A stretch of 48,199 nucleotides of DNA, from the NCBI RefSeq assembly GCF_009496005.1, contig NZ_WIBF01000017.1, forward strand, positions 1 to 48,199, given 5' to 3'. A program made the position numbers and the translations under genes. The stretch comes from Tritonibacter litoralis (GTDB lineage Bacteria > Pseudomonadota > Alphaproteobacteria > Rhodobacterales > Rhodobacteraceae). Below the pieces are notes generated by a model. That model was not told where the DNA came from and made no database searches. It was given only the letters and a program-made list of their open reading frames with translations. Shown piece after piece: positions 1-48,199 of this stretch. Positions within the stretch are counted from its first letter, which is position 1; the number at the start of each line of letters is the position of its first letter.

Positions 1-331
1 CTCCGGTGTGTCCCGCAGCGTCCCCGCCGCGCCCCGCAGCGCCTCAGCGCCGCCGGTGAAGGGGCTTTTACGGGTAACCCAAAACACCCGCAACCCAAAA
101 ATCACAAAAATCACAATCTTTTTGAAATATAAAACAATATCAATGGGTTAATTCTAATTTTTTCGGACGTGCTAAACGTTTCTATTGGACAATCCGTGAT
201 TTCTCTTTGGCCCAGGAGTCGCCCTGGTCTCACTCATGCCTATATATTGTGTGCTTTGACGAAACTGACACAACTGTGGTCGCGAGTCGCCCTGAGGCCC
301 AAGGGAGGCAACACGGGCGACTCGGGGAGAT
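1..331. other. Left-edge noncoding stretch
   Basis: No gene is recognised here. The first ~75 bases are very GC-rich. Composition then switches abruptly to AT-rich sequence from about 100 to 180. A minus-strand frame is open from about 105 to the window edge (~35 codons) and could be the 5' end of a gene continuing to the left, but no ribosome-binding site or family supports it. Bases 180-331 lie downstream of the pxpA stop codon and show no clear terminator. Confidence 0.4.
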
Positions 332-1105
332 TCAGCCGACTCGTCCCTGAAATTGGCGCACCTCGACACCGCCGTCTTCCAAACTCTGGCGCACCGACTT
401 GGCCAAGGCGACAGCAGTTGGCGTATCTCCGTGCAAACAGATCGTATCGATGGGGGCTTGGATCTTCTTGCCGCCTTCGGTGATGATGGCACCGGCTTGA
501 ACCATTTCCAGAATACGCGGCCCCGCCACCGCCGGGTCATGGATCACCGCACCGGGGAGGCTGCGGTCGACAAGCGTCGCGTCGTCATTATAAGCACGAT
601 CGGCAAAGATCTCTCCACACCAATTACAGCCCAGATCGCGCGCAACCTCTTCCATGGCTGTCGAGGCCAGCACCATAATGATGATGTCGGGACATACATC
701 CAGTGCCCCTTCGTAGCAGGCGCGCGCCAAAGCGTGATCGACGCTGGCCATATTGGCCAATGCCCCGTGCAACTTTAGGTGACGGACATCGGTGCCAACG
801 GAGCGTGCCATGGCCAAGGCGGCTCCCAATTGATAGCGCACCATATTCGCCATCGTGTCATGGGGCACATGCATCTTGCGACGGCCAAAGCCCTGGAGGT
901 CCAGAAAACCCGGATGCGCGCCAATGCCCACGCCCGCGTCCCGCGCCGTTGCCATGGTCTGTGACATGACATCCGGATCGCCGGCGTGGAATCCACAAGC
1001 CACATTGGCGCTGGAAATCACCTGCAAAAGGCTGGCGTCATCGCCCATGGTCCAGGGGCCAAAGCTTTCCCCCATGTCTGCGTTCAGATCAACGGATTGG
1101 GTCAT
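332..1105 (-). CDS. pxpA: 5-oxoprolinase subunit A (LamB/YcsF family)
   Basis: This is the LamB/YcsF-family subunit of the ATP-dependent 5-oxoprolinase PxpABC, which opens 5-oxoproline (pyroglutamate) to glutamate in the cytoplasm. The 257-residue product has the usual family length. It opens with the family signature SVDLNADMGESFG (residues 4-16), followed by NVACGFHAGDP and GAHPGF. The ATG at 1105 has an AGGAG about 8 bases upstream and overlaps the stop codon of the pxpC-like gene by four bases (ATGA), so the two are translationally coupled. It is the last gene of a three-gene minus-strand operon in the order B-C-A. Presence of all three subunits makes 5-oxoprolinase far more likely than an unrelated lactam-metabolising role. 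Confidence 0.93.
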   Translation of the reverse strand: MTQSVDLNADMGESFGPWTMGDDASLLQVISSANVACGFHAGDPDVMSQTMATARDAGVGIGAHPGFLDLQGFGRRKMHVPHDTMANMVRYQLGAALAMARSVGTDVRHLKLHGALANMASVDHALARACYEGALDVCPDIIIMVLASTAMEEVARDLGCNWCGEIFADRAYNDDATLVDRSLPGAVIHDPAVAGPRILEMVQAGAIITEGGKKIQAPIDTICLHGDTPTAVALAKSVRQSLEDGGVEVRQFQGRVG

Positions 1106-2145
1106 CGGTCGGCTCCTTTTAAGTCTTTTTCCAAAAATGGGTCATCTGTGGCGGAGACCACGCCTCCGACCAATTGGTAGGCCAACAAGTCTTGCAAGGT
1201 TGCGGGATCTCGGACCAATGGCTTGCATTGGCTGCGCAACCGGTTGATCTCTTGGGTTGCGCGCTGTTCGGCGTCCAGTGCCGCGTCCAGGCTGACCCAT
1301 TTGAACCGCAGCTGTTGGCCAGCGCCCGCCTGGGCCACCCGGGGCAGGTCACAAGGCAGAACCGTGCCAATACGTGGGTAGCCGCCCGTGGTCTGACATT
1401 CCCGCATCAGAACAAATGGCTGGCCGTCACCGGTCATCTGGATATCACCGGGCACGATGATCTCGGACAGGATGTTCAGCTGGCCATCCGCGGCAAAGCC
1501 TTCCCCCTGGCTAAGCAGTTCGACCCCCATGCGATTGGCGCGTGGTCCGCGCTTAAATGTCGTCTCGGCAAATCGGGTCCGGGTTTGCGGCGCGAAAAGA
1601 TCCGACTGAAAGCTTTCGACAATGCGGATTTCGCCACCGTCAAACCGTGGATCCACCGGCAGGGTGAGGCCGGTCTCGTACGTAGTGTCGGGCCCGGCCT
1701 GCAACACATCCCCTGCTTGCGTGTTCCGCCCAAGTCCCGCGGCCAGATGGACGGACCGCGCGCCCAGCATCTTGGGCGCGTCAATGCCGCCACCCAGGTG
1801 CAGATATCCGTAGACACCTTGCTGTGCCGCGCCGATTTTCAAACGTTGTCCCGCCATCACCCCATGCGAAGCATTCCAGGCCAAGGGTGCACCATCCAGC
1901 GTCGCCACCATAGGCGCACCAGTCAGGGCGATCCGCAGATCACCTCGCGCCTCGAACTCACCCCCAAAGCCCGCCATTTCGAGGGCCGCCAAATCGGGGG
2001 CCTGGCGCAAAAGCGCCGCGCCTTCTGCGAGGGCACGAAGATCTGCGGCGCCCCCTTGGGAGACGCCATAGGACAAGAGCCCCGCGCGGCCGTGATCCTG
2101 GATCGATACGGCGGGGCCGGTGCGCAGAACAAAGAGCCCGGTCAT
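1102..2145 (-). CDS. pxpC: 5-oxoprolinase subunit C (biotin-dependent carboxyltransferase family)
   Basis: This is the AHS2/KipA-type subunit of 5-oxoprolinase, 347 residues. Family databases call it a biotin-dependent carboxyltransferase domain because it resembles part of urea amidolyase, but in bacteria it works with PxpA and PxpB. Visible family features are the N-terminal GPAVSIQDHGRAGLLSYGVS (residues 10-29), the early LRIALTGAPM segment and the central FQSDLFAPQTRTRFAETTF segment. The C-terminal third carries MTGDGQPFVLMRECQTTGGYPRIG. Its start overlaps the pxpB stop by four bases and its stop overlaps the pxpA start by four bases. The operon is therefore compact and the three subunits are probably made in fixed ratio. 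Confidence 0.92.
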   Translation of the reverse strand: MTGLFVLRTGPAVSIQDHGRAGLLSYGVSQGGAADLRALAEGAALLRQAPDLAALEMAGFGGEFEARGDLRIALTGAPMVATLDGAPLAWNASHGVMAGQRLKIGAAQQGVYGYLHLGGGIDAPKMLGARSVHLAAGLGRNTQAGDVLQAGPDTTYETGLTLPVDPRFDGGEIRIVESFQSDLFAPQTRTRFAETTFKRGPRANRMGVELLSQGEGFAADGQLNILSEIIVPGDIQMTGDGQPFVLMRECQTTGGYPRIGTVLPCDLPRVAQAGAGQQLRFKWVSLDAALDAEQRATQEINRLRSQCKPLVRDPATLQDLLAYQLVGGVVSATDDPFLEKDLKGADR

Positions 2146-2894
2146 GCCTCGACCTCTGACACTTGTGCACCGCCAAGATTGGGGTCCTGTTCACACAGGC
2201 GCAAGAACTCGGCCTTGGACACGGGGAAGAATTGCATTTCATCCCCCGCCCGCAGGGTAAACGGCGTGTCTGAGGTTGGTTGGAACCCATGCAAACCGGT
2301 TTGTCCCACATGACGCCAGCCGGTTGGCGTAGAAGCGGTGAACAGGACGAACTGTGACACAGCCTGCACCAAAGCCCCCCGTGGCACCATCGGGGTCAGC
2401 GCGGTTTGCCGTGGTATGTTCCACTCCGGCCCCAGCGGGCCAAGGTAGGGCTGCCCCGGCGCAAACCCGATGGTCAGGACCCGCACCCGTGCGGCTCCCA
2501 AGGCGTCGATGGCGGCCTGTTCGCTCATCCCGGCCAAATCCGCAGCCTCAGCCAGCTGTGGGGCCAGATCACCTCCATAGACTGTAGGCACGCGCCAAAA
2601 CCGACGCCCTTTGGGCAATGGGGCTTGGGTCCAATCCCGGTCGGCCAACAATTGGGAGAGCTGCGCCGTCAAGGCCGCATGTGTGGATTGTTGCGAGTCA
2701 AAGCGCACGTAGACCGAGGCCAACGAGGTTGAAGTTTCCAGAACACCCGGGATGGCCGCATCGGACACTGCAGCCCGCAACGCCAAAGCCGCCCGATTGT
2801 ACGCATCCTCCAGTCGATTGGAGAAACTGATAATGAGCCCTGAAAGCCCAACCGTTCGGATCTGCGGGTAATCGGCCTGGTCGTCGTTGCGCAT
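2142..2894 (-). CDS. pxpB: 5-oxoprolinase subunit B (AHS1/KipI family)
   Basis: This is the AHS1/KipI-type subunit of 5-oxoprolinase. It carries the conserved VLTIGFAPGQPYLGPLG stretch and the downstream PRGALVQAVSQ segment, both hallmarks of the allophanate-hydrolase subunit 1 fold. I place the start at ATG 2894 (protein beginning MRNDDQADYP, 250 residues) because an AGGAG lies six bases upstream. A longer frame reaches 2927 but has no such site. It is the first gene of pxpBCA and overlaps pxpC by four bases. About 185 bases separate it from the terminator of the next gene upstream, so a promoter probably lies in 2895-3078, but I see no convincing hexamers. Confidence 0.92.
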   Translation of the reverse strand: MRNDDQADYPQIRTVGLSGLIISFSNRLEDAYNRAALALRAAVSDAAIPGVLETSTSLASVYVRFDSQQSTHAALTAQLSQLLADRDWTQAPLPKGRRFWRVPTVYGGDLAPQLAEAADLAGMSEQAAIDALGAARVRVLTIGFAPGQPYLGPLGPEWNIPRQTALTPMVPRGALVQAVSQFVLFTASTPTGWRHVGQTGLHGFQPTSDTPFTLRAGDEMQFFPVSKAEFLRLCEQDPNLGGAQVSEVEA

Positions 2895-3078
2895 GCGCTC
2901 TCCTGTTTTGGCACACATTTGCGACAAGGCCTGTGGAGGTCAACATCCGACCGGTTGAAACAGGATCATAATTTAGAACCCAAAAGTGGTCTGATCTTGA
3001 AAGCATCACAGCAGCCAGAACAGAGGAATGACTTCCAGTGCGGCTACTTTGTATGACATCAGCCACCAAACGCTGCCT

Positions 3079-3110
3079 CAAAAAGAAACAGAGGTGGCCG
3101 TTTGGCCACC
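3079..3110 (-). terminator. Rho-independent terminator of the chemoreceptor gene
   Basis: Read on the minus strand, GGTGGCC and GGCCACC form a 7-bp stem (3104-3110 with 3093-3099) closed by a 4-base loop and followed by a T-rich run (3092-3079). It lies 40 bases past the stop codon of the chemoreceptor gene and separates it from the pxp operon. Confidence 0.75.
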
Positions 3111-3150
3111 CCCGTTCAAGCTGAGCATAGATGCAGCGGATCTGTTGGTA

Positions 3151-4560
3151 TTAGAAATCGTCCCAGCCCACGGCAGCGTCCATTGTGCCATGCGCCGTCG
3201 GCTCGGGCGGAGCCGCCGCTGGACGGGGCGCTTCTTGGAAGGTTGTAACCTGAGCACCGCTTGCGCCGGTGAACATGGCCACCTGCTGTCCCAGGCGGGA
3301 AGCATCGTTGTTGAGGGTCTGCGCAGCAGCCGTGCTTTGTTGGACCATGGCTGCGTTTTGCTGGGTGACTTTGTCGAGCTCGGTCATGCCTGAATTTACC
3401 TCATTCAGGGTGGTTGCCTGCTCTTCAGCGCCTTGTGCAATATCGCTGACGTGGGTCGAGATCGCGCTCACGCTTTCAATGATCTGATGCAGAGCATTGC
3501 CAGCCTGACCCACCAGATCCACACCATTTGACACCTGGCGGTTACTGTCACTGATCAGTTTTTTGATTTCCCCAGCCGCATCCGAGGACCGCTGCGCCAA
3601 AGCGCGCACTTCCGAGGCAACAACAGCAAAGCCACGTCCAGCTTCACCGGCACGCGCTGCTTCGACACCGGCGTTCAAAGCCAGCAAGTTGGTTTGGAAG
3701 GCGATGTCATCAATGACCGAGATAATATTGGCGATCTTGTCTGAAGATTGCTCAATCTCAGACATGGCCGAGATTGCATTGGTCACGATCTCGCCGCTTT
3801 CGGTGGCTTTTTGCTGTTCTTTGCGAACGATATCTTCCACCTGACGGGCACCATCCGCCGAAGACCGCACAGTTGCCGTCAGTTCTTCGATTGCGGCGGC
3901 CGTTTCTTCCAGGGTTGCAGCCTGGCTTTCGGTGCGATGCGCCAAATCACCAGAGGACTGGCCAATCTCACCGGCTGTACGCTGAACGGCTTCCGACACG
4001 GTTGCCACCGTACCCATTGTCCGCTCCAGCTTTTCGACAGATTCGTTGAACGCTTTGCCCAGATCCGCGACGTCGCGGATATGGGAGGCGGAAATCCGGT
4101 GGTTCAGTTTCCCTTCAGCCAGCGCTTGAAGCCCTTCGGCAACTGTTGCCAGACCTTCTTTGCGCTCTGTAATGTCAGATGCCAATTTGGCGACTTTGAC
4201 AACGTTACCTTCATCGTCATAAATCGGCGCATAAGTGGCCTGGATCCACAGGACGCTACCGTCTTTACGGACGCGCGGGAATTGATCTGTAAACGCTTGG
4301 CCGCCAGCCAGATCTTTCCAGAATTTGTCGTATTGTTCCGTTGCCGCGAATGTCTTGTAGACAAACATGCGGTGGTGTTGGCCTTGGATCTCTTCCAGAG
4401 AGTAGCCCAACGCGTCCAGGAAGTTCTGGTTTGCAGTGATAATCGTTCCGTCAGGTTCAAACTGAATCGTTGCCTGGGTTCTGTCGACCATCTCCATGAT
4501 GGCCTTTTGGGTCTCATCCATACCAGCCGATTCAGTGCTCTTCTTGGACTTAAAAAACAC
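3151..4560 (-). CDS. Soluble PAS-containing methyl-accepting chemotaxis protein
   Basis: This is a chemoreceptor signalling to CheA/CheW. Its 469 residues contain no hydrophobic membrane segment, so it is predicted cytoplasmic. Residues ~20-130 form a PAS domain ([20 protein letters not shown], then a PAC-like [17 protein letters not shown] and DITERK). Residues ~130-190 resemble a short HAMP-like or linker helix region, and ~190-420 form the MCP signalling coiled coil. The hairpin tip is [20 protein letters not shown], followed by [18 protein letters not shown]. After an Ala/Pro-rich tail the protein ends in GWDDF, matching the CheR/CheB tether pentapeptide pattern x-aromatic-x-x-aromatic. 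The start is GTG at 4560 with GGAG eight bases upstream. It is monocistronic with its own terminator; no other che gene is in the window. The ligand is unknown, and a PAS domain could hold haem or flavin. Confidence 0.93.
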
Positions 4561-4857
4561 GCCAATACTCCGTTACATCATTTGCACAGCTCACCAATTG
4601 GATAGACTCAAATTCCAAGCAAACCGTTAAACCCACTTGAAAAGCCCAAAAAAGCAGCCCGATTTTATCTTTCACGCCCCAAATCCAAATAAAAACAAGC
4701 AATTTTAATACGTCAAAAACGCATTTTCGAAGCTCCGAAAAATTCCTTTTTTGAGTCGTTGTGTTTTTGATTTTTCCCTGCGTTTTCCTTCACGTTTCGT
4801 CAGGGAAACAGAGCTAGGTTGAGCTTCGTTTGAAGGCCCCAGAAGGACACACATCAA
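4561..4857. other. AT-rich divergent intergenic region
   Basis: This 297-base region separates the divergent chemoreceptor and acvB-like genes and must hold both promoters. It is AT-rich. An 8-bp inverted repeat (TTTCCCTG at 4773-4780, CAGGGAAA at 4801-4808) lies about 50 bases before the acvB-like start and could be an operator or a leader hairpin. No clear -35/-10 pair was identified. Confidence 0.4.
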
Positions 4858-6174
4858 ATGGATGCCCGATTAAAAAGTGTGTTAAAAATTTTCTGTGTTC
4901 TAAGTATCTTAACCGTAGCACTGGCGGGAGCACATTTCGTCCAGCCAAAAGAAGCCCAGCGTCACGCCAGCGTCATCCGTACTCTCGCGCCACAGAATAT
5001 GGAGGCGCGATCAACGGCGATTATTTTGGTGGGGCAACAAGGTTGGGATCACGAAGTTGAGCAACGCGCCCAGCGCCTGTCAGAGATGCACACCTTGGTC
5101 ATTGGTGTGACGGCCACAGGCACACTGCGGCAATCTGATGCGTGTGAACAGTTTGCCTCTGAATTGGCGAGAATCGCTGAGACTGAACAAAAAAATCAAA
5201 ATGCACTTGCGCGCACGCCTGTGTTGGTTGGACTACAGGACGGCGCTGCATTGGCAATTTCCGCTGCTTGGGCCGCGCCCGACCGGTTCAAGGGGCTGGT
5301 GACCCAAGCGGCACCTAATAGAAACGGCTTTTGCGACACCACACACACGCCGTCATCGACAAAAGCACCGGTGCGATGGCTGGACATCGCCCTGCCAAAC
5401 ACTTCACCGGCCCAAGGTCTGGCTGGTGTGACCGTTGTGGATCCGACGGACAATCCGCGAAAGGCGTTTTACCAATCGTATCTGCGCCTTGCAGGCACCG
5501 ATTCCTCCTTTGATATCGACACCGGCGCCGGTGCGGACCTGCGCGACCTGCCGTTGACGGTGCACGAGAATCAAAATGTTGCTGCGCAAGATGTCTATGC
5601 GATTTTCCTGTCCGGGGATGGAGGTTGGGCCAAGTTTGACGAGGAGATTTCAGACCGCCTGGCAGATCATGGCATACCGGTCGTTGGAATTTCCAGCCTA
5701 CGTTATATGTGGCGGGAGAAGACACCTGAACAAATCGCAGCCGACTTTGAACGAATCGATGCGCATTTTCGGCGCAAATTCGGCCGAACCAAGGTGATGC
5801 TGCTTGGCTTTTCCCTTGGGGCCAATACCGTTCCCTTTGCCGCCAGACACCTGTCGCAGAACATGCGCGAGCGGCTGCTGGGCGTTGGCCTAATCGCACC
5901 CGAAACCCATACCGGGTTTGAAATCGTTGTTGGCGGCTGGCTAGGTCAGCGCACCGGCGCCATTGAAGTCGCGCCTGCCATTCAGTCCCTGTCGGCCCAT
6001 CTGCCGCCAGAGCGCATCCTGTGTCTGCACGGCCGCAAAGAAACGGTCAGCGCCTGCCCTGTGGCCCAGGTCCCTGGTATGCAACGGGTTGTCTTTGACG
6101 GCGGGCATCACATGGGCAACGATCACGATGGCGTCGCACGGCAGCTGGTTCAACTGGTCAAACAACACGGCTGA
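4858..6174 (+). CDS. acvB: AcvB/VirJ-family periplasmic hydrolase
   Basis: The 438-residue product matches the AcvB/VirJ family. Characterised members (AcvB of Agrobacterium, AtvA of Rhizobium) are periplasmic and hydrolyse lysyl-phosphatidylglycerol. A hydrophobic N-terminus (residues ~8-24) acts as signal peptide or anchor. The C-terminal VirJ domain starts near residue 240 with DVYAIFLSGDGGWAKFDEEI, continues with the nucleophile elbow GFSLGAN (Ser319), and ends in DGGHHMGNDHDG, which probably supplies the catalytic His. The N-terminal half (~40-230) looks like a second, degenerate alpha/beta-hydrolase fold (VLVGLQDGAALAISAAW), as expected for the two-domain AcvB type rather than the shorter VirJ. 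In rhizobia the gene sits with lpiA (lysyl-PG synthase), but no synthase is present here. The start ATG 4858 has AGAAGGA about 10 bases upstream. Confidence 0.85.
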   Translation: MDARLKSVLKIFCVLSILTVALAGAHFVQPKEAQRHASVIRTLAPQNMEARSTAIILVGQQGWDHEVEQRAQRLSEMHTLVIGVTATGTLRQSDACEQFASELARIAETEQKNQNALARTPVLVGLQDGAALAISAAWAAPDRFKGLVTQAAPNRNGFCDTTHTPSSTKAPVRWLDIALPNTSPAQGLAGVTVVDPTDNPRKAFYQSYLRLAGTDSSFDIDTGAGADLRDLPLTVHENQNVAAQDVYAIFLSGDGGWAKFDEEISDRLADHGIPVVGISSLRYMWREKTPEQIAADFERIDAHFRRKFGRTKVMLLGFSLGANTVPFAARHLSQNMRERLLGVGLIAPETHTGFEIVVGGWLGQRTGAIEVAPAIQSLSAHLPPERILCLHGRKETVSACPVAQVPGMQRVVFDGGHHMGNDHDGVARQLVQLVKQHG

Positions 6175-6209
6175 GCCGCGCTTACCTTCGATTTCACGTG
6201 TGACATCCC

Positions 6210-7181
6210 TTAGGCCATGTCTCTGCCTGCGGCGCGGTCTTTGGACGGGGATACGGACCAGCGACGTCGATACAGGTCAGCAAAGTGAGCCTGCGAGGTA
6301 AAGCCGGCCATTTCAGCAATCTCTGCAATGCTGAGGTTGCTGCCTCGCAACATGCTGCGGGCTGTCTCCAATCGCACGCTGCGATAGGCCTCCATAACAG
6401 ACTGGCCCAGCGCGCTGCGAAACTGCCGTTGCAACTGCCGGTCCGACACGCCGACCAAACGCGCGATTTGGCCAACATCGATGGGGTCCGCGATGTGGCT
6501 TTCCATCAGTTCCAACGCTTCTGTCACAACCTGAGACTGGATCCCATAACGCGCTGCGACGCTGGCCTGCTGCGGCGCGTGCGACACGCGGATCTCGGTC
6601 TGGATGAACCAGTCGCTGATCCTTTGGGCGAAACCGACACCGTGTTCAGCTGACAGAATCGCATGCATCATGTCCAAAGGTGCAGCCCCTCCGGCACAGG
6701 TATAACGGTCCCGGTCGATCACAAAGAGACGCTGTTCCAGCAGATATTGCGCAGACTGCGCGCGCAAATCCTCAAGATGATGCCAATGCACCGTGAAACG
6801 GCGGTTCTCCATCAGACCATTGCGGGCGAGGATCACCGCGCCGCCAGAGATCCCGCCCAGCGGGACACCGGCCCTGTCCAGACGACGCAGCCAGGCCGAC
6901 AATCTGACATCATTGAATCGAAAGGGATCTCCGCCCGCGACAACAAATACCAGATCAAAACTCAACCCCGCATCGGCAATGGATTGCGTCGCAAAGCTGC
7001 TGCCAAGGGACGCAGGCACATCGCCGCCATCTACTGACAAAAAGCAAATGTCATAGAGCGCTGTGGGCGCAAAGAGATTCGCCGCCCGCAATGGCTCCAT
7101 CGCTGCCGCCGTCGAGATCAGCGCATATCCTTCAACCAACAGAAAACCGATCCGTCGCAATCTCTCGCCTCTCGCGACCAA
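6210..7181 (-). CDS. GlxA-family transcriptional regulator (DJ-1/PfpI + AraC HTH)
   Basis: This 323-residue regulator has an N-terminal DJ-1/PfpI amidotransferase-like domain (residues ~8-175; RIGFLLVEGYALISTAAAMEPLRAAN, then GGISGGAVILARNGLM) and a C-terminal AraC double HTH (~215-315; IARLVGVSDRQLQRQFRSAL and LSIAEIAEMAGFTSQAHFADLYRRRW). Known members include GbdR and SouR, which activate glycine-betaine, dimethylglycine and sarcosine catabolism. Divergent placement 91 bases from soxB makes a GbdR/SouR-like activator of the sox operon the natural inference. The frame opens with TTG at 7181 preceded by AAGGG, so a non-ATG start is likely. The stop is 35 bases from the convergent acvB-like stop. 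Confidence 0.88.
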   Translation of the reverse strand: MVARGERLRRIGFLLVEGYALISTAAAMEPLRAANLFAPTALYDICFLSVDGGDVPASLGSSFATQSIADAGLSFDLVFVVAGGDPFRFNDVRLSAWLRRLDRAGVPLGGISGGAVILARNGLMENRRFTVHWHHLEDLRAQSAQYLLEQRLFVIDRDRYTCAGGAAPLDMMHAILSAEHGVGFAQRISDWFIQTEIRVSHAPQQASVAARYGIQSQVVTEALELMESHIADPIDVGQIARLVGVSDRQLQRQFRSALGQSVMEAYRSVRLETARSMLRGSNLSIAEIAEMAGFTSQAHFADLYRRRWSVSPSKDRAAGRDMA

Positions 7182-7272
7182 ATGACCCTTTCTCGATATT
7201 ATATGTCCTTTCTGCGAAATCTCAATCTGTCACACACTGACTAAAGTGCCCAAATCAAAATGGAGCATCGAG
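7182..7272. promoter_or_regulatory. Divergent promoter region, regulator / sox operon
   Basis: This 91-base gap between the divergent GlxA-type regulator and soxB must hold the promoters of both. It is AT-richer than its flanks. A GGAG lies seven bases before the soxB ATG at 7273. I could not define a trustworthy operator dyad by eye. Confidence 0.45.
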
Positions 7273-8523
7273 ATGAAGTTTTCCGGTTTGCGGGTAATCA
7301 AAGAGGCCTTGACGGGTCACAAAGGGTGGAAACCCCTTTGGAGAGATCCTGCGCCCAAGTCACATTATGACTTTGTCATTATTGGTGGCGGCGGCCATGG
7401 GCTGGCGACCGCCTATTATCTGGCAAAAGTGTTCGGCAAGGCCAATATCGCCGTGCTGGAAAAAGGTTGGCTGGGCTCTGGCAATATTGGCCGGAACACG
7501 ACCATCATTCGCTCTAACTATCTCTTGCCGGGCAACCAGCCGTTTTATGAGTTTTCCATGAAACTGTGGGAAAACCTCGAGCAGGAGACCAACTTCAACT
7601 CGATGGTCAGCCAGCGCAGCATCATCAACCTCTTCCACACCGACGGCCAGCGCGATGCCTATCGCCGTCGTGGCAATGCCATGAAATTCTCGGGCGCAGA
7701 TGCCGAACTGCTGAGCCAGGAAGACCTGCGCCAGCTTGCACCGTTCCTGAATTTCGACAACGCCCGTTTCCCGATCAAAGGCGGGCTGCGCCAGTTGCGC
7801 GCGGGGACGGCCCGTCACGATGGTGTGGCCTGGGGTTATGCCCGTGGCGCTGACATGCGCGGCGTCGATCTGATCCAGAACTGCGAAGTCACCGGCATGA
7901 AGATCGAAGGTGGCAAGATTATCGGGGTAGAGACCACCCGTGGCTATATCGGCGCGGGAAAAGTGGGCGTTGCGGTTGCGGGCAGCTCATCCCGTGTGAT
8001 GTCGATGGCTGGAAAACGCCTGCCGATCGAAAGCCATGTCTTGCAGGCCTTTGTGTCTGAAGGTCTGAAACCAACCATCCCCGGTGTCATCACCTTTGGC
8101 GCTGGCCATTTCTATGTCAGCCAGTCGGACAAGGGTGGTCTGGTCTTTGGCGGCGATATCGACGGGTACAACTCTTATGCGCAACGCGGCAACCTGCCGG
8201 TGGTTGAAGACGTGCTGGAAGGCGGCATGGCTTTGATGCCGATGATCGGGCGCGCGCGCCTGCTGCGGTCCTGGGGTGGTGTCATGGATATGTCCATGGA
8301 CGGCTCACCGATTATCGACCGAACCGATGTGGACGGCCTCTATTTCAATGGTGGCTGGTGTTATGGCGGGTTCAAAGCAACCCCGGCCTCTGGCTATGCC
8401 TTTGCGCATTTACTGGCCACAGACACCCCGCACGAGACCGCGACGGCCTATCGGATGGACCGGTTTGCGCGCGGTTATGTCGTTGATGAAAAGGGCGTCG
8501 GCGCCCAACCCAATCTGCACTGA
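7273..8523 (+). CDS. soxB: Sarcosine oxidase subunit beta
   Basis: This is the FAD/FMN subunit of heterotetrameric sarcosine oxidase, which oxidises sarcosine to glycine and passes the methyl group to THF as methylene-THF. The dinucleotide fold is at ~32-60 (YDFVIIGGGGHGLATAYYLA), followed by WLGSGNIGRNTTIIRSNY. The motif ARHDGVAWGYARGA near residue 180 carries His182, equivalent by motif to the histidine that holds FMN covalently in characterised enzymes. The C-terminus has RSWGGVMDMSMDGSPIID and FNGGWCYGGFKATPASG. I chose ATG 7273 (416 residues, close to the usual ~417) with GGAG just upstream rather than the in-frame GTG at 7246. It begins soxB-soxD-soxA-soxG-folD-purU. Confidence 0.95.
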   Translation: MKFSGLRVIKEALTGHKGWKPLWRDPAPKSHYDFVIIGGGGHGLATAYYLAKVFGKANIAVLEKGWLGSGNIGRNTTIIRSNYLLPGNQPFYEFSMKLWENLEQETNFNSMVSQRSIINLFHTDGQRDAYRRRGNAMKFSGADAELLSQEDLRQLAPFLNFDNARFPIKGGLRQLRAGTARHDGVAWGYARGADMRGVDLIQNCEVTGMKIEGGKIIGVETTRGYIGAGKVGVAVAGSSSRVMSMAGKRLPIESHVLQAFVSEGLKPTIPGVITFGAGHFYVSQSDKGGLVFGGDIDGYNSYAQRGNLPVVEDVLEGGMALMPMIGRARLLRSWGGVMDMSMDGSPIIDRTDVDGLYFNGGWCYGGFKATPASGYAFAHLLATDTPHETATAYRMDRFARGYVVDEKGVGAQPNLH

Positions 8524-8535
8524 GGTCTGTTTGCG

Positions 8536-8823
8536 ATGCTAATCCCTCATCCCCTTCTTGGCCTGCGTGACGCGCAGGAATTCACCTATCTTGGCGACGC
8601 GGACCTGATGCTGCGCCCAGATCCCAATGCCGAAGACGCCGAGGCTCAATTCGCCGAATATGTTTATTTGCGCGACAACCCGGCCGGTCTTCACCGCGAA
8701 CTGTGGTTCCACGAACAGGGCGATCGCTCTTGGTTGGTGGTGACCCGCAATACACTGACACATGAGATCCTGTCGGCCGAGCTCGCCAGCGATGTCAAAC
8801 GCAAGATCGGAGTCGCACAATGA
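8536..8823 (+). CDS. soxD: Sarcosine oxidase subunit delta, zinc ligands lost
   Basis: This is the small delta subunit of heterotetrameric sarcosine oxidase, 95 residues, recognised from its position and from YVYLRDNPAGLHRELWFHEQGDRSW. In typical SoxD a CPxCG motif at the N-terminus plus a His and a Cys later (Cys6, Cys9, His59, Cys63 in studied enzymes) bind structural zinc. Here the N-terminus reads MLIPHPLLGLRD, so both N-terminal cysteines are gone. The later Cys is Asp63, and only His59 remains. The protein has no cysteine at all. The reading frame is clean and overlaps soxA by four bases (ATGA), so this is not a frameshift. It is a divergent, probably metal-free, delta subunit. Confidence 0.88.
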   Translation: MLIPHPLLGLRDAQEFTYLGDADLMLRPDPNAEDAEAQFAEYVYLRDNPAGLHRELWFHEQGDRSWLVVTRNTLTHEILSAELASDVKRKIGVAQ

Positions 8824-11765
8824 CTCGTTTAAACGGCGGTTTGATTGACCGTAACGCCCCGCTCTCTTTTACCTTCAACGGCAAGCGGCTGAGTGGCTTT
8901 AAGGGCGACACATTGGCATCGGCCCTGTTGGCCAATGGCGTACAGCTGGTCGGTCGCAGCTTTAAATACCACCGTCCGCGCGGCATCTTCTCGGCCGGTT
9001 CCGAAGAGCCCAACGCGATGGTGGAACTGCGCAGCGGTGCCCATCAGGAACCCAACACCCGCGCCACCGTAACCGAGCTGTTTGACGGTCTGGAAGCGCG
9101 GTCGCAAAACCATGTAGGCTCGCTGGAACGCGATCTGATGGCCGTGAACGACCTGATGTCGCCGTTCCTGTCGGCGGGGTTCTACTACAAGACGTTCATG
9201 TGGCCGCGCGCGTTCTGGGAGAAGCTCTATGAACCGGCGATCCGTCGGGCGGCAGGTCTGGGCGAATTGTCGATGCTGCCCGATCCGGATGATTATGACC
9301 GCGGCTTCCTGCATTGTGATGTTCTGGTCATCGGGGCTGGTGCCGCGGGCCTGATGGCGGCGCTGACCGCAGGGCGTTCAGGCGCGCGTGTGATCCTGTT
9401 GGACGAGGATTGTCGTCTGGGCGGCCGCCTTTTGGCCGAGCGTCAGACTCTTGACGGCACCCCTGCCAGCGATTGGGTTCAATCCGTTGAGGCCGAGCTG
9501 AAAAGCCTGCCGAACGTGCAGATTATGACCCGGACCATCGCGTTTGGCACCTATGATCACGGTGTTTTCGGTGCCGTGGAACAGGTCAGCGACCACCTGC
9601 TGGCCCCCAACGGCAAAGTGCGCCAGACCCTGTGGCGGATTACGTCGAAACGGGCGGTTCTGGCTGCCGGCGCAACCGAACGTCACATCCCCTTTGCCAA
9701 TAACGACCGTCCCGGCATCATGATGGCTGGCGCAATGCGCGCCTATGCCAATCGTTGGGCTGTGGCGCCGGTCAAACGGGCGGGCGACGGCATTGCGATC
9801 TTTACCAACAATGACGACGGTCACCGCACCGCAGTGGATTTGATGGCCCAAGGGGCCAAGGTTCTGGGTGTGATCGACGTGCGCGATGATGCGCCATGTT
9901 TTGGCGAATATCGTGTGTTTGGTGGTGGCACCATCACCGACACACGCGGACGGCATGGGCTGACCGCGATCGAGGTAACCCAGCACGGCTCGTCCACCTG
10001 GCACAAGGTCGGCGCGCTTGGCGTCTCGGGCGGGTGGAACCCAAATGTGCACCTGGCATCACACCACCGGGGCCGTCCTGAATGGGATGAAAACCTGCTG
10101 GCCTTTGTGCCCGGCGCCAACGGACCGGTTGGGCTGATCCCTGCGGGTGCAGCCTGCGGTCAGGGCAGCACGGCTGCGGCCCTGGCGGATGGGGTGCGCG
10201 CTGCCAAAGACGCGTTGAGCCAGCTGGACATGACCGCGACAGAGATTGCGGTTCCCACCGCGGAAAACGAAGCGCAAGCGCAAACCGCCTTCTGGCATGT
10301 GCCGGGCGCAAAACGGGCCTGGGTGGATTTCCAGAACGATGTGACCGTCAAAGACGTAAAGTTGGCGCATCAGGAAAACATGAAACCGGTTGAGCATCTG
10401 AAACGCTGGACCACATTGGGCATGGCAACCGATCAGGGCAAAACCTCCAACATCTCAGCCTTGGCTGTGATGGCCGAATTGACCGGCAAGTCGATCCCGG
10501 AAACCGGCACCACAATTTTCCGCCCACCATACACCGGCGTATCAATGGGTGTTCTGGGGGGCGGCGATACCGGCAAACACTTCCGTCCGCACCGCCTCAC
10601 GCCCTCCAACACCTGGGCAACAGAGCAAGGCGCTGTGTTTGTGGAAGTTGGACAGTGGATGCGTGCGCAGTATTTCCCCAAAGCGGGCGAAACCCATTGG
10701 CGTCAGACCGTGGACCGCGAAGCCCTGGCTGTACGCTCGGCGGTTGGGGTCTGTGACGTAACCACTTTGGGCAAGATAGATGTGCAAGGGGCCGATGCGG
10801 GTGAATTCCTGAACCGGATCTATTCCAACATGATGGGCACGCTGGCGGTTGGCAAAACCCGCTATGGTCTGATGTTGCGCGAAGAAGGCACGCTTTACGA
10901 TGACGGGACCTGCGCCCGTCTGGGTGAAAGCCATTATGTCGTCACCACAACCACAGCAAACGCGGCTGTTGTGTACCGCAAGATGGAATTTGCCCGTCAG
11001 TGCCTGTGGCCTGATCTGGACGTCAACCTGATCTCGACCACGGATGCCTGGGCGCAGTTCGCTGTTGCGGGCCCCAAATCGCGTGAGCTGTTGTCGCGCG
11101 TCGTCGATGACTTCGACATTTCTAACGAAGGCTTCCCCTTCATGGGCTGTGCTGAGCTCACGATCTGCAAAGGTCTGCGGGCACGTCTGTTCCGCATCTC
11201 TTTCTCGGGTGAGCTGGCGTATGAACTGGCTGTTCCGGCCCGCTACGGCAATGCGCTGATGGAACGGCTGATGGAGCTGGGTGAGGATCTGGGGGTCACA
11301 CCTTATGGGACCGAAACCCTTGGCGTGCTGCGCATCGAAAAAGGCCACGCCACCGGCAACGAGCTGACAGGTCAGACCACCGCAGCGATGCTGGGTCTGG
11401 GCCGCATGGTCTCCAAGAAGAAAGACAGTATCGGCGCGGTTCTTTCCCGTCGTGAGGGTCTGGAGGCCGACCGCCGCCGTCTCGTCGGATTCAAGCCGGT
11501 AAATGCCGCGTCTGAAGTGGTGGCCGGCGCGCATCTCTTTACCAAAGGGAGCGCACAAACCACCGAGACTGACCAAGGCTGGGTTACCTCGGCGTGCTAC
11601 TCGCCTCATTTGGGCTGCTACATCGGCCTTGGCTATTTGGAAGACGGCGACACCCGCAAAGGTGAAACCGTGATTGCAAGCAACCCGCTGCAGGGACAAT
11701 CGATCGAGGTCGAAGTTGTCTCGGCCCATTTTGTGGACCCCGAAGGAGAACGCCTCCGTGACTGA
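8820..11765 (+). CDS. soxA: Sarcosine oxidase subunit alpha
   Basis: This is the large subunit of sarcosine oxidase, 981 residues, full family length. Residues ~10-100 form a 2Fe-2S-ferredoxin-like domain without cluster cysteines (LSFTFNGKRLSGFKGDTLASALLANG, GRSFKYHRPRGIFSAGSEEPNA). A Rossmann fold at ~167-195 (DVLVIGAGAAGLMAALTAG) binds NAD. The disulfide-oxidoreductase-like middle contains LAAGATERHIPFANNDRPGIM. The C-terminal ~370 residues are a GcvT/aminomethyltransferase-like THF domain (AVRSAVGVCDVTTLGKIDVQG; FRISFSGELAYELAVP; LGVLRIEKGHATGNELTGQT). It overlaps soxD by 4 bases and soxG by 8, and the family pathway requires soxB for catalysis. Which N-methyl amine it prefers cannot be read from sequence. 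Confidence 0.96.
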   Translation: MTRLNGGLIDRNAPLSFTFNGKRLSGFKGDTLASALLANGVQLVGRSFKYHRPRGIFSAGSEEPNAMVELRSGAHQEPNTRATVTELFDGLEARSQNHVGSLERDLMAVNDLMSPFLSAGFYYKTFMWPRAFWEKLYEPAIRRAAGLGELSMLPDPDDYDRGFLHCDVLVIGAGAAGLMAALTAGRSGARVILLDEDCRLGGRLLAERQTLDGTPASDWVQSVEAELKSLPNVQIMTRTIAFGTYDHGVFGAVEQVSDHLLAPNGKVRQTLWRITSKRAVLAAGATERHIPFANNDRPGIMMAGAMRAYANRWAVAPVKRAGDGIAIFTNNDDGHRTAVDLMAQGAKVLGVIDVRDDAPCFGEYRVFGGGTITDTRGRHGLTAIEVTQHGSSTWHKVGALGVSGGWNPNVHLASHHRGRPEWDENLLAFVPGANGPVGLIPAGAACGQGSTAAALADGVRAAKDALSQLDMTATEIAVPTAENEAQAQTAFWHVPGAKRAWVDFQNDVTVKDVKLAHQENMKPVEHLKRWTTLGMATDQGKTSNISALAVMAELTGKSIPETGTTIFRPPYTGVSMGVLGGGDTGKHFRPHRLTPSNTWATEQGAVFVEVGQWMRAQYFPKAGETHWRQTVDREALAVRSAVGVCDVTTLGKIDVQGADAGEFLNRIYSNMMGTLAVGKTRYGLMLREEGTLYDDGTCARLGESHYVVTTTTANAAVVYRKMEFARQCLWPDLDVNLISTTDAWAQFAVAGPKSRELLSRVVDDFDISNEGFPFMGCAELTICKGLRARLFRISFSGELAYELAVPARYGNALMERLMELGEDLGVTPYGTETLGVLRIEKGHATGNELTGQTTAAMLGLGRMVSKKKDSIGAVLSRREGLEADRRRLVGFKPVNAASEVVAGAHLFTKGSAQTTETDQGWVTSACYSPHLGCYIGLGYLEDGDTRKGETVIASNPLQGQSIEVEVVSAHFVDPEGERLRD

Positions 11766-12315
11766 TCTATCACCAATTACCGCTCTGGGTGCAGCTGGAC
11801 CATGGGCCAAATCCTATGGCCCGCTGAGCCTGTCTGAAAACACCATGCTGGCTTTGACATCCTTGTCGCTGCCTGCGCAAACCGTTGTTCCATCGCCCTT
11901 TGGCCTGACCTTGCCAGAGGCTGGTCAAAGCACGGCGACCGAGACCCACGGCGCGTTCTGGTCCGGTCCCAATCAATGGATGATCGAAGGCTATGGGCTG
12001 GCGGAAACAGATTTCGCTGCGGTTGTCAAAGCAGAAGCCGACGCAGGCTATGTGACCGAGCAAACCGATGGCTGGTGCGCGTTTGACATCGAAGACGCCA
12101 GCAATGGCGACGCGATCCAGAAGCTGATGCAAAAGCTCGTCAATATCGACGCCCACCAGTTCAGCCCAGGGTCCGCTGCACGGACCGGCCTTGAACATAT
12201 GAGCGTTTTTGTGATCCGCCGGTCGCAAAGCAAATTGACCGTTATCGGCATGCGCACGCTTGCCGGTGCCCTGATGCACGCGCTGGCAACTGCCGCCCAG
12301 CGCCTGGAGGCTTAA
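11758..12315 (+). CDS. soxG: Sarcosine oxidase subunit gamma
   Basis: This is the gamma subunit of heterotetrameric sarcosine oxidase, 185 residues. It is recognised from its place after soxA and from features of the family: FWSGPNQWMIEGYG, QTDGWCAFDIEDASN, INIDAHQFSPGSAARTGLEHMSVFVIRR. The fold is related to aminomethyltransferase domains. The start is GTG at 11758, inside the end of soxA (8-base overlap), with AGGAG about eight bases upstream; a longer in-frame ORF starts at 11674 but would lie wholly inside soxA. The stop is three bases before folD, so translation is tightly coupled. Confidence 0.92.
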   Translation: MTDLSPITALGAAGPWAKSYGPLSLSENTMLALTSLSLPAQTVVPSPFGLTLPEAGQSTATETHGAFWSGPNQWMIEGYGLAETDFAAVVKAEADAGYVTEQTDGWCAFDIEDASNGDAIQKLMQKLVNIDAHQFSPGSAARTGLEHMSVFVIRRSQSKLTVIGMRTLAGALMHALATAAQRLEA

Positions 12316-12318
12316 GAG

Positions 12319-13209
12319 ATGAGCGTAACTCTAATTGATGGGAAGGCCTTTGCGGCCAAAGTCCGTGGCCAAGTGGCCGAGCATGTCTCGGCCCTGAAGG
12401 AATCCCACGGTGTCACGCCCGGTCTGGCCGTTGTGCTGGTGGGTGAGGATCCGGCCAGCCAGGTCTATGTCCGCTCCAAAGGCAAACAGACTGTCGAAGT
12501 TGGCATGAACTCGTTTGAGCACAAGCTGGATGTGGATACATCAGAGGCAGATCTGCTGGCATTGATCGACCGTTTGAACAACGACCCAGACGTGCATGGC
12601 ATTTTGGTGCAGCTACCGCTTCCGGAGCACTTGAACGAAGATCTGGTGATCAATTCGATCGCGCCGGAAAAGGACGTGGACGGGTTTCACATCTCAAACG
12701 TGGGACTTTTGGGCACCGGTCAAACCTCGATGGTGCCCTGCACCCCGCTTGGTTGTCTGATGATGCTGCGGGAACACCATGGTTCACTTTCGGGATTGAA
12801 TGCCGTTGTGGTAGGTCGCTCCAACATCGTCGGCAAGCCGATGGCCCAGCTTCTGCTGGGTGACAGCTGCACCGTGACCATTGCCCACAGCCGTACCAAA
12901 GACCTGCCTGAAGTTCTGCGTCGTGCCGACATCGTTGTGGCGGCCGTGGGTCGCCCCGAATTTGTCCAGGGCGATTGGATCAAGCCCGGTGCAACCGTCA
13001 TCGATGTTGGCATCAACCGGATCGAACGCGACGGAAAAAACAAGCTGGTCGGCGATGTGGATTTCGCCTCTGCGCAAACGGTGGCCGGTGCGATCACCCC
13101 CGTTCCTGGCGGTGTTGGTCCCATGACCATCGCCTGCCTCTTGGCCAATACGCTGACGGCCTGCTGCCGCAGCCGCGGCCTTCCTGAACCCCAAGGGCTT
13201 ACGGCCTAA
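12319..13209 (+). CDS. folD: Bifunctional methylene-THF dehydrogenase / methenyl-THF cyclohydrolase
   Basis: FolD oxidises 5,10-methylene-THF to methenyl-THF with NADP and hydrolyses it to 10-formyl-THF. The 296-residue protein has the substrate-site [14 protein letters not shown] (Lys near residue 56), [14 protein letters not shown], the signature [14 protein letters not shown], the NADP loop [16 protein letters not shown] and the C-terminal [15 protein letters not shown]. It sits three bases after soxG and ahead of purU, so it would process the methylene-THF made when sarcosine oxidase uses THF. It is probably a second copy beside a housekeeping folD elsewhere, because it is embedded in a catabolic operon; the window cannot show this. 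Confidence 0.96.
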
Positions 13210-13259
13210 CCCTTCCACAGACATGCGGGTGCCGCCCGCCAAAATAAAAAGAGAGACCC

Positions 13260-14144
13260 ATGACAAAATTCTGTTTGACCGTAACCTGCCCTTCCACCCG
13301 TGGCATCGTGTCTGCCGTATCCAGCTATCTGGCGGAAAAAGGCTGCAACATCACCGACAGCTCGCAGTTTGACGATGCTGAAACCGGCAACTTCTTTATG
13401 CGGGTGAGCTTTGCGTCCGAAGACGGCGTGGATCTGGCCACGTTGCAAGACGGGTTTGGTGCAATTGCACAGCCGTTTGACATGAACTTCGCCTTCCATG
13501 ATGAGTCCGAGAAGATGAAGGTCATCATCATGGTCAGCCGCTTTGGTCACTGCCTGAACGACCTGCTGTACCGGGTTCGCATCGGCGCGCTGCCGGTGGA
13601 GGTTGTCGCGGTGATCTCCAACCACATGGATTACCAGAAAGTTGTTGTGAACGCGGATATTCCGTTCCACTGCATCAAAGTGACCAAGGAAAACAAACCA
13701 GAAGCCGAAGCCGCAATCATGAAAGTGGTTGAAGACACCGGTGCAGAACTGGTGGTTCTGGCGCGTTACATGCAGATCCTGTCGGATGAGATGTGCCAGA
13801 AGATGTCCGGCCGTATTATCAATATCCACCACTCGTTCCTGCCATCCTTCAAAGGCGCAAACCCATACAAGCAAGCCTATGAGCGCGGTGTGAAGCTGAT
13901 TGGTGCGACGTCCCACTATGTGACTGCGGATCTGGACGAAGGCCCGATCATCGAACAGGACATCGTGCGCATTACCCACTCGCAATCGGCGTCGGACTAT
14001 GTGTCGCTGGGCCGTGATGTGGAAAGCCAGGTTCTGGCACGCGCCATTCATGCACATGCACACCATCGTGCTTTCCTGAATGGCAATAAAACAGTGGTCT
14101 TCCCGGCCTCTGCTGGATCGTTCTCCAGCGAACGCATGGGTTAA
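13260..14144 (+). CDS. purU: Formyltetrahydrofolate deformylase
   Basis: PurU hydrolyses 10-formyl-THF to formate and THF, closing the THF cycle behind sarcosine oxidase and FolD. It has 294 residues, the usual length. The N-terminal ACT domain (~1-80; FCLTVTCPSTRGIVSAVSSY) is followed by the formyltransferase fold (~88-290; KMKVIIMVSRFGHCLNDLLY, LARYMQILS, INIHHSFLPSFKGANPYKQA, ATSHYVTADLDEGPIIEQD). The Asn and His of NIHHSFLP and the Asp of TADLDEGPI match the catalytic residues of the hydrolase/transferase family. The start ATG 13260 follows an AAGAGAG. It is the last gene of the operon and has a strong terminator 25 bases downstream. Confidence 0.95.
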   Translation: MTKFCLTVTCPSTRGIVSAVSSYLAEKGCNITDSSQFDDAETGNFFMRVSFASEDGVDLATLQDGFGAIAQPFDMNFAFHDESEKMKVIIMVSRFGHCLNDLLYRVRIGALPVEVVAVISNHMDYQKVVVNADIPFHCIKVTKENKPEAEAAIMKVVEDTGAELVVLARYMQILSDEMCQKMSGRIINIHHSFLPSFKGANPYKQAYERGVKLIGATSHYVTADLDEGPIIEQDIVRITHSQSASDYVSLGRDVESQVLARAIHAHAHHRAFLNGNKTVVFPASAGSFSSERMG

Positions 14145-14169
14145 GCCCCACAAACACTTCCCCAACTGG

Positions 14170-14196
14170 GCGCGGAACTTGGTTCCGCGCTTTTTT
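14170..14196 (+). terminator. Rho-independent terminator after purU
   Basis: A 9-bp perfect stem (GCGCGGAAC at 14170-14178, GTTCCGCGC at 14182-14190) with a 3-base loop is followed by six T. It ends the sox-folD-purU transcript and separates it from the convergent TetR gene. Confidence 0.9.
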
Positions 14197-14202
14197 GTTG
14201 AG

Positions 14203-14769
14203 TCAGACCCGCGCTGCCGACTCTAAAACCAATTTGGCAACCGCACGTGCATCTTGGGCAGGGGTCGCGGAATGGGACATCGCGGCCAGGACAATGGCAC
14301 CTTCTTTCAGAACCATCAGGTGATTGGCCACCTGGACCGGATCCGCAAATCCCGCCGCTCTGGCCAGACCGGAAAACTGTTCGGCCAAGACTTGTTTATG
14401 GGCCAGCGACTGTTGATTGATCGCATGGTCTTCGGACTGGTATTCCGCGCTGGCTTTGACAAACATGCAGCCCTGGAAATTGTCTTCGCAGAACCATTCC
14501 TCGATCGCGTCGAACATGGCCAGCAGCTGTCCTTCGGGCGTTGGTGACAGCTCTTCCATACGGCTCATCAGCCAGTTGCGAAACCGGGCATCCCGCAGTT
14601 CCAGCGCCGCAAGGATCAGCTCTTCCTTGGTGCGGAAATGCTTGTAGATCGACGTCTTTGAAACCCCGGTCTCCTTGGCAACCAGATCCATACCAGTGGC
14701 GTGAAATCCGTTCCGATAAAACAGCCACAAAGACTTTTCGACCAGCTCATCGCGTTTATTGCGGCTCAT
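14203..14769 (-). CDS. TetR/AcrR-family transcriptional repressor
   Basis: This 188-residue protein is a TetR-family repressor. The N-terminal HTH is at residues ~8-52 (LVEKSLWLFYRNGFHATGMD, then VAKETGVSKTSIYKHFRTKEELILAAL). The helical ligand domain includes FQGCMFVKASAEY, a segment common in the YcdC/NemR-like TetR_C subgroup that often carries a reactive Cys; here Cys is present in QGCMF. It is divergent from the DUF1348 gene, which it probably controls together with its own promoter. Candidate operator dyads lie in the gap between them. The inducer is unknown, perhaps an electrophile by analogy to NemR. Confidence 0.88.
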   Translation of the reverse strand: MSRNKRDELVEKSLWLFYRNGFHATGMDLVAKETGVSKTSIYKHFRTKEELILAALELRDARFRNWLMSRMEELSPTPEGQLLAMFDAIEEWFCEDNFQGCMFVKASAEYQSEDHAINQQSLAHKQVLAEQFSGLARAAGFADPVQVANHLMVLKEGAIVLAAMSHSATPAQDARAVAKLVLESAARV

Positions 14770-14910
14770 TCCTGCTCCTGATTACCTGCGTCGGTCTTAC
14801 TCCACAGGTGTTTTACATTCAATAATGCCCCGATTAGAGGCGATTTCCAGGCCTTGACGAAGCTGTGAACGTCTTTTCGCAAGCTTCAGCCACATTTTCC
14901 TTGCGTAGGT

Positions 14911-14951
14911 TAACAGACCGGTCCACCTTAAGTACATTAACAGATCAGTTA
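14911..14951. promoter_or_regulatory. Candidate TetR operator
   Basis: Between the divergent TetR and DUF1348 genes there is a perfect 8-bp palindrome GACCGGTC (14916-14923) in the context AACAGACCGGTCCACC. It resembles the GAC..GTC core of NemR-type boxes. A second dyad, TAAC-N6-GTTA, follows at 14938-14951. Position suits a repressor acting on both genes. The assignment to this regulator is inference. Confidence 0.4.
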
Positions 14952-14990
14952 CCCGCCACGCGGGCTCACCAGCCTAGACCGGAGTTGCCA

Positions 14991-15455
14991 ATGTCTCGTC
15001 CTCCTTTTCCGCCTTTTACCGAAGAAACCGCGCTGAAAAAGATCCGCGCCGCCGAAGATGCTTGGAACACCCGTGACCCGGATCGTGTGACCCTGGCCTA
15101 TACCGACGACAGCAAATGGCGGAACCGGGCCGAATATGTGAACGGTCATTCCGAAATCCACGCCTTTCTGACCCGCAAATGGGAGCGGGAATTGGATTAT
15201 CGCCTGATCAAGGGGCTTTGGACCTTTGCCGGGAACCGGATCGCTGTGCGCTTTGCTTATGAATGGCATGACGACAGCGGCCAGTGGTTCCGCTCCTTTG
15301 GCAATGAAAATTGGGAGTTTGCCGAAGACGGCCGCATGCGTCGTCGCGTGGCGCAGATCAATGATCTGGCAATTGACGAAGCCGACCGCAAGTTCCACTG
15401 GGCGTCGGGCCCACGTCCCGAAGATCACCCGGGCCTAGAAGATCTGGGTCTGTAA
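14991..15455 (+). CDS. DUF1348 / NTF2-like family protein
   Basis: This 154-residue protein belongs to the DUF1348 branch of the NTF2-like (SnoaL-like) superfamily, small cone-shaped folds that bind or convert small molecules. Characteristic segments are [49 protein letters not shown] and [24 protein letters not shown] use ATG 14991 (protein [12 protein letters not shown]) with GGAG just upstream, not the longer frame from 14865, because family members begin here. The biochemical role is not known. Divergence from a TetR gene is a common arrangement for this family and suggests a stress- or xenobiotic-inducible product. Confidence 0.88.
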
Positions 15456-15470
15456 CCCGCCAAACAAGTC

Positions 15471-15495
15471 GCCCCCGGCCTCGTGGGTCGGGGGC
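15471..15495. terminator. Intergenic hairpin between convergent genes
   Basis: A 7-bp stem (GCCCCCG at 15471-15477, CGGGGGC at 15489-15495) with an 11-base loop lies between the convergent DUF1348 gene and the 15501 gene. It lacks a strong T-run on either strand, so termination efficiency is uncertain; it may act in both directions. Confidence 0.45.
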
Positions 15496-15500
15496 GTCAA

Positions 15501-16010
15501 CTATGCTGGAAATCCATGTCGCTGAACCAGCGCCCAGATCTCGGTGTTCAGGCGTTCCAGGTTGGCGATACAGGCGTCGATGTTTTCCGTCTCTTCGGGC
15601 GTTATGGTCTCCATCTTTCCGACTTTGATGTCTTTGCGCCGGTCCTGAATTCGCATCATGATGGTGCGAAGCCGACCCTGATCCGGGTCAAAGGAATAGA
15701 TACAGTGATTGTATTTGTTCCGCAGCGTGGACTGACGTACCAGACGGTTGGTCAGCGCCAGCACCTCGTCACGCAGCTCCTCCTCGACCTTGGGCAGTTT
15801 GGATAGGCGTTCCACCAGATCCACCCGCGCCCGTGTCGTATTGAGGGTCAGGAACAAAACAACTGCCACGTCTTTTTCAACGCCCGCCAGGCCGGCCATC
15901 AAATGGATCAACAGGCTTTCGGTGTTGGTCCAAGTGTAATTTAAGCGCCCGACGCGCAGAAGGATATCATCCAGCTGCACGTCGGACTGAGACCCAGAAC
16001 CAAGCTCCAT
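15501..16010 (-). CDS. Helical protein with HEPN-like Rx4H motif, function unknown
   Basis: I do not recognise a named family. The 169-residue product is mostly helical with no signal peptide or membrane segment. Two features resemble HEPN-type helical bundles: an amphipathic helix pair (residues ~28-72; TESLLIHLMAGLAGVEKDVA, then TRARVDLVERLSKL) and the tract RNKYNH (Arg97 to His102), which fits the Rx4-6H motif of HEPN domains. The start is uncertain. I prefer ATG 16010 because an AGGAG lies nine bases upstream; TTG 16037 and ATG 16034 would overlap the stop of the LuxR gene. Either way it directly follows the LuxR-type regulator and should be co-transcribed. It could be a nuclease, an RNA-binding protein or simply a helical partner; family assignment is tentative. 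Confidence 0.7.
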   Translation of the reverse strand: MELGSGSQSDVQLDDILLRVGRLNYTWTNTESLLIHLMAGLAGVEKDVAVVLFLTLNTTRARVDLVERLSKLPKVEEELRDEVLALTNRLVRQSTLRNKYNHCIYSFDPDQGRLRTIMMRIQDRRKDIKVGKMETITPEETENIDACIANLERLNTEIWALVQRHGFPA

Positions 16011-16033
16011 CGGTTCCGGCTCCTCCCCCCCCA

Positions 16034-16777
16034 TCAATGTTGCATGACTTCAATGAACTTCATCGCCGCCGCAGTGCGGTTGGTCACCTTCAGCTTGGTG
16101 ATGACGTGATGAATATGCAGTTTGATTGTATGTTCTGACACGTTGAGCTTTTCGGCGATCTGTTTGTTCTGCAGCCCGTGCATCACATGTTCCATCACCG
16201 CAATTTCCCGCTGTGTCAGCGTCTCGGCCAAGGTCCGTTTGGCAACATCCATTGCATCGCCATCCCGACGACAGTCCTGTGGTTCTGCCTCCAGCACATC
16301 CGCCGGGAAATAGGTGCCCCCGCTCAGCAACAGGCGCATGACCGCCAGCCATATATCGATGCTCTGGTTCATCGGCAGCACACCCTGGAACCCGTCCACA
16401 TGCCCGACCGCCGCAAAGACCTTTTGAACACAGGTATCATGCATATACGCCAGCACGATCCCCGGTGCCTCTGGTCCGGTAAGCAAAGTCTCCCGTTCAT
16501 TGAGCAATCGATAAAACTGGCTGCGCTCCTCATCCAGTATCGAAGCATCAATGACAATCAACCGCGCTGGAACCATTGTCCCGGATGCAATTTGAATAAA
16601 TTCACTGACTGAATCAAATCGCAATGGTTCGATATCGTCCAGTTCAGCTTCCACATTACGCAGAACGGTATTGGAAAAGCTCTTCTTTGGACCAATAAAA
16701 ACCGCTGTGTCGTAATTTGATTTAAGTTTCTGATGCACCCCCGACGCCATAGTCTCTGAATTGATAATTTCTGGCAT
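16034..16777 (-). CDS. LuxR-family regulator with receiver-like N-terminus (CsgD/VpsT-like)
   Basis: This 247-residue regulator ends in a typical LuxR/GerE HTH (~185-245; LTQREIAVMEHVMHGLQNKQ then IAEKLNVSEHTIKLHIHHV). Residues ~20-160 look like a degenerate receiver domain. RLIVIDASI puts an Asp at the beta-3 phosphoacceptor position, and the domain closes with FQGVLPMNQSIDIWLAVMRL and LLSGGTYFPAD, as receiver domains do. The expected acidic pair after beta-1 is absent (FIGPKKS instead), so phosphorylation is doubtful. This architecture recalls CsgD/VpsT biofilm regulators. The start is ATG 16777 with GGGAG six bases upstream; a frame opening at GTG 16792 would begin upstream of that site. 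It is divergent from the secreted-protein locus at 17465 and is its likely regulator. Confidence 0.87.
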   Translation of the reverse strand: MPEIINSETMASGVHQKLKSNYDTAVFIGPKKSFSNTVLRNVEAELDDIEPLRFDSVSEFIQIASGTMVPARLIVIDASILDEERSQFYRLLNERETLLTGPEAPGIVLAYMHDTCVQKVFAAVGHVDGFQGVLPMNQSIDIWLAVMRLLLSGGTYFPADVLEAEPQDCRRDGDAMDVAKRTLAETLTQREIAVMEHVMHGLQNKQIAEKLNVSEHTIKLHIHHVITKLKVTNRTAAAMKFIEVMQH

Positions 16778-16829
16778 TTCAAACTCCCACACACTCGCTA
16801 CTTCAATCGGCTTTCGCCAAAATAAGTAA

Positions 16830-16872
16830 GGGACTTTATTTTATTCTTGCCACAATAGGAAAATAGAGTCCC
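16830..16872. promoter_or_regulatory. Imperfect 43-base palindrome upstream of the LuxR gene
   Basis: Outer arms GGGACT (16830-16835) and AGTCCC (16867-16872) are complementary and are extended inward by TATTTT and AAAATA. The element lies 53-95 bases upstream of the LuxR-type start. It may be an operator or a 5' leader hairpin of that gene. Confidence 0.45.
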
Positions 16873-17219
16873 CTCCCCCGCAAAACAAGCCACGCCTGTG
16901 AGTATAGAAATCGCCTCTTATAAATTCGGATTTGCGCACAGTCCACGTTATTGTGGCGGCTCCGAATAGGTCAACTAATCCAATGGTTAGCCATCAGGAC
17001 CTTAAGGTTATCCACAGGTTATAGCAATTTTTACGAGTCGTTTCAAATGAGTTCTTTCCATCAAAGGCGTTTATGCAGATTACACTACACAGCCTGATCA
17101 TCATCCATGACGCAACATATTGCTTTTCATGAATAAAAAGAATGTAGCGTAAATCGCAAGTTGGCTTAAATACAATCTCCAGCTTTCGCATGTGCCTGAT
17201 TTCCTCGACCCTGAACCAG

Positions 17220-17240
17220 CTTGTGACCCTTCTTCACAAG
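17220..17240. promoter_or_regulatory. Perfect dyad CTTGTGA-N7-TCACAAG
   Basis: Two perfect 7-base arms flank a 7-base spacer, about 225 bases upstream of the glycine-rich gene. The half-site TGTGA/TCACA resembles CRP/FNR-superfamily sites, but the spacer is one base longer than the usual six. It is a candidate activator or LuxR-type site for the secretion locus. Confidence 0.45.
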
Positions 17241-17464
17241 TTCTTTTTACATCCGCTCAAGCCGATTTTTAGCGGAATCACTTGATCGGATTCGCTAGGG
17301 AGGAAATTAGCATCAACACGAAATCTCTTAATTTGTTAGCCACTCAAAATAATTGAGCCAAGCCGACAAAAGAGGAGAAGCACTTCATTTAACAATCAAA
17401 TCGCTCGACAATGACCGCGTTGGATATACTGGTGGTCGTTCGAGCTCCATTGGGAGATTAAACC

Positions 17465-19222
17465 ATGTCCGGTAATCGGCATAACCATCTGTTTGGCCTA
17501 CAAGGCCAGCTTCAAGGTCAGCTTCAAGGTCAAGGCCAGCACCAAGGTCAGGGCCAGCACCAGGGTCAGGGCCAAGGGCAACATCAGGGTCAGCACAGCG
17601 AAAACCTGAACCTGAACGCCAATGAAGCCCTGAATGGGAACGGAAACCTGAATGGGAACGGCAACCTGAACGGGAACGGAAACCACAACGGGAATGGCAA
17701 CAACAACGGCAATTCCAACTCAAACAGCAACACCAACGACTCAAGCACCGCATCTGACAGCTCCGGACACGGCGCAGGTGCTGGTGCAGGCATGGGTGTT
17801 GGTGCTGGCATGGGTGCTGGCTACGGCGGAGCACATTCTGACTCACATTCCGGGTCGCATTCTGGTTCTGCAGCTCTTGCTGCAACCAAGAACATTTCGT
17901 CAACCTCAGTCAGCAGCCATACAGACGTAGATGTCGACATCGCGATCGACCTGCCAGGATATGAGCCAACTGATGATGATTTTGCGGATTTCGACCTGGG
18001 TCGTGACGCAGAAATCGGTGATATCACCATGGCCAATGGTGACATGAACACCGATATCGGTGGCAACACTGACTTCAACAAGGTGATGAACAATTCCTTG
18101 ACCGGTCAGGGCAACGACACTGGCACCATCAACAACATGAACAACGCGCTGCAGGACAATGATGTCTCAGAGTCTGCAGAAGTGTCCAATGACGGCTACT
18201 TCAAAGCGTACCAAGGTGCCAAAGGCGGCTATGCGTCTTCGGGCGATGGTATCGACAATGAATCCGATGGCGGCGGTGACGGGTATGCCAAGGCCAACGG
18301 CGCTGATGGTGGTAAAGCCTACAGCGATGGTGGTTCGGCTCTCGGCTTTGGTGGCAAACACTATGGCAACGACGGCGGTAAGAGCGAAGGCGATGATGGC
18401 GGAGATGGCGGCAACGCAACATCCGTAGGCGTCGGCCTCGGCGGTCTGGGCGTTGGTGTTGGTGTCGGCGGCAACGCAGGCGACTCCGGTGACGCTGGTT
18501 CCGGCGGCGGCGGCGGTGGCGGCGGTGGCGGTGGTGGCACCGGTTCGACCGGTGACACTGGCCATGCAGCTGGCTTTGGCAAAGGCGACAGCGGTGACGC
18601 AGGCGCAATCGGCGCCGGTCTTGGCGGCGGACATGGCTTCCTGCCATCTGGCCACGGTCTAGGCTGGGCTGATGCCGACAGCGGCAACGCCAACGGCTAC
18701 GGCAAAGGGGCCTCTGGTGACTCCGGCGATAGCGGTGACGCAGGTGACGGCGGTGCCGGTGGTGCAGGCGGCGCAGGCGGAGCATCCGGCTCGTCCGATG
18801 GCGGCTATGCAGGTGGCAAAGGCTACGGTGCTGGTGAAGGCAACGGTCTGGCCAAAGCAATTGCCGGTGACGGCGGTGACGGCGGCGACGGCGGAAACGC
18901 AAGCGCATCCGGCGGTATCGCTGGTGGCGCAGTTGTCGGCGGCGGTGATGCATATGCCCAAGGCGGCATGGGCGGAGCCGGTGGCTGGGCGTCCTCGATC
19001 GGCGGCCAAGGTGGTCAGTCCGGTGGTTACTGGGGGTCCAACAACGGCGATGATGGTTTCGTAACCGGAACCTCAACCGCTTCGGCAGACGCGGCGCTGG
19101 ACAACGCAGCCTTTAACCAGAGCATCGTCCAAGGTGCAAACGTTCTGGGCAATACCGTTGACATGACCGTTGTGGGCGGTGGCTACACCTCCACGCTGAT
19201 CGGCGACGACGATCTTGGGTAA
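17465..19222 (+). CDS. Gly/Gln/Asn-rich repetitive protein, putative type I-secreted matrix protein
   Basis: I do not recognise a named family. The 585-residue product has no Sec signal and is almost wholly low-complexity. Residues ~13-45 are GQ/HQGQ repeats, ~55-90 are LNGNGN/NSNSN repeats, and ~98-140 are Gly/Ala/Ser/His-rich. Residues ~150-265 are acidic and less repetitive (VDVDIAIDLPGYEPTDDDFADF). Residues ~266-535 are a Gly/Asp/Ala-rich array with an 11-Gly run near 348-358. The last ~50 residues are different: non-repetitive and ending GNTVDMTVVGGGYTSTLIGD plus DDLG, a motif that recurs in the next gene's product. GGGAG lies 8 bases before ATG 17465. Position ahead of a type I exporter suggests secretion and a structural, perhaps fibre or matrix, role. 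Large minus-strand open frames inside it are artefacts of GGN codons. Confidence 0.75.
   Translation: MSGNRHNHLFGLQGQLQGQLQGQGQHQGQGQHQGQGQGQHQGQHSENLNLNANEALNGNGNLNGNGNLNGNGNHNGNGNNNGNSNSNSNTNDSSTASDSSGHGAGAGAGMGVGAGMGAGYGGAHSDSHSGSHSGSAALAATKNISSTSVSSHTDVDVDIAIDLPGYEPTDDDFADFDLGRDAEIGDITMANGDMNTDIGGNTDFNKVMNNSLTGQGNDTGTINNMNNALQDNDVSESAEVSNDGYFKAYQGAKGGYASSGDGIDNESDGGGDGYAKANGADGGKAYSDGGSALGFGGKHYGNDGGKSEGDDGGDGGNATSVGVGLGGLGVGVGVGGNAGDSGDAGSGGGGGGGGGGGGTGSTGDTGHAAGFGKGDSGDAGAIGAGLGGGHGFLPSGHGLGWADADSGNANGYGKGASGDSGDSGDAGDGGAGGAGGAGGASGSSDGGYAGGKGYGAGEGNGLAKAIAGDGGDGGDGGNASASGGIAGGAVVGGGDAYAQGGMGGAGGWASSIGGQGGQSGGYWGSNNGDDGFVTGTSTASADAALDNAAFNQSIVQGANVLGNTVDMTVVGGGYTSTLIGDDDLG
17503..17727 (+). 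repeat. In-gene tandem repeats coding GQ and NGN tracts
   Basis: Two degenerate tandem arrays sit in the 5' end of the glycine-rich gene. From about 17503 to 17600, units related to CAAGGTCAG / CAGGGTCAGGGCCAG encode the GQ/HQGQ tract. From about 17629 to 17727, units related to CTGAATGGGAACGG encode the LNGNGN tract. Near-identical units suggest recent expansion and possible length variation between strains. Confidence 0.8.
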
Positions 19223-19240
19223 CCCCTGATAGAAAACAAT

Positions 19241-19271
19241 GCATTGGGCGCGGCATGACCGCGCCCAATGC
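19241..19271 (+). other. Intercistronic 13-bp perfect hairpin
   Basis: GCATTGGGCGCGG (19241-19253) pairs perfectly with CCGCGCCCAATGC (19259-19271) across a 5-base loop. No T-run follows, so it is more likely an mRNA-stabilising or partial-attenuation structure that raises the level of the upstream glycine-rich message over the downstream genes. It also buries the ATG at 19268. Confidence 0.75.
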
Positions 19272-19333
19272 CAACAATAAAGACCGAGCAGCTCGGGCCG
19301 GTGTGTGGCCCACGACTTTATGGAGTTATGCTC

Positions 19334-21361
19334 ATGCTTGACGACAAATCAGAAATTATTGCCCATTTCATTGGAATTTTCGAACTGAACGTCGAAGCCG
19401 CGCGCATGAAGATCCAGTACCAGGAAATGCAGGCCTGGCTATCTCCACAACCCGATCTGGGACCGTTGCTGAACATCACTATCAATGTATCAAGCGCCTA
19501 TAACCTCAGTGATTTTGAACCGGACCTTGGCTGGCGCACAACAATTCCGGCGTCTCCGTTGTTATTTGTAAACACGTCTATTCCGGCCGCACCGGCCTAT
19601 GCGGCGCCTTATGTCTACGACTTCTTTCCAAAACTGTTTTTTGACCCCGCCCTGTTTTCCCCGGTGATCCTGAGCGGTGAGCCGGTATTTTTCATCCAAC
19701 CCCCGTCTTCGGCAGCTTCGATTACGGTCCAGACCAACTGGCTGCAGGATCATGATCTTTTGCTGACTTACGACGCTGGTGTTGAGTTTTTGCCAGCCGC
19801 CAGCTTTGACGCGATGTTGCTGGATCTCGCGGAATACGCGCAAACGCTGCATGTGCTGAACATGCCCGAAATGGCCGAAGACGAAGACTCCATGATCCAG
19901 AATGCCGCTGAGATGCACGAAACACTGGGTCATATTGCGGATCACGGGGTGCCATTGTCGGCAACTGACGCCGACGTTTACGTCGCCCATGGTGACGACG
20001 CTTTAAGCGTGACCGTTAATGGCGCCGCCACGGACGCGTTGACGGAGTTGCCGGAAATAAGCATCCACTTTGCCTCTGAAACATCCGAGGATGAGGATGA
20101 GGAAGACGCGACCGATGGCGCAAAAACCGCTGAAGGCGAAGAGATCACACAAGAATTTGACGGTACACCCGACAGCCCTGATAACGCCGAGGATCCCCCG
20201 CATGAATTGACAACGGGCGGCAACATCGCCTTGAACGAAGCGCGGATCGCGTCGGACTGGCTGGACGCTTCGGTTGTCACTGTGATGGGACATCACGCTG
20301 AAACGATCGCCGTAAGTCAGGTAAATATCTGGAACGACACAGATATCATCAACGGACAAGTTTCCGAGACATCAGAAGGAAGCACCGCTGGGATAAATGG
20401 CTTCTCGTTTGAGATGACCTCGAGTCCAAGGCCTGCTGCTGAAAGCGAAGACGGTGAACCTGGTCCGCCACCTTCCTTTGCCGCAATCACTGAAATCGAC
20501 GGCAATCTCATCAACTACAACTACGTCAAGCAATTCAATTTCGCCTCGGACAATGATGTTGTGAGCGTCCAGTTTGAGGCGCAGGATAGCTATTTCCAGA
20601 CCGGCGGAAACTTCCTGTCCAACGGTTTTGGCCTGCTTGGTCTTGGCTTCCACTACGATCTGATCGTGGTCGGCGGCAATATGGTCGATATGAAATTCAT
20701 TTCACAAACCAACGTGTTGCTGGACTCTGACGTGCTCTATCATCAAGCGGGGTTTGAGGGTTCGATTTCTACGTCGGACAATCTCCTGTTTAACTCAGCC
20801 TCCATCCGTCAGATCGGCACCGACCAGATTGTCGAAATGAACCAGACCTTCGCCGACGCCTCAGAGGCTGTGATGCGCGGGGACACAGATATCGGAGCGG
20901 CGCGCAACGACGAGGCCTTTGTCGGCACAGATCTGCTGCGCATTTTGAACATCAAAGGGGACATCGTTGATGTCCAGATGGTCGAACAATTTAATCTGCT
21001 CGGCGACGCCGACCAAATCGCCTGGGCGTCTGAAACAGCCCAAAGCATCGATGGCGCAGATGTTTCGGTGATCAGCGGTGAGAACGAGCTGATCAACATG
21101 GCTTCGATCATCGACGCTGGCATCGATTCACGCATTTACACAAGCGAAGGAGCCTATACCGAAAGCTTTTTGTACCAAGCCGATTTCATTTCCGAAGAGG
21201 ATCCTGTGCTGGCGGCCGAAAACAGCGGCCTGACCGGAGAGGCGTTTTTGTTCCTGGCGGACGGGTTGATCCCGCAGGACGAAGGCGGTGACGACCATGC
21301 GATTTCAACCCCGCTTCCAACCGAAGTTTCCGTTGATGTCATGCAGTCGGTCCTCGCTTAA
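19334..21361 (+). CDS. Acidic repeat protein of the type I secretion locus, function unknown
   Basis: No family is recognised. The 675-residue product has no signal peptide. Residues ~1-240 are a non-repetitive domain rich in aromatic and Pro residues (MLDDKSEIIAHFIGIFELNV; YVYDFFPKLFFDPALFSPVI). Residues ~245-300 are a strongly acidic linker. From ~313 onward come degenerate ~45-60-residue repeats with the pattern G-N/D-x-V/I-x-x-x-x-V/I-x-Q-x-N-x-x-x-D-x-D, seen at ~316, 389 (DGNLINYNYVKQFNFASDND), 447 (GGNMVDMKFISQTNVLLDSD) and 541 (KGDIVDVQMVEQFNLLGDAD). The last residues are not RTX. I use ATG 19334 with GGAG eight bases upstream; ATG 19328 is also possible, and the in-frame ATG 19268 lies inside the hairpin. 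It stands 21 bases before the exporter gene. A secreted substrate or an exporter accessory protein is the inference. Confidence 0.75.
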   Translation: MLDDKSEIIAHFIGIFELNVEAARMKIQYQEMQAWLSPQPDLGPLLNITINVSSAYNLSDFEPDLGWRTTIPASPLLFVNTSIPAAPAYAAPYVYDFFPKLFFDPALFSPVILSGEPVFFIQPPSSAASITVQTNWLQDHDLLLTYDAGVEFLPAASFDAMLLDLAEYAQTLHVLNMPEMAEDEDSMIQNAAEMHETLGHIADHGVPLSATDADVYVAHGDDALSVTVNGAATDALTELPEISIHFASETSEDEDEEDATDGAKTAEGEEITQEFDGTPDSPDNAEDPPHELTTGGNIALNEARIASDWLDASVVTVMGHHAETIAVSQVNIWNDTDIINGQVSETSEGSTAGINGFSFEMTSSPRPAAESEDGEPGPPPSFAAITEIDGNLINYNYVKQFNFASDNDVVSVQFEAQDSYFQTGGNFLSNGFGLLGLGFHYDLIVVGGNMVDMKFISQTNVLLDSDVLYHQAGFEGSISTSDNLLFNSASIRQIGTDQIVEMNQTFADASEAVMRGDTDIGAARNDEAFVGTDLLRILNIKGDIVDVQMVEQFNLLGDADQIAWASETAQSIDGADVSVISGENELINMASIIDAGIDSRIYTSEGAYTESFLYQADFISEEDPVLAAENSGLTGEAFLFLADGLIPQDEGGDDHAISTPLPTEVSVDVMQSVLA

Positions 21362-21382
21362 AATCACTTAAGGAGCGCACAA

Positions 21383-23425
21383 GTGAAGGACTACCAATCA
21401 GAAGAAACGCAGGGGTTTTCCACTGCGGCCAACAAGAGCAAGTCTTCACAAAACGAAAAGCCGGACACTTTTCGACTGAAACCAGACCAACGTGTTGATC
21501 CTCGAAATGAAGGGCGGATCACTGAAAATTCACCCACAGGGCCAAGCCCAACCGGAGGATCCAGCGCGATACTCAAGAAGATCGCGCCGCCCCCCGCCCC
21601 CGCAAGCTCTGGTGGCAAAGGTGGCGGTGGGAACAAGTTTCACAAACGGGTGCGTTCGGGAGGTTTTGCCGACGGGCTGCAACGCGGTCTCAAAGCCATT
21701 CGCCAAAACCTGATCCTGGTCGGGATTTTCACCTGCGCCACGAATTTTCTGATCCTTGCTATTCCAGTCTATCTTTTTCAGATCTCTGATCGGGTGCTCA
21801 CTAGCCGGTCGATGGATACGCTGGTGATGCTGACCGCTGTGATCGTTGGTGCGGTGGTACTGCAAGCGATCCTGGACGCGGTGCGGCGGTTTATCTTGAT
21901 GCGGACGGCGGTTGAGGTCGCAGCACAATTGGGCGCGCCGATCTTGTCTGCAGCGGCGCGCGCCTCGCTCAACAGCAACGGGCGCGAGTATCAGACCTTG
22001 GGTGACCTGCAGCAGCTGCGCGGTTTTCTGGTGTCGGCGACATTACTGTCCTTTTTGGACGTGCCCTTTGCCCCCTTCTTTATCCTCGCCATTTATTTGG
22101 TGCACCCGCATCTGGGCACCATCGTTGTGGTTACCGCACTGATCCTGTTTGTCATTGCGTTGATCAACCAGCGCATCACCTCGCGCGGGTTTGCCGAAGC
22201 CAACCTGCATCAAAGCCGCGCGAACTTGCATCTGGATTCGATGTCGCGCAACAGCCAGATCATCAACGCCCTGGCGATGATCCCCGAAGCCGTGAACATC
22301 TGGGGGCAAGACACAGCTCGGTCGCTGAAATCTCAGGTCAAGGCGCAGGACCGCAATATTATCACCGCTGCCCTTTCCCGTGCTGTGCGTTTGTTGACGC
22401 AAATCGGCCTGCTGGGCTGGGGGGCGTATCTGGCCATTCAGGATCAGATCACTGGCGGTATGGTCATCGCCGCGTCAATCATCGCAGGCCGCGCCTTGGC
22501 CCCGGTAGAAGGCGCGATTGAAGGCTGGAACCAGTTCCTTTTGGCCCGCGCAGCCTATGGTCGGATCTCAAAACTGCTTCAAAGCTCCCCATTGAATACC
22601 AACCGGTTGATTCTGCCCAGCCCCGAAGGTCGCCTGGATGTAGAGCGGCTGCTGTTTGTCCCGCCGGGCACCAAACGCGTGGTGCTCAACGGGCTCAGCT
22701 TTATGCTGGATCCGGGTGAATCCCTTGCAGTGATCGGCAACTCTGGCGCCGGCAAGACCACGCTTGGTAAAATGCTGGTGGGCTCGATCTTGCCAACTTC
22801 TGGCGCGGTGCGGTTGGATCTGATGGATCTGCGCAATTGGGATCAGCGGCAATTGGGGACCAACATCGGGTATTTGCCGCAGGACGTGCAGCTGTTTCCC
22901 GGCACCATCAAACAGAACATCGCCCGGATGCGCACCGACGTCAGCGACGAGCAGATCCACAAGGCCGCCGTTCTGGCAGATGTGCATGAAATGATCGCAA
23001 GCTTTCCCGAGGGGTATGAAACCATGGTCGCCGCCGATGGGACGCCGCTGTCGGGCGGGCAAAAACAACGGATAGCCCTGGCGCGCGCGTTTTTTGGCGA
23101 GCCGCGCCTGGTGGTGCTGGATGAGCCGAATTCAAATCTGGATACGGCAGGCGACGCCGCTTTGGCGCGCGCCATGAAACATGCCAAGGATCACGGCATG
23201 ACCGTTGTGGTCATCACGCAAAAGCCTTCGCTCCTCAGCGTTGTGGACAAGATCATGCTGATGGCAGACGGCAATATCGCCATGTTCGGGCATCGCCAAC
23301 AAGTGCTGCAGGCTTTGGAACAACGTCGCAAGGGGGGGCCTCAAGCCATACGCCCCAACAATGGTGCAACACCGCAGGCACCGCCACAACAGCAGAACCC
23401 GAATTTGAACCGCCCGACAGACTAA
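21383..23425 (+). CDS. Type I secretion ABC transporter (PrsD/HasD/PrtD-like)
   Basis: This is the inner-membrane ATPase/permease of a type I secretion system. The 680-residue protein lacks a C39 peptidase. Instead it has an unusually long, Ser/Pro/Gly-rich, probably disordered N-terminus of ~105 residues. The transmembrane domain (~110-390) begins NLILVGIFTCATNFLILAIP and includes VYLFQISDRVLTSRS, the class signature. The ATPase has Walker A GNSGAGKTTLG (~452), the ABC signature LSGGQKQR (~556-563) and Walker B LVVLDEPNSNLD (~576). A Pro/Gln/Asn-rich tail follows. Start is GTG 21383 with AGGAG seven bases upstream. It precedes the HlyD-type adaptor by 18 bases. A TolC-type outer-membrane partner is not in the window. 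Likely substrates are the neighbouring RTX protein and perhaps the two repeat proteins. Confidence 0.94.
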   Translation: MKDYQSEETQGFSTAANKSKSSQNEKPDTFRLKPDQRVDPRNEGRITENSPTGPSPTGGSSAILKKIAPPPAPASSGGKGGGGNKFHKRVRSGGFADGLQRGLKAIRQNLILVGIFTCATNFLILAIPVYLFQISDRVLTSRSMDTLVMLTAVIVGAVVLQAILDAVRRFILMRTAVEVAAQLGAPILSAAARASLNSNGREYQTLGDLQQLRGFLVSATLLSFLDVPFAPFFILAIYLVHPHLGTIVVVTALILFVIALINQRITSRGFAEANLHQSRANLHLDSMSRNSQIINALAMIPEAVNIWGQDTARSLKSQVKAQDRNIITAALSRAVRLLTQIGLLGWGAYLAIQDQITGGMVIAASIIAGRALAPVEGAIEGWNQFLLARAAYGRISKLLQSSPLNTNRLILPSPEGRLDVERLLFVPPGTKRVVLNGLSFMLDPGESLAVIGNSGAGKTTLGKMLVGSILPTSGAVRLDLMDLRNWDQRQLGTNIGYLPQDVQLFPGTIKQNIARMRTDVSDEQIHKAAVLADVHEMIASFPEGYETMVAADGTPLSGGQKQRIALARAFFGEPRLVVLDEPNSNLDTAGDAALARAMKHAKDHGMTVVVITQKPSLLSVVDKIMLMADGNIAMFGHRQQVLQALEQRRKGGPQAIRPNNGATPQAPPQQQNPNLNRPTD

Positions 23426-23443
23426 AGCTGAATTGGATATACG

Positions 23444-24802
23444 ATGACCTTTTTGACAATTGATCACGAAGACCCCCAGGACCGTCCAGAGGAATGGTAT
23501 ACAGAACTGCCGCGCCAAGTCTGGCGGATCGGATTTCTTGGTCTGGTCCTGATGCTGGGGGCGCTTGGCGGGTTTGGATATTGGGCATTTTCCGCCCCAT
23601 TGGCTGCTGCGGTCGTGTCCCAAGGCAGCTTTGTCGCCACCGGCCGCAACAAGATTGTTCAACACTTTGAAGGGGGCATTATCCATGACATCCCGGTTTC
23701 AGAAGGGGATTTTGTCGAAGCGGGACAGACGCTGATCTCGTTGGACAAGACAGCTGCCGAAACGGACCTATCCGAGCTGAAACTGCGCCGCGCACGCCTG
23801 AACGCCATGGTGTCCCGGCTGGCGGCGGAATATGAGGGGATGGAGAGCATCGCCTTTACCGACAGGTTGCTGCGCCAGGCGGAACGGGATTTCAATCTAG
23901 CCCAAATCATCGACAGCCAACGGCTAAGCTTTGAACTGACCCGTGAAAAAATGGAAAACGAATTGGCTTTGATTGACGCCAATATCTCGGCTCAGAAGCT
24001 CCGGATATGGGGCTACCGTGAACAGCGCGACGCCTTGAAGCAGCAGATTTCCTTGTTAGAGGACGATCACGCCGCAAAGAGCGCCTTGTTCAAAAGCGGG
24101 CTGACACGACGGACCGAGATCAATTCGCTGCAACGCGCCTTGGTAGACGCACAAGGGCAGATCGCGCGCCTGACTGCTGAGATTGGCGAAAGCGAAACAA
24201 TGATCGGCAAGTACCAAAAACAGGCGCTCCAAACCAGACATGCCTATAATCAGACGGCCCTTGATGAGCTTCAGGCGGCTCAGGCAGAACTGGACAGCAT
24301 CAATGAACAGATCTTGCAAGCCGAAGACATTCTGCGCCGAACCGAAATCGTGGCCCCGGTGTCGGGTACGGTTCTGAGGATGCACTATCATACGCCGGGC
24401 GGTGTCATCAAAGGTGGCAAGGAAGTTGCGGAAATCCTGCCGATGGATGCGCCGCTGATCATCGAAACCCTTGTTCCCAGAACCGAGATCGACAGCGTTC
24501 ATTTGGGACAGCACGCCTTTATCAGGTTGGTCGCTTTGAACCAGCGCACCACACCGGTGTTGGACGGAGAGGTTTTCTATGTCTCAGCCGACTCGATCCA
24601 CAACACCACGGATGTGAAGAACCCAGAGGTCTATGTCGCGCGGATCAATCTTGACCCAGAGAGCATTGCAGAAGTTCCAGGCTTCATTCCCACACCAGGC
24701 ATGCCGGCGGAAATCCTGATTACCACGCAGGAACGCACGTTCTTCCAATATCTCACCAAGCCGATTGTCGACTCGATGTCCCGCGCATTCCGCGAAGACT
24801 GA
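23444..24802 (+). CDS. Type I secretion periplasmic adaptor (HlyD/PrsE family)
   Basis: This is the membrane-fusion subunit linking the ABC exporter to an outer-membrane channel. Of 452 residues, ~28-48 form the single inner-membrane helix (FLGLVLMLGALGGFGYWAF). The lipoyl half-motif HFEGGIIHDIPVSEGDFVEA is at ~69-88, and long coiled-coil helices fill ~100-290. The returning lipoyl half (RRTEIVAPVSGTVLRMHYHT) is at ~300 and the beta-barrel, with TPGMPAEILITTQERTFFQYL, is at the C-terminus, the usual HlyD signature region. The gene lies 18 bases after the exporter gene, and the operon closes with a terminator 12 bases past its stop. Confidence 0.94.
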   Translation: MTFLTIDHEDPQDRPEEWYTELPRQVWRIGFLGLVLMLGALGGFGYWAFSAPLAAAVVSQGSFVATGRNKIVQHFEGGIIHDIPVSEGDFVEAGQTLISLDKTAAETDLSELKLRRARLNAMVSRLAAEYEGMESIAFTDRLLRQAERDFNLAQIIDSQRLSFELTREKMENELALIDANISAQKLRIWGYREQRDALKQQISLLEDDHAAKSALFKSGLTRRTEINSLQRALVDAQGQIARLTAEIGESETMIGKYQKQALQTRHAYNQTALDELQAAQAELDSINEQILQAEDILRRTEIVAPVSGTVLRMHYHTPGGVIKGGKEVAEILPMDAPLIIETLVPRTEIDSVHLGQHAFIRLVALNQRTTPVLDGEVFYVSADSIHNTTDVKNPEVYVARINLDPESIAEVPGFIPTPGMPAEILITTQERTFFQYLTKPIVDSMSRAFRED

Positions 24803-24814
24803 GACAATCCACAA

Positions 24815-24843
24815 GGGCAGGCTACACCACCTGCCCGTTTTTT
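24815..24843 (+). terminator. Rho-independent terminator after the adaptor gene
   Basis: A 7-bp stem (GGGCAGG 24815-24821, CCTGCCC 24830-24836) with an 8-base loop is followed by G and six T. It ends the glycine-rich/repeat/exporter transcript, so the RTX gene has its own promoter. Confidence 0.88.
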
Positions 24844-25305
24844 CCAATCGCTTCGCATTGCGGTCAAAGCGGCCGTTTGGTTTTCACCCGCAACGATTCT
24901 GCGGCAAATCGCGTGAGCTGATGTGCTCATGTTAAAAAACACCCAACGCCCCAAGTGAAACAATCAATTTCCCAAAAACACATAATTTCAAGCCGAACAT
25001 ATACCCAACAAGAAAACGTCACATTATCGACTTAATTCAACCATCAAAAACTTAAAAATCCATCAGCGTCAAAGATCATCAATTATTAACTCTTTGTTTT
25101 TTATACATATAATTAAATTTAGAATTTTAAATGTGCGCAAATTCAAGCCATAATCATGGCGTCAATATGGCGATAAAAAACCAGAAAAATTCATTATTCC
25201 GCTCATCACAAAAACGTCATTGGAGACAAATCTCGGGCACCATTACCCCAGTGTTAGGAATGGTTAATTCCGAAATTAATGCAATATTTCTCAAGGAGAG
25301 AGCCC
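24844..25305. other. AT-rich leader upstream of the RTX gene
   Basis: This stretch is strongly AT-rich, especially 24950-25130. A 60-codon frame starting at ATG 25131 runs past the RTX start but has no ribosome-binding site and is not supported. The AAGGAG at 25293-25298 decides the RTX start. Confidence 0.6.
25086..25113 (+). promoter_or_regulatory. Candidate sigma-70 promoter of the RTX gene
   Basis: TATAAT at 25108-25113 is a perfect -10 hexamer. TTAACT at 25086-25091 (four of six matches to TTGACA) lies 16 bases upstream. Transcription from about 25120 would give a leader of roughly 185 bases. AT-rich sequence produces chance matches, hence modest confidence. Confidence 0.45.
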
Positions 25306-28300
25306 TTGAATAAGATTATTAAAGAATTTGAATCAGAATTCGAGATCGGCCAAAGCAGCTCGGAAACTCTTATTAACGCAGAGGGCCAGACCAAAGAAGT
25401 AGAGCCCGAAACATCTGAAGCAGATAGCTTCTTACTAGGAAATGCTAATAGCGTATCCACGCTGTCTACAAATGGTGAATTCGTGGACGCTCAAGCCGGT
25501 GAAGACGTCGTTGTTGTTGACGCTGGCGACACCACTGGTGGCATTGACATCTCCAGCATTCCTCGTTTCTCGGCGCTTGGCCGCGAGCTGGGCATCAACG
25601 CTTCAAACAGCGGTTTTTTGTTTTATGATCGCGGCGCAACCGCACAGTTCGGTGACCAAACGGTTACCGCGAACTTCCACTCTTTGAACAACAATGTCGC
25701 CAATCGCGGATCCGATGCCTTGCTGTCGTCGACCGCATTGGAAACCTCGCTCGAATTGGCAAGCCTTGCCGTAAACATCGAAGGTATTGTCGCCACTGAC
25801 GGCAATGATCGCTACTTTGGCTATCGTGAGGACGCGATTGTCTATGGCGGTGACGGCCGGGACTTCTTCCGCTCTCTGGGTGGGGACAAAGAGCTCTATG
25901 GTGAAAACGGCAACGACCGCTTTTTTGTCCGTGGCGGTGACGGTGCCTTTCTTGATGGCGGCAATGGCAACGACCGCGCCTCCTTTGTCAATGAATCCCA
26001 AGGGCTGGTGATCGAATCCATCGGACGATACGGCGCATTGGGTCGTGAGCTGGAATTGGCACGATCGGATAAAGCTTATTCGGTCTATCAGCGCGGCGCG
26101 ACGGCCGAGTTTGACGGGCAAACAGTCAATGCGCGTTACGGTGTGATCAACAGAAATCACCTCAGAGGTTCCGACGAGCAATTGTCGGATTCCGCGCTCG
26201 ATACAGCGCTGGAATTTGGCCATGTGACCCGCGACATCGAAAAGATCATCGGTAGCCGCCACAATGACAGCTTCTTTGGTGGCCGGTACGACGACCATTT
26301 CCATGGTCAGGCCGGGGATGATTGGATTGACTCTCGTGGCGGTGACGACACCATCAAAGGTGGTGCGGGTGATGACCGGATTGTGCTGACAACTGGCAGC
26401 AATGACATCGACGGCGGATCCGGTGTCGACCAGCTTTGGCTGCGTGGAACGGCTGATGACTTTGTCGTTGTGGCCGAAGCAGACGGTTCCTTCTCAATCA
26501 CAACCGCGGCTGGTGAAACCAGCACGGTACGCGGGGTCGAACTGGCCCGTTTGGCTGGCGGCGAAACTGTTTCCTTGCAAGACTTGGCCAGCGGTGCGGT
26601 TGTAGACCCATCGCCAACTCCGGCACCGACACCGACCCCAGATCCGGAGCCGACCCCAGAACCCACACCTGCGCCCACACCGGCACAGGCTGCAGACGAC
26701 ACGGGCACGGTCGCCGAGGACAGCGCGGTTGTTCTGGATCTGTTGGAAAATGACACTGGCGAGGGGCTGACGATCACTGCCCTTGGCACCGTGGAAAATG
26801 GCACAGCCGAGCTGAATGCAGATGGCACCGTGACCTATCGCCCTGCCGCAGACTTTAACGGCACCGACAGCTTCACCTATACGGCGACCGACTCCAATGG
26901 CCAGACCGTGACTGCCAGTGTTTCGGTTGTGGTGGAACAGGTCAATGATGCGCCCTTTGTGGCTGCAGCTGAGGTGACCGTTTTGGAAAACGCCGATGCC
27001 GGTGATGTGTTGGCCCAAGTGACCGCCAGCGACGTCGAAGGCGATGCGCTGACCTATGCGATCACAGGCGGCAACGAGGACGGCCTGTTTGAAATCGACG
27101 ACACTGGCGCGATATCTTTGTCGGATGGATCTGGGCTCGATTTTGAAACGGCACCTGTGCATGACCTTGAAATCTCGGTCAGCGATGGTGTGGCCAGCAC
27201 CGCTGCAAACGTGACCGTGAATGTCACAGATGTAGATGAAAGCCGCAGCGAGTTGATTGCCAGCACTGACCGTGCCTTTGGCGTGGACAATGGCTCGGGT
27301 TCGGTTGGTCTGACGGGTACGGCGGACTACAGCTCGCAATTGCCTTTCCTCGACATATTCAAATCCAGTCGACCCGTAAAAGCGCACGCGCCGGGTGAGT
27401 TCGGGACTTATGATTACGCTGAATTGCGTGAGGAAGGTTATCTCGACGACAACGGCTGGCCCACCGAAATCCCTGAGGACGCGCCAACCATCGGTTTCAT
27501 TTTCTCGGACACGATCGGACGCGAGGGCACTTATGTGCTGCGTTACGAAGGTGAGGGCGAAATCGACTTGCGCTTTGATGCCAATATCATCAGCCAGAAA
27601 GATGGCGAAATCGTCTTTGAACATGGCTCAGGCAGCTTTGAGGTGCTCCTGCGGTCAACCGACCCCAACGACACCGGCGATTACATCAAGAACATCAGCA
27701 TCGTGAAGGAAGAGTACGTCGATCTCTATGACGCTGGCGCGACCTTCAACCCGGATGCGCTGGATGTGCTGGCGGACTTCCGCGAATTCCGCACGATGGC
27801 CTGGCAGCGCACGATTGAATCGCCAATCGAAACCCTGGACGATCTGCCCTCACTGGAAGAATCCTCCTGGGCAACCGAATATGGGGTTCCTATAGAAGCC
27901 CTGGTTCAGCTTTCAAACGAAGCGGGCACTGATCTGTGGATTACAATCCCGACCAAGGCAAACGCCGATGTGATTGAACATTATGCGACCTACATCCGCG
28001 ACAACCTGGATCCGAACCTGAAAGTCACCGTGGAATACGGTAACGAGCTTTGGAACTATGGCTATCAGGACACCCATGATCTGCGGGCCGAGGCGATTGA
28101 AGCCTGGAACCTGGATCCCGGCGACAACGCATCGCGCTTCGCTTACATCACCTCCAAGGCGGCTGATGTAGCGCTGACGTTCAAGGAGATCTTTAACCAG
28201 GTCGGCGAAGATGAACGCCCACTGTTGCACAATACTTTGGGTACCCAGTCGGCGGTTCCAAGCGTCACCGAAGCCCTGTTGCGGGCGGATGCGTGGCAGC

Positions 28301-30528
28301 TGAATGATCCGGACAACTTTATCCCGCCAGAAGAGATCTTTGACTCGATTGCGGTGACCACCTATTTCGGCGGCGCAACCCTGACCCGCGACGAGCTGCG
28401 CGCGGATCTGATCGAGGCAATCAACGATCCGGACGTGGACGCGCAGGCCTTCCTGTTCGAGAAACTGAACGATCCGGATTACCCGTTCTCGATCCCGGCA
28501 ACAGGCGAGTTTCTGCGTGAGCAGAAAGAGATCGCCGATCGCTATGGGCTGCAGGTCACCGACTATGAAGGTGGCGCGCACCTGCTGCACTTTGACAACA
28601 CCAACCTGCCGCAGGAGACCGTTGAACAGCTCGAAGGGTTCTATGTGGACTTCTACCGCAGCGAATACATGCGGGAGCTGTTCCAAGGTATCTGGGACAT
28701 CTGGCGTGAGGTTGGCACCGGTGCCTTCACCAACCACGGCTCGGTGGGCGAACCTTCTCGCTATGGTTTCTTTAGCTTCCTGTCGGATCTCAATGACACC
28801 AGCCCGCGTGCGGAGTTCCTGTGGGAGCAAAACGCAAGCCAGGCTCCATGGTGGGAGGATCGCGGTGGCGAGCATTTCCAGCAGGGTGTTATTGAAACCG
28901 GCACCGATGGCGAAGATCTGTTGATCGGCACAAACCAGGAAGATTACCTGAGTGGTGGTGACGGCAATGACTATATCGTGGCCGGTATCGGTGATGATGG
29001 GGTCAACGGTGGTGAGGGGGTTGATACCATCCTCTTTGCCGGGTCGCGCAGCGAATATGACATCTATCGCGACGGAGATGCGGTGATCTTCCGCCATGCA
29101 GATGGCACGGACACCGTGTTGAATGTCGAAGTGGTGGAGTTCGAAAGCGGCGAGATCTTTGACATCGAGGATCTGGTCAAAGGCGATGGCATCGCAAACG
29201 AAGGGCCGGTCGCTGCGGCAGATCATGTGGTTGTGACCGAAGACAACAACGCCAATATCACCACGCTTCTGCTGAACGACAGCGATGCAGATGGGGGTGA
29301 GTTGGTCATTGTCGAAGTTGGCGAAGCGGAGCATGGCACCCTGCGTCTGGAAGCGGATGGCAGCGTGACCTACATCCCGGATCCGAACTATGAAGGTCCT
29401 GACAGCTTTACCTATGTGGTCTCTGACGGCACCGACCGCAGCTCTGCCACGGTGACGCTGACGGTTGTGAACGAAGCCGATGCGCCCACGGTGATCAGCC
29501 GCCACCTGACGGTCTTTAACGAAGACTATTCTGCCGGTGATCTGATCCATCAGGTCGAAGCAGATGATCTGGATGGCGATACGCTGACCTACAGCATCGC
29601 GGGCGGCAATGACGAGGGCCTGTTTGCCATCGACGCCGAGACCGGTGCGGTCACCACAACGGCCAAGCTGGAAGAGGATGCCTCGGTTGGGATTGCGACC
29701 CATGATCTGGAAATCGCAGTCAGCGACGGCAGCTTTGTCACCACATCCACGCTGACGGTAGAAGTCCATCAGGAAGCCAACCTGATTTCGGAAACCGACG
29801 TTGTGGGTGAAGTCCTGAATGGCGGCAACGGTGGCAGCGATGTGCTGCAGCTGACGTCGACAGACGGGTTTGGCCGTATCCTTGGCTCGCTGAACAGCTA
29901 TGGCGGTCAATTTGCCGAACTGCTGAACCAGGACATCGTGGCGGATCGCTCTGCCTCGGCGCTGCAGATCTATTCCTCGCGGTATGAGCTGGATGACGAC
30001 AGCGGTCTCACAGCCGGAGAAGCACGGGGTGAGGAACTGGATGTCGCGTTGACGGCCTCGAACTTTGCGGTGAACTTTGAAATCGTAGTCGGGACCGAGT
30101 ATTACGACACGCTGTTCGGCTCCAATGCCAATGACACATATTATGGTGGCGGCGGCTCTGACTTTATCACCGGTCGCGGTGGTGAGGACATCCTTGTCGG
30201 CGGCGCAGGCAATGACAACATCTTTGGCGGTGCGGATGCAGATACCTTTGTGTTCGACAGCTTTGACGGTGTTGATCGGCTGCGCGACTTCTCCTTGGAA
30301 GACGGGGATCAGCTTGATGTTTCTGCCCTGTTGACCAACTTTGACGGGGATGTGAGCGCCATTGGCGACTACATCGCGCTTGGGGTCAATGAGGCAGGGG
30401 AACAAACCCTGGCCGTCAGCGCAAATGGGGATGGAACCTTTGTCGATGTGGCAACCTTTGCCCAGGACAACGGGTTCACAACCACCCTGGCGGAACTCCA
30501 GGACAACAACAGCATCCTGTTCGTTTAA
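25306..30528 (+). CDS. Giant RTX/cadherin-like protein with embedded glycosidase-like domain
   Basis: This 1740-residue protein has the architecture of a type I-secreted, calcium-binding extracellular enzyme. From the N-terminus: module 1 (~78-172) plus RTX-like repeats; module 2 (~234-325) plus RTX repeats ([13 protein letters not shown]); a Pro/Thr linker (~435-461); a VCBS-like domain (~462-549) and a cadherin-like domain (~551-646). Residues ~650-1195 form a barrel-like domain with [14 protein letters not shown] (Asn913-Glu914) and [13 protein letters not shown] (Glu1088), candidates for the acid/base and nucleophile of a clan GH-A-type glycosidase. Then come RTX (~1196-1290), VCBS-like (~1296), cadherin-like (~1395), module 3 (~1492-1606), RTX ([20 protein letters not shown]) and a T1SS C-terminal target domain ending NNSILFV. 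I use TTG 25306 with AAGGAG seven bases upstream; ATG 25279 would lie upstream of that site. It follows the exporter operon. Confidence 0.9.
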
Positions 30529-30548
30529 CCCACAGAACACACAAGAAA

Positions 30549-30572
30549 GGGGCCGGTTTTCGGCCCCTTTTT
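30549..30572 (+). terminator. Rho-independent terminator between convergent units
   Basis: GGGGCCG (30549-30555) and CGGCCCC (30561-30567) form a 7-bp stem with a 5-base loop, followed by five T. It terminates the RTX transcript. On the other strand the stem is followed by a shorter T-rich stretch and may also serve the ABC operon. Confidence 0.88.
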
Positions 30573-30597
30573 GCATGTCGACCAAGGTCGCGTCGGA

Positions 30598-31407
30598 TCA
30601 GTCCGCAATCTCCAGCGAAGGGATCGCAGACAGGAGCTTTTGCGTGTAGGCGTGGCGCGGATTGGCAAAGAGTTCACGCGTGGGGGCGCTTTCGACGATT
30701 TTTCCGCGATACATCACCGCCACATGGTCACAGGTATGAGCCACAACCGACAGATCGTGGCTGATGAACATAAAGGTCAGCCCCAGATCCCGCTGCAGGG
30801 ATTTCAACAGGTTCAAAATATCCGCCTGGATCGACACATCCAGAGCCGCCACCGCCTCATCCGCGACGACAAATTGCGGGCCACAGGCCAGGGCGCGCGC
30901 GATTGAGATCCGCTGCCGCTGACCTCCGGAAAACGCATGGGGAAAGCGGCGCAGATGTTCGAGGTTCAACCGACATTTGGCGGCAATCTCGCGCACCCTA
31001 TCGTCGGTTTCTGCCCGCGACTTGGTGAGCTTCATGATCTCAATCGGTTCGGCAATGATATCACGCACGGTCATACGGGGGCTGAGCGCGGCATAGGGGT
31101 CCTGAAAAATCAGCTGGGCGCGACGGCGATAGGCTTTCAGCTCTTTTGGGGACATATTGGCCAGATCCAGCTGCAGCTCTCCGTCGTCATAATGCGCCGA
31201 ACCTGAGGCAATCGGCACCGCATTCAGAAGCGCACGACCCAATGTGGTCTTGCCCGAGCCGGACTCACCCACGACCCCAAAGAATGACCCTTTTGGGATC
31301 TCCAATGACACGCCGTCCACCGCGGTCATGACACGGCGATTGAACACGCCGCCGCCAATGGGGAATTCGACTCGCAGGTCTTGTGTCTTGATCAAAGGCT
31401 CACTCAT
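30598..31407 (-). CDS. ABC importer ATP-binding protein, OppF/DppF type
   Basis: This is one of two ATPases of an oligopeptide-type (PepT family) importer. In 269 residues it shows Walker A GESGSGKT (47-54), Q-loop LIFQDPYAALSPRMTVRDII, signature FSGGQRQRISIARAL, Walker B QFVVADEAVAALDVSIQAD and switch His in FMFISHDLSVVAHTC. The C-terminus (HAYTQKLLSAIPSLE) is the shortened OppF tail, lacking the usual cysteine-bearing extension. Its start overlaps the stop of the OppD-type gene by four bases. It is the last gene of a five-gene transporter run. Confidence 0.93.
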   Translation of the reverse strand: MSEPLIKTQDLRVEFPIGGGVFNRRVMTAVDGVSLEIPKGSFFGVVGESGSGKTTLGRALLNAVPIASGSAHYDDGELQLDLANMSPKELKAYRRRAQLIFQDPYAALSPRMTVRDIIAEPIEIMKLTKSRAETDDRVREIAAKCRLNLEHLRRFPHAFSGGQRQRISIARALACGPQFVVADEAVAALDVSIQADILNLLKSLQRDLGLTFMFISHDLSVVAHTCDHVAVMYRGKIVESAPTRELFANPRHAYTQKLLSAIPSLEIAD

Positions 31408-32402
31408 GACTCACCTGCCACATCTTCGGGAAACAGTGCCGCAAAATGGCCTGGACGCACCTCGGTCAAAGGGGGGCGTTCGACCTCATAGCGCGATCCG
31501 GGGCGCAATTCGGGATTGCGGGGGTGAAAGACACAGCCCGAGGGGCGTTCCAATGGAGACGGAATATCACCGGGAATGGGCATCAAGGGCGCGTCCAGAT
31601 CATCCAGTTTTGGCAGCGCGTTCAACAGCCCGCGTGTATAGGCATGGGCGGGGGTGCGGATGACATCCCGCACCGGGCCTTGCTCCATAATCCGGCCCAG
31701 ATACATCACCGCAACCTTATCCGCCGTCTGCGCCACAACACCCAGATCATGGGTGATAAAGATGATGCCCATCTGAAACTCGGCCACCAGATCTTTCATC
31801 AGGTCAATCACCTGCGCCTGAATGGTCACATCCAGCGCGGTTGTGGGCTCATCCGCGATCAGCAGCTTGGGTTTGGTCGACAGCGCCATGGCGATCATTG
31901 CACGCTGGCGCATGCCGCCCGACATCTCAAACGCATATTGGTTGAACCTTGTGGCGGGTTCGGTGATGCCCACACGGTCCAGCATCTCAATCGACAGCTC
32001 CTTGGCCTGGGCCTTGGACAGATCGGTGTGGATCAACAGCTGTTCCACCATCTGTTTGCCGATGCTGATTGCAGGGGCAAAACTGGCCATCGGCTCTTGA
32101 AAGATCATCGAGATTGCACCGCCGCGCACCACCCGCAGATCCCGTGGTCGCCGCAGCGCCATGACATCAACTGCCTGCCCCTCGACATTGAGCGTGATCT
32201 GGCTGTTGTCCCCATAGACCACGTTAGAGGCGTTGAGCTTCATCAATGCCTTGGCGGTTACGGATTTGCCAGACCCGGATTCGCCAACCAATCCCAGCAC
32301 CTCTCCCTTGTTCAGGGAGAACGACACATCATCCACCGCCGTGATCAGCCCCTCATCGGTTTTGAACTGTAGGGTCAGGTTCTTGACGTCCAGAAGGCTC
32401 AT
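31404..32402 (-). CDS. ABC importer ATP-binding protein, OppD/DppD type
   Basis: This is the second ATPase of the importer, 332 residues. It has Walker A GESGSGKS (40-47), Q-loop MIFQEPMASFAPAISIGKQM, signature MSGGMRQRAMIAMAL and Walker B LLIADEPTTALDVTIQAQ, then FITHDLGVVAQTADKVAVMY. The oligopeptide-type C-terminal extension (~270-332) includes RPSGCVFHPRNPELRPG, although the usual four-cysteine cluster is reduced to a single Cys. It overlaps both neighbours by four bases, so translation is coupled. Confidence 0.93.
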   Translation of the reverse strand: MSLLDVKNLTLQFKTDEGLITAVDDVSFSLNKGEVLGLVGESGSGKSVTAKALMKLNASNVVYGDNSQITLNVEGQAVDVMALRRPRDLRVVRGGAISMIFQEPMASFAPAISIGKQMVEQLLIHTDLSKAQAKELSIEMLDRVGITEPATRFNQYAFEMSGGMRQRAMIAMALSTKPKLLIADEPTTALDVTIQAQVIDLMKDLVAEFQMGIIFITHDLGVVAQTADKVAVMYLGRIMEQGPVRDVIRTPAHAYTRGLLNALPKLDDLDAPLMPIPGDIPSPLERPSGCVFHPRNPELRPGSRYEVERPPLTEVRPGHFAALFPEDVAGES

Positions 32403-33547
32403 TTACGTGTCTCCGCATATGGATCGGCCGCGTCACGCAGCCCGTCGCCGACAAAGACAAAGGCCAAAACCAGCGTGATGAAGAAGAGAACGGGGATGAA
32501 ATACCAATGATAGTTCAACAGCACATCCGCTTTGGTCACGTTTTGCAGCATCACGCCCAGCGAATTCACCGGGTCTTTGAGGCCAAGGCCAATGAACGAA
32601 AGCGCGGTTTCCGACAGCACCATATAGGGGAAGGAAATCACCAGATCGACGATGATATAGCTGGTGAAACTGGGCAGCAGGTGACGGCGGATGATATGGG
32701 CGCCACTGGCGCCGCAGAGCTGTGCGGCCAGCACATATTCCTGATTGCGCTCTGTCAACAAATGGGTGCGCACGCGGCGCGCCAGCGTGGGCCAGCCAAT
32801 GAGGCCAAGGATCATGGAGATAAAGAAAAACCGCGTCTCGGCCGACCATTCTGAGGGGACAAAGGCGGCAATGGCCATAAACAGCGGGATCGCAGGCACC
32901 GTTCGGATCGCGTCCGTAATCATCTGTACCACACTGTCGAGCCAGCCCCCGTAATAGCCTGAGACACCGCCAATCACCAAAGCCAGCACAAAGGAGATCA
33001 GAACCCCGATGGTGCCCACCTGCAGCGACGTCCAGACCGCGTGGAGTGTGCGGGAGAAGATATCCTTGCCCGCGCTGTCGGTGCCAAAGAGGTGGATCTT
33101 GCCCTCCTCCATCCCAAAGAGGTGAATATTACCGGGGATAAAGCCAAAGAGGTGATAATCATCACCTTTGACAAAGAACCGCATATGGACGCGCGCATCC
33201 TCGTTGACCTTTTCCACCCAGCGAAAGTTGGTCTCGATCGAGCGTTCGCGGGTTACCGGATGGACAAATGGCACAAGAGAGCAGCCGTTTTTGTCGCAGA
33301 ACTGCGGGATCTGGGGCGCGCCGTTCAAATAGTCCTTGTTGCGGCCTGCAACGGTTGGGTCATAAGGCGACAGAAAAGGGGCAAAGAGCCCTGACAGGAT
33401 CAGTGTGATCAGGACCATGGCAGCCACCATGGCGGCCTTTTGCTTTTTGAAGCGGGCCCAGATCAGCTGCCCCTGAGAGGCGGTAAAATACGCTTCTTTT
33501 GCCTTGTTTGATGGGGTCTGGGGCCTGTCCATTGCAGCATCGCTCAT
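32399..33547 (-). CDS. ABC importer permease, OppC/DppC type with long periplasmic loop
   Basis: This 382-residue permease is longer than the usual ~300 residues. After the first membrane helix (~35-58, AAMVAAMVLITLILSGLFAP) there is an extra ~100-residue periplasmic loop before the BPD domain. The loop contains CDKNGC, VHPVTRERSIETNFRWVEKV and three HLFG tetrapeptides (DYHLFG, NIHLFG, KIHLFG) leading to GTDSAGKDIFSRTLHAVWTS. The binding-protein-dependent transport domain then shows the EAA-like loop QLCGASGAHIIRRHLLPSF. As far as I recall such loops occur in alphaproteobacterial importers of the alpha-galactoside (AgpABCD) type, which would fit the DeoR regulator. Substrate remains open. Confidence 0.92.
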   Translation of the reverse strand: MSDAAMDRPQTPSNKAKEAYFTASQGQLIWARFKKQKAAMVAAMVLITLILSGLFAPFLSPYDPTVAGRNKDYLNGAPQIPQFCDKNGCSLVPFVHPVTRERSIETNFRWVEKVNEDARVHMRFFVKGDDYHLFGFIPGNIHLFGMEEGKIHLFGTDSAGKDIFSRTLHAVWTSLQVGTIGVLISFVLALVIGGVSGYYGGWLDSVVQMITDAIRTVPAIPLFMAIAAFVPSEWSAETRFFFISMILGLIGWPTLARRVRTHLLTERNQEYVLAAQLCGASGAHIIRRHLLPSFTSYIIVDLVISFPYMVLSETALSFIGLGLKDPVNSLGVMLQNVTKADVLLNYHWYFIPVLFFITLVLAFVFVGDGLRDAADPYAETRK

Positions 33548-33554
33548 GTCTTGG

Positions 33555-34559
33555 TTACCTCAGAATGCTTTTGCGCACGCGCGGATCAATGGCCGCCAAG
33601 AGCACGTCGGTTGCAAAGTTTAGCGTCACAATGGAGGCGGTCAGCAAGAAGATGATCGCGCCTGCCATCTGTTGGTCGTTGGACCGCGCCAGGGCTTCAA
33701 GTAGCAGCGCCCCAGCCTCGGTCAGGGTCAGGATCAGGGCGACCACCGGCAGCTCGTTAAAGATGCGGTTCAGGTCAAAGCCCAGGCTGTTCACAATCGG
33801 CCCCAGCGCATGGCGCGCAGGATAGCGCCACAGAAGCCGGGTGCCATAGATGCCCCGCGCTGAGGCTGCGGTGACGTAAAGCTTGCCGATCTCATCCGAC
33901 ATCAATGCGCGCACGGTCTGAAGCGCAAAGGCGGTGGCCGACCAGCCCAGAATAAAGACCGGCAGCCAGGCGTGTTTTGCCAGATCAACAAATTTTGCCC
34001 AGCTCCAGGGCGCGTCTTTGAATTCGGGGGAAAACAGCCCCGTCAGCGTGTTGCCATAGTAGACCGTGGCAAACAGCATGATCATCAGCGCCAGCAGGAA
34101 GTTTGGCAGCGCCAGACCCAGATATGACAGCACGCGCAAGAGATTGTTCAGCGCTGCATTGCGAGAGGCGGCAGAGAGGATGCCCACCGGAATGGCAATG
34201 GCATAGGCCAGCAGAAGCGAGCCCAGGCAGACCCCCAACGAGATCCAGAATTTCGAGCCCAGAAGTTGGGCAATATCTACGCGCAGGATGCAGCTTTCAC
34301 CAAAATCTCCCTGAAACGCCCCACCAAGCCAGCTGGCCCAGCGCGTCAGAAAGGGGCGATCCAGGCCCAGACGGACCCGCTCTGCCTCGATATCAGCGAG
34401 CGTGATCGCCTGCCCTTGGGTGTTTTTATAGGCCAAATACCGTTCGGCGCAGTCACCCGGCACCAGCTCCATCAGGGAGAACACAACCAATGACACGATG
34501 ACCAAGGTCACCAAAGCCATAGCCGCTCGTGTGGCGGCGAAACGTGCAAAGTTCAACAT
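33555..34559 (-). CDS. ABC importer permease, OppB/DppB type
   Basis: This 334-residue inner-membrane permease pairs with the OppC-type protein. Residues ~12-32 form the first helix (AAMALVTLVIVSLVVFSLME), followed by a periplasmic part with VPGDCAERYLAYKNTQGQAI. The BPD domain (~95-325) carries the EAA-like motif TAASARGIYGTRLLWRYPAR and RHALGPIVNSLG. It stands 7 bases upstream of the OppC-type start and 57 bases downstream of the binding-protein gene; a stem-loop fills that gap. Confidence 0.92.
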   Translation of the reverse strand: MLNFARFAATRAAMALVTLVIVSLVVFSLMELVPGDCAERYLAYKNTQGQAITLADIEAERVRLGLDRPFLTRWASWLGGAFQGDFGESCILRVDIAQLLGSKFWISLGVCLGSLLLAYAIAIPVGILSAASRNAALNNLLRVLSYLGLALPNFLLALMIMLFATVYYGNTLTGLFSPEFKDAPWSWAKFVDLAKHAWLPVFILGWSATAFALQTVRALMSDEIGKLYVTAASARGIYGTRLLWRYPARHALGPIVNSLGFDLNRIFNELPVVALILTLTEAGALLLEALARSNDQQMAGAIIFLLTASIVTLNFATDVLLAAIDPRVRKSILR

Positions 34560-34576
34560 TGCGGCCTCCGCAGATC

Positions 34577-34603
34577 AAAACCGGGTGCCCAAAGGGCACC
34601 CGG
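34577..34603 (-). terminator. Stem-loop between binding protein and permease genes
   Basis: A 10-bp perfect stem on the minus strand (34603-34594 with 34590-34581) with a 3-base loop is followed by TTTT. Placed just after the binding-protein stop, it probably causes partial termination or protects the 3' end, giving more binding protein than permease, as is common in such operons. Confidence 0.8.
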
Positions 34604-34616
34604 CTGAATGTTGCGA

Positions 34617-36671
34617 TTACTCGCTCAACCACCACTGGGTCGCGCGGTAAGGATAGGTGCGGTAGAATTCATAAGACGATGTTTTGAATTCCGGCACGTT
34701 GTTCAGCTTGGTGCTGACATAGATCGGCGACGGCGCTGCGACGGTGCCGATAATGGTCAGCGAGCCGGTCATGGCTTCGACCATACGTGCGCCAATCTCA
34801 CCCTGTTCGGCAGAACCCGGGATCGAGGATTGATAGGCCGCAATGTCTTCGGCAACCGATTTTGCCCATGCTGGCGGTTCAATACCTGCATCACCGTTCG
34901 AGGACATCCATTCGCCCCAGCCCATTGCAGGGCGGATCCCGAAGTAATCCGAATAAGGCGGAACCCACAGTTGGTTGTCACCCAAGATGGCGCCGGCCGG
35001 CTGACCCACAACCCAGGACACAACGTCCAGTTTGTTGGCAGATTGAGCCGAACGATATTCGTCCGAGGTGACTTCCTTGATGTTGGTGGTCACGCCCAGA
35101 TCATTCCAGTTCTGTGCGACCAGCTCAACAAGCTGCGCGGACAAGGATTGGGTGGCAAACTGCCAGTCCAGCACCAGCGCGTCGCCGTTGGGCAGGTCAC
35201 GGTCGCCATCACCATCGGCGTCCACCAGGCCCAGCTCGTCCAGCAGCGCGTTGGCGCGGGCAGGGTCAAAGGCGATCTCGTGGCTGGCCCATTTGCTATC
35301 CACGTAATCCGGCAGTGGCGAGAAGCCGACATATTGCTGTGGTGTACCCAGACCAAAATAAACGGTCTCGTTGATTTCATCGCGGTTGATGCCGATCGAC
35401 ATAGCGGTGCGGAAACGGATATCGTTGAACACCGCGCGCAGGGCTTCATCTTCGTGGGTCATGTTGAAGGCAACCGACGGCATCGAGATGGTCGGGCGGA
35501 CTGAGATGGAATACCCACCCTTTTCCTGACCTTCCAGCAGAACCGGAGCCGATGACAAGTTCACCGCCTGCGCTTTGTAGGTCACTTCACCGTTCAAGAG
35601 CTTCAGGGTACGGACCTCTTCGTCACTGATATAGGTCTCGTTCAGCTCGTTGATGTAAGGCAGCTGGTTGCCAGCGGTATCAACGATAAAGAAGTAAGGG
35701 TTCGCAACCAGATGGCGACCTTCGGCGTCTTCTTTGACGATGATGTGGCTTTCCAATGTGGGCACGGTGTGCTTGGGCAGACCAGCCAGCTTGTCACCTG
35801 CGGTCAGCATCGGCGACGGGGTGTCGGTCCAGTCAGAGTTGCCATAGTAGGCTTTGATCAGGTCATAGCCATTTTCATAGCCCAGTGCCTGTGCCTTGGC
35901 GTCTGCATCAGCCGAGATCGCCGGGTGGAACTGACCCAGGAAATGCACCGGCTGGTAGGGCTGCACATATTGCGCGGCAAAGGTTTCGATGAAACCAGGC
36001 TTGGGCGCTTTCATGGTGAACTGAACGGTGGTCTCGTCCAGGGCCACCACGTCCATCGGCTCGCCACCGGCCAGCACATAGGCTTTGGCTTCGGCGATCA
36101 CATTGGTGTCCATCATCAGGTTGTTGTACCAGAACAGGATATCCGCAGAAGTGAACGGCGCGCCATCGGACCATTTGTGGCCTTTGCGCAGCTCAACGGT
36201 CAACTGGGTGAAATCTTCGTTCCAGGTAAAGGATTTGGCAACATGGGGGACGATGGTTTGCAGATCATCCGCATAGCGCACCAAGGAAGTGTGGCGGATC
36301 GACAGGAAGTCCGAGGTGCCGGATTCGGTGGCGTTGGACAGAGCTTCCAGCTGGCCGCCATATTGGCCGATGCTGTCATAAGGTGCGATCACCAGCGGTT
36401 CCTGCGGCAGGCGGTCCGCCAGGGCGGGCAGCGCCGGATTGCCAAAGATCTGGCTGTTCAGGTCGGCAATTGCCGGGTTTTCAGCAAATGTCAGTTCGCA
36501 CCCTGCTTTGCTGTTAAACTCACCCAGTTCATATTGCTGAAGCTGGTCACCGGCAGCAACGCCTTTGCTGTCGGCAATGGTTACGGCCGGGCAGGCCGCT
36601 GCTACGATACCCGGCAGCAGGATCGCTGCCGTGCTGGTCAGAAGAAGATGTTTCATGTTGTTCCAAGCCAT
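34617..36671 (-). CDS. ABC importer solute-binding protein (family 5), long form
   Basis: This is the periplasmic binding protein of the adjacent importer (SBP_bac_5 family). At 684 residues it is longer than the usual ~530-600; the extra length is an N-terminal ~90-residue stretch (QYELGEFNSKAGCELTFAEN) before the family core begins around QEPLVIAPYDSIGQYGGQLE. The N-terminus is a Sec signal (HLLLTSTAAILLPGIVAAAC). The family signature region includes VPHVAKSFTWNEDFTQLTVE, RKGHKWSDGAPFTSADILFW and FRTAMSIGINRDEINETVYF. The start may be ATG 36671 or ATG 36656 (MKHLLL); neither has a strong ribosome-binding site, but the signal peptide is tidier from 36656. Size and partners recall AgpA-like alpha-galactoside binding proteins; peptide or opine ligands are alternatives. 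Confidence 0.9.
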   Translation of the reverse strand: MAWNNMKHLLLTSTAAILLPGIVAAACPAVTIADSKGVAAGDQLQQYELGEFNSKAGCELTFAENPAIADLNSQIFGNPALPALADRLPQEPLVIAPYDSIGQYGGQLEALSNATESGTSDFLSIRHTSLVRYADDLQTIVPHVAKSFTWNEDFTQLTVELRKGHKWSDGAPFTSADILFWYNNLMMDTNVIAEAKAYVLAGGEPMDVVALDETTVQFTMKAPKPGFIETFAAQYVQPYQPVHFLGQFHPAISADADAKAQALGYENGYDLIKAYYGNSDWTDTPSPMLTAGDKLAGLPKHTVPTLESHIIVKEDAEGRHLVANPYFFIVDTAGNQLPYINELNETYISDEEVRTLKLLNGEVTYKAQAVNLSSAPVLLEGQEKGGYSISVRPTISMPSVAFNMTHEDEALRAVFNDIRFRTAMSIGINRDEINETVYFGLGTPQQYVGFSPLPDYVDSKWASHEIAFDPARANALLDELGLVDADGDGDRDLPNGDALVLDWQFATQSLSAQLVELVAQNWNDLGVTTNIKEVTSDEYRSAQSANKLDVVSWVVGQPAGAILGDNQLWVPPYSDYFGIRPAMGWGEWMSSNGDAGIEPPAWAKSVAEDIAAYQSSIPGSAEQGEIGARMVEAMTGSLTIIGTVAAPSPIYVSTKLNNVPEFKTSSYEFYRTYPYRATQWWLSE

Positions 36672-36704
36672 TTTAGTAGGATCAAGTTTGGTCTTCAGGT
36701 GGTC

Positions 36705-37523
36705 TTAAATCGTCTTGTCATCGTTGGTGATCGGCCGTGCATCGGGATCTGCCACATGCACGCGGACCTGCCAGTTGGCCAAGGCCTGCTGCAGCCGTGC
36801 ATCTGGCGCGGCTTCGGTCACAAGGTCGGTTATCTTCTCGGGCGCGCAGGCCACACAGGCGGCGCGCTTGTTAAATTTGCGGCTGTCGGACACCACGATG
36901 GCCCGCGCGGATTGATCTACGGCGACACGGGACAGATCCGCCTCAGCTGGATTGGCGATCAGAACACCCAGATCGGGGCAGATCCCGTCACAGCCAAAAA
37001 TGGCAGCGTCATAGGCAAACTGGCGCACAAAGGCTTCGGTGTTGTGGCCAAAGCTGCCGCGTTCGGCCCGCATCACCTCTCCGCCTGCCAGAAACACACG
37101 GCTGCCATTGTGTTCGGCCAATGCTCCGACAACCGAGATGGAATTGGTGACAACCGTCAGCTGGGCGCGTTCACGCAGCTGTTCGGCCACATAAGTGGTG
37201 GTCGATCCGACGTTCACAAACAGGGTCATGCCGTCTTGGATCAAGGACAGCGACGTGCGGGCTACCTGGGTTTTCTCCGCCGCATTTTGTTCCAGCGCCC
37301 CAGAATACATCGGCGCGTCCTGCTCAACGCTCAGATAGGTGCCGCCATGCACACGGTGCACCTTTCCCGCTTCGGCGAGGTTTTTCACCAGACGACGCAC
37401 GGTTTCTTCTGAGACGCCCATCACCTGGGCAATCTGTGCATTGCGGGCTGACCCGCCTAAACGGGCCAGCACCTCCAGTAACTCGCGTCCGCGATGAGGG
37501 ATTTTATCACTTGTGTCGTTCAT
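36705..37523 (-). CDS. DeoR-family transcriptional regulator
   Basis: This 272-residue regulator has an N-terminal DeoR-type HTH (~8-60; GRELLEVLARLGGSARNAQIA, in two parts, then VSEETVRRLVKNLAEAGKVH and RVHGGTYL) and a C-terminal DeoRC sugar-phosphate-sensing domain (LFVNVGSTTTYVAEQLRERA, LTVVTNSISVVGALAE, FGCDGICPDLGV). I use ATG 37523 (MNDTSDKIPHRG); the frame runs further upstream but the extension is cysteine-rich and unlike the family. Only 33 bases separate its stop from the binding-protein gene, so it is probably the first gene of the transporter operon. Upstream lie four copies of a CACAAAA half-site, a likely autoregulatory operator. DeoR regulators usually answer to sugar phosphates, which favours a carbohydrate importer. 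Confidence 0.9.
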   Translation of the reverse strand: MNDTSDKIPHRGRELLEVLARLGGSARNAQIAQVMGVSEETVRRLVKNLAEAGKVHRVHGGTYLSVEQDAPMYSGALEQNAAEKTQVARTSLSLIQDGMTLFVNVGSTTTYVAEQLRERAQLTVVTNSISVVGALAEHNGSRVFLAGGEVMRAERGSFGHNTEAFVRQFAYDAAIFGCDGICPDLGVLIANPAEADLSRVAVDQSARAIVVSDSRKFNKRAACVACAPEKITDLVTEAAPDARLQQALANWQVRVHVADPDARPITNDDKTI

Positions 37524-37536
37524 GGTGGGGGTAATG

Positions 37537-37599
37537 CACAAAAAGCCTCTACAACCCACAAAAAGACACAACAGTGCATCAGTTTTGTGACGTTTTGTG
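37537..37599. promoter_or_regulatory. Four-copy CACAAAA half-site array
   Basis: CACAAAAAG occurs at 37537-37545 and 37557-37565 (20 bases apart), and the reverse complement TTTTGTG at 37583-37589 and 37593-37599 (10 bases apart). Two direct copies face two inverted ones immediately upstream of the DeoR-type gene. Spacing near whole helical turns suits a looping or cooperative DeoR-family operator. Confidence 0.6.
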
Positions 37600-37870
37600 T
37601 GAAATTTATGCTACACCGCCAAATCAAACGTTATTCTACATTGAATTGGTTAGAGTGGACCGGGCACCACCTCAGGAAACAAAGGGCCCCAAACCCATCT
37701 GTCGGATCATAAACTTCGGTGAAACCAGATGGTTAGACTGCCGCGCGGACGGTCATCACATGCGGCAGCCAAGCCCCACATCAGATGACAATCACGCGAC
37801 AGGCTTTGACATGGCTAGCCCTGCACAAAGCTTCGGCGATACAGAAAACCACCCGCCCTTTTGCTGGACC

Positions 37871-38656
37871 ATGATCAAGATGACACGACTGACCTGCGCT
37901 GTTCTTTGCCTTTGTGGTTTTCTGTGGGTTTTGCTGAGCGGCTCTGCGCAGGCGCAGAAGGCTGAACCTGTTTGCGGACCGAACCAGACTGTCGGAACCA
38001 GCTGTGATGCAATCCGCGCCCGCGAGATCATCAGTGCCAAATCCACGCCTTGGAGCGCCATTGGGCGGGTGAACTATGCAAGCATCAAAATTCGCAGCCA
38101 TTGCACCGGAACGTTGATTGCCCCCGACACAGTGCTGACCGCGGCCCATTGCCTGTTCAATCATCGCCGCAAGTCCTGGATCCCGCCCGAAAGCCTGCGG
38201 TTCGCTGCCGGATATGAACGCGGTACCGCGCTGGCAACCACCGCGGTGGAACGCTACGTCTTGGCCCCGATCCATGACACCAAAAGCCGCAGTTTTCAGC
38301 TCATCCCAGCAGCGGATTGGGCCCTGCTCAAACTGGTTGACCCCATTGGCCAAAAGGTTGGTTTTTTGCAGATCGCACAAGATACCCCCCATGGGGCTGA
38401 GATTGCCCTGGTCGGATATGCCGGTCTGCGCCCGCATGTTCTGACCAAAGCGAAAAACTGCCAAGCACCCCACCTGCGTCAGACGCCTGAGCTGTTGTTG
38501 ACCCAATGTGCCTCCATGCAAGGGGACTCGGGCGCGCCGTTGATTGTAGAACAGGACGGGCAGCCCTTTGTGTTGGGCGTCATGTCCGCCATAGCCAAAC
38601 GCGGCGGGCAGAACATCAATATTGGCGTTGCAACAAAAGCCATCCCGTTTCCCTGA
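37871..38656 (+). CDS. Secreted trypsin-like serine protease
   Basis: This S1-family protease has all three catalytic residues in order: His93 in LTAAHCLF, Asp149 in ADWALLKL and Ser220 in GDSGAPL. From ATG 37871 it has 261 residues and opens with a Sec signal (MTRLTCAVLCLCGFLWVLLS, then GSAQAQ and likely cleavage). Several Cys (CGPNQ, TSCDA, HCTG, AHC, NCQ, TQC) can form disulfides. A longer in-frame start, ATG 37811 or further upstream, exists, but signal-peptide placement favours 37871 or 37880. It is monocistronic and divergent from the DeoR gene. It resembles short bacterial trypsin-like proteins of the glutamyl-endopeptidase/V8 type. Substrate is unknown. Confidence 0.85.
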   Translation: MIKMTRLTCAVLCLCGFLWVLLSGSAQAQKAEPVCGPNQTVGTSCDAIRAREIISAKSTPWSAIGRVNYASIKIRSHCTGTLIAPDTVLTAAHCLFNHRRKSWIPPESLRFAAGYERGTALATTAVERYVLAPIHDTKSRSFQLIPAADWALLKLVDPIGQKVGFLQIAQDTPHGAEIALVGYAGLRPHVLTKAKNCQAPHLRQTPELLLTQCASMQGDSGAPLIVEQDGQPFVLGVMSAIAKRGGQNINIGVATKAIPFP

Positions 38657-38862
38657 TTGTCATACCCTGACCACCGGCGCCCGGTTTTGCACCAGCAAGC
38701 ACAGGGCTGACGGTATTTGCACAGAGCTGTGCACAAACGACATCAACGCCGCTGCCCTTCCTGTGTCACCTTGCTCCTATTGTCCGGACGAATCCAACAG
38801 TCGTCTGCGGTCTCAAAAATACAAAACAACAAAAATATACCTTTCTGACAGGAGGTCTCGAA

Positions 38863-39198
38863 ATGACAAGCCTTTCAATGGCTCCCCCCGCGCAGGGGCA
38901 AGACACAACTGACAGCACGCCCGCCTATGGCCCGACCCTTGGCATCTTTCCTCGCACCCCGCTGGGGCGTCTGTTCTTCCTTTGGGGCGTTCTGAACCTC
39001 GTACTGGGTCTGTTGCCGGTCTATGGCATCCTCGGCAACAGCGCCGAGATCGGCGCGCTCGGCATGCCGGTCACGGTGCTCTATTGCTATGCGATGTTCT
39101 CGCTCAATTGCTTTCTCGGGGTCGCCTATTACCTCACGCGGGGCAAAGACTGCGTAGAGATGACCAAATCCTTCGTTGAAGAAGGAGCTGACACATGA
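38863..39198 (+). CDS. Small membrane protein paired with sodium:solute symporter
   Basis: I do not recognise a named family. The 111-residue product has a soluble N-terminus and two predicted membrane helices (~38-58, LFFLWGVLNLVLGLLPVYGI; ~68-92, LGMPVTVLYCYAMFSLNCFL), then a charged tail. An excellent AGGAGG seven bases before ATG 38863 suggests high expression. It overlaps the symporter start by four bases (ATGA), so the two are coupled. Small two-helix proteins encoded directly before SSS-family transporters (DUF485, DUF3311 and DUF4212 types) are thought to be accessory subunits. That role is the likely one here, by analogy. Confidence 0.78.
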   Translation: MTSLSMAPPAQGQDTTDSTPAYGPTLGIFPRTPLGRLFFLWGVLNLVLGLLPVYGILGNSAEIGALGMPVTVLYCYAMFSLNCFLGVAYYLTRGKDCVEMTKSFVEEGADT

Positions 39199-40706
39199 TC
39201 ACCGCGCTCACACTTCTGGGCATCGCGCTTTATCTGGCGCTGATGTTCTATATCGCCTATCGGGCCTATCAAACCAACAAACATGACGACCCCGAGGATT
39301 GGTTCCTGATGGGACGCGGGGCCAATACGATGATGCTGGTGGGCACCATGTTTGCCACCTGGTTTTCGACTTTTGCCTTTTTGGGCGGGCCCGGCTTTTT
39401 CTACAAATCTGGTGTGAACTGGCTGCTGTTTGGCTTTTTCAACGCGATGGGTCCCATTCTGGTGATGGTCATCGGCCCGCGCATCTGGGCTTTGGGCAAG
39501 AAATTCGACTTCATCACCCCCGGTGATCTGCTTGCGGCCTATTACAACAGCAGCCGCCGGGTGCGCATTCTGACCGGGTTGATTTGCATTGCGGTTCTGT
39601 TCCCATATTCAGCCATTCAGATCACAGGCATCGCCACCGCGCTGAATTCCATTTCGGGCGGGTTGATCACCTTTAACGTCGGCGTGCTGCTGATTGCCGT
39701 CTGCGTTGGGGTCTATTCCTTTGTGGGGGGAAGCCGCGCGGTTGTCTGGACCGATGTAATCCAAGGCTTTGCCTTTGCAGCACTGCTGGTGGGCACCATG
39801 CTGTTGGTTATTCGCTGGTCCGGTGGCTGGAACCAAGGCTGGGCGGCGGCAACCGAAGCCCGTCCCGAGCTGTTTGCATTTGACGGTGGTGCGGGGCGTT
39901 ATATCACCGTGATGACGTTGTTCACCTTTGGTTGGATCCTGACCCCGCACCTGTGGCAGCGTCTTTATATGGCCGACAGCCCGCAAACGCTGGTCAAAGG
40001 CGCCGCAATCACCTCGTTCCTAGCGTTGTTTGTGGTCACCTTTACAGGTGCGGTCATTGGCATGATGGCCTTGGGGATGGATTTTGCCCTGCCCGAAGGG
40101 ATCACATCCGATGCGCTGGTGCCTGAGCTTTATGCCCAGTTCCTGCCTGCCATGGGAGCGATCCTGGTGATTGCCGTCTTTGCGGCCGGCATGTCGACAT
40201 TGGACAGCCAGCTGATCTCGGCCACATCGAGCTTTATCCAGGATCTGTTGCCCAATGTGGCCAAGGTCGACAATCACCAGGCCATGCGACTGGCGCGCGT
40301 GTTTGAAGTGGTCTTTGTGCTGGCATTGGTGATCTTTGCCTTCTCACCCTCGGGTCGCCAACTGATCGCGCCTTTGGCTTCGATTGGTGTGGGCATGGCG
40401 CTGACCCTGCTACTGCCGCTACTGGGTGCATTGTTCTGGGCACGGGCGTCTGAGCCTGCGGTGTTCTGGGCGATGTTGTTGAGCTGGGGCGTGATGATCG
40501 CCATGCAGTTCAAAGTGCTGCCAAACCCAGGCATTGTTGGCCCGCCGCTCTGGGGGCTTTTGGTCAGCGCTATTGCCTTCTTTGGGATCTCGCTGTTGCG
40601 GGACAACCCGGTGGAGGCCGAACGGCGCAAAGCCTTCCAGGACGATATGGCACCACATTTCCCAGAAACAGCACAGGCGCAGGCCGCCCATACGGCCAAC
40701 GCCTAA
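39195..40706 (+). CDS. Sodium:solute symporter (SSS family)
   Basis: This 503-residue, ~13-helix transporter belongs to the SSS family (PutP/PanF/SglT fold). Typical segments are DPEDWFLMGRGANTMMLVGT, FATWFSTFAFLGGPGFFYKS, PGDLLAAYYNSSRRVRILTG, VYSFVGGSRAVVWTDVIQG and FAAGMSTLDSQLISATSSFI, the last being the conserved TM8-like Na+-site region. The C-terminus is a soluble Ala-rich tail. Its start overlaps the small membrane protein gene. Substrate cannot be read from sequence; candidates include amino acids, organic acids or a nitrile or amide given the neighbouring LysR-nitrilase genes. Confidence 0.93.
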   Translation: MITALTLLGIALYLALMFYIAYRAYQTNKHDDPEDWFLMGRGANTMMLVGTMFATWFSTFAFLGGPGFFYKSGVNWLLFGFFNAMGPILVMVIGPRIWALGKKFDFITPGDLLAAYYNSSRRVRILTGLICIAVLFPYSAIQITGIATALNSISGGLITFNVGVLLIAVCVGVYSFVGGSRAVVWTDVIQGFAFAALLVGTMLLVIRWSGGWNQGWAAATEARPELFAFDGGAGRYITVMTLFTFGWILTPHLWQRLYMADSPQTLVKGAAITSFLALFVVTFTGAVIGMMALGMDFALPEGITSDALVPELYAQFLPAMGAILVIAVFAAGMSTLDSQLISATSSFIQDLLPNVAKVDNHQAMRLARVFEVVFVLALVIFAFSPSGRQLIAPLASIGVGMALTLLLPLLGALFWARASEPAVFWAMLLSWGVMIAMQFKVLPNPGIVGPPLWGLLVSAIAFFGISLLRDNPVEAERRKAFQDDMAPHFPETAQAQAAHTANA

Positions 40707-40740
40707 CCCTCGCTGTTTCCCTTCATTCGCACGAAAAACA

Positions 40741-40773
40741 GGCGATCCGCAGAGCGTTCTGCGGGTCATCGCC
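40741..40773. other. Stem-loop after the symporter gene
   Basis: GGCGAT-CCGCAGA (40741-40753) pairs with TCTGCGG (40758-40764) and ATCGCC (40768-40773) around a 4-base loop, with a 3-base bulge. There is no T-run. It may be a weak terminator or mRNA 3' stabiliser between the symporter and the LysR gene. Confidence 0.5.
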
Positions 40774-40849
40774 CTTCGCAGCCGCGTCGCACCTTGTTCC
40801 TGCCCACGGATCGCGCCTTAAGATACTGGCATGATACGCGAGACCTGCC

Positions 40850-41818
40850 ATGGCTGAACCTGCCGATCCGCTTGCAAAACTTGATTGGGACGATCTCAAA
40901 GTGTTCCTGACATCAGTACGATGTCAAAGCGTATCAGCCGCATCACGCGAGCTGAACATCAGCCATTCCACCGTCTCACGCCGATTGTCCCGGTTGGAAT
41001 ACACGCTGGGCACCGCCTTGTTTGAGCGCAATCGTGACGGTCTGATGCTGACAACCTTTGGCCGGATGGTACTGCGACGCGCCGATGAGGTGGTTGCGGG
41101 TATCAACAATCTGCGCAGCGATATCTCGGGGGACGGCGACACCCGTGGCGTGATCCGATTTGCCACAATGGAAGGGATCGCGTCCCTGTATCTGTCGTCG
41201 CGCTTGGCCAAGTTTCAGGCCAATTACCCCAGTGTCCGCCTCGAGCTGTTGACGACCGCCCGGCAGGTTCAGATCAGCCACCGCGAAGCCGATATGTTCC
41301 TGAGCTTCTTCAAGCCTCAAGGCGACAAGATGGCCACCCAAAAGATCGGCAGCTTTGCCATAGGGCTTTACGCGTCGCAGGATTATCTGGATCGACATGG
41401 CACGCCGACTGACGCCAGCGATTTAACAGATCACGCCTATGTCGGGTATCTGGATCAGTTTGTGGAACTGGACGCGGTCCGTTGGCTGGAAGAGCTGGTT
41501 CAAAACCCGCGCATCGTGTTCTGGAGCAACAGTATGATCGCCCAGCGCGCCGCCGCGCGCGGCGGTTTGGGCATCGTGGCCTTGCCGCATTTTGCGCTGG
41601 CAGATCAAGAGGTTCTGGTCCCGGTCCTGCCGGAATTGACGGCCAAACGGAACCTGTGGATGACAGTCCACCACGATCTGCGCCACTCTCCGCATATCGT
41701 GGCCTTGCGCAATTATTTTGCCCGTCTGTTCCAGGAAGACGCCGATTACCTTATGGGGCGCGTTCCACCGGCATGCGCGACGCAGACCGGCAAACGCGCG
41801 CAGGCCGAAACCGCCTAA
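40850..41818 (+). CDS. LysR-family transcriptional regulator
   Basis: This 322-residue regulator has an N-terminal LysR winged HTH (~14-72; DDLKVFLTSVRCQSVSAASR, ELNISHSTVSRRLSRLEYTL, GTALFERNRDGLMLTTFGRM). The C-terminal inducer-binding domain (~95-300) is of the LysR_substrate type. It lies upstream of the nitrilase gene on the same strand and is followed by a ~98-base gap. LysR regulators usually sit next to their targets, so the nitrilase/importer genes, or the symporter upstream, are candidates. Confidence 0.9.
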   Translation: MAEPADPLAKLDWDDLKVFLTSVRCQSVSAASRELNISHSTVSRRLSRLEYTLGTALFERNRDGLMLTTFGRMVLRRADEVVAGINNLRSDISGDGDTRGVIRFATMEGIASLYLSSRLAKFQANYPSVRLELLTTARQVQISHREADMFLSFFKPQGDKMATQKIGSFAIGLYASQDYLDRHGTPTDASDLTDHAYVGYLDQFVELDAVRWLEELVQNPRIVFWSNSMIAQRAAARGGLGIVALPHFALADQEVLVPVLPELTAKRNLWMTVHHDLRHSPHIVALRNYFARLFQEDADYLMGRVPPACATQTGKRAQAETA

Positions 41819-41916
41819 GCCAAGCCTGTCAATTTCGGCACGGCGACGTCCGCAAATGAACATTGGGTTCCGTTTTCCTTTGGTCGACAGTCGTCTCCAA
41901 AAAACGGAGAGTTGAG

Positions 41917-42975
41917 ATGTTTGACACCCATCGCTTTCGGGCTGCGGCGGCACATATTGCGCCGGTCTATCTGGACGCCCATGCCAGTGCCGAAAAAGCG
42001 GTTTCCGCTATTGCCGAAGCAGCACAGGCAGGCGCAAATGTAATCGCGTTTTCCGAAGCCTATCTACCCGGTTTTCCGATCTGGGCCGCGATCCACGCAC
42101 CCATCAAGACCCATGCGCATTTTGCGGAGTACGCGAAGGCTTCCGTTTACGCCAATGGTCCCGAGGTCGAAATGATCCGTCGCGCTGCGGCGCGACATAA
42201 CATCATGGTTTCAATCGGGATTTCAGAACGCAACCCGGCCTCGATCGGCAGCCTGTGGAACAGCAACCTGTTGATTGATGAGACCGGAGAGGTGATCAAC
42301 CACCACCGCAAACTGGTGCCCACGTTCTTTGAGAAAGTCGTCTGGGATCCAGGTGACAGTGCCGGGCTGATCGTTCAGCCAACTCAATGCGGACGCGTCG
42401 GCGCGCTGATCTGCGGTGAAAACACCAACCCATTGTCGCGATACAGTTTGATTGCCCAAGGCGAGCAGGTTCACATCTCAACCTATCCGCCAATCTGGCC
42501 GACCCGACCGCCAGAGGAACTGGGCAATTACGACAACCGCGCCGCCAATCATATCCGTGCAGCCGGTCATTGTTTCGAGGCCAAATGCTTTGGCATTGTT
42601 GTGGCCTGTCCCTTTGATCAACGCGCCACTGAAAAGGTGACCGGCGGCGATCCAGAGCTGATGGCGCTGATAGATGCGTGTAAACGGGCTCCCAGTTTCT
42701 TTGTGGATCCAACCGGCAAACCCTTTGGTGACGAGATGCTGGAAGAAGGGATCGGATTTGCCGATATCGATCTGTCTCAATGCCTGGAACCCAAACGGTT
42801 TCACGATGTGGCAGCGGGCTATAACCGGTTCGATGTCTTTAGCCTGCAGGTCACCCGCAACCGCGAGACGGCCGTGAACTTTGACGACCGTCCAACCCTG
42901 CAACTGCCGCTGGCGGGGGACGCAGCCAAAGAAACAGAGGCTGATTCCGAACGCCAAACGGCACCCATCTCCTGA
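41917..42975 (+). CDS. Nitrilase (carbon-nitrogen hydrolase family)
   Basis: This 352-residue enzyme belongs to the nitrilase branch of the carbon-nitrogen hydrolase superfamily, hydrolysing nitriles to acids and ammonia. The Glu-Lys-Cys triad is complete: Glu47 in FSEAYLPGFP, Lys132 in HHRKLVPTFFEKVVWDPGD and Cys166 in GALICGENTNPLSRYSL. CGEN rather than CYD is typical of true nitrilases, as are the length and the C-terminal tail. I use ATG 41917 with GGAGA six bases upstream, instead of the longer frame from 41863. It stands between a LysR gene and a LIV-type importer, suggesting uptake and hydrolysis of a nitrile such as a cyano-amino acid or indole-acetonitrile-like compound. Substrate specificity is not readable from sequence. 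Confidence 0.9.
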   Translation: MFDTHRFRAAAAHIAPVYLDAHASAEKAVSAIAEAAQAGANVIAFSEAYLPGFPIWAAIHAPIKTHAHFAEYAKASVYANGPEVEMIRRAAARHNIMVSIGISERNPASIGSLWNSNLLIDETGEVINHHRKLVPTFFEKVVWDPGDSAGLIVQPTQCGRVGALICGENTNPLSRYSLIAQGEQVHISTYPPIWPTRPPEELGNYDNRAANHIRAAGHCFEAKCFGIVVACPFDQRATEKVTGGDPELMALIDACKRAPSFFVDPTGKPFGDEMLEEGIGFADIDLSQCLEPKRFHDVAAGYNRFDVFSLQVTRNRETAVNFDDRPTLQLPLAGDAAKETEADSERQTAPIS

Positions 42976-43102
42976 CCAAGATCGCCTTGCAGCAGGTTCT
43001 AGTGACCGAGAGGTCCATGAAAACCTGCTCAAGGAACAGGCGTTATTCGCTCCTCCATGTCACGAACTACAATCATCAACACTCGTTATTGTCTAATTTG
43101 TA

Positions 43103-43130
43103 TTGACAAATTTACGGTAAATTCCCGTAA
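43103..43130 (+). promoter_or_regulatory. Promoter-like TTGACA with overlapping palindromes
   Basis: A perfect TTGACA (43103-43108) is followed at once by AATTTACGGTAAATT (43109-43123), a perfect 7-base-arm palindrome about one base, overlapping a second dyad TTACGG-N7-CCGTAA (43112-43130). It lies ~85 bases before the importer's binding-protein gene. A regulator bound here would block or activate the promoter. The -10 element is not clear. Confidence 0.5.
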
Positions 43131-43214
43131 GTCATCCGCAAGATCGATTTTCGAACCCAAAACATGATCCCGCACAAAGCGGGGCTTTCACACATACCAA
43201 CAGGGAAACCCGCT

Positions 43215-44519
43215 ATGACCCACTCCACTCTTTCCCGGATCTCAAGCCACTGGCTGGCCGCGACTCTGGCCCTTGCTGTCGCCCCTGCCGCCATGGCGCA
43301 GGAAGAAAAGACCTTTAAACTGGGCGTTGTCAGCTTCTTGTCGGGCGGCGCATCCGGCCCGTTTGGCGTGCCATCGCGCAACGCTGCCGAATTGCTGGCC
43401 GATGCAATCAACAACGGCACAGTTCCTGCGCCGTATGACTCGGTTGGCTTTGCCGGCACGCTGATTGAGCCTGTATTTGTGGATGAAGCCTCCAAAAACG
43501 TCGTGGCCGACTACCAACGTCTGGTGCAAAAAGACGAGGTGGACGCGATTGTGGGCTATAACTCCTCGGGCAGTTGTGTCGCCATCGCTCCCGAGGTCGA
43601 GAAGCTGGAGACATTGACGGTTATGACCGCCTGCGGCACCTCGCAGATCTTTGAGGAGATCGTAACAGAGCCGCACTACCTGTTCCGGGCCGCAAGCCAC
43701 GCCACAATGGATAACGTCGCCGCCGCCCGTTATGTGGTGGAACATACCCCGGCCGCCGTCGACAAGCTGGGGGAGATTGCAGGCATCAACCAAAACTACT
43801 CCTGGGGGCTGGATTCCTGGCGCGACTTTTCTGCGTCCATTCAGGTTCTGAAGAATGATGTCGGCATCGCCAATGAACAATTCCCCAAGATCTTTGCGGG
43901 TCAATACGGGGCTGAAATCTCTGCCTTGCTCACCGCGCGCGCAGATGTTGTACACTCCAGCTTCTGGGGCGGCGACCTTGAGGCGCTGGTGATCCAAGGG
44001 GCGGGTCGTGGCCTGTTTGGCCGCACGCAGATGGTGTTGACCTCATCTGACACTGCAATCCACCGCCTGGGTCGCCAGATCCCGGATGGAACCATCATTG
44101 GCGCGCGCGGATCTTACAACATCTATGCACCGGACTCAGAACTGAACAGCTGGTTCCGCCAAGCCTATTTTGATCGCTATGGCGTCTATCCGGTGCACCC
44201 GGCATATCAGATGGTCAATGCGATGCTGGGGATGAAAGCGGCTGCGGACAAAGCCGGCGAAGGCACCGAAGAGGCCATTATCGCCAACCTCAAAGGCCTG
44301 TCCTTTGACACCCCCGGTGGCATCGTCGACATGGCGCTGGCGGGCGGTCACCAGGCCATCACCGGAACCTCTTATGGCACCTACAAGTTCGACAAGGACA
44401 CAGGTCTGGGCACCGTGGAAAATATCGTTTCCTTCAAAGCGGAATGCATCAACCCACCGGCCGGGCTGACCTCGCAAGAGTGGATCAAAACCGGTTTCGA
44501 AGGCGCGGATTGCGATTAA
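43215..44519 (+). CDS. LIV-type ABC importer solute-binding protein
   Basis: This is a periplasmic binding protein of the Peripla_BP_6 (LivJ/AmiC/urea-type) family. The 434-residue product opens with a Sec signal (ISSHWLAATLALAVAPAAMA, cleavage near AMA-QEE). Mature segments are KTFKLGVVSFLSGGASGPFG, AIVGYNSSGSCVAIAPEVEK and LFRAASHATMDNVAAARYVV. I use ATG 43215 rather than the in-frame start at 43164 because the signal peptide is then normal. It begins a complete five-gene importer. The family transports branched-chain amino acids, amides or urea; neighbouring nitrilase suggests a nitrile or amide, but this is inference. Confidence 0.9.
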   Translation: MTHSTLSRISSHWLAATLALAVAPAAMAQEEKTFKLGVVSFLSGGASGPFGVPSRNAAELLADAINNGTVPAPYDSVGFAGTLIEPVFVDEASKNVVADYQRLVQKDEVDAIVGYNSSGSCVAIAPEVEKLETLTVMTACGTSQIFEEIVTEPHYLFRAASHATMDNVAAARYVVEHTPAAVDKLGEIAGINQNYSWGLDSWRDFSASIQVLKNDVGIANEQFPKIFAGQYGAEISALLTARADVVHSSFWGGDLEALVIQGAGRGLFGRTQMVLTSSDTAIHRLGRQIPDGTIIGARGSYNIYAPDSELNSWFRQAYFDRYGVYPVHPAYQMVNAMLGMKAAADKAGEGTEEAIIANLKGLSFDTPGGIVDMALAGGHQAITGTSYGTYKFDKDTGLGTVENIVSFKAECINPPAGLTSQEWIKTGFEGADCD

Positions 44520-44543
44520 TCCCACCCAAATGACCAAAGCATC

Positions 44544-44576
44544 GGGCTGGCGAGGCACAGAGTGTCGCGCCAGCCC
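44544..44576 (+). other. Intercistronic hairpin after the binding-protein gene
   Basis: GGGCTGGCG (44544-44552) and CGCCAGCCC (44568-44576) form a 9-bp perfect stem with a 15-base loop and no T-run. It should stabilise the binding-protein message against 3' decay and so raise its level over the permeases. Confidence 0.7.
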
Positions 44577-44600
44577 AGTTGTAACCTGGGAGTCTCCAAA

Positions 44601-45497
44601 ATGTTCACAACCGTTGCCATCATCCTTGATGGGTTTGGCTTCGCGGCCTGGTTGTTCCTGTCCTCGGTGGGCCTCACGCTGATCTATGGTGTGATGCGCA
44701 TCTTGAACATCAGCCACGGCGGGTTTTACGCGCTTGGCGCTTACTCGGCAGCCTGGGCCATTGGCCTTTATACTCAGACCGGAAACACAATCGCCCTGAC
44801 CTATCTGATCATCCCCGTGGCGGCGATTGTCGTGGGCATACTCACCGGTTTGTTGGTGGAGCGCGGGCTGTTGCGTTTCATGTATGGCCACGAAGAGGTG
44901 CTGATGGTTCTGGTGACCTATGCGGTCTTTTTGATCCTGGAAGATGTCACCAAGCTGATCTGGGGCACCGAGTCCTATGTCGCCTATCAACCGGCCTTCT
45001 GGTTGGGCACTGTCGATGTGGCGGGCATTCCCTATACGATCTACAAATTCCTGATCATCGGCATCGCGGTTGCGGTTGGTGCGGGGCTCTATTGGGGGCT
45101 AAATCACACCCGGGTTGGCAAGCTGCTACTGGTGGTCATTCACGACCGCGAAGTCAGCGCGGCCTTGGGGATCAATGTGACATTGTTTTTCACCGTGACC
45201 TTTGTCATCGGAACCACTTTGGGGGCCTTGGGTGGCGCGTTAACCGCGCCTGAAATCTCAGTTGTTCCGGGCATCGGCGCCGAGGTGATCGTGATGGCCT
45301 TTGCGGTGATTGTCATTGGCGGCATGGGGAGCATTGGCGGAGCAATGATCGGCGCGGTGATCGTCGGCTTTGCCCGCGCCATGTCCGTGCACCTGTATCC
45401 CCCGGTTGAGATGTTCTCGATCTATCTGGTTATGGCGGTTGTGCTGGCGGTCAGACCCTATGGGCTGTTTGCGCTGGCAGAAGGCAGAAAAATCTAA
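44601..45497 (+). CDS. LIV-type ABC importer permease, LivH type
   Basis: This 298-residue inner-membrane permease (LivH-like, about eight helices) carries the family motif GLTLIYGVMRILNISHGGFYA (residues ~25-45, split by the reader as needed) and VAFAVIVIGGMGSIGGA near its end. I use ATG 44601 with GGGAG upstream; the longer frame from 44562 covers the hairpin region. Its stop overlaps the next start by one base (TAATG), so it is coupled to the LivM-type gene. Together the two permeases form the channel for the binding protein's ligand. Confidence 0.92.
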   Translation: MFTTVAIILDGFGFAAWLFLSSVGLTLIYGVMRILNISHGGFYALGAYSAAWAIGLYTQTGNTIALTYLIIPVAAIVVGILTGLLVERGLLRFMYGHEEVLMVLVTYAVFLILEDVTKLIWGTESYVAYQPAFWLGTVDVAGIPYTIYKFLIIGIAVAVGAGLYWGLNHTRVGKLLLVVIHDREVSAALGINVTLFFTVTFVIGTTLGALGGALTAPEISVVPGIGAEVIVMAFAVIVIGGMGSIGGAMIGAVIVGFARAMSVHLYPPVEMFSIYLVMAVVLAVRPYGLFALAEGRKI

Positions 45498-46471
45498 TGA
45501 AAGACTTTGATAAAACCGAATGGGCACTGGTGATCGCCTTTCCCGTTCTACTGGCTTTGATGGTGCTTTTACCCCGCTGGCTGGTGAACTATGTCCAGAT
45601 TTCCATGGGCATGGGGCTTGTTGCCTTGGCCGTGATGATCCAGATGCGCGCGGGGCTCGTCTCCTTTGGGCAGGGGCTGTATTTCTGCGTCGGTGGCTAT
45701 GCCGCTGGCATGGCGGACAAGTTTCTGGGGATCTCTGACATCTTTTTGATCCTGATCCTGGCCGTGGCCGCCAGCCTTGTCCTATCTGGAGTTCTGGGGT
45801 TGTTGTTGCGACGCTACCGCGAGATCTTCTTTGCGATGCTGACGCTTGCGGTGTCGATGATCCTGTTCTCGCTTCTCTCAAGCTCTCATGGATTGGGCAG
45901 CACCGACGGGTTCAACCTGCCGCAGGCCAGCTATCTTGGTTGGACGCCCACCGGGGAAACAGGCACCGCTGCCCTATACGTGCTGACAGCGCTTTTGACG
46001 CTGACCAGTGCGGCGTTGATCCACCGGTTTCTGCGCGGACCAGTTGGGAAGATCGTAGAGGCCATTCGCGAAAACGAGCTGCGGGTGGAATATCTGGGCA
46101 CATCGGCGCATGCCTCGGTCCATGCAACCTATATGATCGCCGCTGTGATCTCTTCGATCGGAGGGGTTTTATGGGCCATGTCTCTGGGTCACGTCACGCC
46201 CGAGATGGCCAATTGGACCACATCCGGACAATTTGTTTTTATCGTCATTCTGGCCGGCACCGGCAATGTGATCGCGCCGCTGGTCGGCACATTTGTGTTG
46301 GAAGTGCTGCGGGTCTATGCGGTCGAAGTGTCGCCGAACACCTGGCAGATGATCTTGGGCATCGTGATGCTTCTGACCATTGTGTTCCTGCCCAAAGGTC
46401 TGTGGTCCCTGTTGGAGCGCGCCTCTAAACGATCCCTCCCTCATGAACACGCCCAGGAGCAATCCCAATGA
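45497..46471 (+). CDS. LIV-type ABC importer permease, LivM type
   Basis: This is the second permease, 324 residues. The family regions are GLVSFGQGLYFCVGGYAAGM, RRYREIFFAMLTLAVSMILF, the EAA-like segment IVEAIRENELRVEYLGTSAH and FVFIVILAGTGNVIAPLVGT. The C-terminus is a charged cytoplasmic tail (ASKRSLPHEHAQEQSQ). It overlaps the LivH-type gene by one base and the LivG-type gene by four, within a tightly packed operon. Confidence 0.92.
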   Translation: MKDFDKTEWALVIAFPVLLALMVLLPRWLVNYVQISMGMGLVALAVMIQMRAGLVSFGQGLYFCVGGYAAGMADKFLGISDIFLILILAVAASLVLSGVLGLLLRRYREIFFAMLTLAVSMILFSLLSSSHGLGSTDGFNLPQASYLGWTPTGETGTAALYVLTALLTLTSAALIHRFLRGPVGKIVEAIRENELRVEYLGTSAHASVHATYMIAAVISSIGGVLWAMSLGHVTPEMANWTTSGQFVFIVILAGTGNVIAPLVGTFVLEVLRVYAVEVSPNTWQMILGIVMLLTIVFLPKGLWSLLERASKRSLPHEHAQEQSQ

Positions 46472-47265
46472 GTGTCATTCTTGAAACCGTGGGCTTGGAG
46501 AAGAGCTTTGATGCGGTTGTTGCGGCCCATAATATCAATATCCGTATTCACGCCGGTGAGGTCGTTGGCGTGATCGGGTCTAACGGCGCCGGCAAGACGA
46601 CCTTTGTCAATATGGTGACCGGCTATCTCACCCCCACCGCCGGTCAAATCCTGTTCCATCGCGAGGACATTGCAGGGATGCCCACGCGTGAGATCACCAA
46701 GATGGGCATTTGCCGGTCGTTTCAGATCCCGCAGCTGTTTCCGGAACTGACTGTGTTGGACAATGTTTTGATCGCACTGACAATTGCCCGCCGGGGAAAA
46801 CGCGGCTGGTTGCGCCCTGCCATTGATGCAGGTCTGACCCAAGACGCCATGGACCTTCTGGCCCGATTCCACATCGAGGAACACGCACACAAGCTGACAA
46901 CAACCCTGGCCCAAGGGGTGCGCAAGCTGGTGGATATCGCCATGGCTACAGTGGCTCAACCGCGATTGTTGTTTCTGGATGAGCCCACCAGCGGCGTCAG
47001 TGCGGAAGAGAAGATGAGTTTTATGGCGACACTGATTGACGCGCTCAAAGCCACTGATACCTCGGTGTTGTTCATCGAACATGACATGGAGCTGATCGAG
47101 GCCTTTGCCCCCCGCTGCATCGCCTTTTACGAGGGCACTATTCTGGCCGATGCGCCGACCTCTCAGGTCCTTGAAAACGACAAGGTGCGGGAGTTTGTCA
47201 TCGGCGCAGAGTTCCACCGCAGCGCCGACGACGACGCGCAAAATGATATGCAGAAGGGAGCTTGA
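46468..47265 (+). CDS. LIV-type ABC importer ATP-binding protein, LivG type
   Basis: This 265-residue ATPase has Walker A GSNGAGKTTF (37-46), Q-loop GICRSFQIPQLFPELTVLDN, a diverged signature LAQGVRKLVDIAMA and Walker B PRLLFLDEPTSGVSAEEK, followed by VLFIEHDMELIEAFAPR. LivG proteins normally have LSYGQQR as signature; LAQGVRK is a weaker match and the Ser is lost, but the rest of the site is intact. The C-terminus holds the LivG-type GTILADAPTSQVLENDKVRE. Four-base overlap with livM-type gene; three bases to the LivF-type gene. Confidence 0.93.
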   Translation: MSVILETVGLEKSFDAVVAAHNINIRIHAGEVVGVIGSNGAGKTTFVNMVTGYLTPTAGQILFHREDIAGMPTREITKMGICRSFQIPQLFPELTVLDNVLIALTIARRGKRGWLRPAIDAGLTQDAMDLLARFHIEEHAHKLTTTLAQGVRKLVDIAMATVAQPRLLFLDEPTSGVSAEEKMSFMATLIDALKATDTSVLFIEHDMELIEAFAPRCIAFYEGTILADAPTSQVLENDKVREFVIGAEFHRSADDDAQNDMQKGA

Positions 47266-47268
47266 ACG

Positions 47269-47928
47269 ATGTTGACCGTCACAGACATCACCGTCTCTAT
47301 TCAGGGCACAACGGTTTTAAAGGATGCATCCCTGTCCGTCGCAGCTGGTCAGACCTGTGGCTTGATCGGTCGCAATGGGGCCGGCAAGACCACGTTGATG
47401 CGGGCCATCATGGGCGCTTTGCCTTTTACCGGTCAGGGGATCTTTTTCCGGGACCACGATCTGGCAGAGGCAAAAGCCCACAACAGGGCCGAATTTGGCA
47501 TTGGATATCTTCCCGAAGACCGTCGGTTGGTGCCGCATTTCACCGTGGAAGAAAACATAATGGTGCCTCTGTGGGCCGCCAAAAGCGAGGATCGCGCACG
47601 GGTCAAATGGGTCTATGACCTGATGCCGGAAATTGGTCGTTTTGCGGATCGGCGCGCCATGACTTTGTCCGGTGGGCAGCAGAAGCTGGTGGCTTTGGCC
47701 CGGTCCTTGGTGGCGGGTCATCAGCTGTTGTTGTTGGACGAACCCTTCGAGGGCGTGGCACCGGCCCTGGCGCAGCGATTGATGGAAGTTGTGGCCGATT
47801 TGAAGTCCGAAAATCTGTCGGTCTTGGTATCAGATTCCGACTATACCCATTCCAAACGGCTGGTGGACAAGGTCTACACTATCGAGCGCGGACAGGTTAC
47901 CATCGCTCCTCATAGCAAAGCTGCGTAA
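47269..47928 (+). CDS. LIV-type ABC importer ATP-binding protein, LivF type
   Basis: This 219-residue ATPase completes the importer. It shows Walker A GRNGAGKTTL (34-43), FGIGYLPEDRRLVPHFTVEE, signature LSGGQQKLVALARSL and Walker B QLLLLDEPFEGVAPALAQ. The switch region reads LVSDSDYTHSKRLVD, where LivF proteins usually have a His-bearing EQN/EHD motif; the His appears displaced to YTHSK. Length is slightly below the usual ~230-240. It is the last gene of the operon. Confidence 0.92.
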   Translation: MLTVTDITVSIQGTTVLKDASLSVAAGQTCGLIGRNGAGKTTLMRAIMGALPFTGQGIFFRDHDLAEAKAHNRAEFGIGYLPEDRRLVPHFTVEENIMVPLWAAKSEDRARVKWVYDLMPEIGRFADRRAMTLSGGQQKLVALARSLVAGHQLLLLDEPFEGVAPALAQRLMEVVADLKSENLSVLVSDSDYTHSKRLVDKVYTIERGQVTIAPHSKAA

Positions 47929-47938
47929 AGCCCGTGCC

Positions 47939-47972
47939 GATACGGGTGCATGTCTTGACCCCAGCCCGTATC
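47939..47972 (+). terminator. Weak hairpin after the importer operon
   Basis: GATACGGG (47939-47946) pairs with CCCGTATC (47965-47972) around an 18-base loop, 11 bases past the stop of the last importer gene. No T-run follows, so it may be a weak or Rho-assisted terminator. Confidence 0.4.
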
Positions 47973-47975
47973 AGC

Positions 47976-48125
47976 AGCAGATCAGAGCGTCGCGATCATG
48001 TTTGGAGCTATGACTTGGTGCATTGCCGCACTGAGTTGGAAAGATCAGGAAATGATCCGGAGGATCATGTGCCCTGAAAACGGAAAAGCGTTCCGCACAC
48101 TAAACATAATTGACGAGTATAGCGG
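47976..48125 (+). pseudogene. Decayed IS3-family transposase fragment
   Basis: Two pieces of an IS3-family OrfB (DDE transposase) are visible in different frames. The first, from ~47985 to 48032, reads ERRDHVWSYDLVHCRT, matching the conserved block before the first catalytic Asp region. The second, from 48079 to 48125, reads NGKAFRTLNIIDEYS, the following block with the family's IIDEYS motif. About 46 unrelated bases, including an in-frame stop, separate them, where the intact family has one or two codons. Similarity ends at ~48125; the remaining bases to 48199 differ and may be a further insertion. The gene is dead and marks an old insertion hot spot at the end of the importer operon. Confidence 0.7.
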
Positions 48126-48199
48126 GGTGATCTCCTTCTCGTCGAAGATCAGCAGACAGCAAATCGTAGCTTACGTCAGTGTCCGAATTTCAGTGGGGT

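Follow-up and report, generated by a model that had tools for sequence, protein, structure and literature searches.

A six-gene locus of Rhodobacterales that combines a type I exporter, two repeat proteins and a structured leader

Background

What do two large repeat proteins do beside a type I exporter and a divergent LuxR-type regulator, and which of the surrounding genes belong with them? The question was raised by a 48,199-nucleotide contig of Tritonibacter litoralis (NZ_WIBF01000017.1, assembly GCF_009496005.1), here called the window in its full length. A first-pass annotation had proposed a self-contained matrix locus made up of a CsgD/VpsT-like regulator, two repeat proteins, an ABC exporter with an HlyD adaptor and a glycosidase-like RTX protein. 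Among the matches listed in a search of open-licence literature (titles and the starts of abstracts), no account of the locus was found, and the six-gene locus delimited below looks undescribed.

Gene content and conservation of the core locus

The conserved core consists of six neighbouring genes, P1 to P6, all present in the window at the coordinates given below, and the unit is common to many marine relatives. P4 was found in 50 of 292 sampled genomes of the order (about one in six, from 26 of 112 genera). P3, searched by its C-terminus, was present in 49 of these 50 genomes and P1 in 48, plus one relic elsewhere. All 49 P3 places shared a contig with P4 and preceded it, 48 within 200 nt and one, a weak partial match, at a distance of 1.1 kb. 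Synteny was compared in 53 distinct loci that had been fetched by the presence of P4 (L072, a repeat of L011, was excluded from every count of 53). P5 and P6 were present in all 53, P3 in 51, P2 in 50 and P1 in 49; P1 lay partly or wholly beyond the fetched stretch in two further loci, and P5 was split in L069. The regulator, the two repeat proteins and the exporter thus form one conserved unit, as first proposed, and the repeat proteins were not scattered without the exporter. The boundaries of that unit were revised in two places: the RTX protein falls outside it, and P1, which lay within the region originally delimited and was left undescribed there, belongs to the core.

On pSymB of S. meliloti Ak57, P1 was retained although relocated behind P6, and a genome of another family (G475) carried P1, two tandem P3-like genes, P4, P5 and P6 in a stretch with no P2 match. 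Relatives were found on 32 plasmid records, including rhizobial, Paracoccus and Sulfitobacter plasmids. Among open reading frames of at least 90 aa, no further conserved neighbours were seen beyond a TolC-family gene and group-specific flanks. With the P4 start taken as 19334, the gaps within P3-P6 are 111, 21 and 18 nt, and a single transcript is plausible from this spacing.

Exporter genes

P5 (21383..23425, plus strand) is a PrtD-type type I secretion permease/ATPase (TIGR01842, 712.9 bits against a cut-off of 510.15) and P6 (23444..24802, plus strand) is an HlyD-family periplasmic adaptor (TIGR01843, 379.9 bits against a cut-off of 208.65). Walker A and LSGGQ motifs were present in all 53 P5 homologues, 38 of which also matched a strict Walker B pattern, and no peptidase C39 domain was among the Pfam matches of P5. 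A second exporter-like protein in the same genome shares 37% identity with P5. In 10 of the 53 loci, the window not among them, a TolC-family gene lies 1-216 nt from an end of the core (Pfam OEP, 104 bits for the one gene tested); neither this neighbour nor the leader hairpin described below had been recorded in the first-pass annotation.

Repeat proteins P3 and P4

P3 (17465..19222, plus strand) is a Gly/Asn/Gln-rich repeat protein (30% Gly in the window) with a conserved C-terminal block; its homologues range from 465 to 1632 aa. P4 is an acidic (16.6% D+E, 2.6% K+R), beta-rich repeat protein whose homologues range from 511 to 1250 aa, with 0-3 Cys in 53 homologues; its predicted beta domain covers residues 310-645 or thereabouts. 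Its open frame spans 19268-21361, and the conserved start is more likely 19334, which gives a protein of 675 aa (19334..21361, plus strand). Internal repeats were evident (hhalign E 2e-19). P4 ends in DVMQSVLA, a candidate export signal that corresponds to a loose D-x-M-Q-S/T-x-L-A pattern at the extreme C-terminus of 48 of 53 homologues, and this pattern follows a tail with pLDDT below 50 in the predicted structure.

Both proteins lack Sec signals and leader peptides by eye. Neither P3 nor P4 matched a Pfam family up to E 0.1 or an NCBIfam domain, and no RTX or cadherin-like domain was found in them. Nonapeptide calcium-binding repeats of the RTX type were likewise not found in P3 or P4, and 28 P4 homologues matched no Pfam family up to E 0.01. 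A whole-protein fold search with P4 returned nothing significant, the fold match to CsgA included.

Two further ideas about the pair were set aside. Similarity of motifs argued only weakly for a shared ancestry of P3 and P4. The annotated 1517-aa protein of Rhodobacter sp. CZR27 was not accepted as a P3-P4 gene fusion, since the P3 C-terminus is encoded in a different frame and the annotation therefore spans a frameshift.

The gap between P3 and P4 contains a 13-bp hairpin (19241..19271, plus strand) that is not followed by a T run on this strand. Measured against 60 mononucleotide shuffles per locus, its fold z fell below -2 in 44 of the 51 loci, and it may act as an mRNA-stabilising or attenuating element.

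Leader hairpin before P3

A hairpin with a conserved loop precedes P3 (17397..17450, plus strand), formed by an outer stem (17403-17408 with 17440-17445) and an inner, covarying stem (17411-17418 with 17432-17439). The model was trained on a set of 36 picked hairpins, from which eight sources were left out: L046, L048, L051, L052, L068 and L070, which were considered spurious, L012, which duplicates L009, and L084. The trained model subsequently recovered the hairpin in seven of the eight, elsewhere in five of them (L046, L048, L051, L052 and L070); in L068 it was found at another place by a second model. Overall, 47 of the 58 sources carried the hairpin at the P3 5' end (E < 0.02, one each), with the next match at E 0.45. 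In 30 of 45 checked cases it ended 0-23 nt before the longest P3 frame, and in the other 15 it overlapped the first start of that frame by 3-69 nt. The inner stem was paired in 229 of 229 cells with 58 double changes, neither value being reached by 500 shuffles.

No Rfam model matched the window between 16700 and 19400 (4227 models, up to E 5). A conserved peptide was rejected as an explanation of the conservation: the three frames were open in 21, 21 and 5 of the 47 sequences, and none was open in 8. The two whole-genome matches outside the locus (G143 and G172) lay within open frames of other genes and probably arose by chance.

Instead of an RNA switch, the structure could be a DNA element to which P2 binds as its operator, or a stem that does no more than stabilise the mRNA. 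The hairpin is a dyad located in a divergent intergenic region, and where a gene is strongly expressed a stem at the 5' end may simply shield the mRNA. On the other hand, the arm sequences vary while pairing is kept, 20 of the 229 cells are G-U pairs, which break DNA symmetry, and a loose loop consensus is retained in 46 of 47. In close relatives, moreover, the region holds a separate dyad conserved in sequence, described in the next section. All of these features would also fit a stability stem. A DNA operator or passive stem is regarded as possible but doubtful.

Regulator P2 and small protein P1

P2 (16034..16792, minus strand) is a LuxR-type regulator with a GerE helix-turn-helix (Pfam, 69 bits), divergent from P3-P6. 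The more specific assignment to a CsgD/VpsT-like type did not hold beyond this domain. P2 scored 43.3 bits against the CsgD cut-off of 250 (NF007505), with the match confined to the HTH part (residues 186-243). The c-di-GMP motif of VpsT, W[FLM][TS]R, occurred in none of 50 P2 proteins.

The separate dyad, an inverted repeat at 16976..16989 (TAATCCAATGGTTA, consensus TAACC-N4-GGTTA), was recognised by alignment and is a candidate operator in close relatives. At 0-1 mismatches it was found in 9 of 50 intergenic regions compared with 0.75 in mononucleotide shuffles, an enrichment that is partly circular because the consensus derives from 7 close relatives that had been aligned. When the P2-P3 intergenic regions were scanned for k-mers, enrichment was no more than modest.

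P1 (15501..16034, minus strand) is a 177-aa protein whose ATG overlaps the P2 stop (TGATG). Its AlphaFold2 model consists of helices, mostly with pLDDT 96-99, and predicts a compact helical protein. Proteins with HEPN domains carry an R-x4-6-H motif of the R-N-x-x-x-H type, and P1 resembles them in its helical model and in a motif of this type (RNKYNH). The R-x4-H motif was found by script in 49 of 49 P1 homologues, and R105, N109 and H110 were invariant in a 40-row alignment. Fold comparison was no more than suggestive of a HEPN fold. Of 40 members, two gave weak profile matches to Csx1/Csm6 (CARF+HEPN; best E 0.0016) and one to Csx1. P1 differs from HEPN-domain proteins in having a LuxR regulator as its partner and in sequence matches: no Pfam family was above cut-off for P1, no HEPN family was among the Pfam matches of 40 members, and a sequence search of the PDB returned nothing relevant and no HEPN relative.

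Proposed function of the locus

Based on gene content, synteny, co-occurrence, covariation and predicted folds, we infer that P1-P6 and the leader hairpin work as one functional unit, in which a two-protein surface coat or matrix is exported by the type I route under a leader RNA; on balance this reading is probable. P5 and P6, together with a TolC channel, would export P4 and most likely also P3 without a Sec signal, and the conserved extreme C-terminus of P4 would serve as the export signal. Outside the cell, the Gly/Asn-rich P3 would be the bulk subunit of the coat or matrix, and the beta-repeat protein P4 may be its folded partner or nucleator. P2 would govern transcription from the divergent intergenic region, and the leader hairpin would provide post-transcriptional control of P3. 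The hairpin after P3 may help P3 output to exceed that of P4-P6. P1, if HEPN-like, possibly acts on RNA.

The locus joins a known export machine to two protein families absent from Pfam and NCBIfam; it also carries a regulator pair, as well as a structured leader that has no Rfam entry. The bacterial group is known for living on algae and surfaces. If the proposed reading is true, the locus would be a surface-building system in such a group, and a compact, genetically tractable example of a secreted structural protein under post-transcriptional control.

Among the closest known systems is PrsDE/PrtDEF-type secretion (Rhizobium Rap proteins, proteases), with P5 and P6 scoring above the PrtD and HlyD cut-offs. 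Rap proteins, which are PrsDE substrates, are reported to contribute to biofilm matrix development (PMC9298526). In contrast to these systems, P3 and P4 are without RTX or cadherin-like domains, two candidate substrates are encoded ahead of the exporter, and the locus has a dedicated LuxR gene, a HEPN-like gene and a leader hairpin.

An alternative to a fibre or biofilm matrix is that P3 and P4 form an adhesin or S-layer-like coat that covers the cell and attaches it to algae or other surfaces. Surface layers and adhesins are known substrates of type I export, the acidic, Cys-poor composition of P4 is in keeping with such a role, and the Sulfitobacter indolifex copy is plasmid-borne among polysaccharide genes. 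The core in the window, however, is flanked by metabolic and transport genes, and P3 and P4 lack any RTX or other Pfam/NCBIfam domain; this alternative is considered rather unlikely.

A more specific form of the matrix reading would place the locus in a new class of amyloid-like surface fibres, with P3 as subunit and P4 as nucleator, secreted by the type I instead of the curli/Fap route and controlled by a novel leader RNA on which the co-conserved P1 acts. The LuxR-type regulator CsgD is found nearby in curli systems, and here too repeat proteins with Gln/Asn/Gly are accompanied by a nearby LuxR-type regulator. Conserved Gln, Asn and Gly in curli repeat proteins are described in an excerpt of PMC3521004. 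Unlike in curli, a type I exporter adjoins P3/P4, P2 falls below the CsgD cut-off and the CsgA fold match is not significant; a Pfam scan of 29 window proteins showed no CsgE, F or G. We regard this specific form as quite unlikely.

Less likely still is a contact-dependent cell-surface bacteriocin like Cdz of Caulobacter, in which the exported Gly-rich pair would aggregate on the producer and kill neighbours while P1 provides immunity or control. In the Cdz system (PMC5380434), also from an alphaproteobacterium, a type I exporter is combined with two glycine-zipper proteins, of which at least CdzC forms surface aggregates; P3 and P4 likewise make up a pair, Gly-rich in part, whose genes adjoin those of a type I exporter. 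In that study small proteins encoded close to the exporter were searched for, a putative leader peptide is marked and a small transmembrane protein is named as conferring immunity (PMC5380434), whereas P3 and P4 are large, at the lengths given above no small glycine-zipper substrates, and show no leader peptide by eye. P1 is predicted to be a compact helical protein, and no conserved small membrane immunity gene was noticed among neighbouring open reading frames of at least 90 aa.

RTX neighbour P7

P7 (25279..30528, plus strand) is an RTX/cadherin-like protein of 1749 aa from its first start, with a large domain of no assigned activity. The first-pass annotation was right about its RTX character and type I C-terminal domain: seven HemolysinCabind stretches were found, and T1SS_VCA0849 scored 19.3 bits against a cut-off of 17.6. 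A glycosidase role was rejected for want of family support. P7 matched no glycoside hydrolase family in Pfam, the only NCBIfam match of this kind was the endo-glycanase EglC, which covered the RTX repeats and scored 43 bits where the cut-off is 700, and residues 655-1200 had no solved relative by sequence; a Y-G-N-E-L-W-N stretch may recall clan GH-A enzymes.

P7 starts 477 nt past the end of P6. The intervening stretch contains a terminator-like hairpin (24815-24836) and a promoter-like site (25086-25113), but shuffles gave such sites at least as often as the region did. P7 was rejected as a part of the core and is interpreted as a later or accessory neighbour. Joint export of P3, P4 and the RTX enzyme within a single matrix system is very improbable: P7 carries a type I C-terminal domain and follows the core in the same orientation in the window and in the three relatives closest to it, but in the other 49 of 53 loci (some fetched stretches of which end early) no P7 match exceeded 400 bits, only 17 of the 116 genomes with the P7 domain family (292 sampled) have P4, and the same genome has a 70% copy of P7 on a different contig.

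Gene content and synteny of the locus

Positions 15501-24802 of the window hold two minus-strand genes and four plus-strand genes. The minus-strand genes encode P1 (15501-16034), a small helical protein of 177 aa with an HEPN-like R-x4-H motif and a start that overlaps the P2 stop, and P2 (16034-16792), a LuxR-type regulator (GerE, 69 bits). Across a spacing of 672 nt, the plus strand encodes P3 (17465-19222), a Gly/Asn-rich repeat protein (30% Gly, 9% Asn, no Cys), P4 (19334-21361, counted from the conserved start), a beta-rich repeat protein, P5, an ABC exporter of the PrtD type (713 bits against a cut-off of 510), and P6, an adaptor of the HlyD family ending at 24802 (380 bits against a cut-off of 209). 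No Pfam or NCBIfam model matched P3 or P4 up to E 0.1, and none of 28 P4 homologues had a Pfam match up to E 0.01.

Synteny was compared using stretches at 49 other P4 loci, four named loci, and the window; one fetched stretch duplicates a named locus, so 53 distinct loci were counted. The order kept was P1 and P2 divergent from P3, P4, P5, and P6, with P5 and P6 present in all 53 loci, P3 in 51, P2 in 50, and P1 in 49. The proposal of the first-pass annotation that the regulator, the two repeat proteins, and the exporter form one unit was borne out by these counts. P1 lay partly or wholly beyond the end of the fetched stretch in two loci (L046 and L070), while P1, P2, and P3 were missing at the thresholds used from two others (L069 and L071), which look decayed or divergent. 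Complete sets were found on plasmids of Paracoccus ferrooxidans and Sulfitobacter indolifex. Sinorhizobium meliloti Ak57 pSymB carries P2, a short P3-like gene (a weak match, E 0.0017), P4, P5, and P6, with P1 relocated behind P6, and P1 and P3-P6 were found on Ensifer adhaerens pA. An apparent P3-P4 fusion on a Rhodobacter sp. CZR27 plasmid (L102, 4581-9134) was rejected, given that the annotated 1517-aa protein spans a P3/P4 frameshift.

The only function-linked gene recurring at the core edges of the 53 loci was of the TolC/OEP family (Pfam was run on one of these genes). Ten loci carry such a gene, separated from the core by 1-216 nt, at one end in five loci and at the opposite end in the other five. 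Remaining flank clusters recurred mainly inside one group of related loci. On the S. indolifex plasmid pDSM14862_b (L100), the whole core sits amid glycosyltransferase, galE, UDP-glucuronate decarboxylase, and DUF3131 genes; no such polysaccharide context was observed for the window. In L046 (G277:C2:311482-331481), the locus is followed by a second exporter-like pair (P5-like, 554 aa, 161 bits; P6-like, 441 aa, 76 bits).

The downstream RTX protein

P7, a plus-strand RTX protein of 1749 aa, begins 477 nt past the P6 end and had been counted as part of the unit. Of 53 loci, it flanks the core in only 4, namely the window and the three nearest to it (contig ends cut two of the latter), and the family of its large middle domain occurs in 116 of 292 genomes, 17 of which have P4; P7 is a neighbour of the core. 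Its description as glycosidase-like was not upheld either, as a glycoside hydrolase family match was not found, and homologues, where named by their sources, were mostly calcium-binding, RTX-related, tandem-95, Ig-like, or hypothetical proteins. A copy 70% identical to the middle domain lies elsewhere in the same genome, on contig 5 where the window is on contig 9 (G000:C5:124015-125649), in a 1734-codon frame. Codon bias in the repeats is the most likely source of an open frame of 890 codons that runs antisense to the P7 gene (27913-30585, minus strand).

Distribution among genomes

Profile searches placed P4 in 50 of 292 genomes of the order, covering 26 of 112 genera and 3 of 5 genomes of the window's genus, of which G248 is a member. 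The P3 C-terminus was found in 49 of the 292 genomes, every one among the 50 with P4, and none carried P3 apart from P4. P3 was less than 200 nt upstream of P4 in 48 of 49 places, the other (G176) being a weak partial match ~1.1 kb upstream. Relatives named from one scan were Epibacterium ulvae 4A10, an uncultured Rhodobacteraceae, Tritonibacter aquimaris SM1969, and Cognatishimia sp. SS12.

P1 was found in 48 P4-bearing genomes and as a relic of 33 residues with a stop in G056. The stretch at this relic (L107, G056:C11:176000-194000) retains a full-length P2 match and P6 fragments, with P3-P5 lacking a match there, which suggests a decayed locus whose middle was lost by internal deletion. In a class-wide draw, P4 was found in 2 of 385 genomes: that of the window and G475, which belongs to another family. 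G475 carries P1, two tandem P3-like genes, P4, P5, and P6; a P2 match was absent from the fetched stretch. The tandem genes, ahead of P4, encode Gln/Gly-rich proteins of 281 and 277 aa (L106, 7012-9006).

A covarying leader hairpin ahead of P3

When the sequence ahead of P3 was folded, many loci showed a hairpin of similar two-part form (17397-17450 in the window). A script demanding a stem and loop motif chose 36 hairpins, and a model built on 28 of these was searched over both strands of 58 sources (1.13 Mb). At E < 0.02, 47 places were matched, one per source and all at the P3 5' end, with 11 sources lacking a match; the best match elsewhere had an E of 0.45. A second model recovered the leader in one of these 11, L068 (E 0.0023), just ahead of a likely P3 start. 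No Rfam match was found for the leader. In the whole-genome search, 39 of 292 genomes were matched, 37 at the locus, and the two off-locus matches fall in open frames of other genes.

Position relative to the longest P3 frame was checked in 45 of the 47 places. The leader ends 0-23 nt ahead of this frame in 30 and overlaps its first start by 3-69 nt in 15, for which a later P3 start is likely. The plasmid leaders of L100 and L102 end 14 nt ahead of the annotated gene.

In the fitted alignment, 229 of 229 cells pair and 58 double changes occur, values never reached in 500 shuffles (means of 83% paired and 12 double changes). Sliding the partner by 1-3 columns left 21-78% paired. Five pairs show a double change, a count matched by 15 of 500 shuffles, and the outer stem is more weakly supported. 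A common peptide was excluded because the frames carry stops. Nineteen of the 47 places lie outside the training set, yet are relatives of it (closest training element 0.69-1.0 alike for the 17 compared). The argument for a leader RNA is slightly weakened by this relatedness and by the one measure reached by shuffles, and slightly strengthened by the finding that a likely P3 start follows the hairpin in L068.

Known parallels and proposed working

The P5/P6 exporter is of the ordinary PrtD/HlyD type. PrsDE with Rap proteins (PMC9298526), Cdz bacteriocins (PMC5380434), and curli (PMC3521004) are among the closest functional parallels, and each differs from the P1-P6 locus in tested features. 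A description of the locus was not found in open-licence literature, among the matches listed. Three of 38 listed P4 homologues are named 'type I secretion protein', and a link to export is therefore already in annotation.

Based upon family membership, P5 and P6 would carry out type I export together with a TolC channel. Their strict co-occurrence and the order of the genes point to P4 and P3 as the putative cargo, P4 being the safer assignment. The two may form a coat or matrix, as suggested by their repeats, composition, a hairpin layout possibly favouring P3, and the one copy amid polysaccharide genes. Divergent synteny is consistent with control of the locus by P2, and covariation with control by the leader RNA. 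That P1 might act on this RNA is a guess based on co-occurrence and the HEPN-like motif.

Other elements in the non-coding gaps

The gap between P3 and P4 contains another hairpin, with a fold z < -2 in 44 of 51 loci. Separate from the leader, a TAACC-N4-GGTTA dyad, possibly an operator, is sequence-conserved in close relatives at a distance of 175-215 nt from P2. The 9-mer TTATCCACA (17008-17016, in the P2-P3 intergenic region) is also present in 6 other loci, giving 7 of 50 intergenic regions against 0.18 expected from mononucleotide shuffles, at 207-266 nt from P2. This 9-mer is DnaA-box-like.
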